Assembly: GCF_030704535.1 (NCBI RefSeq)
Contig: NC_081810.1
Coordinates: forward strand, 3,277,501-3,341,500
Reading direction: 5' to 3'
From: Vitis vinifera
Taxonomy: Eukaryota; Streptophyta; Magnoliopsida; Vitales; Vitaceae
Length of the DNA: 64,000 nucleotides
Shown: one piece after another, positions 1 to 64,000 of the stretch
Numbering within the stretch: position 1 is the first letter of the stretch
How the letters are laid out: each line of letters begins with the position of its first letter
Notes under the pieces: generated by a model
Database searches by the model: none
Told to the model about the DNA's origin: nothing
Seen by the model: the letters and a program-made list of their open reading frames with translations, nothing else
Program-made: the position numbers and the translations under genes

Positions 1-395
1 GTCCTAGTAGAATAGGTTATTAGAGTCCTAGTAGAATAGGTTATTAGAGTCCTAGTAGACTTTGGATTTCTTAGAGAAGCCTATAAATAGGCTAATCAAT
101 GTAAATCAAAGGAATGAATTTTGATGAATAATATTATACTTTCTTTCATTGCAAGGTTGCAACCCTCAATGGTGAGACTCCATTGATTTTCTTCTAGGTG
201 AGACTCCTAGAAGGCCTTAGTGAGACTCTAAGGTTTTCCATCTTTTCTTCATTGTTTCTTCTTTCTCTCTATTTCTTATCTTATAATTTTCTCTACCACA
301 AAGTTTATTCCTCGTTCCTCTCCTTACACCCTAAAAATAAAACCCTAGCCCACCTACCCTTGAGTGTAGGCAACCATCCTAGGGTTGTCCTACAT
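1..395 (+). mobile_element. LTR retrotransposon terminal repeat, 3' part (probable copia type)
   Basis: Two and a half copies of a 24-bp unit starting GTCCTAGTAGAATAGG lie at 1-57. They are followed by a TATA-like TATAAATAG at 82-90 and then a pyrimidine-rich leader with three GTGAGACTC motifs. The order U3 repeats, TATA box, leader is that of an LTR read on the plus strand. The end near 395 (CCTACA) is a guess from a CA terminus followed by a degenerate ATCAAAG stretch that could be a worn methionine-tRNA primer site. The left part lies outside the window. No second LTR is visible, so it may be a solo LTR or a fragment. Confidence 0.45.
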
Positions 396-419
396 CAAAG
401 TGAGGAATTATGAAAGCAG

Positions 420-1430
420 ATTATGGTGGGTAAGTTTGGAGTCGAAGCAAGTGGGTGGTGTTCTAAAGGGGTAAGGGCTGGATATTAGGAAGGGTTGTGG
501 ATGGAAATTAGAAGAGGTTGGGAAGTTTTATTAGTTGAACTGGATTCCAACTGGGGGATAGGAGAAGAGTGAAATTTTGGAAGGATCATTGGTATGGTGA
601 AAGCCTTCTTGAGTGTAGATTTCCCTTTGTTTGCCCCACCCAACTGAAATGATATTTGGATTGAGGATGTGTGGGAAGAAGTAAACACGAGGGGGAGTTA
701 ACCTTGTTTCTTATGATAATTTCATGATTAAGAACTGGAAGACGGTGATTTGTTTCATATAAAGATAAAGGGAGTTGAGTAAAAAGGAACAGTGAAGATA
801 AGTTGATCCCAAAGGATTGAAGGATGGAAAATTTTCAGTAAGACCATTTTATGCCTTTTTGGGACAAAGAGAAGAGGGGCTTGTGGAAGTGGTTTGAAAT
901 TTTTGGGTACCCACGAAAGTGAAATTCTTTGCTTCAAAAGTGGTTTGGGGAAGGATTTTGATATTTGATTAGGTAAGAAAGAGTGATTTAGGGAAGAAGA
1001 GTCCATTGATCTTTCATTGCTTTAAATCAAGGGTCTTGTGGCGTTTCTTAGAGTTGAGCAGGAAAGAAATATGAGAAGGTGTGGAGGGCTGCCATGTTGT
1101 GTCTTTTTGGACTATTTAGAAAGGGAGAAATGGAAAATTATTTAAAAAGTTGAAAGGTCATTTGAAAAAGTGGAGACATCAGACCAGGCTCTTAAATCAT
1201 CATTCTTATGTAGTCTTTTGCTTTGGGCTAGTATGTCTTTGGATGGTGGTTCAATATCTATGATTGATTGATCTATTTGATTTCTTAGGTTCCAGATAGA
1301 GGAAAGTTTTTTGTTTATCTCCTTTGTTTCCAATTGGCACCATCTGTTGTATGCCTTAGTGCAGTCCTTTAGATTGGCGCTGTTTATAATATTTACATTT
1401 GCCTGTCAAATAAAATAAAATAAAAATCGA
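420..1430 (+). pseudogene. LINE (L1-type) 3' end, reverse-transcriptase-associated zinc-finger region, dead
   Basis: Conceptual translation of the plus strand, with many stops and frame changes, reads like the C-terminal part of plant LINE ORF2 beyond the reverse transcriptase. Around 430-490 it gives KFGVEASGWCSKGVRAGY, near 570-590 the family phrase VKFWKDHWYG, then near 900-960 a KVKFFA..VVWG segment of the zf-RVT domain, and near 1020-1050 a FHC-like and RVLWRFL segment. The element stops at an A-rich TAAAA repeat near 1405-1428, as expected for a LINE 3' tail. The 5' part, including the polymerase motifs, is missing. It lies directly after the LTR piece, so the two insertions are adjacent or nested. 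Confidence 0.7.
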
Positions 1431-2082
1431 AGGAACTTAAAATGATGATTTTGTAATAAAAGAATATTAGCTACTCATGAATAATATTGTGACATACTTC
1501 GAAATATATCTACATGGTTGTGTCTGTCCCACCATTGCATGAGCACTTGGCCATGCATCCTTTCTTATTATCCTCATTTTGCACCCCTTATTCCATATAG
1601 GATTCTGTAGAGAGTTAGATGATTTTTTTGTTTTACAATATAACATTTTGATACACTAAATGTATCATCCTCATTACTGCAAAGTGCAAATAGAACTGGT
1701 AATGACTTGGCCTTTGGAACTAGACAAAATCTTCCCAACCAAACTTAGCCCTTTATAATTGCTGGCAGATTGTTTTAAAATATGAACTATTTTAAAATAA
1801 TAAAAATTAATGTTAAAAATAAATTGAGAATTTTTTAGAAAAAAATTAATTGATAAACACTACCAGTCCTTTGAATGGATATGAGTAAACCTGGAGTTGG
1901 TTGGAGTTAAAAAAATAAAATGAAATAAAATAAAAAGGTACATAATACACTCAAGTGGAGAGATGGGATAAGTGGCGGGTGAATGCAAATGTTATACATG
2001 TGTGTGCATGCATCTTGGTTTTATTTGTTTGCTACATCAATCTCTTGGCTAGTGAGCTCTTAACATCTATTTTTCCTTCCAG

Positions 2083-2771
2083 ATGCGCCTCGCCCTAGTT
2101 TCACGCAACAGATCTATCAGCTATCATTGCAGCAAGGCTCACAGAGACCTTCCATTGCCAGCAGTTCATCTTTTCTTGGCACACCTGCAGCTGTTCCACA
2201 AACTACTGTCCCTCCTCCTGTACAGGTCGTTCACCATTCATCAGCACTTTTCTCAAGCGTTCCAACCAGACCCCTCCATATCAGCCCTATCACCCCACCC
2301 ACTGGAAATCACCAAGTTGGCAGTGATATCCGTGCCCCTGCCCCCCACCTTCAACCCTTCAGACCTGCCATACCCATGTCCTCAACCAGTCTCCCGTCGC
2401 TCATGCGTGGGATGCCAAGTCAGCCAGCACCTAGTAACCCCCCTTCAACTTCTTCCACTCTACCCCAACTTTCGCAGCTTCCAGCCCGTCTGCCTCTGAC
2501 TTCATATCAATCTTGTCAACAGAATAGTGGCCAACGCCTTGAAAATCCAGGTGGTTCTCTAGCTCTGAATAACCCTCCGATATCTGCACTGGAATTGCTT
2601 ATGGATGTTGACAACCGAATTGGGCCCAACCCTTGGAATGTTTTGGCCCCTCCATCTGATACAAGTTCTAACCTTGAACTACTTGACACATCGGAACCCA
2701 GGGCACTGGATGGTACACGTGCCCATGCAGGTTTGACATCTGACGTTGTTTGTTTATCAGATGACGATTGA
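2083..2771 (+). CDS. MOM1: Last exon of a MOM1-like transcriptional silencing protein (partial gene)
   Basis: An acceptor (TTCCTTCCAG, ending at 2082) opens an exon whose frame is set by two carried-in bases; it then reads APRPSFTQQIYQLSLQQG and ends at TGA 2769-2771, about 229 residues. The sequence is low-complexity, rich in Pro, Ser and Gln, with a conserved-looking RAPAPHLQPFRP block in the middle and an acidic end, VVCLSDDD, that resembles a SUMO-interacting motif. I recall the RAPAPHLQPFRP block from the C-termini of plant MOM1 proteins, chromatin factors that maintain transcriptional silencing and contact the PIAL SUMO ligases; this is recognition from memory, not a search. Upstream exons are not seen within the first 2 kb, which holds transposon relics and would be an intron. 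A possible AATAAA signal lies at 3111-3116. The alternative is another Pro/Ser-rich nuclear protein. Confidence 0.5.
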
Positions 2772-3116
2772 CCAGTCCTAAAGTATTGTAAGGTAGTGAT
2801 TTGTCCCACCTTGTGCTGTCATTCGTGGTTGTTGCCACAAATGGGTTTTGGAGAGGGATTCTGGAATGGCCTGGGGACTAGGCTGAAACAGAGATGCTCA
2901 TCTTTCACAAATGAATTTGCATCTGTATATGGGTGAATCCATTTTGTTCTAAAGAAATTATCAAGTTGAAATTCATTTTTAAATTTTTTATTTTTTTCTC
3001 CTTCGCCTCGTTGCCGGATGACAAAAACAATACCAAATTTTTTTTTTATGTTCAACCCTTCTCTGGATGGGCTTCTGAGCGCAGCATCTCTTTTCACTAT
3101 TTGACATTAAAATAAA

Positions 3117-3928
3117 AGGATGGTTTAGACATTAGGGTCACTATTTAAGCGTACGGTCTTTACTCCTCCGAGCAGTGTATCCTTGCATGCTACTTGTCTA
3201 AGTGATAAGATCAACACTACGAATGGCTCCACGGCAACTTGTTATTTCCATATATCCAATTTACTCTTTTGAGACTAATTTTAAAAATGATTATTAAAAC
3301 TTTTCGACTACTAGTGTTAGAAATGTATTATGTGAACTGGCAAGAACAAATTAACAACAGAAGAGGCGCCCTCTTTTGTCTGAAAATCATCAGTAATATG
3401 GGAAAGACTATGGTCTGGTATTTGCCCAAATTTGTCTCCTAAGCCATAAGGTCGACCTACACAGGAAGGGAATGGAAATTCTTAGGGACACTGAATCACG
3501 AGTCAAGGTGGTCCCAGGGTCCGCACTAAGGATCACACCCTCCCTTCGACAAGGAGACTTGGTTTTCACATGGATTGGATTTTAGTACTAGACCGTGAGA
3601 AAGTGAACCGATTGAGTTGTCTTTTCCTCGCATCAAATATCTCACCTGTTTATTTGTACTAAAGATATTAGTCTTCTTCACCTATGAATTCGCGTAGAAG
3701 AGAGAATCGAACATGATTTTTGTGTCGTGAGTGACATGGAAATTTAATAAACTGGAATTTTATAGAGCAAATTTTGGAGACAGATAAACAAGGCCAATAC
3801 ATTTCTTGTTATACACAAACATGTGAGAAGTGCTTAAAAAATGTAACCAAAGAAAAAAGAACAGAACGGTTGACAATAACACTACAAGGCCATAAATCCC
3901 ATGAATAAACTCAAAAGACAAGTTGGTT
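3117..3928. other. Convergent intergenic region
   Basis: This holds the end of the upstream gene's transcript and the 3' flank of the phenylalanine ammonia-lyase gene on the other strand. Only short chance ORFs are present; no repeat or RNA gene was recognised. Confidence 0.5.
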
Positions 3929-6900
3929 TCAGCAAATTGGAAGAGGAGTCCCATCCCAATCATTGAGACATTTGAGCAGCGGATCGATGATCTTCCCCTC
4001 ACATATTGCAGAGAACACCTTATCAAACTCCTCCCCTGGCGAGGTAACCTTTTCTCCTGTCAGAAACTCAGTCCCTGACTCTTCCCTCACAAACTTGTAC
4101 AGAGGGTAGGACCTGCACTCCTTGATGCGGTTTGGAATGGCCAGATTCCCATTATCAAAGGCAATTCTCGTGCTCTCCACGTCTTTAGGCAAAAGGGTCT
4201 TCAGTTCTTCCTCAAATGCCCCAATCTTGAGAAAGATTGAAGTACTTGAATTCCTCAAATCCTCGTTGTTCATCAGCGCATGATCAACCAGGACTTGCCT
4301 TAGGTTTTGCATCAAGGGGTATGTTGCACTGCATGGGTCATCGATGTAGGCAAAAACGTGCTCGCGGTCTACTACTTTAAGCAAGTCCTTCTCGCAGAAT
4401 CTAGACGGGTGAAGCTCCCCATTGATCCCAATGGTTAGCACCTTTTTGGCCACTTGGCTCACTGTGTTCTTGACTGTGTTCTTCAAGTTCTCCTCCAAAT
4501 GCCTCAAATCAATAGCCTGGCAAAGTGCCACCAGGTAGGTTGAGGACATGAGCTTTAAGATGTCAATTGCTTCTTCCGTTTTTCGCGAAGAGATCAATCC
4601 TAAGGAGTTCACATCCTGGTTGTGTTGCTCAGCGCTCTGAACATGATTGGTGACTGGGTTGGCTAGGAATTGGAGCTCAGAACAATATGCTGCCATTGCT
4701 ATCTCAGCACCCTTGAACCCATAATCCAGACTTGGATTCCTTCCACCAGAGAGATTTGAGGGCAACCCATTGTTGTAAAAATCGTTAACCAGCTCAGAGA
4801 ATTGCGCAAACATGAGCTTCCCAATGGAGGCTATTGCTAATCTGGTGTTGTCCATGGAAACACCAATTGGGGTACCCTGGAAGTTCCCACCATGCAAGGC
4901 CTTGTTCCTTGACACATCAATCAATGGGTTGTCATTCACCGAATTGATCTCTCGTTCTATGGACTTCGTTGATGTTCGAATAACTTCAATCTGAGGACCC
5001 AACCACTGGGGTGAAGTCCTAAGAGCATACCGATCTTGCTTGGGCTTCTGGAGGGGATCGATCTCGTGCAGCATCTGAGCCGCTTTAACATAAGCGCTTC
5101 CATCCAAAATGTGTTCCATAATAGCCGCAGCTTCAATTTGTCCCGGATGGTGTTTCAATTTGTGCGTCAAATGATCAGTAAACTCTGGCTTCCCCTGCAT
5201 AACCTCAGCAAATATAGCCGACAAAACTTCTGATAAAACAGCAAGTATGTTAGCCTCAAAGAGAACTGTTGAAGCCAAACCAGACCCTACTGCCGTGCCA
5301 TTAACGAGTGCAAGACCCTCCTTAGGCTGCAACTCAAAGAACCCTCCATCAATTCCGGCAAGGCGAAAGGCTTCCTCAGCATTGAGGGACTCTCCGTTAG
5401 GCCCTACGGCCCTGGAGTTAGGCCTGCCGGTGAGGAGACCGGCAATGTAAGAAAGAGGGACGAGATCACCAGAGGCACTGATGGTGCCACGCAGAGGCAA
5501 GCAAGGACTAATGTTGGCGTTGAGGAGCTTAACGGTGGCTTCCAAGATCTCAAATCTGATGCCTGAGTATCCTTGGAGGAGGGTATTGATCCTCACCAGC
5601 ATTGCTGCTCTTGTCGCACTGTGAGGCAATGTGTGGCATGACTCTGTTCCCTTCCCAAATATTCCAGCGTTCAAGAATCTGATTCCACCACCATGTTAGC
5701 ATCTAACCTCAAGTTTTTGAAAAAATCAAGATTGGTCTTCTCTATTCACCCGATCAATTCGAGGAAGAACATTACCGTTACTCCCATCAATTGATGACAC
5801 AATGCAATCCACATTTAGACTTCTGTACCATTATTTTTGTATCATTTAATGTGGCAGCTGACATGCCCCTGTCTTATAATTATTTTAATTTTATTTTTAT
5901 AAATCCCTACTTGCATTAAAATCAAATACCAACATTTATAAGACAAAATTCACATCAGAAATGACAAAAAGTTATGATTAAATTACACATGATGATCTAA
6001 CCAAATAAGCTTAATGTTAAAAATTCTAATGGGACGACTTTTAAATTAAATAAATAAAATTAACTTATTAAAAATATAAATTTATTATTATACTTCATTG
6101 AAATAAAATATTATTTAATAAAAATTATGTAAAAGAAATTAATCATTAATTGTAACAACATCTCCCACTTTTTTTTTTCACCAAAAAATCATTAATAAGC
6201 CAAAGAAATAAAAACGTCACGTGACTCTCGACAGAGAAACAATTTTTATTTTTGTAGCAGTAATGGAAAAACATAGTGTCCTTTACTGTCATGGCACGTG
6301 AGACTTGGTTGCATGAAAATTTATGGATTCAACTGACACGGCTCCTACGGTCCTACCACGGTGCCACCATTTCCTTTTGTGACCAACCCTATCATATCTT
6401 CTGAGTCTTGGGTTTTACATACATATATAAAGGGAAAGAGATAATTAATTAATTAAAGTAAAATCAGTTTAAATGCATTATGCCACGTAAGCTCTGCCTG
6501 CAACTGACTCCACATTGAGTGAGAAATTAATTCCACCCATGACCACCCACATGTCTGGACTCCAAATCTTATGGGGATCAAAAAATTAATTCTTTAATAC
6601 CACTTGGGTTCACGTATATATTCTCTCCAAACTTGTCCTAAATATTTATGAATTGTTTGCTCTAAGAACTAAAAACCCAACTCAGAAACGGAAGAATTTA
6701 AGGAAAATTTCATGGGAATGTAACGTATTAGGTTTAATTACCTGATCAGTTCTTTCTGAAGAGCATTTCCTTGTTTGGTTCTTCTATGGGAAGTCGCACC
6801 GAACCCGGTAGTCACCCCATAACTGTCGGTCCCTTGGTTCATGCTCTCCATCACCCAGTTGCTGCTGGCCTGCACCCCGGCCCTCGCCGACTCCGACAGT

Positions 6901-7145
6901 TCCACTGTCACCCCGTCGCTTCCGGTGGCCGCCACCGCCGCCACCTGTGCGATGTTGAGGCTCTCACCCCCAAGCCTCACCACCGGTTTTCTGAAGTCCG
7001 CCACCATTCTCTTCACCTCCTCCAAATGGCTCCCCTTCAGAGTCTCCGCCGCCGCCGCCCAGTAGAGGGGATCCGCGGCCTTCATGCAGAAGCCATTGGC
7101 GTCCACCTTTCCGTTTCCGTTGCCGTTGTGGTGTGAGAATTCCAT
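3929..7145 (-). CDS. PAL: Phenylalanine ammonia-lyase (two exons)
   Basis: PAL removes ammonia from L-phenylalanine to give trans-cinnamate, the entry step of the phenylpropanoid pathway (lignin, flavonoids, stilbenes), in the cytosol as a tetramer. Exon 1 is 7145-6742 and exon 2 is 5678-3929; the intron 6741-5679 has GT..AG ends and splits an Arg codon, AG|A. The joined frame is 717 residues, normal for plant PAL. Visible: [19 protein letters not shown] with the catalytic Tyr at about residue 109; [14 protein letters not shown] with Ala203-Ser204-Gly205, which cyclises to the MIO cofactor; and a C-terminal shielding domain ending ..DGTPLPIC. Phe136-Leu137 directly after the splice site matches the substrate-selectivity position that favours Phe over Tyr. 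The start is the first ATG, giving the usual variable [12 protein letters not shown] leader. The promoter side carries a TATA box and two AC elements. It is convergent with the MOM1-like exon. Confidence 0.97.
5679..6741 (-). other. PAL intron with G-box and H-box motifs
   Basis: The single intron of the PAL gene, 1063 bp, sits at the conserved position between LIR and FLN. It is AT-rich except for a cluster at about 6210-6430: a 10-bp palindrome GTCACGTGAC (6216-6225), a second CACGTG (6295-6300), CCTACC on the plus strand (6352-6357) and ATATATATAAAG near 6420-6431. See the separate finding for what this arrangement may mean. Confidence 0.85.
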
Positions 7146-7264
7146 TTTGTAAAAATCCGAAGAGAAAATGGTGAGTGCTGTATATCAAATTAAGCTCGGG
7201 AGGGTGTTTGGTTAATGGGAAAATAATGAAGAAAAGAGGGGAAAGGAAGTGAATATAGTTGGAG

Positions 7265-7271
7265 GGTTGGT
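7265..7271 (-). promoter_or_regulatory. AC-II element near PAL transcription start
   Basis: ACCAACC on the minus strand, just downstream of the PAL TATA box. AC elements are bound by R2R3-MYB factors in phenylpropanoid promoters. The position so close to the presumed start site is unusual, so function is less certain than for the distal copy. Confidence 0.4.
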
Positions 7272-7278
7272 TCGGGAG

Positions 7279-7286
7279 TATAAATA
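7279..7286 (-). promoter_or_regulatory. PAL TATA box
   Basis: TATTTATA on the minus strand, about 135 bp upstream of the PAL start codon. The distance leaves room for a 5' UTR of roughly 100 bp. Confidence 0.55.
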
Positions 7287-7454
7287 GAGGAAACGTCTCA
7301 AAGAGTGTTGGGTGGGGAACTTGGGAGAGAGGGGGTGTTAGTTGAAGGAGACTCGTGGCCGTTTGATCTTCATGGAATCTGAGGGCTGCGGGAGAGACAA
7401 GTCGATATGAGTTCAGAGCGCATGAGGCTTGCATTTACCCGTCAAATCTGAAGG

Positions 7455-7461
7455 GGTTGGT
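7455..7461 (-). promoter_or_regulatory. AC-II element in PAL promoter
   Basis: ACCAACC on the minus strand, about 170 bp upstream of the TATA box, inside a C-rich stretch CACCACCAACCCC. This is the expected place and sequence for a MYB-bound AC element of a PAL promoter. Confidence 0.55.
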
Positions 7462-7499
7462 GGTGTGCGTGGTCTAAATATTCAGCAGTTCCCATCGTT

Positions 7500-8823
7500 C
7501 ATTTATTATTGTTTAATAACAATAATACCAATAAATAATCAAATTTGTCAAAAGAAATTATTTATCTTCTTTTCCTAAAATTGTAAAAAAATAAAAAAGT
7601 TAAGAATTTTTTTTTATTTTTTGGAAAAAATTGCAAAAAAAAAAATTAAAAAGCAAAGCTCTAGAAATTCTAAAGATATATATATATTTTTAATAAAAGC
7701 TAAGAAAAAAGGAAGAAAAAAAAAAGATAAAATTGTAAAAGTCTTTTTCTCAATGAAAGGGAATTGAAATGCTCTTTTTGGATAAAATCATAAAAATCCT
7801 TTTTTTTAAGTAAAAAAAAAAAATCTTTTTCTTTAAGAATAAAAATTATTTTTCATTTTCTTGTAAATAAGAAATAAGGTTGAATTTTTGGTAAAGAAAT
7901 TTGTAAAAAATTATATTTTTCATAAAATTGAAAAATATTTTTAAAAAATATAAAATCCTGATTAAAATATCTTCTAGCAAAAAAAATTCATAAAACAAAT
8001 CTTTTTCAATAAAAGACAATCAAAATTCAAATATTTGTACAAAATCCTTCTTTAGAAAAGCAAAATTCTTGTCAGATCAAATTATAAAATAAAATAAAAT
8101 AAATCTTTTTTTTAATAAAAGTTAAGTAAAAATCCCTTTTTGGATAAAATTATAAGATTATTTTTATTGGATTTTTTTTTAAATAAAATTATTTAGATAA
8201 AAATATTTTGTAACTTTCTAATTTTATTAATTATTTTTTAACAATAAATTTAAAATCTTTTTTTTTTTTTTTTTTGTGGGCAAGGGACAAGTTTACTTAA
8301 GAACAAGAGCATGCAGTTGGGGGCCTTTTAATTCATTTAATCATATGGGGAATGCAAACATGTTACAAAACAGCAATTTTAGCTGAAAAAAAGTCTCAAT
8401 CAGACAGGTGTTAATTCTGAAATAAAAAGGAAGAAAATAAGCATAAATATGAAGATTTTGGGGATAATGCTGATTGATAACAACTTGTGCAAGTGGAATA
8501 TTTTAATGGGAAGACCAAAACCAATGTATGCTTAGATTAAGTAGGTAAATCAAATATATAGATTATCCCCATTCCCAAAAGCTGATGGGTTGGTGATCAA
8601 ACAATGTGCTAGCTGCTCCACCTCCACCCTCCGTCTGAAGTAGATGAAAGGCCAGCAGCCAGCCACAATAAATAATAGAGCGAGGGTGGCATGTACTTCT
8701 GAACAACTACCGCTCTATAAAGTATAAACTTCAAGAAAATGTATTTTAAACATGGTTTTCATGAATTTATCGTAAGATAATTGCGATATCTCACATTAAA
8801 TAAAGAAGAAAGTTTCTAATATC
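7500..8823. other. AT-rich PAL upstream DNA, no gene seen
   Basis: Mostly A/T runs, including a T17-18 run near 8256-8275. No coding signal or recognisable repeat ends were found. Confidence 0.5.
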
Positions 8824-8851
8824 ATATATATATATATATATATATATATAA
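8824..8851. repeat. (AT)n microsatellite
   Basis: An uninterrupted run of 14 AT dinucleotides. Likely length-polymorphic. Confidence 0.9.
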
Positions 8852-11800
8852 GTATAGGCTTACGAGTCATTATAAATTCGGTATTAGAATTGATCCCTAA
8901 TCCAAATCCAAGGACATTGTGTCTATGATAATCCCTTTGGATCTAAAAATATTGTAATCAATCCCTAATTTTGAAGATTTTATGTTTACGATAGCCCCTT
9001 TGGATTTAAAACAATGTTTTAGTCTCATTTGTTTTTACTAGAATGATTTTTAATGGTTTAATCTAATTTGTTTACCTTTTATATATTTGTATTGAACATT
9101 TAAATGTAATTATAATACAAGCTAGGAGTTCAAATTATTAGAAATGAAGTGAGGCACACTTTTGGGAAGAAAATTATATTGGATTTTATAGACTAGATGT
9201 TGAATTGGCCCAGCCCCAGTGAGATTTTTACGTGGGGCCAACTTGTTTTATATGTACACCAAAAGATTTTAAAAACACATGATGGTTTGCTCAATCAGCC
9301 ATGGTATTCCGTTTTAGTCACATCCAAACCTGGATTAATAACGCCAGAGTCAACGTTGAGGAGTCAGCTGGGCACATAAGATTATTTTGTTTACATCTTC
9401 ATTTATACATACATAAATATAAAGTTTTAATTTGATATTCCATTCATGTATTAATAAACGCCTAGAGATCGGAGATTAAATACAATATTATTTGTAATGA
9501 CTCATATAACGGCTCATTCTTATATAGAAACGGTCTAATAAATTTTTAGGACTTTAAAAAATATTTTCATGATTACAAAAAGTTATAACGTCAAAAACTT
9601 GTCCTTACCGGAATCACACGGCTTATGATTAAGGGATGGAGAATTTTAAAAATCCTTTATTTTATGGAACGCATTTGGGTCAAAGGGCAGTGCTCATAAT
9701 TTGTTATTTTACGTCATTGTCCGTAGAAAAATAGCATTGAAGTAACGAAGGCACCAAAAGAAAAGACAGAACGTAAGAGAAGACGAATGCAAGTTTGGTT
9801 TTGTTTGGTGGAGTTGGAAAATGGAATTGCTTCAACAACCCACTACAGGAGAACGTGCACACCTATCTCCACAACACATCACTCTTCTATATGTATATAT
9901 ACTTCCCGGCCGGTAGGTGAGACGCTCGCTTTCCTGATACTATTAGGCGGTGTGTTAGAAATAAAACGTGGATTTTCAACACCAACCTCGTTTTCTTGGC
10001 CGAGGATGCCATATTCTCACCCTTTTTCTATAATCGGTAGATGAGGAAAACGTGTTTTGTCTTTTGGTCACGTCCCTCCATGCTAATCTGAAGAAGATTT
10101 AGAGCTGTACAGTTGATCTAGTACAACCAGTTGGCCATGTAGTGGATCCCCAAGATCATGGGCCGCAATAATTACTAATCGTTTCCATGCATCATCTCTC
10201 CCTAACTATTACGCTTGATTGTCTGCTTAATTACTTTTCATGTACGTATCTGCCATTCAAGACGGAGGGAGGATTATTTCTCTGGATTAATGGATCGGAT
10301 CATCTTGTATTGTTGTAATGGTAGTGATAGATACTCATTGTAGTAAGGGTGGATTCGATTGCAGAGAGATGAAAGAGATACTAGCGATGGAAACAACCAC
10401 TAAAATCGACGAGAGCGGCCGCGGATGCTCATCCGTAGTGGTAGGTTAGCAAGCGGCTAAGAGAGGTAGATCGTGCCTACCATGCACATGCATGTGCATA
10501 AGCGCGTGTTCAACCAACGTTCTTTTTTGTTTTTTCTTAGTGGCCGTGAACTTGAAGGCAGCTGGATGGAGTCTTAAGAAAATATAATAGAACCGTTAAT
10601 CTTGTACTATCACGGGAATAAATACTACCACATCTAAGAGGAGACATCCGAATTTTCAATCTTCCATCGTTAGAGATTCTCAAAAATAATTTTAAACCCT
10701 TGGTTGACTAAGGTATAAATGAAAGTAAAATATAAAATACAAAGTATATGTATACAAATGATAAATTTAAATAAAGATGGCAAAGGGTTATATTTTTTCA
10801 GAGTAATTTTTTTTTTTTTAATTTGGGACAGGTTCAAGTTTGAATTTATCTTGCCCTACCCAATTATATATAATATTAAATAAAAAATTTATTTTGATTA
10901 ATTTTATTTTTATTAACATATATAAAATATTTATTTTCTTAAAAATAAATTATAAATATTTATTAATTTATAAATTGTATTCATTTTTTATATAAGTTTA
11001 AATTTTAAAAGTAAAATAAATGAATAATTGAAAAGAAAAAAAAAGGCGGGGTTGAATGGGTGAGGCAAAACAAATATGAGAATTTTCTACCTTTATCCTA
11101 GCCCATCACATTTAACTTTTTATTTTTTGAATAAAAATAAATATAAATATAAATATATGAATGGGGTGATTCGCCTCGTTATTATCCCTAAACATGATAT
11201 GACCAATTGGTTATATTTTTTGGTAGATATCTCTTCAATGCAAGTATGAAAACATATATACCTTTGTCATGAGTATGAAAATAGGAATTTCAAAAAATAA
11301 AAAGAATGAAGCTTCTTGCCTCTTCCTAAAAATGTATGTCAAAAACATTATCAAAAATTTTAGAATCAAGAAAAATCATAAATAAAAAACAGTTTTCTTA
11401 TAATAAAAAATCTGTTACAATACTTAATAATAATAGTTTGAAAAATAAAAACAAAAACACAGGCCCTAGTTTTCAATATTTAAAATAATTATATTACAAA
11501 TTTAATTTTGTAAGTAAATAACTTTTAATTTTAATTAGATAAAATCTTCTTAATGTATTTCAATTTAGTTTAACTTTCTATTAAAAGTATCTTAATTTTC
11601 TTTTAATTCTCTAATATTTTAAATAAAATTTATTATAAAAAAAATATTTATTTGGATTTTATTTGAAAATACTTTCTTTCTACTCTGTTTCAATTATTAA
11701 GATTATTAAAACTTATATTTATTTATTTTTTTCTTTATCAAATTAATTTTCTTATATAATTACTTTTATAAAAAAATAGTGTTTTAATGTGTTTTTTGGG

Positions 11801-12830
11801 TGATTAATGGAATTACTTTAAATTTTCCATATTTTATTCTGCTCGATCGTGTGTCATCGTGATCGGTGGCGTTGAAGACCTGAAGTAGAGGGCCCGAGTG
11901 TGGGAAGTGATAGGGATATGAAGCTAGAGTCAGTGCCACAAAACCAACTCATTATCATCTGAATCATGAGAAAATAAGGGAATTGAAGAAATTAAATAGA
12001 GAGGAAGAGAAATCACGGGACCATTAATGGAAATTAATGAACAGCAAGGAGGACTTGTGAGAGAGGTCGCTAGCAGTTTAAGAGTAGTGTGACAGTGGCA
12101 GAGTGGCACTATGCTTTCTGCAGAGCCTTACCGATGGAGCATGGCATTGTATGATGAGGAAGTAGTGCATGAAGAGAGGTTCATAAATGCGTACTCTGGA
12201 GGAGCCCAGCCCATGCTCTTGGACCATGGATATACAGCAATGTCCCTCATGTAAAACACCAAAAATAAAAAATAAAAATTGCATTTGAGAGTGAATTTTC
12301 TTAAGATTTTGGGCATGCCCCGTGAATTTGGAAAAAGGACCACGAGACCAACTTGTCAATTACGGATGCATTAATGGCTACCTATACTAAGAAGTCAATT
12401 AGGTTAGTTGCCAAGGGGGTGAATCAAAAAGATGGGCACAATCATTTGTACATAAACATGACACGCCTCCTTCAGTCGTGGACAGATTTCCATTGTTCAA
12501 TCCACCTACCAAAGCCTTAATGTTGCATCTGTCCTGCCCAGTGGGCTGTCGATTCACTTCAACACTGGCGGTGGCAGGGCAGCATCACCTTTTTAATGCC
12601 GGTCACCCACAAATTGAATTTTTTTTTTTTTTTTTCAGATTTTGGCTCCCATTAATACAATTTGACTTTCCGGAAGTCCTTAATTTTATTTATTTATATT
12701 TATAATTATTAAAAGAAAAATATTTATAAATTTATATATTTTTGTGTTTAAAAATGATTATACTGATTTTATGTTTTTAATAATAATTTAAATATATGAA
12801 GTATTATTGGGCACATATATTACCAAGGGC
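8852..12830. other. Intergenic DNA without a recognised gene
   Basis: A local direct duplication of about 55 bp lies at 8888-8947 and 8958-9010 (each with ATCCCTAAT and CCCTTTGGAT). A perfect 18-bp palindrome lies at 10482-10499. The rest is AT-rich with short chance ORFs. The less AT-rich stretch at 11840-12600 has no convincing coding frame on either strand. Confidence 0.4.
10482..10499. promoter_or_regulatory. 18-bp perfect palindrome with RY core
   Basis: ATGCACATGCATGTGCAT equals its own reverse complement. The centre, CATGCATG, is the RY motif bound by B3-domain factors in plants. No gene starts nearby, so a regulatory role is only a possibility. Confidence 0.35.
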
Positions 12831-14100
12831 AAACTAGCTGACATGGTTTAGTGCCCTCCATTCCACGCAAGAGGCTTGGGTTTGACTCCAAGGGATCGGT
12901 TCCGATGGTTGGCCAAATATTGGATTATTGAATAAGTAGGTATTTGACATTTTGAGAGCTTAATCATCTTGCTCATCTTTTTTACATGTATTTGTACTTC
13001 TCTTAGCATAAAGCGACTATCAATGATTAAAATATATGACTATCAATGATTAAATTATAATTAATTATATTCCTCTTATTTAAGATATAGGGCTTAGTTT
13101 AGTTCAAATGATGTTTGATCATCTCTTGACCATTTAATAGCTCATTTAATTGACTATAGGAGACGAAGATGTTGCGATCTTCTTTAGGGTTTTTATATAA
13201 TCTCTCACGATGTAGATGACTAGAGCAAAATATGTACTTCAATGATACATATATGATATGATTTATGTTATATGAAAGACTCAGATCATCAAAAATTTAA
13301 CTCAAAATGATGCTAAAACCCTAATTATGAATTTAACATACATTTTGAGTTTAATTTCAAGTATAAAAAAAGAGTATGATGCAAGTTGTAAAAATCATTT
13401 TCAACCAAAGTAGAATAGGGAGTCAATTATACCTAAAGAAAGATTCAACACTTGTGAGACATGAGAAATATTTATACAATGACAAAACAAGAAATTCATG
13501 AGAATTAAAGAAGAAAAATTAATGTTATGGGGAGAGGTAAAGGGCAAGCAATCATGAGGAAGAAGGTTTAGAGCAAATGCAATCAAACTTAGAATGGAAT
13601 TTGGAACTCAAACTGGTAGCAACACATACCTTGAATTTGACATGATTTTTGAAACACTTCTCATAATATTTTTAGGGTAAACTACATATGGCTTTAAAGT
13701 TCAAGAAGTCAAGAGTCCAATGCTTCAAATGATACACAAATCACAACTGAAACAAAGAAGTTATAGTCATTTGAAAATAACTAAATTGAACTAAAAGACT
13801 ATTTTGAATTTGAAATAGTGATTTCAAAAATTAACTTATGATTTCAAAATCCACTTTGAAATTACCTCAATTTTGAAATCACAAACTGTCACTTCAAAAT
13901 TGCATCTTGAAGATATCAGTTAAGCTCCAATAAGATAGGCATAGTTGTGTTGATATTAGAGTGGAATGTTAGGGTATGAAAAGAAAGATAAGTGAGTATC
14001 CAAGATCAAACCAAGTATGCTGAGAAGACTAAATTCAAAGCGTTGTCAACTCCATGATCCATCAAAGTCCTCTATCAAGCAACTATATCTAAATGTTAAA
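12830..14100. other. AT-rich intergenic DNA with a tRNA-like block
   Basis: GGGTTTGACTCC at about 12889-12900 resembles a polymerase III B box, and GGTTTAGTG about 45 bp before it is weakly A-box-like; this could be the head of a worn tRNA-derived SINE. Between 13800 and 13910 the decamers ATTTCAAAAT and ATTTTGAAAT alternate several times. No gene was recognised. Confidence 0.3.
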
Positions 14101-14104
14101 TATT

Positions 14105-14810
14105 AAACAAGATGGCTATGCCCTAACATGAAATGATGCTCTCTGAAATGGTTATGCTCTAGTATGAAATATTAATAACATAAAATAGTCCAATGATCCT
14201 CATATCGCTCGTCGAATGCTCCAATGTAGAGAATAAATCTTATCATCCTTCAAAAGAGGGTTATGCTAGTGTGGGTGATATATCCAAATCAACAATTGTT
14301 GAGAGGGTCATGCCCTAATGTACATCAACGGGTCAACATCAAGCTCTACTCCCAATGCTGAAAATGGAAATATCTCAACATGATCCCAACAACTCTTGAT
14401 CCACATGCTCTATGAGAATGAATGAAGTAGCTAAATTACAATATAAATTTTTTGAAGTGGCTATGCTCCAAGAAAAATCAAATCCTGCCATCGATGAGAG
14501 GGTTATGCCTCAGTATACATCATCATATCAAGATTAATCTCAACTCCTAATGCTAAATATATATATACACAACTCTTGATCCATTATCTTAAAAGAAAAG
14601 TCAACCATCAATGAAAGGAATATGTCCCAATGTGGAGTATCAAGTAGAGTGATTGCATATCCAATAAAAGTGCTCTCTAATGTGGCCATGCCCTACTGTA
14701 AATCACCTCACAACTCCTAATCTATCATGAGAAGGCTATGCTTCAATGTAAGTCATCATCTCAAAAATCCATCATTAATGAAAAGGTTATGCCCTAGCAT
14801 AAGGTCACGT
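14105..14810. repeat. Degenerate repeat field, core GGYTATGCYC
   Basis: About ten copies of a core close to RAGGGTTATGCCCTARTGTA occur with irregular spacing (roughly 40-120 bp), for example near 14115, 14150, 14258, 14303, 14457, 14497, 14616, 14683, 14730 and 14780. Linker phrases such as CATCATC, CAACTCCTAAT and ATGCTC also recur. The copies differ by point changes and indels, so this is an old array. It may be the noncoding interior of an LTR element; no coding frame runs through it. Confidence 0.55.
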
Positions 14811-16780
14811 CACTACTCCTCATCCATCATGCTCCAAATGATCTCCAACCAATCTCAAGTGTCACTCATATGCAAGCTATCAAACACAATGTGTGATATT
14901 ATAGCCTTAGGGTGGTCTTAGGACTCAAGACGTAACGTAAACTAGGGTAATAAGGTGAAAGAAATGAAAAGAAACTAGGCTAAAAAATCTCAATGATAAA
15001 AATCCAAATACCCTTCATGTATGAGATGCAATGCATAGAAAACCTAGATTTTAGTTTGTTTATTTATTTATTTATTTTTAGGTAATTATTTGGGAAATAA
15101 GTTGTCAATAGGAGCATGTTTTACTCTTTTTACTTCTAATATAAAAACTCCAATTTTAAGTTTAGAAAAAAAAAATGAGAGATTTTTTTAAGATTCAATA
15201 AAATATTGCTTTTTATTTCTTTGAAATAAAAAAAAAATTGATTCTTTCCTATTGTTTTATGATTTGTATATGTGAGAACACGTGGATAAGAGTCTAAAAA
15301 ATCATCTTGAGGTGAAATATAAAAACTTAGGGGCAAATCAAAAGGGAAATAATGGGTGAAATCAAATTAATAATGGAATTAATGAAAGGTTAGGGCATCA
15401 ATATTGAAATCAAAATACCCTCTAAAGTTAGTTTGAATGGCACAATCCTTATTCCTTCGTACTAGAGATTCTTGGTCTTAATTCATAATTATTTAAGATT
15501 TTATCATTATCATCTACCCTAAGGTAAATCTACATTCAATAGTAAAAGCTTAAAAATCTTGTGTAAACCCAAATTTCATCTCTATTCAACTATTAGGTAA
15601 TTCAAAATAGAATAAAATAACAAAAGATAAGATATAGATCAACTCTGGGATATGGAAATTAGGTTGATTTCGTTAAACTATGCATTATGATTTCCCTAAA
15701 ACTAATTAAATTATATACCATTTGTTTTGCCTAAAGGTTTGACTTTATATTCACTTGATTTCTATGTCATAATCATTATGTAGGAGAGATGATGGACAGG
15801 TTCAAAGTTGGATTTTGGAACCCCTAATCACGAATAAAATTAATAATTAATAATTATTTTTTGATTTAAATAGGTTTATTTTAAGAAATTTTTATTCATA
15901 TTTTATTCCAATTTATTTAAATTAGGTTTTTTTTTTACCTTTATCAAATAATTAAAACCAATTGAACACGTTAGATTTGATCTTATAGGATAACAACTCG
16001 AAATACTATAAAAGTGTGGTAACTTTATCTCTGATTTTCTTCGTCAAGTTATCATGTATGTATTTAGGCTTTAATATTTTAGTTACAAAGGAGATTTATG
16101 TTGAATAAAAAGTGGATGATAGACTTAGAGGGTGTTTATTTATTTTTAACTTTTTACAGTTTATTTTCAAACTTAATGTTGTTTGTTTTTCTATTTTTTA
16201 ATGACTTATTATAAAATTTTTACTAAATAGAAAATGCCAAAATATTTGGTTTTTTCTAAATAAAAAAAAAGTAATATGTCAATTTTTTTTACTTTTTAAT
16301 GTTTAAATAGAAATAAAATACTACAAAAATAAACAATTTAACACTCAACGCTATTAAGTATTAAAGTTCTATTTAGAATTTAAAAAATAAAAAATAAACA
16401 AACATCACATTACTTCTAGTTGAGTCTAAGGGCATTTTTATAGTCTTTAAGCTCCGTGGTTGAATGTCAAGGTGCAAACACTTTTCAAAATTGTCCACCT
16501 TTTGCATGACTTCTTTAATATGTTTCCAACCTTTAAGTCACATTTATGCCATTTAATCAAAGACTTGTACTTTTGTCAAGTTAGGTTACTAGGTACACCT
16601 ATTCCCTCTAGGTGGTATGGGATAGTAGGAGCAGGGTAGTGTTATGGGATAGTTAGTTTTTGATCCTTTCAAGAGAAATTGAAATGAAATTAAAGTTTGA
16701 CTATTACAACAAGAAACATATATAAATTGTCTAAATATTTTTATCAAAGTATGGATCATAGAAGAAAAGAAATAATAGTT
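14811..16780. other. AT-rich repeat-like intergenic DNA
   Basis: No gene was recognised. A TATTTATTTATTTATTT run lies near 15058-15075. An 11-bp direct repeat TATGGGATAGT occurs twice around 16617-16652. The texture resembles transposon noncoding sequence, but no ends could be placed. Confidence 0.35.
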
Positions 16781-17190
16781 TAGACCTTATTTGTAACTAT
16801 TTTTTAAAATAATTCTGAAAAAATAGTTTTTAAGAACAGTTTTTAAAAACTGTTTTATGATATTTTGTAGAATAAAAGTCTATTTGGGAACCTAAAATTA
16901 TTTTAAACCTATTTTTAATATTTTTAAATATGTTTTAAAAATCATTTTTATGTCCATAACTTTATTTTTAATCGTTATATATGTTTGTATAATTATTCTT
17001 TAAAACAATTTTCAAAAAACAAATGAAAATAACTAAAAAAATTCTCTGAAAACATCCTGATTTTTGTTTTCTGATAATAGAAAACATAAAGAAAACATAA
17101 AACAGTTTTTGATTGTCAAATGTGTTTTTTAGTTTTTTTATTCTAAAAAATATAAAATTGTTCTTGAAAACAGTCGTCAAATAAGACCTT
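16781..17190 (+). mobile_element. MITE, probable hAT-like family
   Basis: Imperfect terminal inverted repeats: left GACCTTATTTGTAACTATTTTT, right (reverse complement) GGTCTTATTTGACGACTGTTTT. The roughly 410-bp interior is AT-rich and noncoding. The block TTTGTATAATTATTCTTTAAAAC in the middle recurs as its reverse complement in the copy at 62609-62974, which shows that the two are members of one family. Target duplications cannot be called with confidence. Confidence 0.6.
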
Positions 17191-17614
17191 ATTATCTTGA
17201 GTTTTTTTTGTTCTCACCTATGAATTTTGATTTTCTCAAAATCCTTATGGGTTTCGATGGTGTATGTGTTAACCAAACTTTTATAAATTTTATGTGGAAA
17301 TCATTATTTACAGAGCCAACCAATTTTGGATCATGAAACATATTTTTTTTCGTTTTTTGATTATTGTTTTATCTTATGGACAACTAAAATATATATGATG
17401 TGATGCATATGAATGATGTAGCAACACATATTTTCAATGTTTCATGATTTCAATCATGTCTATTGCATGATTTTATGAAAATTGCAAAAATATGATTAAT
17501 AATTTAAATATGTGATTATGAAAATCTCAATAAATAATTTTTCTAGTATGTATGTTTATTTACTTGTTTGTTTGAAGATTATTATTTGTGTGTGTGTGTG
17601 TTGTTCAACTTATG

Positions 17615-17924
17615 AAACAAGTGTTGATAAACCCAACGGAGGATCATCACCATGTTTGATTATATGACAAGAGTTTAATAATAAAAGGTTGATGAAGTTT
17701 TTATCCAACGGTATTAAACTTCTTTACGTTTCAATACTTTTATTTTAATAATTATGTCATATTTATATGATTCATGAATTATTATAATTCAACCCAACGG
17801 AGGGATTATAATAATATACTTTTGAATTATATGATTGTAGTTTAGTCCAACGAAAGAACTATGATATGATCTCTTATTTTTATGATTAATGTGAAATCTA
17901 ACTTAATTTTGTTGTAGTTAGATT
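17615..17924. repeat. Array of hairpins with CCAACG loops
   Basis: Four successive inverted repeats each place CCAACG in the loop. H1: stem 17621-17628/17643-17650. H2: 17694-17700/17716-17722, with imperfect outer pairing out to about 17661-17767. H3: 17778-17788/17805-17815, 11 bp perfect, extended outwards to about 17766-17832. H4: 17834-17842/17857-17865 with two G:U pairs. Loops are 14-16 nt. A fifth perfect 9-bp stem, 17895-17903/17916-17924, lacks the loop motif. Stem sequences differ between units while the loop core is kept. Confidence 0.7.
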
Positions 17925-18169
17925 ATTGTAAAGTGTGGTTGTAGACCCTCCATTTTGTCTCTTTAGTATATGTCTTTAAGTTCACTTCCAGTGCTCCACA
18001 GTAGTTTTTGGTGGCCCATTACTACTCATGTAACTTATCTTTTTTGAGCCACTTTGGAGACTTTGGTTGAGAGGTTTATCTGGCCCCACATTATGACATT
18101 GGTTGCCTTTCAAGTTTAGACTACGTTTCACTTGGGTGCACTTTAGGTTAGACTTAGTTAGACCCACCT

Positions 18170-18640
18170 AGTCTCACCCTAGGCTCGTATAGGTATACCC
18201 GACCCATTAGGCACCACCTTAGGCCTATTTAGACACCTTAGGCCCATCTAGGTTCACTTAGGTCCACTTAGGTACACTTGGCCCATTAGGCACCACCTTA
18301 GACCCATTTAGGCATCCTAAGCCCACTTAGGTACACTTGGCCCATTAAACACCATCTTAGGCCCACTTAGGCACCTTAGGCCCATTAAGGTACACTTGGC
18401 TCATTAGGCACCACATTAGGTTCACTTGGCCCATTAGGCACCACCTTAGGCCCATTTAGGTACACTTGGCTCATTAGGCACCACCTTAGGCCAACGTAAA
18501 CACACTTGGCCCATTAGGCACCACCTTAGGCTCACTTAGGCACCTTAAGCCCATATAGGTACACTTGACCCATTAGACACCTTAGGTCCATCTAGGTTCA
18601 CTTAGGCCCACTTAGGCACACTTGGCCCATTAGACATTCT
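18170..18640. repeat. Minisatellite, about 40-bp period with 20-bp subunits
   Basis: About nine copies of CCCATTAGGCACCACCTTAG separated by variable CCCACTTAGGTACACTTGG-type subunits. The clean units are 40 bp long; others carry an extra subunit of about 20 bp. The frequent TAG makes the plus strand noncoding in the repeat, and the period is not a multiple of three. Confidence 0.85.
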
Positions 18641-19974
18641 TAACATGATTTGTATAGTTGCATGACTCATTTATCTCATTTACTTATTTATTTATTTTTT
18701 ATTTTATTATTATTATCAATCACTTTTAGTTAATCATTTGTTATATTTTATTTATTTAGTTATTTTGTTATTTTTTTATTATTTTGTTCATTATCTTGTT
18801 ATTTATTCATTTATCTATTATTATTTTATCATTCTCTGATTTATTTATTTATTCATTAATTTAATTTAATAATTTGATGTTTTTATAGGAAAATCTTCCA
18901 ACCGGAGGAAAAAGAATTTTGAAATTGGTAAGACTTTGAAAATGAAAGGAACTCTTCTAGAGAGCTAAAATAGGGATGAAGGAGTTTTTGGAAAAGATGG
19001 GACTCTTAGGTGATATGCTTTGATTGGTTTTGTTTGAAATTTAAAATGGATTTTTCTGGTAGATGAGAATTCAGAGAGAGGAGGAATCCTTGGGTGGAAT
19101 GGCTGCAATTGCTATAAAAAGCATGGGTTGGTGGTTTTGAAGGATTTTTTTTAAGCAGAGAGGGTTTTCATAGATGAAGAGAAATAAAGAAAAAAAAAAG
19201 GTCTTTATCAAAAGGGACTTTCAGCACGAAAAAGAAGGGAGACAACTCTAGGTATGTTTGCTATAGGTTTCTGTTCATTTTCATGATATTTGTTCTTCAT
19301 CTTCTCTTTTTATTACTGGTATATCATTTGTTTGTATGGTTGAGAATAACCATGGCTACATCGTTGAGTATTGTTGATTATCGATTCGAATGCATGTTTT
19401 ATTTCTATTGATATCCTCCATTGTTCTCTTCCCCTTTCCCGTTGAATAATGAGTGTTATTTGCCGCTTTAATGTTTGGAAATCATGCTTTAGTGCTTGTT
19501 TGAAATCTAAGTCCCTCATTTGCACTTAAGTCTGCTGATTGTAGCATGGAATGTGACTTAATTTAATGATTCTTTACTTTGTTTGATGATCTACTTCGGA
19601 TTATTTAGCATTCTACACATAGTCCTCCCATCCCCGGAGATAGTGTTAGATTATGCCTATTACTTGTCTATTAGTTTTGGGTGGCATGTTTGTTTGCTTT
19701 AGTTGTTGTTAATGTTTAAGAAAGCATGGACGTGTGGGTATAAGACGTTCCTTCATCAATGAAGTCTCCAACAGGAGACATTCTAGGCAATAATCAAAGA
19801 AAACTACGAGTATGTTGTTATGGTTATTCATTGAAACAGAGGAAAGTTGAATATTTAATGCCCGAGAGCACTATAGTTCTGATTCAGACCATATGTCACT
19901 AGAGGTTTTCAATTGCTTAAGTAATATGGGAAACACAATTTGGTGATTTTGCTAATGGGAATTCAAGATTTGGA

Positions 19975-20109
19975 ATGCAGATGCTTGTTTTCCATGCCGC
20001 ACTAGCAGTTCTTATTGCACTTAAATTTGGAGTAACAGGGATTGTTGTAGTGGTGTGCATGTGTGGCTACGTTGCTGCTTTTGCATGGTCTGGGTATATT
20101 GCGTCTTAG
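19975..20109 (+). CDS. Short hydrophobic ORF, origin unknown
   Basis: A 44-residue frame starts MQMLVFHAALAVLIALKFGV and continues with a second hydrophobic stretch rich in Val, Cys and Ala, ending GYIAS. Two helices could span a membrane. It lies in a roughly 1-kb patch (19730-20820) that is less AT-rich than its surroundings. I do not recognise the family. It could be a captured exon of a membrane protein gene, or chance. No splice-joined partner frame was found. Confidence 0.2.
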   Translation: MQMLVFHAALAVLIALKFGVTGIVVVVCMCGYVAAFAWSGYIAS

Positions 20110-22080
20110 CCTCAAGTTCATCCACGTGGTACCGACCTCCAATCATAGAATTCTTATTAGGTGACACCCATGGTCTCTAAGCGATATTGTTATTGGAAAG
20201 AGAACATGAACAATACCCTAATTCCAATCTAAAATCAGAGATTCCATTATGCGCACATAGCATGCCCACACTCAGGAGTTTGAGCAACCTCAGCTATCTG
20301 TGTGGACTGTCGGTGATAAAAAAAAAATTGTGAACTCGTTGATGTGGAGTTCATGTATGTCGCGAAATGAACAAAAAGAAATGGTGCATTTATGTAGGTC
20401 ATTAACACTTTCAGATGCCCCTAAGGAAATTAAATTGATGGGACTGTACCCCATAGTATTAGCAATTTGATGTCTTTTGTTGCTCTAGGCTTTTTGTGAA
20501 AGTCCATGCATAAAAGGGTTAACCAATTTGCATATGGGCAGACATGCTATCATCTTTCATGCAATCAGCAATGCTACAAGGGACAAAATGCATTTGGAAT
20601 TCAATTTCAGCACACAACTCAAAAGGAATTTACAACTCTAACTCCACTATGAATGGACTCCACTAGCAGCTGCATAAAGGATTGAAAACGGGGTGGTTTG
20701 CGTCCTCTTTGAAGCCACATTACAGCATGCAACATGCGTAATATAGAATCAGCCAACCTCTACAAACGATCTTACCTACACACACCATTCACTCATTCTC
20801 AAGGGTAGGCACACCATCCTTCTCTTTCTTTGTTTTGTTAAACGATTCCAGTTTCCTTCAAATTTCATCCTTAAAGAGTTTCTAGATTCATCAAAAATTC
20901 AAATTTCAAGAAACCTCTTATTGCCAGTTTTCATTCAACCATTGACCGTCTAAATTTAAAATTTGTTTAAGCAACTTTAGAATATTTTTAAAAAAAATTC
21001 AAAATTTTTATGACTTTCCTCACTTCTTGAAATTGAATTTAAAGTTCCATTTGAGTTATAAATCCATTCTAGAATAGAAGATATAAATGAGTCTTTAGGA
21101 GGGCTCCGTTTTCACCCAATTCTAGATACCCGAGATATTTTTGAAAAAATAAATACCAAAAAACTTGTTAAATTTAATTCAATATTTTCCCTCAATTTTA
21201 GGCTTCTTTAAATTTGTCTTAGATACATAAAATATTAAAAAAAATGTGCCTTTTGGAAGGAGATATGATTTTTCAAATTCGTTTCTACTGTGCATGTTAG
21301 ATTCTGGACATCTAATTAGATTGAGTGTTTTAAAAATATTTTTTAGTACTATCAACCCTGGATTCATTTTTTATGTGATATAGACACTTTCAACTATGTG
21401 TGTGATTTTTTGTATGATTTTATGTGATCATTTATTATTTTTAAAAAAATCATTTATGCATGTCACTTTTTCTTATCTAATATGGACTTTGTAGAACCCT
21501 TAGATGTCTTTGCTATAATCTGTCATTTGAATAAGTGTTTGTATTTCGGTATGTTGATCTAGATGTGTAGGATTTGTTTGCTAAAATTTTTCGTAATTAA
21601 ATTCCACTCTAAGCCATTTTTTTAGAAATTGTTTTATGATGCTTCCTTTTTCTAACTGCATGCTGATGGTTTTATACTTTACTTGAAATTATTATTATTA
21701 TTGGAGTCATTTGATTTATATTAGCTCAATTTTTGGCTTTGGCATTGTATATCAGACATAATGGATATGTTATATAATTTATGTTTGTGCTAACCACTCT
21801 AGCATTTTTAGAGAAATCTTATAAATTATGCATGCTATCCAGGTATGCTCTCTATCACTTGTTTTTCGGAATTTTATGAACATGCATGTTGTTGTGAGTC
21901 ATATCCATGTATGATTCCATCCTTGAGTGCTTAGACGTATGTTAGATTTGCTTGGATAAAATGCATGTTGTGTACTATATTTCTATACTAACTTTGATGT
22001 TTTATGATAGCACTTGAAAGGTAGTCCAGGTACGCATCCTAAATTTCCTTTGTGATTGTGATTTGATTTCTTGTTTGGCA
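20110..22080. other. Noncoding repeat-like DNA
   Basis: No gene was recognised. CCAGGTATGC (21839) and CCAGGTACGC (22027) recur in similar surroundings, as do GCATGTTGTTGTGAG and GCATGTTGTGTAC, suggesting old internal duplication within a transposon. Confidence 0.35.
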
Positions 22081-22498
22081 TGCTAGTTTTGAAATCACTT
22101 TAGCCTACTTAGGTATCTACAATCAACCAATTAATTGTCTCATTTCCCTTGACTTAACCAGTAGAGACCTCTTTAAGGCTTAGAGGAGTGTTACCTCTTT
22201 GAGGTACCTTCCTAATAAATAACCTAATCCTTAAACCTAGATTTTGGTTTTCAAAGACATGTTTGTCCAAAACTATAGAGTCACTTCTTTAGGGTTTTCT
22301 TTCTTATTTTATTTTCCCTTTTAAATTAAAATAAAATAAGTGGCAACTCCAACTTTTCTAAAACTATTTTTTCATCAATAAAAATGAGTTTCGTCGATTG
22401 AGTGGGGACGCACGTGAAAAATGCGGGTCCATAGTGGTGTTAAATATTGTCATGATATAAAATAATTTTCCTTTTGAATTAAATTTTATTTTGTAGCA

Positions 22499-24200
22499 AT
22501 GAATCCTACTACTATTACAGGCTATTTGTCTGATATTGAATAATTAAGTGGGACAAATTTTAAAAAATGGAAGGAACAAATTGGAATTGTTTTTGGTTGC
22601 ATGGATTTAGATTATTCCTTAAGAGAGCTTACACCCACAAAGCCTACTTATGAAAGTACTAATGAACAAAAGGCTTTATATGAAAAATGTGAGCGTTCTA
22701 ATCGCACGAGTCTAATGATTATGAAAGGTTCAATCACTCCTACAATTAGTAGAGCAATCTCGAATTCATATAATGCAATGAGTTATATTAAATCAGTTGA
22801 AAAACAATTCTAAGGAACTTCCAAGTCCTTGGCAAGTACTCTTATGATCGAAATGATAACAATGAAATATGATAGTCATAATGGTGTACGTGAGCACATC
22901 ATGAAGATGAGTGACATGGCTTCTCAATTGAAAGGAATGGACATGGCAATTTTTGAAGGCTTTCTTGTTCACTTCATAATGACTTCCCTTCCTTCACAAT
23001 TTGGTCATTTCAAAATTAATTATAATACTCAGAAGGATAAGTGGAAAATGAGTGAACTAATTGTCATGTGTGTTCAAGAAGAAGAGAGGCTTAAAGTGGA
23101 AAAGCCTAATATGGCTCACCTCACTATTGGTCCAAATAAAAAAAAATCCTTCAAGAAAGGTAAAGGTAAGAAAAATAAGCAACGTAATGATGTATCTCAC
23201 AATGGGCAAAAGGACGAAAATAAGATACAATGTCATTTTTTCCATAAGAAATGTCACAAAAGAAGATATTGTTTTGGCTTTAAGGCTTGGTTGGAAAAAA
23301 AAAAAAAAAAAGTAAAACTTAATGCTTAGTGTCTTATGAATCTTATTTAGTTGATATACGACCAAACTCTTGGTGGATTGACACTGGTGCAAGCATTCAC
23401 ATAACGAATTCATTGCAGGGATACCTTACAAGCAAGAGACTAAGTAAATGAGAGAAAACCATTACTTTGGGAAATGGAACAAAAATGGAAATTGAGGCTA
23501 TTGGCACTCTTCGTTTAATTTTGGATACTGGTTTCATTATGGATTTAGTAGATACAATTTATGTTCCTGTTTTTACTAGAAACCTAATTTTAGTTCCAAG
23601 ACTTGATTCTTATGGTTATGAATTAATTGGAAATAATGGAGTTTCCTTGTTCTATAATTCTTGTTTGGTTGGCTCTAGCACGTTACATGGTAATCTTTAT
23701 TCATTGAATTTAGATTGCAAATATTCATAGTCTCTTTTATCTTATCATGTGTATGAATTCTCTAAAAAACGAAATCGAGTGAATGAAAATTCATCCATAT
23801 TGTGGCATAAGCAATTAGGTCACATTTCAAGAGAAATGATGAAACGTCTTATTAAAGATGAAATTTTGACTTCATTTGATTTTTCTGATTTTACTAGTTG
23901 TGTTGAATGCATAAAGGAAAAATACATTATAGTTAAGAAAAATGGTGTCTCAAGGGCTACTGAATTGTTAGAATGTATTCATTCTGACATTCGGGGACCT
24001 TATTCAATTCCAACTATCAATGGACATAAGTACTTTATTAGTTTTATTGATGGCTTTTCAAAGTATTCTTATGTGTATATTATTCATAAAAAATTTGAAG
24101 CATTAGATGTTTTTAAGATTTATAAAGCTAAGGTTGAAAATCAACTCAATCGGTGAATTAAAAGTGTAAGATCTAATAGAGGTGGTGAATATTATGGTAG
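22499..24200 (+). pseudogene. Ty1/copia gag-pol remnant, truncated within integrase
   Basis: The frame starts MNPTTITGYLSDIE and is broken by an in-frame stop at about 22541 and another at 22811. Gag continues to about 23330. The zinc knuckle (23229-23270) has lost its second Cys: C-x2-F-x4-H-x4-C instead of C-x2-C-x4-H-x4-C. A frame change follows a run of about 17 A at 23296-23312. Next come a protease motif WWIDTGAS (about 23371), the integrase zinc site H-x3-H..C-x2-C (LWHKQLGH..CVEC, about 23800-23915) and the start of the integrase core (HSDIRGPY, DGFSKYSY). Similarity stops at about 24200, before the reverse transcriptase. The break pattern means it cannot move by itself. Confidence 0.85.
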
Positions 24201-25094
24201 GTCAAACTTTTATAAACTTTATGTGAAAATAATTATTTAAAAAATAATTTTGGATGCATAAAACAAAATAAATGTAAGTATTAAAATAATGATCATATTA
24301 TTATCTTGATCCATGATACCAATAACATTTTTTAAGTAAGATTGAGTCACCTTATGAATTGTATTGTCAAGGTCTTCAACTCACTACTCTCATATAGTGG
24401 ATGAGTCACTTGTGCAGTATGCGTTATTAAAAATAAAACACCAAAAGAACATAAGAATGAGAGTGTGACTTGAGATCTTAACTTATAAAAAGTTGTACAT
24501 CTCTTAGTCTTTAATGGATAATGGTAGGTTATTTACTTGAATGCATCTTTATAATTGCATAGGTTATACTTTTCCATTTTTCTCCAATACTCATAAACAT
24601 AATGTACAAAATAAATTTCATAATGATGGGGTTACAAAAGTTGTAACACCACATTCATATAAATTAAATTTTCTAACTCCCCATTTATAATTTAAATCTT
24701 CCATACATAAAACTCTTGGATGTCCAATCAATTGATTCACCTATCTATCAATTGATACCCTTAAATAATATTTACACAAATATAATTATATATGGTCACA
24801 CATTATAGGAAAAAAGCTAACAGATTCAAGGGAAGCACTTGGAACAATGTATATATTCATGACTTGGGCTAATCAATGAATCATATATGCCAATCAAACC
24901 CAATTATGGCCCAACCAACACTTATAAAACATCCCACCTACAATCATTTACATCCGGATACAATCCCTGCATTAGGTGTGCCTATAAATCATTGACGGCA
25001 AACAAATGCAATAAACTATCTATTTGAATATTCTTCCATCTTCATATTACCTTTTTACTTAAAATTACAAAAATATATAAAATGTCACCAGGAT
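24201..25094. other. Repeat-like DNA after the copia remnant
   Basis: The first 60 bp (24204-24262) is similar to 17270-17338 (shared CAAACTTTTATAAA, TTTATGTG, AATTTTGGAT). The rest is AT-rich and noncoding; it may be an LTR of another element joined to the truncated copia sequence. No gene was recognised. Confidence 0.4.
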
Positions 25095-25684
25095 GTAGGG
25101 GTGTAACTTGAACGGGTTGATCAAACTCAACCCAATGTTTTGTCGAATGGAATAAATATTTTCAATACTTGTGATGAGTTTGAGTTCAATTGCTTCAACA
25201 CGAACTCAATTTGGATTGACTCCGACGAAAGTTCAAACAACCTAAACCAATTTCAAATCTATAATATTTATTTTCTTATTAGATTTTTAATAAAAATATC
25301 GACTTATAATTATATTATATTCTTTTTTCTTTTTTTAGAAAGATATATAAATTGATTTTTACCTTTTTGTTGCCATTTTGAAATTCTATTTTAATTATTA
25401 TTTAATTTTTGGTATAAATAAAAAAAAATTTGAAAAAAACACTATGGATTGATTTTGAATAATTCTACTCAACCAATCTAACTAACTCAAATCGAATTAC
25501 CCAAGGTCAACCTAACCAATCTGAATTCAACTTGAGTATAGGAAAATGAGATTGGGTTAGGTTTGTGTTGAATACCTTGGGTTAGAAGTTGGTTGAATTG
25601 ACATTGGGTTAATTATTTATTAATTTGGGTCATGTTTGAGTTTTAGTCATCAACCCGACTAATCTGTCCAAGTTACAACCCTAC
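25095..25684. mobile_element. Noncoding element with terminal inverted repeats
   Basis: The left end GTAGGGGTGTAACTTGAACG and the right end, read in reverse complement as GTAGGGTTGTAACTTGGACA, are inverted repeats, and ACGGGTTGA near the left matches TCAACCCGA near the right. The interior is AT-rich with scattered matches between halves (CAACCCAAT against ATTGGGTT). Length about 590 bp. No clear target duplication was found, so the superfamily is open. Confidence 0.6.
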
Positions 25685-27961
25685 TAAGATGTTTGGTGAC
25701 AAAAATAAAAATTACTTTCTACTTTTGTATATGAAGAATAAAAATGACATAAAATATGTTTGCACGGGATTGTATTTAGAGGAAACTATTTTTGACAAAT
25801 ATTCTTGAAAAAATTAGTAATTTAAAAAAATATTTTCACGTTTGAACAAATTCAACTAAACAAAATAGTCATTTTCATTTTCGAAAAGAAAAATCTCCCA
25901 AAAGAACTAATTCTATTTTCTGCCCAAAAATATTCTCAGCCTAATCATACGGAAGAATCAAAACAGTATTCAAGAAGGAAAGGAAATAAAAAAATCAGCC
26001 CTGATGAATTCTGGAAATTGTAACGAGAAGTATCAGTAATGGAAGAAGGAATGCTTGGGCCCAACGAATTGGGCCAACTAGGCCCACCATACTCAATATT
26101 TTTTGGACTGGGCTCTTAATGGGCTTGGACAGTGTTCTTGCAAAACAATTTACTCAACCCAGCCCAAAAGTACTGTTTGGGTTTCTGACCATTTTTTAGT
26201 ACAAATTAGCAGATCTCTATTAGAGTCGAATCGACTACGATACAAATAAACTAAATTTTATATTCAAATCGACTATGATACAAATGACCTAGATTTCACC
26301 ATGCACTTTCAATGGTTGAAATGCAAAGTTCGATACGTATAGATTTGGTATCAAATCAAGAAGCGATAAAAGATTCAACAAATGCATCTAAACCACTTAG
26401 CCTTTCTGGTCAAACATAATTTTAATTCATATATTTGCCCCCAACTAAACTCTAGTGAAGTTTTGATAATGTATTTATTTGGAGCACGTCACCACCCACA
26501 TCAACAGGGCGATATTTTTAACTTTTGACCCATTGGTATGGTCTCAGAGCGAACAAAATTTATAATATTTTTGGTGCTAATCACTATTTACAAATGATAA
26601 ATGGCATTCTCAAAGGCGTGTTTGGAGGCCCACATGGGGGTGATGGAAGAGCAAGTGGGAAATGAGAGAGGGAGAAGAGGAATGAATTTTGGGAAGCATG
26701 CTGACGAATGAGACGCCCCGCTGTCATGTCATCTCCAAAATTCAAGTACTGGTTGAGTGAAGATTGAATGGAACTTGAAGAATTCACATGTTAGGTGTTG
26801 GAAGCATTGAAAGATTCAGTGCCATTCCATGAATTCTCACAATCCAAGAAAACCAGCTAAGCCTAAGACCCCATTAACTGCCTCAACCCCATTCACAAAA
26901 AAAGACAAGATACGATCTTTGGCCACTTTTATTTTTATTTTTGTTCAAGGAGGGGCCCTGGTAAAAGGGGCAGGGCTCTATCTTTTAGATATAAAAGTGA
27001 TTCCTCTCACTAGAGAACATGAACTAGGACCCAAGATAATGGCTCCTTTTCATTGAACTCCTTTTGAGACCACAAGTGCTTCCAAGCTGCCTTAATTACA
27101 GTTAGTGGGAGAGGTATTGAGTAAAGAATCCCCATGGCTCCTTTTGTGGGGTTGGGTGCCCTCTTTTCTACCCCTAAATTTGCCAAACTTTCTGGGGCAA
27201 GTCAACACAAAAGGTAGAAAGCAGGCTTTTACAGGGGAACATCTCCTCTAATGGTGTCCCTCCCTGGGTTATTAGGGCCATGGGCCATGCCTTTGTCCAC
27301 TTTTTACAACCAACCATAATGGCCACCTACCCCATTATTTGATAAGCTTCAATCTTTCGTAACTTCATCAAATCAAACTCTATCCTCTTTCTATGCTCTA
27401 ACCCTAGCACCTTTTAAATAACCCACTGTTTTTTTTTTCTTTTCTTTTTTTTTTTGAATGTAGATACATGAATGATATATTTAAATATAGGTCTGTACAT
27501 TTTGGGTGAATCTTTTAAATATATATTTATTTTTTTATTGGAAGTACATTTCCACTTTACAATCCTAGATCTAATGGCGAACAGCTCGAATTCAGAGAAG
27601 TTTTAGCTTCTTTCATAACAAAATCTAACTAAATTGCCCAAATTTTTTATCAAGTAAGATTGAACCTAGGACAAGATGCAGGGCACCCCCCCTATGGGTG
27701 TTGGAATGCTAAAAAGGATATGCCTTGGGAGCTCGTGTCTCGCGCCGTAGGTGTCCAAACATCAAAACAACTCATTAGACATTATTCACTGTCTCCTCTT
27801 GTTTTGTTTTTGTATAATAAATAATTAAGCTAGATTTGCCTGATCTTGTTCTTCTTTTTGAGAGTGCACTGTGGCCTATGCTGCATGGATAATGAAAAAA
27901 GGGAGGTCAACTTTCCACTACAATCCATTGCATTGCAAACACTAAACAGGCCTAAATCCCC
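25685..27961. other. Intergenic DNA without a recognised gene
   Basis: GGGCC motifs cluster at 26056-26095. A short duplication, AATCGACTACGATACAAAT / AATCGACTATGATACAAAT, lies near 26228 and 26267. The 67-codon minus-strand frame at 26787-26584 has no recognisable domain or signal peptide and is left as unassigned. Long T runs lie near 27428-27454. Confidence 0.4.
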
Positions 27962-27964
27962 TAA

Positions 27965-28290
27965 GGCTATGTTTGGTTCCCGGAAAGTACAAAGGAAAGA
28001 AAAAAAATACTAAGGAAAATGATTTTCTCATGTTTGGTTGCCCTATGAAAAATATTAAAGAAAATCAAATATAATTAAAACTAATTAAAAACTTATGTAT
28101 TTTTAAATTATTTAATCTTTATATTGATGAGTTAAAATAAATAAAATGAGTTTGAAGTAACAAAAAAAATAATTTATCAACTTTTATTCTATTTTTTTAT
28201 TTTCCTTCACTTTTTCTTTCCTTCTACTTTTCCTTTGTATTTTCTTTCCCTCGCATTTTTCCTCAAATTTTTCGGGAACCAAACATAGCC
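27965..28290. mobile_element. Tourist-like (PIF/Harbinger) MITE
   Basis: The ends are GGCTATGTTTGGTTCCCG and its exact reverse complement CGGGAACCAAACATAGCC, flanked on both sides by TAA (27962-27964 and 28291-28293), the target duplication type of PIF/Harbinger elements. The 326-bp interior is AT-rich and noncoding. A second GTTTGGTTGCC lies just inside the left end. The short terminal repeats are intact, so this is a fairly young copy. Confidence 0.85.
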
Positions 28291-28293
28291 TAA

Positions 28294-31200
28294 ATCTCTC
28301 TTGAGAAAGCAAAATGGTCAAATGGGTATTTGATTCCAGTAATGGGAAATCCAACCACAAAAGGGGCATTCCAACATCATAACCCAACATACACATGCAT
28401 GCATGTACCCATCATTTATTGATAAAGGTGTCCATGTGTATGTATGTAGAGATGCCCGTATTCATTCACACATTAATTAGTATATGCTTGTATAAAAAAG
28501 GTCAGCTTATCCATGATTCTATGGTTTAAGCCTTAAGGTGATGGGTGCCCATGGGACCAAAGCATTAAGATTTTTAATTGTGTGACAAGGATTTGACACA
28601 AACACGGGGGCTTGTATGTCTAAAGGTAGGCTTGATTCTAGGACTGCCTTTAATACAACCACCACTGCGGTTGGGTCCATCATTCATCAACCCCTCTTTG
28701 GTGGCTAAACCAGGGTTGGGTGAAAGCCATTGATGTTCATTTGACAACCCAAGACATGGAAGAAAGGAACCCTGGTCCATAGGTCATGGCCAATGAGAGG
28801 ACATTATTTGGGAAAACCCCCCAAAATCATCACTATCACTTTAACTTTGCCCAACAAAAACTATGTGCTATTTTTTATTTTTTTTTTGGTTTGGTGAAGT
28901 CCCACAAGGCCTTGGCATGATGGCAGAGGCGAACAACTCATACCAAAAACTATTGAATAAGATTCAAGGTGGAGTGCAAAACTGGCATCATTCACATCTG
29001 ACTTCCAGTGCCTTACTTCATAATACTAGTAGGGTTCCACCTCCACCCTCCTCAGGGCTCTCATCATGGTCCAAATTGGGGCACAACCTCTCAAAATACA
29101 CTAATCCCCGTTTGGCTAAATCTAAAAAAAATAAAAAAATAAAATGAAAAAAATAGGCCTTTTTTTTTTTGTGGGTTTCGTCAAACTCTACCATTTTGAG
29201 TCCATAAAGTGATGAGGAAGAAGGGGATGGAGGAAAGTGGGGTTAGCGTCATGGGTGAGAGCATAGCCATAGGGTGGTTGAGAGGAACACGAAATCAGAA
29301 GTGTATGTAGTTGCAGCAACAACTAGGCCTCACATTGTTGACAATGTGCCACCACCATATGTCACCATTGCTTCCAATTGTCTCTATTCTACAGCTGTCT
29401 CTGATGTCTACTTTATAATTTTGGAAAATTTAAGACGTAGATGAAATAACTAAGTACTAAATAGTAAATATTACTGCTGTCATCTTAGCTGTTACATGCA
29501 TTTTCGGTACAACCCAGATATGCCGATTCACTCCATCTTATCTACTACACCACTGAAATGAATGGGATTAGCCTCTCTTTTTTTTCCTAAATAAAATATA
29601 AAATAATGTCAAATTGAAGGGTTATATAATTTTTATTTGTTAAGAGGAAAATATAAAGAATTGAAATTCAACCCATCCACTAATGTCAATTGTCAAACAT
29701 GGGAGATAAGGTGGCCCACAGAAAGTAATTAGGATGATTGGAGTGCACGTGTAAAGTAGTGTGTGCAGTCATCAGCTCACACAGAAGCCACATCATGAAG
29801 CAATCCCCACCACTTGATTCATCCTGAACAATTATTCATCATGATTACGCCACCCCATTTCTCCAACTAAGTCACCAAAACTACTCACTGCCTATTATCA
29901 CTCCGAACTGACTTTCCCATGATTCCTTGAGTCACTCTCTCTCTCTCTCTCTCTTTTACCATGTAGAAATTTGTGCATGAATGAAGTAAATGTTTCAAAA
30001 CTTAGGCCAAACTATTTTCAAGAATAGTTATGATTTTCTTTAAAATTATATAGTATTTTATAGAATAAAAGTTTATTTAAAAATAACTAAAAAATATTAT
30101 AAAAAAATACTCCAATTTATTTTAGGCTATAAAAAACTATATTTGATAACAATTCTCAAACAAATCTTTAATCTTTGATTGTGTTTGACAACTATTTTGA
30201 AAGATAATTTTTGTTCTAAAAAATTAAAAAAAAAAGTTTTACAATTAGATAATATAAAATTATTATTTTATATTATTTTCTCATAATTATATTAAAATAT
30301 ATATAATTAAATAGAAGGATTGAAAATAAAAAATTTAACGATTTTTCAGATTCCATATAAACTTTTACTAAATACTTTTTGCAGACAAAACTTTTTCTCC
30401 ATTTTTATGATAGTGAAATCTGAGTATGACTATACTATAAATATCTAGATTCATTGTGCGTATTTGACTAGATGAGCAGAAGAAGGATGATGTGGTCATG
30501 AAAATGAAGTAGTAGTTCTGATGTCTTTAATTGGCCTATAAATCAATTGATTGTGCTTTTGAAAAGTATCATAACCCCATCTTTTATAATTTGGCCGTGT
30601 TATACAAATCAAATTGAGTGGACTCAAGCCCCCGGTACAAAAATGTTGGGCCACCATTCAATGAAAATGGTTGACATGATTGAGATGTATGTATATGGTT
30701 GAATGGAGGCTGAGAAAATTTGAATTTGGGATTTTTAATTGAGAAGAGATGACAACCATTTGAAACATATAGTAGTGGCCTTTGGAGATGAGCTGAACAT
30801 GTGGATGTGGATTAGGTTTTGACTGAACAAAAACATATTACAGTTGATTCCACCTTTATTAATATTTTAGAAATAAATCAATTTTAAATTTAAATAAAAA
30901 ATTGAGACTAATATACGAAAAAAAAAATGAAATTAAGATACGAAGCAATAGAATTTCATATATAATATGAATGAATGAATGAGACTCGTAGATAAGACGA
31001 TGCGACCCGAGTTATAGATGTGATATTTTTAATAAGAGTCGAAATTGGTGGGCATAGTATGAAATATGAAATTTTGGAAATTTTTTCAAAAAGGGCGTGT
31101 AAAGAGATAATAAATATTAATCTCTAACTTCTTTAATGCTTCAGTTGGATTGAATTTAATTTTTGTTGTGCGGTTTCTTTCTTTGGAGAATCCCCGGTGA

Positions 31201-31854
31201 AGGCAATTTATGATGTTCATTTCCATTTTGTGATTCCGACCGACCAAACACCAATTGTTTCCTCTTTTTTCCTCTTGCAAAGGAAAGAATGGCACATATG
31301 AAATTAAACTGAAATACGAGGGCAAGGTAGGTGAATCATCACCGTCTCAACAAGTCCATGGTCCGCCCTCAATATATCAGGAGTAGAAAAAAGGGTGTTC
31401 TTTTATCTCTGAAACAGCTCTATACTCGAAGGTCAATAACTTCGTCTCTCCCTCTCTCGTGTCCATTCAAAAATCAAAACCACTACTCTTGTTCGAAGCT
31501 TTTCCCATGTACTTCTCCGTTCTGTTTGTTTCTACAGAAAGTGTTTGTTTCCTCGGAAAATATTCTCTTGCAACAAACGGGTCTTGAGCGCAATAAGCAA
31601 AAAGAAGCTCAGTACAAGCATTAGAATATCTCTTTTTGATTGGTTTTCTTTGTTTTTTTTTTTCCCCATTTTTGTTGAACCCTTAACTCAACCATCTCTA
31701 TAAAGCCTGTAAAATGCTTTTTTTTGGGCTTGTTTGGTGATTGGGAATCTTCGAAAGCTTTTCTATAGCGTATATACCCTTTGATTTGAAGAGCTTTATG
31801 GGTCAAAACTCGAAGATCCATTAGGTTTCTGAGTCTAAACTCGGGTTTGAGCAA
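28294..31854. other. Intergenic DNA and 5' flank of the WAV3-like gene
   Basis: A (CT)10 run lies at 29935-29954. The stretch 30006-30250 resembles the interior of the hAT-like MITE family (TTTTATAGAATAAAAGT, TTTGACAACTATTTTGAAA) and is probably a worn copy. No gene was recognised up to the CT-rich leader beginning at about 31430. Confidence 0.4.
31798..31824 (+). other. Short upstream ORF in the WAV3-like leader
   Basis: ATG at 31798 encodes MGQNSKIH and stops at TAG 31822-31824, 30 bp before the main start codon. If it is in the mature leader it could lower translation of the main frame. Confidence 0.35.
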
Positions 31855-34800
31855 ATGGGAAGCAAATGGAGAAAAGCCAAGCTGGCCCTTGGATTGAATC
31901 TCTGTGTGTATGTTCCACAAACCCTAGAGGACTCGTCTCCGTCCATGGACGTTGGCAGAAGATATTCCGACGCCGTTTTGCTCTCGCCGTCGCTTTCTCC
32001 CCAGTCCCGAAGCTCCGACTGCCATCCGGCGATGCCGACGACGCCCACGCCGTCGTCTTCCGGCCTCCGGCTGTCAAAACACGGAACTAAGTCCTCTAAG
32101 GTATATTTTTCAAGCCCTTTTGGTGTTTCCTATTGAGATGAGTAGTGGAACAAATGCAGTTTTTTGCTTGGATGGAAATATTTAACCGACTGGTGGTATA
32201 CTTTGATCGTGGGCTAAGATTTGTTTGGCTGATTATAATGGTATTTTGATTTCAACTTTTGCAGTTTCTAAAGTAATTTTTTTTGCATATTTAGTGTCTC
32301 ATCTTCTCTGAATCTCTATCATGCTATAGAATATGTGATTGATTTTTTTATTTTAGGTACTCCAAAAATCTTCATCTATAATTATACCTGATATGTAAAT
32401 AGTGATTAATGTCAGTGAAGTGATTTCTTGTATTCAGAATCTGGCAATACGGTTGCTAAATATGTTTTCTTTCTTTCCCATTTTTCTCTTTTTGGTATAC
32501 AGTAATTGTTTCTTCTATCTGTATTGTTGTATTGCGGGGTTGATAAGGTGAATGTGCGATGTATGTGAATTTTGTGAAGATGGGTATTTGTTGTGATGTT
32601 GTTTTCAACCCTCTTTGGTTTGTGGAGATAAAGTGGAGTGTAGTCCCTTTAAGGACCATGGCCCTCTGGCTCATTAGAAAAGGAAAACTACAGTGTACCT
32701 TTCCTTTTCCACCCTCCCTTGAAGGGGAAAGTGGTTTGGCCGGTCAGCATAACTGCACTATACTCCCACCACCCTCTCTCTCTCTCTCTCCTTTTGATGT
32801 TAATTTTAGAAAAGCCTGTGGACCGTTGATTCTGAGCTTTCCTGCAACAATCTTCATCATGGAGAAAAGGGGAATTGGGAAAAAATTAAAAATAAAAATC
32901 TCACAGCAACTCATGATTTTCCCTTCTTTTCATGGATGGGCTTTATATATGTGTATATATTAATTCCTTTTCTTATTATCTTGAAAGCTTCATCATTAGC
33001 TTGAGTGTTGCTTGATTACCTTTGCTTTTTAAAAGTCTAATCTTTGACTGTTTTTAATTTCTCAATTTGTCCTCTTAAGATATTTTGACAACCTAGCATT
33101 TGACTTTTTTTTTTTCTTGGTGTAAGCTGATTTACAATGCCACCCCACCTATTTTAGTAAAACTAGGTCTAATTGAATTTTTTTTAATATGCCTATATTT
33201 TGGTATATATATATATATAGATAGGGTGTCTGCCTTCTGTTGCATCTTTTTATGCACCACTCTCAATAATAGAGCCATGTAGAGACACAGGGATCAGTCT
33301 TATTCTTAACACATGACAGAACAGTGACTTTGAATTTCACGACCGTCTAAGCATTGGGTTTGATGTTTGATTATTTACCTCATTTTTTTTTGTAATTGGT
33401 GATCATTTTATGCTTTACGTACAGTAATTCAGAGTTGCTAGTAAGTCATGGAGTGCCCTGTAGAGGTCAACCAGCTATCTGTTAGTTTGATGAGCTCCTT
33501 GTTTCCTCAAGACTATATAAATAACTAATTTCCATATCAATAGATTTTGAGATAAATTTATGTTTTATTTTGCTTCAAGTGAGATGAATTGATTTGTGGA
33601 AGACTTGAGATTGCTCCATTTTATTGAGTTTGATTTAAAGCAACCCTGTCACCATTCTCTCTATCCAAGGATGGATGCATTTTTGTGTTTGGGCTCCCCA
33701 AGGGGTTTATCTTATTGAAACTAGAAGTGAATTCCTTTGTTTTCTAAATGAATCATTTTAAATGAGACAATGATTATAAGTAATTTAGGAGTACGGTTGG
33801 GTTTTATGTACATATAAATTCCTCTTACTTAGTAAATGTGAATGTTGTTTGTGGTTTTTTGGTTATGCTTTTGATGTAACATTGCAGTTCCTGAAATGCA
33901 CCCTATGCTTTGCTTTCCTCACATGTATTTCTTTCTAAATCACAGAAGACATGTGCTATATGCCTGAACACGATGAAACCAGGCCAGGGTCATGCCATTT
34001 TTACAGCAGAATGCTCACATGCTTTCCACTTCCACTGCATTACTTCTAATGTAAAACATGGAAGCCAAAGTTGCCCTGTTTGCAGAGCAAAATGGAAGGA
34101 AATCCCCTTTCAGAGTCCTGCTTCTGATCTTGCTCATGGAAGGGCAAGAATCAACCCAGTAGATTGGGGCCACGATGATGCCTGGATGACTGTTCTACGA
34201 CAGCTCCCGTCTCCACGCCAAGACGCCAGTCGACACATTTCATCGCTTTTCCATGCCCATGAACCAGCTGTCTTTGATGATGATGAAGTCTTGGATCACC
34301 AGCCTGAGAGTACTGAGAGAAGTTCATCAACTCGAGATATTGATAACAATTCGATTGGAGCAATAGAGGTTAAAACATACCCAGAAGTCTCAGCTGTTCC
34401 AAGATCAACCTCTCATAATAACTTCACTGTTCTAATCCATCTCAAAGCCCCTCTTACAAGTGGAAGGCAGAATTCTGGTACAAACCAGACTAATATGCAA
34501 CCAACATCTCAGAGTTGTCGTGCCCCAGTTGACCTTGTGACAGTGCTTGATGTCAGTGGCAGCATGGCAGGTACCAAACTGGCATTGCTAAAACGAGCCA
34601 TGGGGTTTGTGATCCAGAGCCTTGGTCCCTGTGACCGGCTTTCAGTCATTTCGTTCTCCTCTACAGCTCGCCGACTCTTTCCCCTCCGTCGAATGACTGA
34701 TACTGGACGGCAGCAGGCATTGCAAGCCGTCAATTCTCTGGTTTCAAATGGTGGAACAAACATTGCTGAAGGTTTAAGGAAGGGTGCAAAGGTGATGCTT

Positions 34801-35889
34801 GACCGCAAGTGGAAAAACCCAGTTAGCAGTATCATACTGTTGTCTGATGGGCAGGATACATACACTGTCTGCAGTCCTGGTGGAGCCCATTCCCGAACTG
34901 ATTACTCATTGCTCCTGCCATTCTCGATTCATCGCAATGGTGGCACGGGTTTCCAGATTCCTGTTCATGCATTTGGGTTTGGTACAGACCATGATGCAAC
35001 CTCGATGCATGCAATCTCTGAAACCTCTGGGGGGACATTTTCCTTTATAGAAGCTGAGGGTGTGATTCAGGATGCATTTGCACAATGCATTGGAGGACTC
35101 TTAAGTGTGGTAGTGCAGGAGCTGCGAGTTGGAGTTGAGTGTGTTCACCCAAGTTTGCAGCTCAGTTCAATAAAAGCAGGAAGTTACCATACTAGTGTGA
35201 CACCTGATGCAAGAACAGGCTTTATTGATGTTGGAGATTTGTATGCTGAAGAAGAGAGGGATTTTCTGGTAAACATCGATATTCCAATTAATGGATGTGG
35301 GGATGAGATGTCTTTGTTTAAGGTTAGATGTGTTTATAGAGACCCAATCACAAAAGAGTTGGTGAAGTGTGGAGAAGCAGATGAGGTGAAGATCCAGAGG
35401 CCTGAGATAGCCAGACAAGTAGTGGTGTCCATGGAAGTGGACAGGCAGCGAAATAGGCTCCGAGCAGCAGAGGCAATGGTGGAGGCAAGAGCTGCTGCTG
35501 AACGAGGTGATCTTACAAGTGCAGTTGCTGTCCTTGAGAGCTGTCGAAGGGCATTGTCAGAAACTGTTTCTGCAAGAGCTGGTGACAGGCTATGTGTTGC
35601 ACTGGGTGCTGAGTTAAAGGAGATGCAAGAAAGGATGGCAAACAGGCGCATCTATGAGGCCTCTGGAAGGGCGTACGTGCTATCGGGGTTGAGTTCACAC
35701 TCATGGCAAAGAGCAACTGCACGAGGTGATTCCACTGATAGTGCAACCCTTCTGCAAGCTTACCAGACCCCATCCATGGTGGACATGTTGACCCGATCAC
35801 AGACGATGTTTGTGAGTAGTGGTGCTCCATCACCTCATCCACCTATCCGACCTGCTAGATCATTTCCTGCCCGGCCGCTGCCAAGGTAA
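31855..35889 (+). CDS. WAV3: RING-H2 and von Willebrand A domain ubiquitin ligase, WAV3 family
   Basis: Probable E3 ubiquitin-protein ligase of the WAVY GROWTH 3 family, which in Arabidopsis acts in root gravity response. Exon 1 is 31855-32100 (MGSKWRKAKLALGLNLCVYV.., 82 codons), intron 32101-33945 (GT..AG, phase 0), exon 2 33946-35889; total 729 residues. Residues 85-130 form a RING finger: CAIC, then ECSHAFHFHC and CPVC, giving C3H2C3 spacing. Residues about 279-460 form a von Willebrand A domain: the MIDAS loop DVSGSM starts at residue 284, with a later NGGTNIAEGL threonine and ILLSDGQDT aspartate. The C-terminal part is a WAV3-type Vint-like region and an Arg/Ala-rich helical stretch. The start follows the first in-frame ATG after a CT-rich leader. 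The gene lies in tandem with the downstream NCRK gene. Confidence 0.93.
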
Positions 35890-37190
35890 TTGATATCCTC
35901 CAAATGCCAGTGGGCCTTTTTGCTTCCTTGATTTTTATAATATTTTTTATGGTTTTGGGAAGGGTGGGGATAAATTGGAGACACAAAGAACGGGGGAGGT
36001 TTTGGGTGTTTTTACAAGGGTGGGTATATTTTCTTGTTTTGTGATGTAAATGAATAAGAACTGGTGAACGCTGGGAAGATGGGTATTGAGGGAAAAATGG
36101 TGAAAAGGAAAAGTTGGAAGCTAGGAGTTTATTATTATTACAAGTATGATTGTGGGTGGGTGATGTATATAAGGAGAAATGATGTTTTTCCTTTTTTGGT
36201 CTTGGAGAAGAAAGAGGGGGGGTATAGCCTTGTAATTGTGGGGATACTTGAGAAGGTGGATTCTTCACTTAAATATATGATATATGATATATCTGCTCTT
36301 GATTCTTTTCACAATTCCTTATCATTGCTTTATTGCTTTATTCATCTACAGAAACTAAGCTCCTTTTAATAACTTAAAAACATTGCATCTTATCAGTGAA
36401 GCATGTGGCCATTCTTGCATTTCCCAAAGATTAAAAAAGAAGGTGGTCCATTCGGTTGGGAAAGCAGCCCAGAACATTGTAAAGTGGTTGGCTGCTTCTA
36501 CCAAATAAAAGTCTATCATAAACCCAAGCTTAAGCCAAGTTCCATCATTTTGCCATTTTGTTCTCTCTAGCAGAATCGAAAGCTGTGTAAGTTAATAGTA
36601 TAGGATATGGATATGGAGACAAATTAACAAAAATCATTAATTGGATTTTTTATTTTTTTTATGAATTAAAATGGACACAAATTATATTACTTTTACTTTT
36701 TCGAAAATTATATTTCAATTTATTGTGTCTCCAAAATAAAAAATAAAAAAATTATGATAAATCAAAAAGTGATTCCTCTAAGGTCAAAAAGGGCGTTTAT
36801 GTCCTCTAATCATTACTGTTGACCTCTTTAATTATTACTTAATGTAAATTATGAAATTTAATACTCCCCCAAGATTTTGAACCAGAAATGGTGAAAAAAA
36901 ATGAATATATGGCAGCGGTAGTGACGTGTTATCACCCTCAATGCACTTTTTGTCGATTCGAGTCGTTGAATAAAGCGATCACCTCTTGGATCAATCCTGG
37001 CCGTCCATATTCCCGACATATGGATGACGGAACGAGATTCGAGCGTAACCCTCCACAAAACCAACGTTCAAGTCATCCCTTTCTGGTCCGCCTCTCTGCC
37101 ACGTGGCACTGTGGGACCCATTTTGAGAATTTCAGCCTTCCACTTCAGCACCTGTGCGGGGTTCTCCGTGCCGTTTCACCCTCGCTGTAA
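35890..37190. other. 3' end of WAV3-like gene and promoter side of NCRK
   Basis: The 3' UTR probably ends within a few hundred bases after the stop. The stretch 36590-36860 is very AT-rich. From about 36900 the base composition becomes more even, as expected near the promoter and leader of the next gene. No gene was recognised here. Confidence 0.4.
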
Positions 37191-40100
37191 ATCCTTCTTC
37201 CTCTCACTGAAGAGTCTAAAACCCATTGAAGCTCCCTTCGTCTTCAACGTCTACTTTTCCCTCTCTCTCTCTCTCTCTCTAAACCCTTTGAAGCTTCTTT
37301 GATCTGAGTCTGAGACCCTCGAGTCTGTTTGTGCTTGCATTCAAGATCGAGTGCTTGCATTGTCGATCGAGTGCTTCCTCGATGGTCTCTATTTATTTCG
37401 ATTTCAGTTGTTGCATACATTTCTGAATCGAGATCTCGCGCTCAAAACTCTGGTTCTTTGTCTGTATATAGTGCTTGGATTCCATGATCGTTGAAGCTCT
37501 CTTGCAGATCTGAAGCTAAAATCCTTCTCAAGCATTTAATTCGGAAGTACCAGAAGTCCTAACCCTAAAATGCCGTTGGATTTGAAAATGCACTTTTCGC
37601 GCATTGCTACTGTTGTATTCCTGTAGCAGTGAGGCGACAGGATTGGTGCGGTTGAAGGAGACAGAGCAACAGCACCCTAATTTCTCGGTTCTTTCGTTCA
37701 GGTACGGAGATTTATCTTTTTCTTCGTGTTTTCCTTTCTTAATCGTCTTCTCGCGATTATTTTGGGCAGAGATCTGCTACTCCTGGAGATAGTGGAATCT
37801 CTTCGAAGCAAGGAGATAAGTGGGTAATGGGTTGGACAATATTGTCTTCCCGGATTTCGTTTAAGGGTATATTTGTAATTCTAATATAGTGTGAAGCGCC
37901 ACATCACATTATTGTCGGTCGAATCATATTTTCCCCTGGTTGATGCGGCATTAAGTAGGTGAGTCAAATGATCTGATGGTCCACATTACATCAGAACCTT
38001 ATGGCGTGAGTGCGGACAGCTGACACCGAGAGCGTGGGGCCCGTTTCGGGATAGAGGTTCGCCCTGTAAACATGGCTTTGAAGTCAAGTCAATCATAACC
38101 GTTGGAGTATTTACAAATATGAAAATTTAAAAAATTTGCCTTTTTTATATGTCAAAGTGCTGAAATCATTGCAGCACACATGAAAAATGCAAATCTTAAG
38201 AGCAAAAATTTTGTCGGTATAATCTGTATTTGATTAAAATCTATGTCCATCGTTATTGTTGGCAAGTCTCTTTCCGATTTGCGAAAGGGGAGCTTTCAAA
38301 GAGAAAGAGGTGGTTGATGGGCTTGTTTTTTAGCTATTTCCCTTTTTGAATATTTATTTGAAAATCCATTAGTCTCCATCTAACCAATTTGCTGTCAGAT
38401 ACCCCTTTTTCCATTTCATATAATTATTTGTGATGAGAATTATCTAATCCACCATTTGTTCTGGGTATGGTATTGCTTTCACCTCAAATCCTATGTTTAA
38501 AATCTGAAGAAAAAGATGTCAGAATGAGATTGGCTTTTGGTCTATATCTTGAGTGCTTTTTCAGTTTAGTTCCGATGAACTGAAATTCTGGTATGAGGTT
38601 TCTCATTGGAGCTCTTACGGATGCTGGTTTCACTTATCTGTTCAGAAGTTTTATTTTAACTGTGGTGATTCTCCTCTGAAACACCTAGTACTCTGTTTTC
38701 TCCTCCTCTCTCACCTTTTTTATTTTTTATTTTATTTTTATTTTGAATTTTAGGTAGTGTAAAGAAAATACGATCAATATTGAAGAAATTTCAGTGCATG
38801 AATTATTGTGGTTCAGGATAACTCTCCTTCTTCCTACCTTGTTTTCTTCTAGTCTGAGTCCTAAGTGGCATGGTTAAAAAGCGTATGTGTACTGGACTGT
38901 CCACGTATCCTAATTATTTAATGCAACTACACAGTCATGACTCTACTTTAGCTGATGGGTGCACAGGTGCTTGTTTCTTTGGATAATCTTACATTTAATT
39001 CCATTAGTTGTGCATCATTATCTCATCTGACCTTGCTATTGTGGACTGTTGGAGACCAATAATTTGCTTGGAGAATGTATTTTCAGATTATGGAGAATAC
39101 TGTAAATCAGTATACTTCAACTTCATTTTGCATGTATCCTTTTCAAATACTAAGGATTGGTTGAATTATGAGGAACCTTCAGATGTTTGTTGGCCAACCA
39201 TGAGTTTGGTATTCCTAACTTTTACCTTGTTTTATCCCATATTTATGCTTGCTTATAATTCTAGTCTTCTGTTACTTGTGTGGATAGTTATTTGTCATTT
39301 TATTTTGGCCCAGATTTTCGTGATAATCTAGTATGTGCAGTTACCAACTGTAATTTCATCCAATCCACTGATAAATGCATGAGTTGAATTGAATTGAATA
39401 TGAAATTTGATCATCTATATCTGTGAAAAGTCCCCCATCCATGTCATGCTTATCTTGATGTGCGTTGTAGTTTTATGATGTTTGATGGTCCAAGATGTTT
39501 TTCATTAGCTTTATTTCTGAATTTTAGATATTTATGGTGCTTTACTCCTATCTGCATATTATTCTGATGGTAGATTTAAATTGTAAATTTTATTAACATT
39601 TTGCAGATTGGAGGGGTTGAGGTTGCAAATGTTTGATGAGCTAACCTCTTGTCTCTGATAAAGGTTTTTATATTCATCCTCTCTCTCTCTTTCCCTCATA
39701 TCTATGAGCCGATAACTTTGACTCCTTTGCATTTTAAATGGAATCTTAATGAGATATTTATTCTGTTGAGTGGTTTAAAGTTGATCTATGAACTTTGTAA
39801 TTCCATCATGAAATTATTCACAAACAGTGATTATAGTTGATTCATTTTCTAGGAAATCCTACATGATCAGAAATATATATAATTCTGGAAATGATGAATA
39901 TGCACTCCATGTACACTGTATAGCAACTCAAATAGTGAACCAAATGTTTCTTTTCAAGTGAAACTAAATGAAGATGCACTTATCTATTCAACAGGATTAA
40001 ACTTGGTTATTTGCTTATTATCTTTGTTATGAGTTTGAGATAACTTGAAAAAATAAGAATGCTTTATTTTGAATGGAAAGTTTCTGATGCTCTATTTTAA

Positions 40101-40191
40101 GGTGTTGAAAAAGAATTTTTTTTGTTTTCAGTGAGAGTTGCTCTTCCAGAGACAGATGTACTTCTGTGTTCTACAAACAGGGTTGGAATAA
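37191..40191 (+). other. Long split 5' leader of the NCRK gene (inferred)
   Basis: A CT-rich leader with (CT)n at 37259-37280 starts near 37190. A consensus donor follows TCGTTCAG at about 37701. Possible further leader exons are 39607-39662 (TTTTGCAG acceptor, AAAG donor) and from 40132 (TTTTCAG acceptor) into the coding start at 40192. The region between is T-rich with no coding frame. Transcript data would be needed to fix the exons. Confidence 0.4.
37570..37626 (+). other. Upstream ORF in the NCRK leader
   Basis: Encodes MPLDLKMHFSRIATVVFL and stops at TAG. It lies in the first leader exon, before the presumed donor at about 37701, so it would be kept in the mature leader. Confidence 0.4.
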
Positions 40192-43100
40192 ATGAAGCTC
40201 CCAGTGGAAGTTGCTCTTGCTTGTCTCATTAGCTTACTTGGGATTCAGCTTAGTCTTTGTGGTTAGTATTGAAACTGTATACTATGTTTGAGATGTGGCT
40301 ACGTAACCATTGATGTTATGACAAGGGAATCTAAGTTACCCCTTAGCAGTTCATTTAGAACTTAAGGAAACTCAGGTACAATCCTACAAACAGATCCTGT
40401 TAAAGTACAGTTGTACCTTTTAGCAATTAACTACTCATAAACAAACTGTAAATGGTGTTTCTTTTTATTTCAATATTTTTAGTGTTTTGCATCTGTAATG
40501 GGGCCCATATGTAGCACTGCTTCTGTGCAATTCCTATCATCATCCTTGGTACTGTGAAGCTTATTTTTGTTGTTTAACTGCTTCTGGCAGATGTACTTTC
40601 TGATACATCCAACATAAATAAATGGACATGCACATGTTCTTCTGCTAATCAGGGCAGCCAGAATTATATTCTTGCAGGGAACTGTTCTACATCATGTGAT
40701 TGCAGTCCAGGTATGCCATTTAATTTCAGGTAGAAGCTTCATACTGTTATTGACAAGGATTTGCTGCTGCTAAACAGTTAACAAGAGATGTTTGTTCTTA
40801 GTATTTCTTAAGAATGCACAATATGTATTTTCAAATTTAGTTAAACAATGGAATTGCTGGGACATCTACTAAACACCTGTCAGCTGGGCTTGTATGTACC
40901 ATTACTTTAGAATATTGAGAGAAACATTTCTATATTCCATGGATTGAAAGTATAGTTTTAGTTTGTCTATACGTGAGTGTGTGCGTTTTGTTTTTGTTTT
41001 CTTTTTTATTATTATTATTATTTTGGTGGTTTTTTTTGTTGTGATTTTGCTGCAAATGAATTGGATAACACTGAGTACAATTATAACATGAATTGGTGTA
41101 ATGAAACTTTTTGCAAGTCACATTATGTTGGTTTAGGAGAATTCTGTTATTAAGTCTACCTGAAAAAGTATGACTGCTGTTTCATGCATATACTATATTG
41201 TTAATATTGTATTTTATCATAGTGTGGTTTCTGATTCGCTGATTGTGCATGCGCATGAATTGTTAATTAGCTGGAGGAGGATCAACTGGAGATAGATGGA
41301 CATGTATCTGTGCTGCTGATGGATTTCCTAAAGTAGCATCAGACAGTGGTCATACCAGCTGCTTTACAGCCTGCAATTGTACTTCTGGTATTTTTTTTTC
41401 TTTTTAAAATTTTCTGGATAGGTTTTGCTTTTTGATTCTCCATTGGTAATGGAATAGTGACTAATTGATGAATCATATGCTGAACTGGTTGGTTTATCAT
41501 GCTTGAAACCATAGCCTATCTGGATGATGCATTTCAGTTTTGTAATATAAGTATTCTTCATTTCTTGTAATGGATTTGCCCCTGTTGTTAATATATACAT
41601 CTTGCCCATGTATGTTTCTGTATATATAATCTATGTCTGAATAATCATCTATCTTATATAAAGATTGAGTTATATATAATCTGTCAGAATATTCAGTCAT
41701 TGTCAATATTGAGATAAAGGGGTTCAGAAGTTTACTTTTGTTCATCTAATTGTTCTTCAACAGGATCTCCCAATGAAGATGCACCTGCTCGAAGGAAGCA
41801 TATTTCCAGTAAAGTTGTTGTGATCATTCTGTTACTATGTGTTGTACTCACAACTTTTGCATTTCTTGCTTCGGTGTTATGTTATGTCTATCGAAAGGAA
41901 AAGTGCCCTATCCAACCACCAGTATTCTCATCAGACAAAGAAACAAGTTGCAATAGTGCTACCAACTTAATAAGCCATAAAATTAATTCAGTGCCAGAAT
42001 CCAGAGTTGATATTGGGTCCCCTATCAATTCTTTAACAGGTAAATAAGTTTTTATCATGGTTGTAACTGGATTTTCTTTGATGAACTTGACTGAAATTAT
42101 GGTGAAGTTTCCTATCAAAGACTATCATTTTTATCTCTCCATGCTTATTTGTATCTCTGAGTCACCCCTATTCTACAAAACCCGACACACGCTGTTTCCT
42201 GCCTATGAGATGATTTATTTTATTTTGGACCTAACATGGCTTATGTACTCCACTATATGATATCTTCTGCAGGGTGCTTTCACAAGGCTTCTTCCTTATT
42301 TAGGAGCAAAACAGGAACCATACACGAGACAATTGTCCAATTTTCTTACTATGAATTGGAAAATGCTACCAATAAGTTCTCCAATTCTAATTTAATAGGA
42401 GTTGGTGGAAGCAGCTATGTTTATTGTGGTCAGCTCAAGGATGGAAAAACTGTGGCAGTTAAGCGACTGAAAACCAAAGGGGGCCCAGATGCTGACCTTG
42501 TTTTCCTAACAGAGGTACTGCATCATTCTGCTATTATTTTCAATTTGTTTGTTGAACATTCTTTTGTTGCTTCGGTTATTATGGGAGGAGTGAGAACAAC
42601 AGAACATTCTTGGAGATTTTACACTATGTTGCTTTGTCAGATTGAACTCTTATCCAGACTTCATCATTGTCATGTGGTGCCTTTGCTTGGCTACTGCTCA
42701 GAATCCCAAGGAAAGCATGCTCAGAGATTGTTAGTGTTTGAGTACATGCTCAATGGTAATCTGAGAGATTGTTTGGATGGGGACTCAGGAAAAAACATGG
42801 ACTGGGCCACTCGTGTTTCGATTGCTCTCGGAGCAGCCAGAGGCTTAGAATATCTTCATGAAGCAGCTGCTCCAAGAATTTTGCATAGAGACGTTAAATC
42901 CACAAACATTCTTCTGGATGAGAATTGGAGAGCCAAAGTAAGAATTTAGCTAGTATGTTAATTTTTTTTCAATAACTTGATCTTTAGCATGGCTGCATGA
43001 GAGAGAAAAAGAGAGAGGCTGAACTATGGTGTGAATTTATCTGAGAAAACTTAACTTGATTGGGTTTCCAAGAATTGGGATGCCAACCCCTGGTTACTAA

Positions 43101-45434
43101 TGCAATCAACTCCAAATTATCCGGTGATTTCTTTCTCAAATGAAATTGTCATCTCAGCTAGTCATCTTATGTTGTTCCAAAACTGTCTTTGCCTTTCTAA
43201 GAAAAACCATGAGCTGATGGCCTAAGAGTTTGATTATTGACTATTGACTCAAATTATTTGATACTATGTTACGTTGATTATTGACTCAAATGGTATTCAT
43301 ATCTAGTTTTCTATTTTCCTAAGAGTTCGCAATGCATGCAGATAACTGATCTTGGTATGGCTAAACGCTTGAGAGCTGATGGCCTTCCTAGCTGTTCCAA
43401 TTCTCCAGCAAGAATGCAGGGCACCTTTGGCTATTTTGCACCGGAATATGCTATTGTGGGGAGAGCCTCCCCTATGTCAGATGTTTTTAGTTTTGGGGTG
43501 GTTCTTCTTGAGCTGATCAGTGGGCGGAAACCCATCCACAAATCTACCAACAAAGGAGAAGAAAGCCTTGTCATATGGGTATGATGATTCATTATTATTT
43601 TATTGCACAAAAATGTTAAGCAAAAGAGGTCTATTTTTGTTAACTTGAAGCAGAGTTATATATTGCTCTTTTACATGTTAACTCTCTTTCACATGTTATA
43701 ATAATCCAATGGCATGGCATCTCATAGTCTGGGAGCTTCCAGAAGGAGACAGATAAGCTTATTATGGCTAAAACCACAGACTGATGGCCACAATTATAGA
43801 CATTTTAGATGTATATTAGTGTTATTGAAAAACCCCTAGGGATCAGTTGAGTGCTAACTTTTTTGATGACCTCCTTAAGTAGTGGCACTTGAGCTGTACT
43901 TGGAGTTGTGGGTTATTTATAAATAAAAGGGGAATAAAATGGTATATCACCATTTTTTTTTCCTATCAATTATTATTTTTAAGATGAAGATCTAAATTTT
44001 CATGATTGGAGTAAGTAATGTCCAATTTCACAATCCTTGGATTTTTCACTTTACCATTTTGGGCTCTGATGTTTATTTGATGCCTAGATCATGTTTAATT
44101 CAAATATTAATATAGTTGTGAATTTTGTCTTGTTTATAGGCTACCCCTCGGCTACAGGATAGTGGGCGAGTGATGTCAGAGTTACCTGACCCACATTTAA
44201 AAGGGAATTTCCCAGAAGAAGAAATGCAGATAATGGCTTTCTTAGCAAAGGAGTGCCTATTGTTGGATCCTGATGCCCGACCAACCATGAGTGAGATTGT
44301 TCAAATCCTTTCAACGATTGCACCAGATAAATCTAGGAGGAGAAATATTCCAGTCAATTTTTTTCAGGTAATACTAGTAAGACTAGGAACTAAAAAAATT
44401 CTCAGGATTTTCCTTTGATCACCTTGACATGAAATTTCTTTTCAAAAGAAAGCTGAACAAAATTTCATAATTTTGTCTCTTTCATTTTCATTTCTCTGAA
44501 AAGGGAAAGGAAAAATCCGTTACTACAGTTTATTTCTTTCTTTTTTTTATCTCTTTCCCCCTTTTCTGGCAAGCGATAAGAATATATTTCTTGTTATGTG
44601 TTGGGTGCCCATGAAAATGTAGGTAATTCATCCAGTTAGTTTCTGTTTCTCTTGCAAATTATTGTATCCACTAATTACTAGTATTTCCATTAACTACTAA
44701 ACTATATTTACATAAACACTTCAAAGTAGGTGAAGTACCAGGTTAGAATGATCTGATAAAAGTTGAATATGGGATGTGTTCCACATGCTTGGTACAGTCA
44801 GATATGTATCTCATATGTATCCATCAAAGAAAAATAAGAAATTATAAATAACGTTAAGACTCATGGAAGAATATTCTGTCTCATTTATATACTTCAATTT
44901 GGCTTAAGCTAATGAAATTGGGTGAGACCTAAGCATTCTTGTGTTCTTAGATTTAAGGATCAAACCAATATCTGGCCACATAGGTGGAAACTAAAACCTG
45001 ACACTCTGCCCCTCAATTCATGTAATACTACACTTCAGTTAATATACGGGTACCAACATGATTTGCTCATTTATCTGTGAACCAACTAAATTTTGCTTTC
45101 TTGTGTTCTGTAGAGGTTGAGCCCTCATAGCATGAAAAGTGAAGCACACATGTTGATACCTGACAAAAAATCTGAGAGTCCTGTTGATGTGGAGCTCAGG
45201 CGAGCGGGGACCAATAAATGGACAGATCGTTGTTCATTACCATTGGATATTGACCGCACTCTCTGTATTGGAGACAGTCAGACTAAAGCAGTCAGTGTTT
45301 CTGCTGAGTATATAGAGAGATTGATCATCATGACTTCAAATGCTAGGAGTTGGCGTGGTCCAGCTGATGAAACTGTGGACTTAACAGAACCCCGGTTTGA
45401 ATCCTTCTGCATGGCAAATGGTAGATCACCTTGA
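40192..45434 (+). CDS. NCRK: Cysteine-rich receptor-like serine/threonine kinase NCRK
   Basis: A membrane receptor-like kinase of the NCRK family, linked in Arabidopsis to ROP GTPases at the plasma membrane and endosomes. Nine coding exons with GT..AG ends: 40192-40261, 40591-40710, 41271-41387, 41764-42039, 42273-42514, 42641-42937, 43342-43578, 44140-44367, 45114-45434; total 635 residues in one frame. Residues 1-24 are a signal peptide. Two Cys-rich repeats follow, one per exon (WTCTC..CSTSCDC and WTCIC..CFTACNC). A membrane helix spans about 120-144 ([11 protein letters not shown]..). The kinase domain has [11 protein letters not shown], the ATP-binding Lys in [17 protein letters not shown] in place of DFG, and FAPEYA. 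Exon 6 is preceded by an intron that stays open and could be mistaken for coding. The Ser-rich C-tail ends MANGRSP. Confidence 0.94.
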
Positions 45435-48400
45435 CAACAACAAATGCCTGAATGCCAAGGGGCAAAACTGGACTATGTATCAAGTCCAAGCAGGTCAGTG
45501 AGGACAATGTATAGTGATGGTGCAAGTTTGATTTAGTTACTTTCTCCCATGTTGCCCAATGACTTAGAAGAAACAAAGCAAGCAGGTCAGTGAGGACTTG
45601 TCCTTTTGAGTTCTTCCTATTCCCCTAAAAAATAAGGTCATTAGGGGCTTTTTTGTTAGAACAGTTCGATTTTTAACTTTTAGTATTCATGTTTTCTTTC
45701 AATATTTTATGCAAGAAATACAGAAAATTTAACTTGTATTTTATTTAGGGATATACCCCTGCCATATGGGGGGGCACATAACATATTCAGCCTCTTACAG
45801 AAACGAAGAAATTGCACAATGACTGCCAATTTGTGACCCAGGTAGTGTCGCATGAATCAAGTGTTGTCACCGAAAATTTTTATGTAGCTGTATACAGTTT
45901 TTGTGCATTTTATGGTTATTTGAGCAATGGGTCGGTTTGGGTTGGAGGGTTTTTGGGTTGGTGGGTTTTCATTAAGCTTCTTTGTACAATTCATGTTAGC
46001 TCTGCAATGGTGAAAATCTGATGAAATATTGGTCTGGAACTGTTATTTTCTTCTTTATTTGTTATAATTAACACAACCTTAATGCATGTCAGTGGAGCTC
46101 AGACCCCTTGGGTTTGGATCAGTCATTATCCTTTAGTTCTACCAACACACAACCCATCCCTTTATTACCTTCATTTCCCAGTGCATCCTCCATGTCATAA
46201 CTTGCTTCATCCCTCTCTGCTACAAAAACATGGTCAAAGGCATTCTATTATCAATGGTTTTATTCCCAGAGGCCCCAGAGCTATTCTTCTGGCTGCCATG
46301 GAAGCACTCACATGTCTCTAGCAATGTTGCTGCCCACTCTCATATTTAAATGCTAACATTTAATATATTCTAATTTTTTTTCTCTTATTTTAATAAAAAT
46401 GAATATTCTAGAATTAAAATTTTAATAAATTAATTTTAATTATCTTATATTCAAATCCTGTTTTACTGATTATTAAAATATAAAAGCCATTACATAGTTT
46501 TTTAATGATTCTTTCCTTATTTCTTTTATAATTAAAAAAAATACAAGATAAATATAAATTTAAAAATGAAATTGTAATCATTTTTTTTTAATCTTTGAAT
46601 GCATCTAAAATTAAATATATATCAATAAATATATTTTCAACTTCCATATATAATACTTGATATTAAAAAAAATTATACATATATATTTTTTTTCAACAAA
46701 ACAACTTTAATATATGTATTATTGTTTTTTCTATTCTTTTTTTAACCTTTCACCAATATTTTTATGAATTTTCTTTATTTTTGGTTTATCTATATTTTTT
46801 TATCAATATATCCCATAAAAATCAATATTTTCATTATTGCTTATATATTTATTTATTTATTTTCTCAATTTTTATATGATCAACAAAATAAAAGAAATGT
46901 TTTAAAATTTTTATTTTTACTTTTTTTTTTTATTCTTTCTCTTTTTCCCCTTTATTTTCTTTCTCATAAACTTTCATCCTTGGATTGGTTCTTGGAAATT
47001 TTGAGAGAAATCATGAAAGAAAGACAATAGGAAGGAAAGATAAAAAAATTAAATTAAATTAAATTTAATAAATTTAGTTTACATATCTTTCTTCAACCTC
47101 ATTTTACTTTCTTTTTCTTTTATATAAAATTAAATAATATGAAAGTGCATCAAATTTAATTAATTATACTTAATAGCATTATCTTTTTATGGATATTTTC
47201 ATGATAAGTAAATGAAAATTAATTCCTTCTTCACTATTTATTTTTCCCTCAATCTACTTTTCCAACCAAACATAGCACCAATTATCCAACTTCTCCTAAT
47301 TGATTTGATTGTCTTATTGTACTCCCGCAATTAGAAAATTGAGAAAAATATGATATTTTAGCATGGTTTGACTACTTACACATTCCCATGTTTACATAGT
47401 ATACTAACCATAAAAATATCAATAATCATGAATATATAAAAATATATCGATACTTTGATTTTACGAATATATCAGAAGTATATCAATAGATATTTTGAAA
47501 AACAAAATTCGATAACTTAAATTTTTTTACAAAAATATTGAGGAAAAATTCTAAAAATGATATAATAAATAATAATAGACATTTTAAAGTTATTTTATAA
47601 TATATATATATTTGATAATAATATCGTATCCATCTTTAAAAAGATATAAATTTATTAAATTATATAAAATATTATTCAACAATAATATTATGATATTTGA
47701 TTATAATATATCTTATTTTAAAATTATAATTCATTTAATTTTAATTGTATTAAATGATACAAAATAAATGCTGATATATATATAATTTTTTTAAATATTT
47801 ACATTTTTTATATTTAATTAATATATAAATTATATAAAAAACTATTAAGAAAATTATAATGATAGGTTTTATATTTTTAGTGATTAATTAAATGAAATTT
47901 AAAAATAAAATAATTAGAATTAATTTGTTTATTAACACTATTTTTTAATATTTTGTTGTGTGATAGTTTAACTATATATTTACTTGGTGCCTAATATTTA
48001 ACAAGTGGGCAAATCAGTTTAGTGGTCGAATCACGACGTCTGCGTGCGCAATTTCATATTTTTGAGGCTTTGAACACGCGTTGACTAGTTTGACCACATG
48101 TTGATTGTCGATACACAAAATTTTGAGGAAATTTTTTATACTAATATTCAATAATCCACTAATTGAAGGAAAAAAGAAAGAATAGAATGGTCAAACTCTA
48201 AAAAAAACCCTTTCAATTGTGATTGTACTATTTAAAAAAAAAATTAAAACATTGAAAAGTTAAATATATAATAAAAGCAAACTCACGAGCTCAACCAAGA
48301 GTTCGATATTCGAAATCTCAAATGAAATGTAACAAAACAAAACCTTAAAACAAAAAAAAGTTAAATATATGATCGGGGAAAACTCACGAGCTGAGTCAAG

Positions 48401-48540
48401 AGCTTAACCTCAACATGTGTGTGAAGTACAACAAAATTGACTCAACTTCACAACTCAACAATATTTTCTTCGTAACTCAACAAATGATACAAGAAAAATC
48501 TCTCAATGTTCTCGTGGGGGCCTCTCTCTTGACAGCCAGG
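45435..48540. other. Intergenic, very AT-rich
   Basis: The NCRK 3' UTR probably runs a few hundred bases. The stretch 46350-48000 is almost pure A/T. Between about 46950 and 47280 there is a worn copy of a MITE ending CTTTTCCAACCAAACATAGC, similar to the end of the Tourist-like element at 28290. A direct duplication lies at 48256-48320 and 48357-48415 (shared AAAGTTAAATATAT and ACTCACGAGCT). No gene was recognised. Confidence 0.4.
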
Positions 48541-50270
48541 CTTTATTGGTTCCCCTCCCTTCAACGCTAACGTGCATCATGGCGAGATTTCGGATCCAAA
48601 TTGTAGCGAAGAAGATAATGCCAGCCAGGTACTGTACTACTCTTATATTTAATTTTAGTTCAATCCGACAGCAAACAGTGACGATATTAGAAGACTGGTT
48701 GGTGGGCGGCTTAACAAATCAGTCTCTAGTATCCATTTCGCCACCTCCAATTAAGGGTTAGTCAGAGGATCAGAGCTCTGCACCTCATTCGTTAGTTGAA
48801 TGGCAATAAATTGGGAGTATTGATACCAATATGGTTGAGGTTGACTGGTAGATGGAGCTATGAATGACCAAGGGAAGGTTGTTGTACTCTATGTTTCTAA
48901 AGATATATACCTTCTGCTTGCCGATATAGATCCACTCCTTGTTGCACAGCCCCTCTCCTCAGTCCTCCCATGGATCCGCCACCGCCCCAAACACCGCTGC
49001 TCTCGCCTGCTCCTTCTGGTGGACTCCTGGAGTCATGGTAATTAACATATTTTTCTCTTCATTTGTCTTCTTTTGGGGTTCATGGTTATGGAGCAATGAA
49101 GCTAGAATTCATCATTTTCTTGCACTTACTTGTGGACTGGCTTCCCTTTTTGCAGCTTGTGGTTCTTGTGCTGCTGTGGCCTGTTTGGAAGCTGCTGCCC
49201 TCCACTGTTTGAGCCGGGGCCTCCACCTCCCTAAATTTTCTTACTTTCTTTTTGCTTTTATCTATTTGTCTGATTGTGGATGTATAAGGAAAATGAGAAA
49301 CAGTGTTGATTGGAATTTTTCCGTTTCAACTTTTTTTTTTTTTTTGTACCAGTAATGAATTTCATCATTTGTTTTCCATCTTTTGAAGAAAAATTAGCAT
49401 ATTGGAATCATGTATTATTCACTTTCAGATTCTCTGGGAATGTGACATTCTGTATGAAAAAGAAAAAGGGAAGGAAAATTAGCAAGATCTCACTTCATTA
49501 TCGGCCAGAAAAGAAAACTAAGAACAGAGACAAAATTTCTTTCATTGTTTGGTGGCAGAAATTTGACCATTTGCATAATTCAAAGAAAAATAGTAACTTG
49601 ACAAAGAAGTGAAGCATGAGTCAGTTTTGATTCTTGAAAATGAATTTGTAAGAAGAGGCTTGAGAATCTGAAAATTCTTTTCATAAGAACTACAAAAATG
49701 ATATACCTGAAAATGATGGGTACGGCAATTCATCCATTACAAACCAAATAGTAGATGATACAGAGTGTTAGCATCAAACACTTCGTCTCTTCTATTAATC
49801 TCTAAATCACATGAAAGCATCGGGGACGAAAGAAAAATAAATGCAATCAAATCATACCAACATGTCTCTTAAAATTTGGAATCTAAGAGTTGATCATGAT
49901 GAATCTCCACTTCCACCCCGTTCCGTTCCGTCCCATCTAAATTTTTCATTGGGGCGAGGGGATTCCTGCTGAATCCACCCACTGCAACCCCTAAATCTTG
50001 CTCCTGTTTGGGCCCGAATGGGCCTTAATTTTACAAAATGAGAACCAATCCGTTGAAAAGCAGATTCCAACCATTCCGGCCCACGGCCCAAACAACCCTC
50101 TTTTAAAACGCATCGTTTTGGTGGAAACCCATTCCATCACCTCCCGGCGCACGTTAGCACGGACGGGCCAAGCTCACATTCCCCCAATTTAAACCGGGCA
50201 GACGGCCGCATGGAAGCTTCACTGCAGAGCGAAGCAGAGAGCGAGTACGGTCGCCGGAAATAGAGTGACC
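48541..50270. other. Possible unrecognised transcript, then promoter of the exosome gene
   Basis: An ATG at 48579 opens MARFRIQIVAKKIMPAR and meets a GT donor-like site (CCAGGTACTG), and the stretch 48860-49230 is less AT-rich with open but unrecognised frames. I found no domain and no consistent exon chain. From about 49900 the sequence is GC-richer and contains AAAACGCATCGTTTTGG near 50106, which looks like promoter and leader DNA of the next gene. Confidence 0.25.
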
Positions 50271-53200
50271 ATGGCTGGGAAGTCAGCCGCCACACCTTCA
50301 ACATACTCGCCGTCTCCGGCTCCCAAAACCAAGCGGCCCATTTTCCAAGACGTCGATTGGGTACGACCCGACGGCCGCGGCTTCCATCAGTGCAGACCCG
50401 CCTGTGAGTGATCTCAGCCTTTTTCTCGTTGTTTCCAATGTCTTGGTTTCCTTGTGTTGAACAAATTGATTGTTTTTATCGTTTTTATTGTGTGTTTTGA
50501 TGAAAAGGAAGTAAGGTTTGTGTGCGCCAATGCTGATCACATGCATGCATGTGTTTGTGCTATGAACTATTTGAAGATTGTGAAATGTGTATCCTCTTGA
50601 GTTTTTTTGGCTGATATTATCATGATTAGATGGATTATTGAATGAATGAAATTATCCTTCTGACTGAAGTCTAGCTCTATGCAGTGATACTGGGATATAT
50701 TCTAAACCCTGCTCTATTTTTCCCCTGATTTTCAATTGCACCATCCATTTGTATATATGGGTTTGGTGAAAAATTATAATTGATGTGCAGGCAAGGTGTA
50801 CGACAATTTGTAAGGTGGTTGATATTTCAAGCATTTGGTTTGGCTTGATTTGGTTGATGTGTATTCTCAATAACCCCTTTTATTTTGGGGATATATATAT
50901 TGCTTAAATGAGAATTTTGCATTAGGGATTGATGCCATATTTTTAGTTACATCTCCTTATGGGTACAGATGATCTACTATTGAAGAAAGAGAAGAAAGAG
51001 AGAAGTAAAATGGAATTCCACTAGATGGTAACCATTTTCAGTTTTCTATAACATGAGGTGGAAAAGAAAGTTGTTTCTTTTTTATTCCTGATGCTGTGGA
51101 TCAGGAGCATTCTTCCTGTTCTGTAGCTTGCCATTTGTTGGAAAAGTTGCTTTTCCTTACCTTCTTCCAGCTTTGGCAATGGTTTACTCTTTTCAGTGGG
51201 AAGTTTTCTTCTGTTCTTTTCATAATTGTCAGTTTAGGAAGTTGAAGAAGGGAATAGCATGGAAAATGGGAGCAAAAATGTTATTCAAAGAAAATGTGGA
51301 GAATACAAAGCCCATTTGGAATCAAATGTTAAACTTATTGAAGAACTTTGGTGTCATATACTGGAGGTTTCTTAAGGAACACCAAAATAAGAACTTGGGG
51401 GAAAACTAATGAGATTTATGAGGGTCTCAATCATCATGTGAAAATGGATTAAGGAACATTTAAAAGAGAGATATTCATGGGTGATGTGTTTCTCATAGAT
51501 TTCCCTATCAATGTCAAGAGTTTCTAGAATGTTTTCGAAAGGTTTTTTGAAAGTTATGGTTCCTTTAGGTGGAGTTTTCTCTCATTTTTAAGGGATTTTG
51601 TTTTCAGAGATTGGTGCTGTTCCCACCTTTATCACAGTTAGATTTTTCCTGCTTGATAAGGATGATAAATCTTCAAATTAGAGTCACATGTCCCCTTATG
51701 GATGAATCATTTAGTTTTTTATTTGAAGGTGTTTTAAGGCATGGGTGGGGCAACTTCACCTCCATGCCGAATATGGACTTCCACACTGTTACTGCTTGGC
51801 TCTTTTTGCACTGAATGTGGGTTACTCATTTTTGGATTTTGTTTCAAGGATGGACCTAGTTTTTAGGTAGCAAACCTGGCAGATACAAATTCCCATTGTT
51901 AAGTGAAAATGGGTTTGATACCTGTGTGAGTATGTAGATTGATTATAGTTTGCTTCTGATGGTTACAGCTAACTAACATGTATGGCCAATTACGTAAAAG
52001 AAGTTAGGCTCCTGAGTAAGCAGAACAGAAACAAGAAATTTATGTTGGTGATCCACAAAGTCAGGATGAGACTTTGTTGACTTGGGATAAGTTGTAAAAA
52101 TTACATAAATTCCTCATAGGTGAGTTTGAATATTTCATTTCTTATCACAATAAGCCTATAGATCCAATCAGTAGGATTATTAAGTAATAACAAGTGAGTA
52201 TTGGAAGAAATGTTTCTATTTTGTGGGAATCCGGGATCTATGCATACATGGACAGATATGTATGCCCATAGGCAAACATTCACAATTAGCCTCTTTTGGG
52301 CTTACACAATAAAATGGGGAAATAAATATGCAGTGAAGCTCGAACACATGATCTCCCATCAAACAAGGCTTTGATACCATGTTAAATAACCAATTTTCCT
52401 AAAAGTTTAAGTTTATAGGATTTGGGTTCACAATTTATATGATGCTCTTTAACAATATTCAAACTGCCTGGTTGCATTCTGAACCTTGAGACATTAATCT
52501 GGGAACTTCCACGTCACAATCTAGTTATTGAAGTCATCACTCTTCCCCCTCATTTCAGTTGGATTAGAATATTTTCCTTTTTTTCCTCTTTTCTGCAGCT
52601 CATCTTAGTCCTATAGCACTTGAACTTATAAGCATCTGCATGCTCAGATATTTTGATTATATTGTTCTGGTATCCTGTGGTTGGTATCTTAGCATAAGTG
52701 AAATATAAAGTGCTTGGAGATTTACTGCCAGTACTCTATGTAAGTTAAATGGCTGCCTAAATTGCAAACACTTCAAAGGCACTCTGGACTTTAGACTTTT
52801 AAAATTTGGCACTTCTCACTCTTGTTGTATAGCCTTCTCTTCTTTTGTATTCCTATGCTATTCCCCAATGTTATTACCATTTTATGGTCCCAAGGTTTAA
52901 AGTGTTCTGCTGTCTAATTTTCAGCATTATTGTGTCATATGTTGTGGAAAAGTATAAACTTTCTTGAAGGTTCTTGCTTTCTGTCTTCATTTGTTTGGGT
53001 TTTGAAGCTGGTGGTTGTTTGCAAATTTTAGGTGATGAGGAAAGGTGTGAAACCCTTTTTATTTCTTTGATATGATTTTGGAATTTTGTTGGTTCTTATG
53101 CTCTATACATTCATAGGATTTATTTATTTATTTTGTTTTTTTTTTTGTATTTGTTGAACACAAGTAGGACTTGTCTTTGTCAAAATTGTTTTGGTTTTTG

Positions 53201-56200
53201 ACATGTTACTTTTGGGTTTCTATGAGCTCATGGCTATGTATTAGACAGTCAATACCTGCCTGCTCAGCAGAAAATCTTCAGATCAAGTTCTCTGTGTCTT
53301 GGGCTGGGCTAAAATTGATCAAAGTTTTGAGCTTGAAGTTCTATTTAGGCTGAGAGCTTGAGGTGGGGTTAATCAGTGCTATAGTTCACAAATTTAAGCG
53401 TAGCATACAGCTTGGGAAAAAGTGACAGAGCCTTGTGGTCTTGAGGTCAGTGACCCATTGTGACAATGCTCTTAATCAGGTAGAAGTGTCACCAAAAAAC
53501 ATGCCTGCTGACCATCCAACATAGAATAGGCATTTTAGCTTCTATTTGTTTGCTTTCTCATGTTCTGTGAAACACCTTTTATTTCATTTCATTATCACAA
53601 TTGTGTGAATTGATGATATTTTGGTTCTACTTGTACTTGTTATTGTTCTTTAGGCTTTTGTTTCTTATTGTATTATTGTGTTATTTGTTATTCAATTGGG
53701 CCTTCCTTGCTAGTCATACTGTACAAGGCTAGAGAGAACCTTTACTGAAAAGGTGATATCTGAACTTTTACTTGGTTGCGCACATGGATCCTGTCAAGTA
53801 TCTAGGAACTTCTGTGCATATGTGCATTTTGCTTTACTATGATTTGTAATTGCATTATAGAGTGCAATTATGATTTGCATTGAAGAAACGATAAGTTGTT
53901 GGTGGCTTGCAGTTCTGAAGACTGGTGCTGTGAATGCTGCATCAGGATCTGCTTATGCAGAGTTTGGAAATACCAAGGTCATTGTGTCTGTGTGAGTATT
54001 TCTTTTTCTTTATTAAGAGCCCATTTCACTTTGATTTTTTATTATTTTATTATTTTTATTTGCAGGATAGATTCTGGAAATGGACCCATGACCTTGCTCA
54101 AAATTTTCATCTATGATTTCATAGTGTTATGTTCCTTCATTTCACGTTTCTGGTTTCATTTCATTATCATGAAAGTACTTTTAATGGACCTGCTCAATTG
54201 GTTTGTATTTTTATTTTGGATGCAAGGAGCCCTCTTATTCACTTTTGTGGTGCCTTAATGTGCATTTTCCCAATTTATGAAATGAGAAGGATGCTAAATA
54301 CTTGCAGTGTGGACTACGCTAATTCAAAAATTACAATATGAAATTTGGGTGGAAGTGAGGGCTCATAGTTACCATTTGACATATTTAACACAATTTCACC
54401 CTTTTTACATATTTCCTTAAAAATTGCCTAGTAAATGGATGAAAATAGAATATTACAAAAGGCAAGTGGATAAGTACAGACGCCAGGAGGGCTTGAGAAA
54501 ATCCCACTTCAAAACTGAGCTTGCATATCTATCAATCCATGTATGGTCAGTTATCTTTATTATCCTTATATTTGATTTGCTCACAGTAGACAGATTTGAT
54601 CATCATTTTTATGCCTAAGCTACTTTCGCTATATTCAACTATCCTCTCATGGATCCCTTTTTGTTGTTGCCTTGGTGTTTGCCATCTATTTTTGAATGTC
54701 TAAAATTGTTTTACGAAAAGATTTACTTGTTCATATGCATGATATGAATTTTCCTATTCCTGGGTGCTTTAGTCCTTTTAGTTGTCTTTTTTTTCTTTCT
54801 AATACTATTTTTCTTTTTAGTCTTTTGTAGAATGCTTCTGAGATTTTCTCTCAAAGCATGTAAACACCAACAAATCTCTTACTTTTCTTTTGTATAATAA
54901 CAATTTGTTGTCATCGTGTTTCTGTCCAGGTTCGGGCCAAGAGAAAGTAAGAAAGCAATGGCATACAGTGGTACAGGGCGCCTGAATTGTAATGTCAGCT
55001 ATACTACTTTTGCCATGCCAATTCGTGGACAGGTAAATTTGACAATCATCTAAATGAATTTTGTAGCTCCTTTCTGTCTGTAAATGCTTTTTTAATCTCT
55101 ACATCTAATATTTGAAGTCCTGCTGTTTTAGGGATCAGATCACAAAGGGTATTCCTCAATGCTTCATAAAGCTTTGGAGGGCGCCATAATAGTGGAGAGT
55201 TTCCCCAAGACAACGGTGGATGTTTTTGCATTGGTGCTGGAATCTGGTGGCAGTGAGTCCAATGTTTTTCTGGTTTTAACATTCAACACTGAGTTTATTT
55301 AGTAGTTGACTTTCTATGCTTAGAAATTTACGTTTTATTAGAAAAATAAATAGATAATAGCCTTCATACTGGAAAATCTTGGCATTATTTTATATTTTAG
55401 ACCACTTTTCCTTAAGTTCAAGTTTTTTTCTCCTATTATTGTTTCCTTAATCACTTACATGTTGTTTTACCAACATGTAGCTATACTTTCATTCAGATTT
55501 TTGCAACTTGCAAGCTCATTATAGCTTCAACTTCTTAAAAGTGTTGTTCAGCTCTAACAGCTTGGTTTATTGCAACTGTCAGCCTCCCTGTTTTTTCTTC
55601 TCTCCTTTTCCTTAAAAGAAAAGACAACAACAGAAGAAGAACAATAAGAAGAAGAAGAATTCTAATACTAAATAATTAACCTTTTTCTTCTTCTGGTTGT
55701 CTGACTTATCTTTTCATCCTTAATTTTGTAAAAATATCGAAGTCTTCAACCTTTTAATGGACTAAATTACCATCCTGGACTTGGATTTTGATTTATGAAT
55801 TAGGATTGTTATCCTCAGTTAATTATAATGTATCAAACAAGACAAGATTAATCATTTTCTTTGAATGAGAAATTAGTCTACAAAATAGAATTGACCATCT
55901 TCTGCTCCATCTTGTATAATAATATTATTCTAGGCCAGGCATTAATCTTGATCTTGAGTATATCAGTGACCTGTATAATTTGTGAATGTAGGTGATCTTC
56001 CTGTTGTGATATCATGTGCTAGTCTTGCCTTGGCAGATGCTGGGATTATGATGTATGACCTGGTTGCCTCAGTTTCTGTGGTATGCGCACACATGCTGAT
56101 GCACATCAGTTCTCACTTTCCTTATTTGAGATAAGTTATATGGAGTAAGCTCCATATGCATATAAACAGTCATTCACCAACATTCTTTGCTTTTAAAGTC

Positions 56201-58198
56201 TTCCATTTTACTCAAGTTCGGTTGTTTGTTTTATCATATGAATGATTTAAAGAACACTGGTGTTTTGATGTATAATTTTTTCTAAGGAAAAAAGTCTTAA
56301 TAATTTTTGGAGAAAATTTTTTAGTGTAAATAGCCATTTTATACGATGCAGTTAGAGATGATCATTCCTTTTTTATGAACCTTTCCAGTGCTCTACCTGC
56401 CTTTTCTTGTACCTACCAATTTCAGAGGGAGCACTCAGGATTTCAACCCTGTTATTGAGGATAGTAGCTCTTTATCCTGCCAACATTTCCATTATATTTA
56501 CATTCACCATTTTTATCTCCAATTTCTGCTTCCGAAACTAGTAACTATCCTTAGGAGGTGACATCCATGTACTGCACAATGGTCATATGTTTCACAATTT
56601 TGTAATTTCAACTTACAATTTCTTGACTGACATTGCAAGTCTGAACCTGTTGTTTGTTTTGTCAAGAAAGGAATTGGAGAAAAGAAGCTCAGAGAGGAGG
56701 AATATTAGATTGGTTAACTATTGTTTTTGGCTATACTTGTTTTTTAATATGGGGCAGTTCAATTTGAAAATCAAATGGCTCAAAGAAATTAACCACAATT
56801 GATAACTCTCTATCACATGGCAAAAATATAAAAAATAAAAATAAAATAAAAAGAAAGAAAGGAGGATTTTTCTGAAGACAACTAAAAAGACAAAACAATG
56901 CCAGTTTCATGGGCTGCCATTGACACGGATCCATGACTGCGCTATGAACTTGTCTTGTTTAAACTAAGACAAATATGTTTCCAAAGAACTTGCTCATCTT
57001 TGTCCCTTTCGTTGATTTCTCACACCTTTTATTTTTTTGTGCCCAGTCTTGTCTTGGTAAGAACCTTGTCATCGACCCTATTTTGGAAGAGGAAAGCTAT
57101 CAAGATGGGAGCCTACTGATTACTTGTATGCCTTCTCGTAACGAGGTCACTCAACTGACTGTCAATGGAGAGTGGTCAACCCCAAGGGTTCATGAGGTAA
57201 GGCTATCACAGTCATCTTTTCTTATAAAATATGTTGGTTTGCTGAATGTCTTACAGTTCTGGACATTTGCTTCCTGTGAGTAAGAATGTAATAAGCAGCA
57301 TATTTGCACACATGCAATGTTCTTTAAGTTTGGAGTTGGCACATATGTCTTGCATATTTACTCGAGTGCCTTTAGATCAGGCATTATCCCCTGTTGGCTT
57401 AAATTGTCAAGTGAAATTGCTGCAGCCCAGTGACAGCCTCTAGACCAATTTAATCATTCAGCTTACCTTAGCCCAAAATTAATGCAGGAAGTTACTTTTT
57501 TCCTCTTTAGATGGTGTCAGAATCTCACTGGTTTGGTAGACAACAGAGTAACTTGAAGTGAGGTTAAGATCCATGACTGGATTGGAAGAAAACAGGTCCA
57601 GGAGGAGTTTCCTTTTAGTCTTTTTAGTTTGCTTTGGGGATAGAAAACACAGTTTATTATTTACCAACATGTTAGATAAACAGATGTTTGGTGCCAGTTG
57701 TTAATATGGCTGCCGATGGGGCAGGTTAGGATGAGTTAAGGGCAACCCAAGTTCAATCCAACCTCCACCTTGCCCAAAGCCAGGCCCCAATTGGGTTCAG
57801 CCTGAGCTCAAACGTTTGAGCTTAGGTTGAGTTGGGGCAACCTACTTTATTCCTACACTGGGCTGTAGTAATCTAACCTTGCAAGCAAATGTTATTTAGG
57901 GTTTATGATGATTTACAGTGACTTAAGTGCTGTAACAAGGACATGTGCACGTAGGACTTCTCTCCCAATTACTTGCATCCCCATAATTTTGAAATAGTTT
58001 GTCTGGATACATATTGTTATCAAAGGTTATATACATAATATAAAATGGTAATGCAGAATGATATAAATTTGCTTGTGGCTCATAGAACTAATATGCCTTA
58101 TTGAACAGGCAATGCAGATCTGTCTCGAAGCTTGCTCAAAGCTTGCCAAGATCATAAGGTCATGTTTGAAAGAAACGGCTTCTGCTCCAAAGGATTAG
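50271..58198 (+). CDS. RRP41L: Exosome core subunit, RRP41-like/MTR3 (RNase PH fold)
   Basis: A subunit of the nine-part RNA exosome ring, which threads RNA for 3'-5' decay and processing in nucleus and cytoplasm. Seven exons: 50271-50403, 53913-53991, 54930-55032, 55132-55252, 55992-56080, 57047-57196, 58109-58198; total 254 residues in one frame, with GT..AG ends. The N-terminus is variable (MAGKSAATPSTYSPSPAPK), then DWVRPDGRG opens the RNase PH domain, followed by TGAVNAASGSAYAEFGNTK and FGPRES. The second half has ISCASLALADAGI and a nucleotide-fold strand before the C-terminal helix EACSKLAKII. Plant ring subunits of this group are mostly non-catalytic. The name rests on memory of Arabidopsis At4g27490; RRP41 itself or RRP46 are less likely. 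AATAAA lies at 58236-58241. Intron 1 is 3.5 kb and holds a small LTR relic. Confidence 0.88.
52368..52454 (-). mobile_element. Small LTR with methionine-tRNA primer site (SMART/TRIM type)
   Basis: On the minus strand a 75-bp segment that starts TGTTAAAGAGC and ends GTTATTTAACA (positions 52454-52380) is followed directly by TGGTATCAAAGC (52379-52368), one base off the usual plant initiator-tRNA primer site. TG..CA ends next to a primer site mark the LTR end of a very short LTR element. It lies in intron 1 of the exosome gene, antisense to it. No second LTR was seen. Confidence 0.6.
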
Positions 58199-58241
58199 AA
58201 AGAAAGTATATATTCCTTCTTCCTCTCTCTCCCCCAATAAA

Positions 58242-61149
58242 TTATTCAAGTCTCGTTAAAACCTTTTTGTGGAGTTGGACTGAATTTTGCTTTATTCTCC
58301 CTTAAATGTCAGTCTCTGCTCTGCTTTGAGTTGCCAGTTTATTTGTTTCATTTGAATTAGGAGACTTCACAGCAAAATAGAAAAGAACATAAGGATAGTC
58401 CACGTATTATTTCTTCTTGTGTTATGGAGGTTACAGAATGCAACACCACCTCATCAATGGTGCAAATCTCACATGTCAATTACAAAGCTCTCTATCTGGT
58501 GTTGCAGATAGATACATTATTTTGAAAACCAATCCCATACTTGTTGCTGGGCGCCATGCACCCACTGACCGCTGCTGTCTCTAGTACCCTAAGGAGCTTT
58601 GAATTGCCACATCTCCCAGCCAGGCCTGGGTCTCTTATTTTTAGTTTCAGTTTCCTTTTCTTTTTCCTGTTTGGGCTGAGTAAATGGAAATGTTGTTGAA
58701 TTGATTTTCTTGGATGATAAATTGCTTCTAGCTGTTGGATCATTTGGTAACTAGAGTCAATTCTTTGATGAATGATTATTATGATTATTATAAGTGATGC
58801 TCCATACAATTTGATCCAACTTTGGCCTTGAGTCTCTTTTGATCGTCATCATCCATGAAATAACTGTTCACAACCCAGGACCCAGTATTTTATTTTATGG
58901 TCAAACCAATAGCTGTTCATATTTTAAAATTTTCTTGTGAGGTGGAATGCTTGTATTGCGTCATAGGACGTTATTTAACTTGAAAAATCAGTCCCTTAAG
59001 ATGGGTAAGGCGGTACAAATTTTACCAAACCTATCTAGGAAGAAATCTTCATGTTTGACCAATTGACCCTCTTTTTAAGGCCCATTATGCCGTGGAATTG
59101 CCCTGTTTTTCTGATGTGGAAAACATTTAGAAAGGTCTGTATATTTTTGGCCTTTTGATGTGCGGAAGGGCCACTTATAGAATGAATGAATTCAATGTTG
59201 GCCTTTGCGCGTTGGGTCTGAATAATCAGCTGAGTCAGAAGCTGAAAAGTCCTTGAGGCCCAGCCCATTGTTGGATCTGTCCCAGTGGTTCGACACTCAT
59301 TGTGTTGAGGTCACTAGTTGTAAGTTGTAACAAGCTTCACACTAAACCTTTAGTTTGGATTAATAGTGATACTCAGAGCCCCTCTTTTCTGGCTTTTACT
59401 TTCCTTCTTTCTTTCAAAAACTGCTTTTACACAAGATTTATTCTAAAATTTCAACTTTGCAGGAACCCCTTTCATCAAACCATTTTTGCAAATTCAAAAT
59501 GATATAACTATCCTCTTTTTTTTTTTCTTTCTGATCTTGTTTCCTTTTACCCACATCTATATGGAAGGCTTTAACAACACAGTATCGAGACCTTTTCTGG
59601 AGGGCCGGCTAGTGGGCACTGCGCCACTATAGCCCTGAACTTGACAATATCAAGTAGAGAGTGGGATTGGGATAGAATGGTATTGAAGTCTGATCTTTGG
59701 CCAAAAGTATGTCAACGAGGACATTGGGCCCTAAGAGGGTGTATTGTAGTGTCTCACATCACCCAAAAAGTGAATGAAGAAGAGTCATACATGGAGGGCT
59801 TTCACAACACGCTATCGAGAGGTCTTTTTTTGAGGGCATAGACAAATAAAATCGGGATTGGTTGGTTAGTCGTGTGTGTGCCAGTGCAGTCATGAACCGA
59901 ATAATATTGGGTGGAGAATAGGGTTGTGATTAGAAGTCCAAGTTTAAACAAGATAATCATTTATGTAATTTATTTAGGGATAAAAAGGTGGAACATGTTT
60001 CATGATATTTGGTTATTAAGTTTCACAATTATCGTTGTGTAATCAAATTTTTCAGAGACAAATAAGTTAATTGATTATATTGCTCATCTTAGTCATAAAA
60101 CTAGTATCCAACAATATTTATTATATTCAGATATTTGTTGGGATCATGTTTAGAATTTTGTGTGAAGACAGCAGTGATTATAATGAACGTACTTTGAAAA
60201 TCTTATCCTTTCTAATGTCATTTATATTTCCTTCTGTGAAGAAAACAGAACTACAGAAGTCATGATAAAGTACAAACCCTGAATGTACGGCAGCTTCCTT
60301 TTCAAGTAAGCCACCTGCATACAGTTAAAATACAGTCCAAACAGTCGTACAAGGTTAATAATAAATGATGGGCCAGACGGCCCACTCAACACCAAGCACT
60401 ACACGTGCAGCCCAGGGCCTTGCTAATTTGGGCCCACACTCATCCATCCAGTCTGTTGTTAGCCCATTAATGAACTCCATCTGTCCTTGTCCCTCTTCCG
60501 CAATCCAATGGCTCATGGCTGAGGTCTCCATACATACCTTGTCGGTTAAGCAATTAATAATTTTGAATTACCAAATTGCCGGCGACTCTGAGAATGCCCT
60601 TGGGTTTGTCGTTATTTACGGAAAAGTCCTAGTGTCATGTGCAATGCACGGGACAGCGACGACAAATATGGGTCAAAGTCCTTGAATGCTGACCGCTTCC
60701 TTCTTCAACTCTTCAACCTTTATTTATTTATTATTGTCTCATCTGACTCTTCTCTTCAGTCTTCGGTCTTCGGTCTTCAGTCATTAACCAATTCCATTTC
60801 TTATTTTCTTTCTAATACTTTTAAGACTTTAGAGGGCTTTTGTGGAGTTGCTTCTCCAATGATGCATCCAATTACTATATTTCAAAATCATTTCTAGAAT
60901 TTTAGATACTTATTTTGTATAATTATAATTATTTATTTGATCAGATGAAAAGAGTATAATTCTTTTTTTCTTTTTTTTTGGTGTTTTTTAATACATTTTT
61001 TTTTATAAATAAAAATAATAACAACTTCCATGTAAAATATAAGAACTTCTATTAAAAAAATTATTATATTATGTTTTCCACAAATTATTATCAAATTTTT
61101 TAAAATTTAATATTATAAAAAAATATTTAATACCTTGACAAGTTAAAAT
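58242..61149. other. Intergenic DNA with a local duplication, no gene recognised
   Basis: GGAAGGCTTTAACAACACAGTATCGAGA-like sequence near 59565 recurs near 59789 (GGAGGGCTTTCACAACACGCTATCGAGA), about 224 bp apart, with further matches after each. This looks like duplicated LTR-type repeat. Between 60365 and 60690 the composition is more even, but the open frame has no recognisable product. Seven-base CTTCGGT repeats lie near 60757-60781. From 60900 the sequence is very AT-rich. Confidence 0.4.
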
Positions 61150-62480
61150 ATTTAGTAGAATTTTGGTAGTTAAAAGATAATTATAAGAATAAATAAAAAT
61201 GTGAATTAGATCGATGAAAAGGTAATGCCAATTTTTATTAAAAAATATTTATAGTTTGATAAGTTTCCTAAATATTAAGTTTTAATTAAAAAAAATTTAA
61301 GGGTTAAAACCATCCAAATATGACTCAAAATCTATTTAAATATTAATGTTGATTTAGGAATGATATTTATGAGAAATAAGAAAAATTATTCAAATATATT
61401 TTTCTTAACCCTTTTGAAAAGGGTCTCCTTAACTTTCAAAATTAATACAAAAAGAATTCCCACCTGAGGACATTTGGAAAAAGGATTCAAGCTTCAAAAT
61501 TTTCAAAATTCAAAAGCCAAGTTCAAATATAACTTCGAGTGTACACAGCTTTGGTGAGGGTTAGCCAAGTCTAAGTCCAATCAACCCTAACCCAACTCAA
61601 AATCTAACCATAAGTCCAAGTCGTGATTCACTAAGGTCAAGTCGAATGGAGGAAGACTCAAATTAAGTTTCTTATCAAAAGAGTCAAAGGATTAGTGGAG
61701 CTTATACCTCATTCTTGAAATTAATCAACTTTCAATTTGGCCCCTAGTTTTCCTTCAAGAAAGTGTGTACAAATTGTTGTATTGAGTATTTTTCTTAAAG
61801 AAAAACTGGTGACCAAATTGAAATTTAACTAATTTCACGAATGAAGTATAATCTCTAATTAATCCTTTGATTCTTCTTATAAGAAATTTGACTTAGGTCT
61901 TGACTCAACTTAGATTTTAGTATGTCTCGACTTGGGCTTGGACTCTGGAGTGTCTTAGGTTAACCTTGAACTTTTGTGTCAAGTTTGAACTTTGGTTTGT
62001 CTTTAACTTGATCTTAAAATTTGACATGTCTCTGGATCTCAAATTGAAGACACCTCGAATTTGATCTTCTTTAGTCTTTAAATCTTCAGAGGCTTTAAAG
62101 AACTCTTTAAATCCTTAAGAGAAACTTTCAAGTTTTCTCAATTCTAAAAATATCTTCACTTCTCACTCCTCTTTGTATATTTTGAAAACTAAGGAGACTT
62201 CTCTATTTATAGGGCTTGAGGAATACATATTTGAATAATTTTTATTATTCCTTACAAATAAAGTTAACATTTAGAGAAATTTTGAGATATATTTGGATAG
62301 TTTTAACCTTTAAAATAATTTTTTAATTAAAAATTAATATCTAGGAAACTTGGCAAAGCATATTGGGTTACTTTTTAATCTATTTTTAATAAGAATGAAT
62401 ACTTACCTCTTCATCTATCAAATCATTTTTATTTATTTTGATAATTATATTTTAATCACCAAAATTCTTATTTCTTTATC
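61150..62480. repeat. Foldback element: 1.3-kb long inverted repeat
   Basis: The left arm (about 61150-61762) and right arm (about 61790-62480) are inverted copies around a loop of roughly 27 bp near 61776. Matching blocks, left against reverse-complemented right: AAGTTTCCTAAATATTAA / AAGTTTCCTAGATATTAA (61261, 62351); GGTTAAAACCATCCAAATAT / GGTTAAAACTATCCAAATAT; GTCTCCTTAACTTTCAAAAT / GTCTCCTTAGTTTTCAAAAT; CAAAGGATTA near the loop; and, outermost, GAATTTTGG..AATAAATAAAAATG. The arms differ by about 60 bp of indels and are most diverged in the middle. No coding frame is present. Confidence 0.8.
62203..62211 (-). promoter_or_regulatory. TATA box in the right arm of the foldback
   Basis: TATAAATAG on the minus strand, in the context CCCTATAAATAGAGAAG. 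It points towards the loop. The matching place in the left arm has CCCTTTTGAAAAGGG and no TATA box. Confidence 0.45.
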
Positions 62481-62608
62481 TAATTTGAAAACAACTCAGT
62501 TTCCTTTTATATATAAAATCAAACGTATGTCATAATTTCATTTGATAGAATTATTTTCAAAGTGCCAAAAGTTTATAATGATTTTTTATATGAGATTTTG
62601 AATTGATT

Positions 62609-62974
62609 GCCCAATAGCTTATTTGACAACTATTTTTTAGAACAATTTTCTATTCTTCATAACAAAAAAACAAGAGAACACGATTAATAACTGAAAACTG
62701 TATTTTGTTTTTTATTCTTAAGAATAAAAAACAAAGTGTTTTCAGATAATATCTTTTAGTTGTTTTCATTTGTTTTAGAGAATTATTATACAAACATATA
62801 GAATGGTTAAAAATAAAATACATAAAAATTATTTTAAAAACATATTTAAAATTATTAAAAACATTTTACATTTTTAAATAGATTTTTGTTTTATAAAACA
62901 TTATAAAATAATTTTCAAAAACTATTTTTAAAAAATTGTCTGTTTTCGAAAACAGTTACTAAATAAGACCTAAT
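62609..62974 (-). mobile_element. MITE, second member of the hAT-like family
   Basis: The left end AGCTTATTTGACAACTATTTT and the right end, in reverse complement GGTCTTATTTAGTAACTGTTTT, are imperfect inverted repeats like those at 16781-17190. The interior GAGAATTATTATACAAACATAT is the reverse complement of the interior of that copy, so this one lies in the opposite orientation. It ends at the start of a direct duplication. Confidence 0.6.
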
Positions 62975-63212
62975 CTTTCATTTCTTGTGTTATTAAAATG
63001 TCATCCTTAGATCACTTTACCACAGACTCGTGTGTTATTGTTATTAAATAAATAACCCAATTAAAATTAATCATAATGTTGAAAGGTGTAATAGGACCCA
63101 ATCTTTCATGTCTCGTGCTATTAAAGTCCCCATCCTTGGATTGCTTTACGGCACTTGTATGTTATTAAATAAATGGAAGATGGATAACCCAATTAAAATT
63201 AACTATAAGTTT
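62966..63212. repeat. Tandem direct duplication of about 115 bp
   Basis: The first copy, 62966-63078, and the second, 63096-63212, share AATCTTTCAT, TATTAAA, CATCCTT, GCTTTAC/ACTTTAC, TTATTAAATAAAT and AACCCAATTAAAATTAA. The second carries a small insertion (GGAAGATGG). The repeat abuts the MITE. Confidence 0.65.
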
Positions 63213-64000
63213 ATATATCTCAAAGATAGGTGAGCCGTCAATCTCTTGACACATTGAAAAGTCTTACATCTACATAAATATTCCATTCGAACCAGTCCTC
63301 CAAAGACTTTCCCTTGAAGAATTACTTTTCTCTGCAACATAGATGAAAAAAAAAAAAAGCAATCCCACCCCACCCCCCAGGGCCCCAGGGGCCCAGGGGC
63401 CCAGCCCAATTGTGGTAGGCGCCAATCACCATCATCCTCCCATAAAAGCATCAAAGAGAATATGAAAATTTAAATGTAATAACTTGTACAAATTTTCATT
63501 CATTTTCTTTCTATTTATTAATGTTAATAAATGAAATTAAAAATATAGCATGGTTTTGACGGCAGAGATTGAATTAAATTTAAAGAATACGAAACGTGGC
63601 AATGGATGTTTGGTGTAATCATTATCAGGATTTCAAGTACTAATGAGTACAACTGGAAAAGTGGAAAAGCAGAAAAGTGAGGCGACTAACAAAAGTCAAA
63701 AAAGTCAGCCTTCTTTTAAAGGTGACGATGGCCGTTCATGATTCCCCACTTATTAATTATTACCCTCTCTCTAATCTATGCGTTTAGTTTTTCATGATTT
63801 CCAAACCCTACTTGCCCCACCTCATCTTTATTACGAAAAAGTTATTTTGCCTCCATAATTTTAAAATATATATATAAAAAAAACCCCTCAATTTTATAAT
63901 TATTTTTTAAAATGATATTTTATTTTAAAATTAATTTATCATTTTGAAGTTAATAAAAGCATCTTATAATCAATATATTATAATTTTTTTATTATATAAT
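63213..64000. other. Intergenic, right end of window
   Basis: A GC-rich low-complexity run of GGGGCCCA units lies at 63371-63407. The rest is AT-rich with no gene recognised. Confidence 0.45.

Follow-up and report, generated by a model that had tools for sequence, protein, structure and literature searches.

The window analyzed here, a 64-kb stretch of Vitis vinifera DNA, contains a foldback made of two inverted arms of LTR-like sequence that face each other across a short loop (Table 1). Among the other features of the window are a phenylalanine ammonia-lyase exon at 3929-5695 on the minus strand (best match, solved PAL 1w27) and a frame at 33895-35889 with 100% identity over 401 residues to a V. 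vinifera WAV3-like protein. A 171-aa open frame at 22814-23329 (+) resembles a Copia gag piece by eye, and a tandem array of CTTAGGCCCATT-like units, with start-to-start spacing often 40, occupies positions 18158-18636. Just outside the right LTR-like unit, a MITE-like repeat with an internal palindrome (62685-62751) lies at 62618-62986; its inverted copy is found at 16767-17185 (72% over 421 columns). A structured-RNA gene was rejected, as no Rfam family was found in the window at gathering scores, and a protein search with a 65-aa frame at 61920-62114 (minus) returned no relative.

Structure of the foldback

Self-BLAST paired 61157-61454 with 62169-62468 (72% over 319 columns) and 61612-61762 with 61791-61939 (76% over 153 columns), both in inverted orientation. 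The middle of the arms (approximately 61455-61611 versus 61940-62168) aligned poorly. A global alignment of the arms had 468 matches, 105 mismatches, and 166 gap columns, and no 19-mer was common to both. The best local arm-to-arm alignment scored 320, compared with a maximum of 50 for 100 Markov-shuffled pairs, and the foldback is thus real and far above chance, with two inverted arms and a short loop as the original prediction had described. The folding check proposed there agreed: the minus strand of 61157-62468 folded at -425.6 kcal/mol, well under its dinucleotide shuffles (n=25; mean, -246.7; sd, 9.7).

Each arm was positioned on a 1011-bp reference copy of the unit from C1 (L009). In both window units the 5' end is gone while the 3' end survives; the two units meet 3' end to 3' end, separated by no more than ~10 bp. 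Position 62468 is not the right end of the right unit, since homology with other copies reaches ~62568, approximately 100 bp past the inverted repeat. On the left, the outer match begins at 61157, and the 5' LTR match does not extend into the flank of that position.

Table 1. Features of the foldback locus, in positions of the 64-kb window
Feature	Position	Strand	Description
Left arm, LTR-like unit	61157..61771	+	~188-1010 of the L009 (C1) copy, by BLAST; without 5' end
Lost TATA box place	61413..61421	+	Left arm reads TTTGAAAAG; multiple alignment of 38 copies
Left unit's 3' end	61763-61771		Near GTGTGTACA; placed by eye
Hairpin loop	61763-61790		28 nt; contains the facing 3' ends of both LTR-like units; exact ends uncertain
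Right arm, LTR-like unit	61778..62568	-	~93-994 of the L009 (C1) copy, by BLAST
TATA box TATAAATAG	62203-62211	-	Probable family promoter motif; right arm, kept
Foldable stretch from TATA box	61430..62181	-	Predicted; 165 arm-to-arm pairs

The repeat family and its LTR-like anatomy

The V. vinifera assembly (495.6 Mb, 21 contigs) was searched with the foldback and with one family copy, giving at least 105 matches (40 of 92 candidates scored) and at least 66 matches (40 of 142 candidates scored), respectively. The window itself lies at C6:3277501-3341500 of this assembly and is nuclear DNA. The arm is a dispersed LTR-like repeat, with a family unit of ~1 kb. Twenty-four loci were read together with 1.5 kb of flanking sequence; 22 of them had no inverted partner within that distance, and the unit was present twice in opposite orientation only at the window locus and at one locus on C3. 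When the inner arms and loop served as the query, all 18 candidates were scored and the junction was crossed at two places, the window locus and C3:7625226-7625483, so the unit of the family is the single arm. Dispersed copies are what the original prediction had foreseen for an old foldback transposon, but nearly all of them are single units and not foldbacks; the search for similar foldbacks suggested there yielded the one additional tail-to-tail pair on C3. On C17, family pieces in opposite orientation lie 7 kb apart, and an unrelated Ty3/Gypsy element (L068, C17:12952000-12961999), with LTRs at 1762-2733 and 7297-8232 that are 91% alike, is located between them.

The second tail-to-tail foldback (L069, C3:7623000-7628000) has arms that are 67% alike over 1400 columns. 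As at the window locus, TATAAATAG is retained in its right arm and altered in its left arm. It covers 265-968 and 105-987 of the C1 reference copy and has its own spacer. Since the outer ends (188/93 in the window, 265/105 on C3) and the spacers differ, the two do not appear to be copies of one mobile foldback.

Several features of the family point to long terminal repeats. Of the 12 places at which the 5' end can be read, 7 have a purine-rich tract directly before the unit start, and in one of these 7, C17, the tract is weak. In transcript orientation the unit often starts with TGTAG; it begins with TG at 5 of 12 places, and CA ends are found in some copies only. BLAST revealed the unit as a direct pair on C9 (L066), with ~2.9 kb between the copies, and on C8 (L067), with ~0.74 kb between them, and the leader that follows the 5' copy on C9 is present also on C8 and C19. 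Gag-like coding lies ~0.8 kb downstream in the same sense on C9 (Retrotrans_gag, E 0.0026, 18.4 bits) and on C19 (E 0.03, 15.0 bits), with both scores below the Pfam cut-off of 24.1 bits. These two pieces are 67% identical; the one on C19 scored better against DUF624 than against Retrotrans_gag, and a protein search with the C9 piece found no relative. Neither reverse transcriptase nor integrase, the pol of the family, was found in the fetched stretches. The direct pairs, purine tract, leader, and gag-like coding suggest by their anatomy that the unit is an LTR, and the family is probably an LTR retrotransposon, Ty3/Gypsy-like as judged by the weak gag match. One family LTR on C19 (L015, C19:10767411-10770816), with a purine tract upstream and leader and gag-like coding downstream, looks as if it were shared by two tandem elements. 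The 5-bp sequence TTGTT on both sides of the C1 copy is a doubtful target duplication: in the window left arm and on C18, AAATTGTT likewise stands after the unit. At the window copies themselves, neither a polypurine tract nor an internal region nor a flanking duplication is present.

Promoter motif and predicted hairpin transcript

The motif TATAAATAG occurs three times in the window, compared with one occurrence expected from shuffles, and is therefore weak evidence by itself. In the alignment of 38 segments of the family, the TATA place reads TATAAATA in 20 of the 29 readable copies, including the right arm, although these 20 are not independent because several are close copies (C16). The inward TATA box of the original prediction, which is directed towards the loop, is real, and this agreement suggests that TATAAATAG is probably a true promoter motif. 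The TATA box is probably an inherited LTR promoter.

A transcript driven by this TATA box would start near 62181, ~30 bp downstream of the motif. The stretch from 62181 to 61430 has a predicted fold of -228.9 kcal/mol, compared with -163.7 kcal/mol for shuffles (n=20; sd, 5.8), and its longest perfect helix is 17 bp. The corresponding values were -271.7 versus -202.0 kcal/mol when the predicted transcript was extended to 61157, and -321.9 versus -248.7 kcal/mol when it was extended to 60800. A structured hairpin RNA from the locus is thus possible on these models. The TATA box lies ~260 bp inside the right arm, so such a transcript cannot fold over the whole arm: the arm contributes at most ~400 nt, and its outer 290 bp, which form the best-paired part, lie upstream of the promoter and outside the predicted RNA. 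The claim that a TATA-driven transcript would fold into a long hairpin holds for the stretch below the promoter, which folds well, but not for these outer 290 bp.

Selection for RNA pairing was considered and rejected. The 61 transitions between the arms correspond to 30 G-U pairs in the minus-strand transcript and 31 in the plus-strand transcript, giving no sign of pairing preserved in one RNA. None of the 732 21-mers of 62181-61430 matched any of 60 further fetched records, a mutually overlapping set that covers part of the family only, whereas 43 of 1392 21-mers from the outer part, which would not be transcribed, did match. It is therefore unlikely that the locus guards in trans against its own family. 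siRNAs with mismatches could still act on the family.

Origin of the pair and comparison with known systems

Of 573 aligned bases, 105 are not the same in the two arms; 61 of these changes are transitions and 44 transversions, which gives a two-parameter distance of 0.21 as calculated by hand. At a plant substitution rate of 1.3e-8 per site per year, the arms would be about 8 million years old if one event made both, and older at slower rates. By this divergence the arms are not young, contrary to the suggestion of a young MIRNA locus. Over the outer segment they are 81% identical, compared with a mean of 74% over 702 pairs from 38 segments, and 22 of the 702 pairs, the arm pair counted, are at least as alike. 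Identity between the two LTRs is 72% on C8 and 75% on C9. Of the 37 other segments, none is closer to the left arm than the right arm (81%), and a segment on C4 (L017, 82% over 265 columns) is just as near to the right arm. A tree of the 38 LTR segments was nearly star-like and did not group the arms as sisters (p-AU as sisters, 0.35); this tree is without power, because it also failed to join the LTR pairs of C8 and C9 that served as controls.

We conclude that the locus very probably consists of a pair of old LTRs, both truncated, that belong to a single dispersed family of grapevine LTR retrotransposons and are arranged tail to tail. The two LTRs would be inverted relative to each other, with the 3' (U5) end of each pointing at that of the other. 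Most likely, either an element inserted next to a copy that was already present or a single inserted element was rearranged, and internal sequence and 5' ends would have been lost later. Each LTR would have had its own inward promoter, with the TATA box kept on the right and lost on the left. Read-through from the right LTR would produce an RNA in which the right R-U5 comes first and the left R-U5, in antisense, second, and this RNA could form an imperfect hairpin with ~330-400 nt per side. The locus likely has no present role beyond possible incidental siRNAs.

Instead of two separate insertions, one LTR may have been duplicated locally in inverted orientation, or both LTRs may derive from one rearranged element, but this is rather unlikely. 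The left arm is closest to the right arm and the pair is slightly more alike than most, which would also fit a single event, and the tree did not reject sister arms. The equally near relative of the right arm on C4 argues the other way, as does the failure of the arms to group as sisters, a failure shared by the control LTR pairs.

Two readings that would give the foldback an identity of its own appear far less probable. It is very improbable that the locus is a transposon of the foldback or Mutator-like type that has long terminal inverted repeats and carries inward promoters at its ends. Such an element would account for the long arms and short loop, for an inward promoter as in the Mutator ends described in passages of PMC3310237, and for the presence of a second foldback on C3, and an 8-bp near duplication, TATTTAGT/TATTTCTT (6/8), flanks 61157 and 62468. 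That duplication is not significant, however (8 bp, p 0.07; 9 bp, p 0.73; 10 bp, p 0.23), and the family unit runs on past the supposed right end. The lack of an inverted partner at most loci, the different unit positions at which the window and C3 foldbacks end, with different spacers, and the direct pairs with a purine tract, which fit an LTR, also oppose it. The foldback transposon was rejected on the end-duplication tests and the single family copies. It is just as improbable that the foldback functions as a hairpin-siRNA locus, or is a young MIRNA, transcribed from its own TATA box. The retained TATA box and the predicted fold of 62181-61430, far below its shuffles, favor such a locus, but the transitions are split evenly between the two strands, with no sign that arm pairing was preserved, and the many arm differences, the lack of an Rfam match, and the short longest helix do not fit it.

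The special, self-contained double-stranded RNA locus of the original prediction was not supported either: the arms are dispersed LTR-like copies, the left TATA box is lost, the divergence of the arms is about that of other family members with no G-U bias, and the best-paired part of the right arm lies upstream of the promoter. Nothing found points to a dedicated double-stranded RNA gene. There is only the slimmest chance that the tail-to-tail pair is a standing hairpin source that uses the surviving LTR promoter to make siRNAs against its own family; it would then be a guard resembling Mu killer that arose by chance from two LTRs, with the C3 foldback as a second one. The broader caution is that two LTRs of one family, facing each other and with an inherited promoter, can account for a long foldback that has an inward TATA box. 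If such pairs are read through, they would offer a simple route to hairpin RNA against a retrotransposon family.

Sequence patterns from the locus were also searched in other collections. Two patterns gave no matches in viral_contigs, and one gave none in genome_contigs. A 21-base pattern matched five bacterial contigs in genome_contigs; these matches were rejected as chance, and otherwise only stretches of 16-26 bases match the foldback. The locus was not met in the literature searched, which is not full proof that it is undescribed.

Among known systems, Mutator elements carry inward promoters in long terminal inverted repeats at their ends, according to passages of PMC3310237, and the window locus is like Mutator-like elements in having an inward promoter inside an inverted repeat. 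Unlike them, it has no terminal duplication and no common outer ends, and the units of its family are not inverted pairs. Grapevine Mutator-like copies have 9-bp duplications when these are found, as stated in part of PMC2528002; none was seen at the ends of the window foldback. Mu killer of maize is presented in sections of PMC3440606 as an inverted MuDR derivative proposed to make hairpin RNA, and the resemblance lies in inverted transposon sequence that could yield such an RNA. The Mu killer hairpin was proposed to be made by read-through, and the inverted part of Mu killer is transposase sequence. The window locus differs in its internal promoter, its decayed arms, and the absence of the 21-mers of its predicted hairpin from the other fetched copies. 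Compared with the solo, nested, and adjacent LTRs of grapevine, the window units are distinct in being tail to tail and 5'-truncated, with no internal region between them. The family itself resembles grapevine LTR retrotransposons in its dispersed ~1-kb units with a central TATA box and a preceding purine tract, in its direct pairs at two loci, and in the weak gag-like coding downstream.
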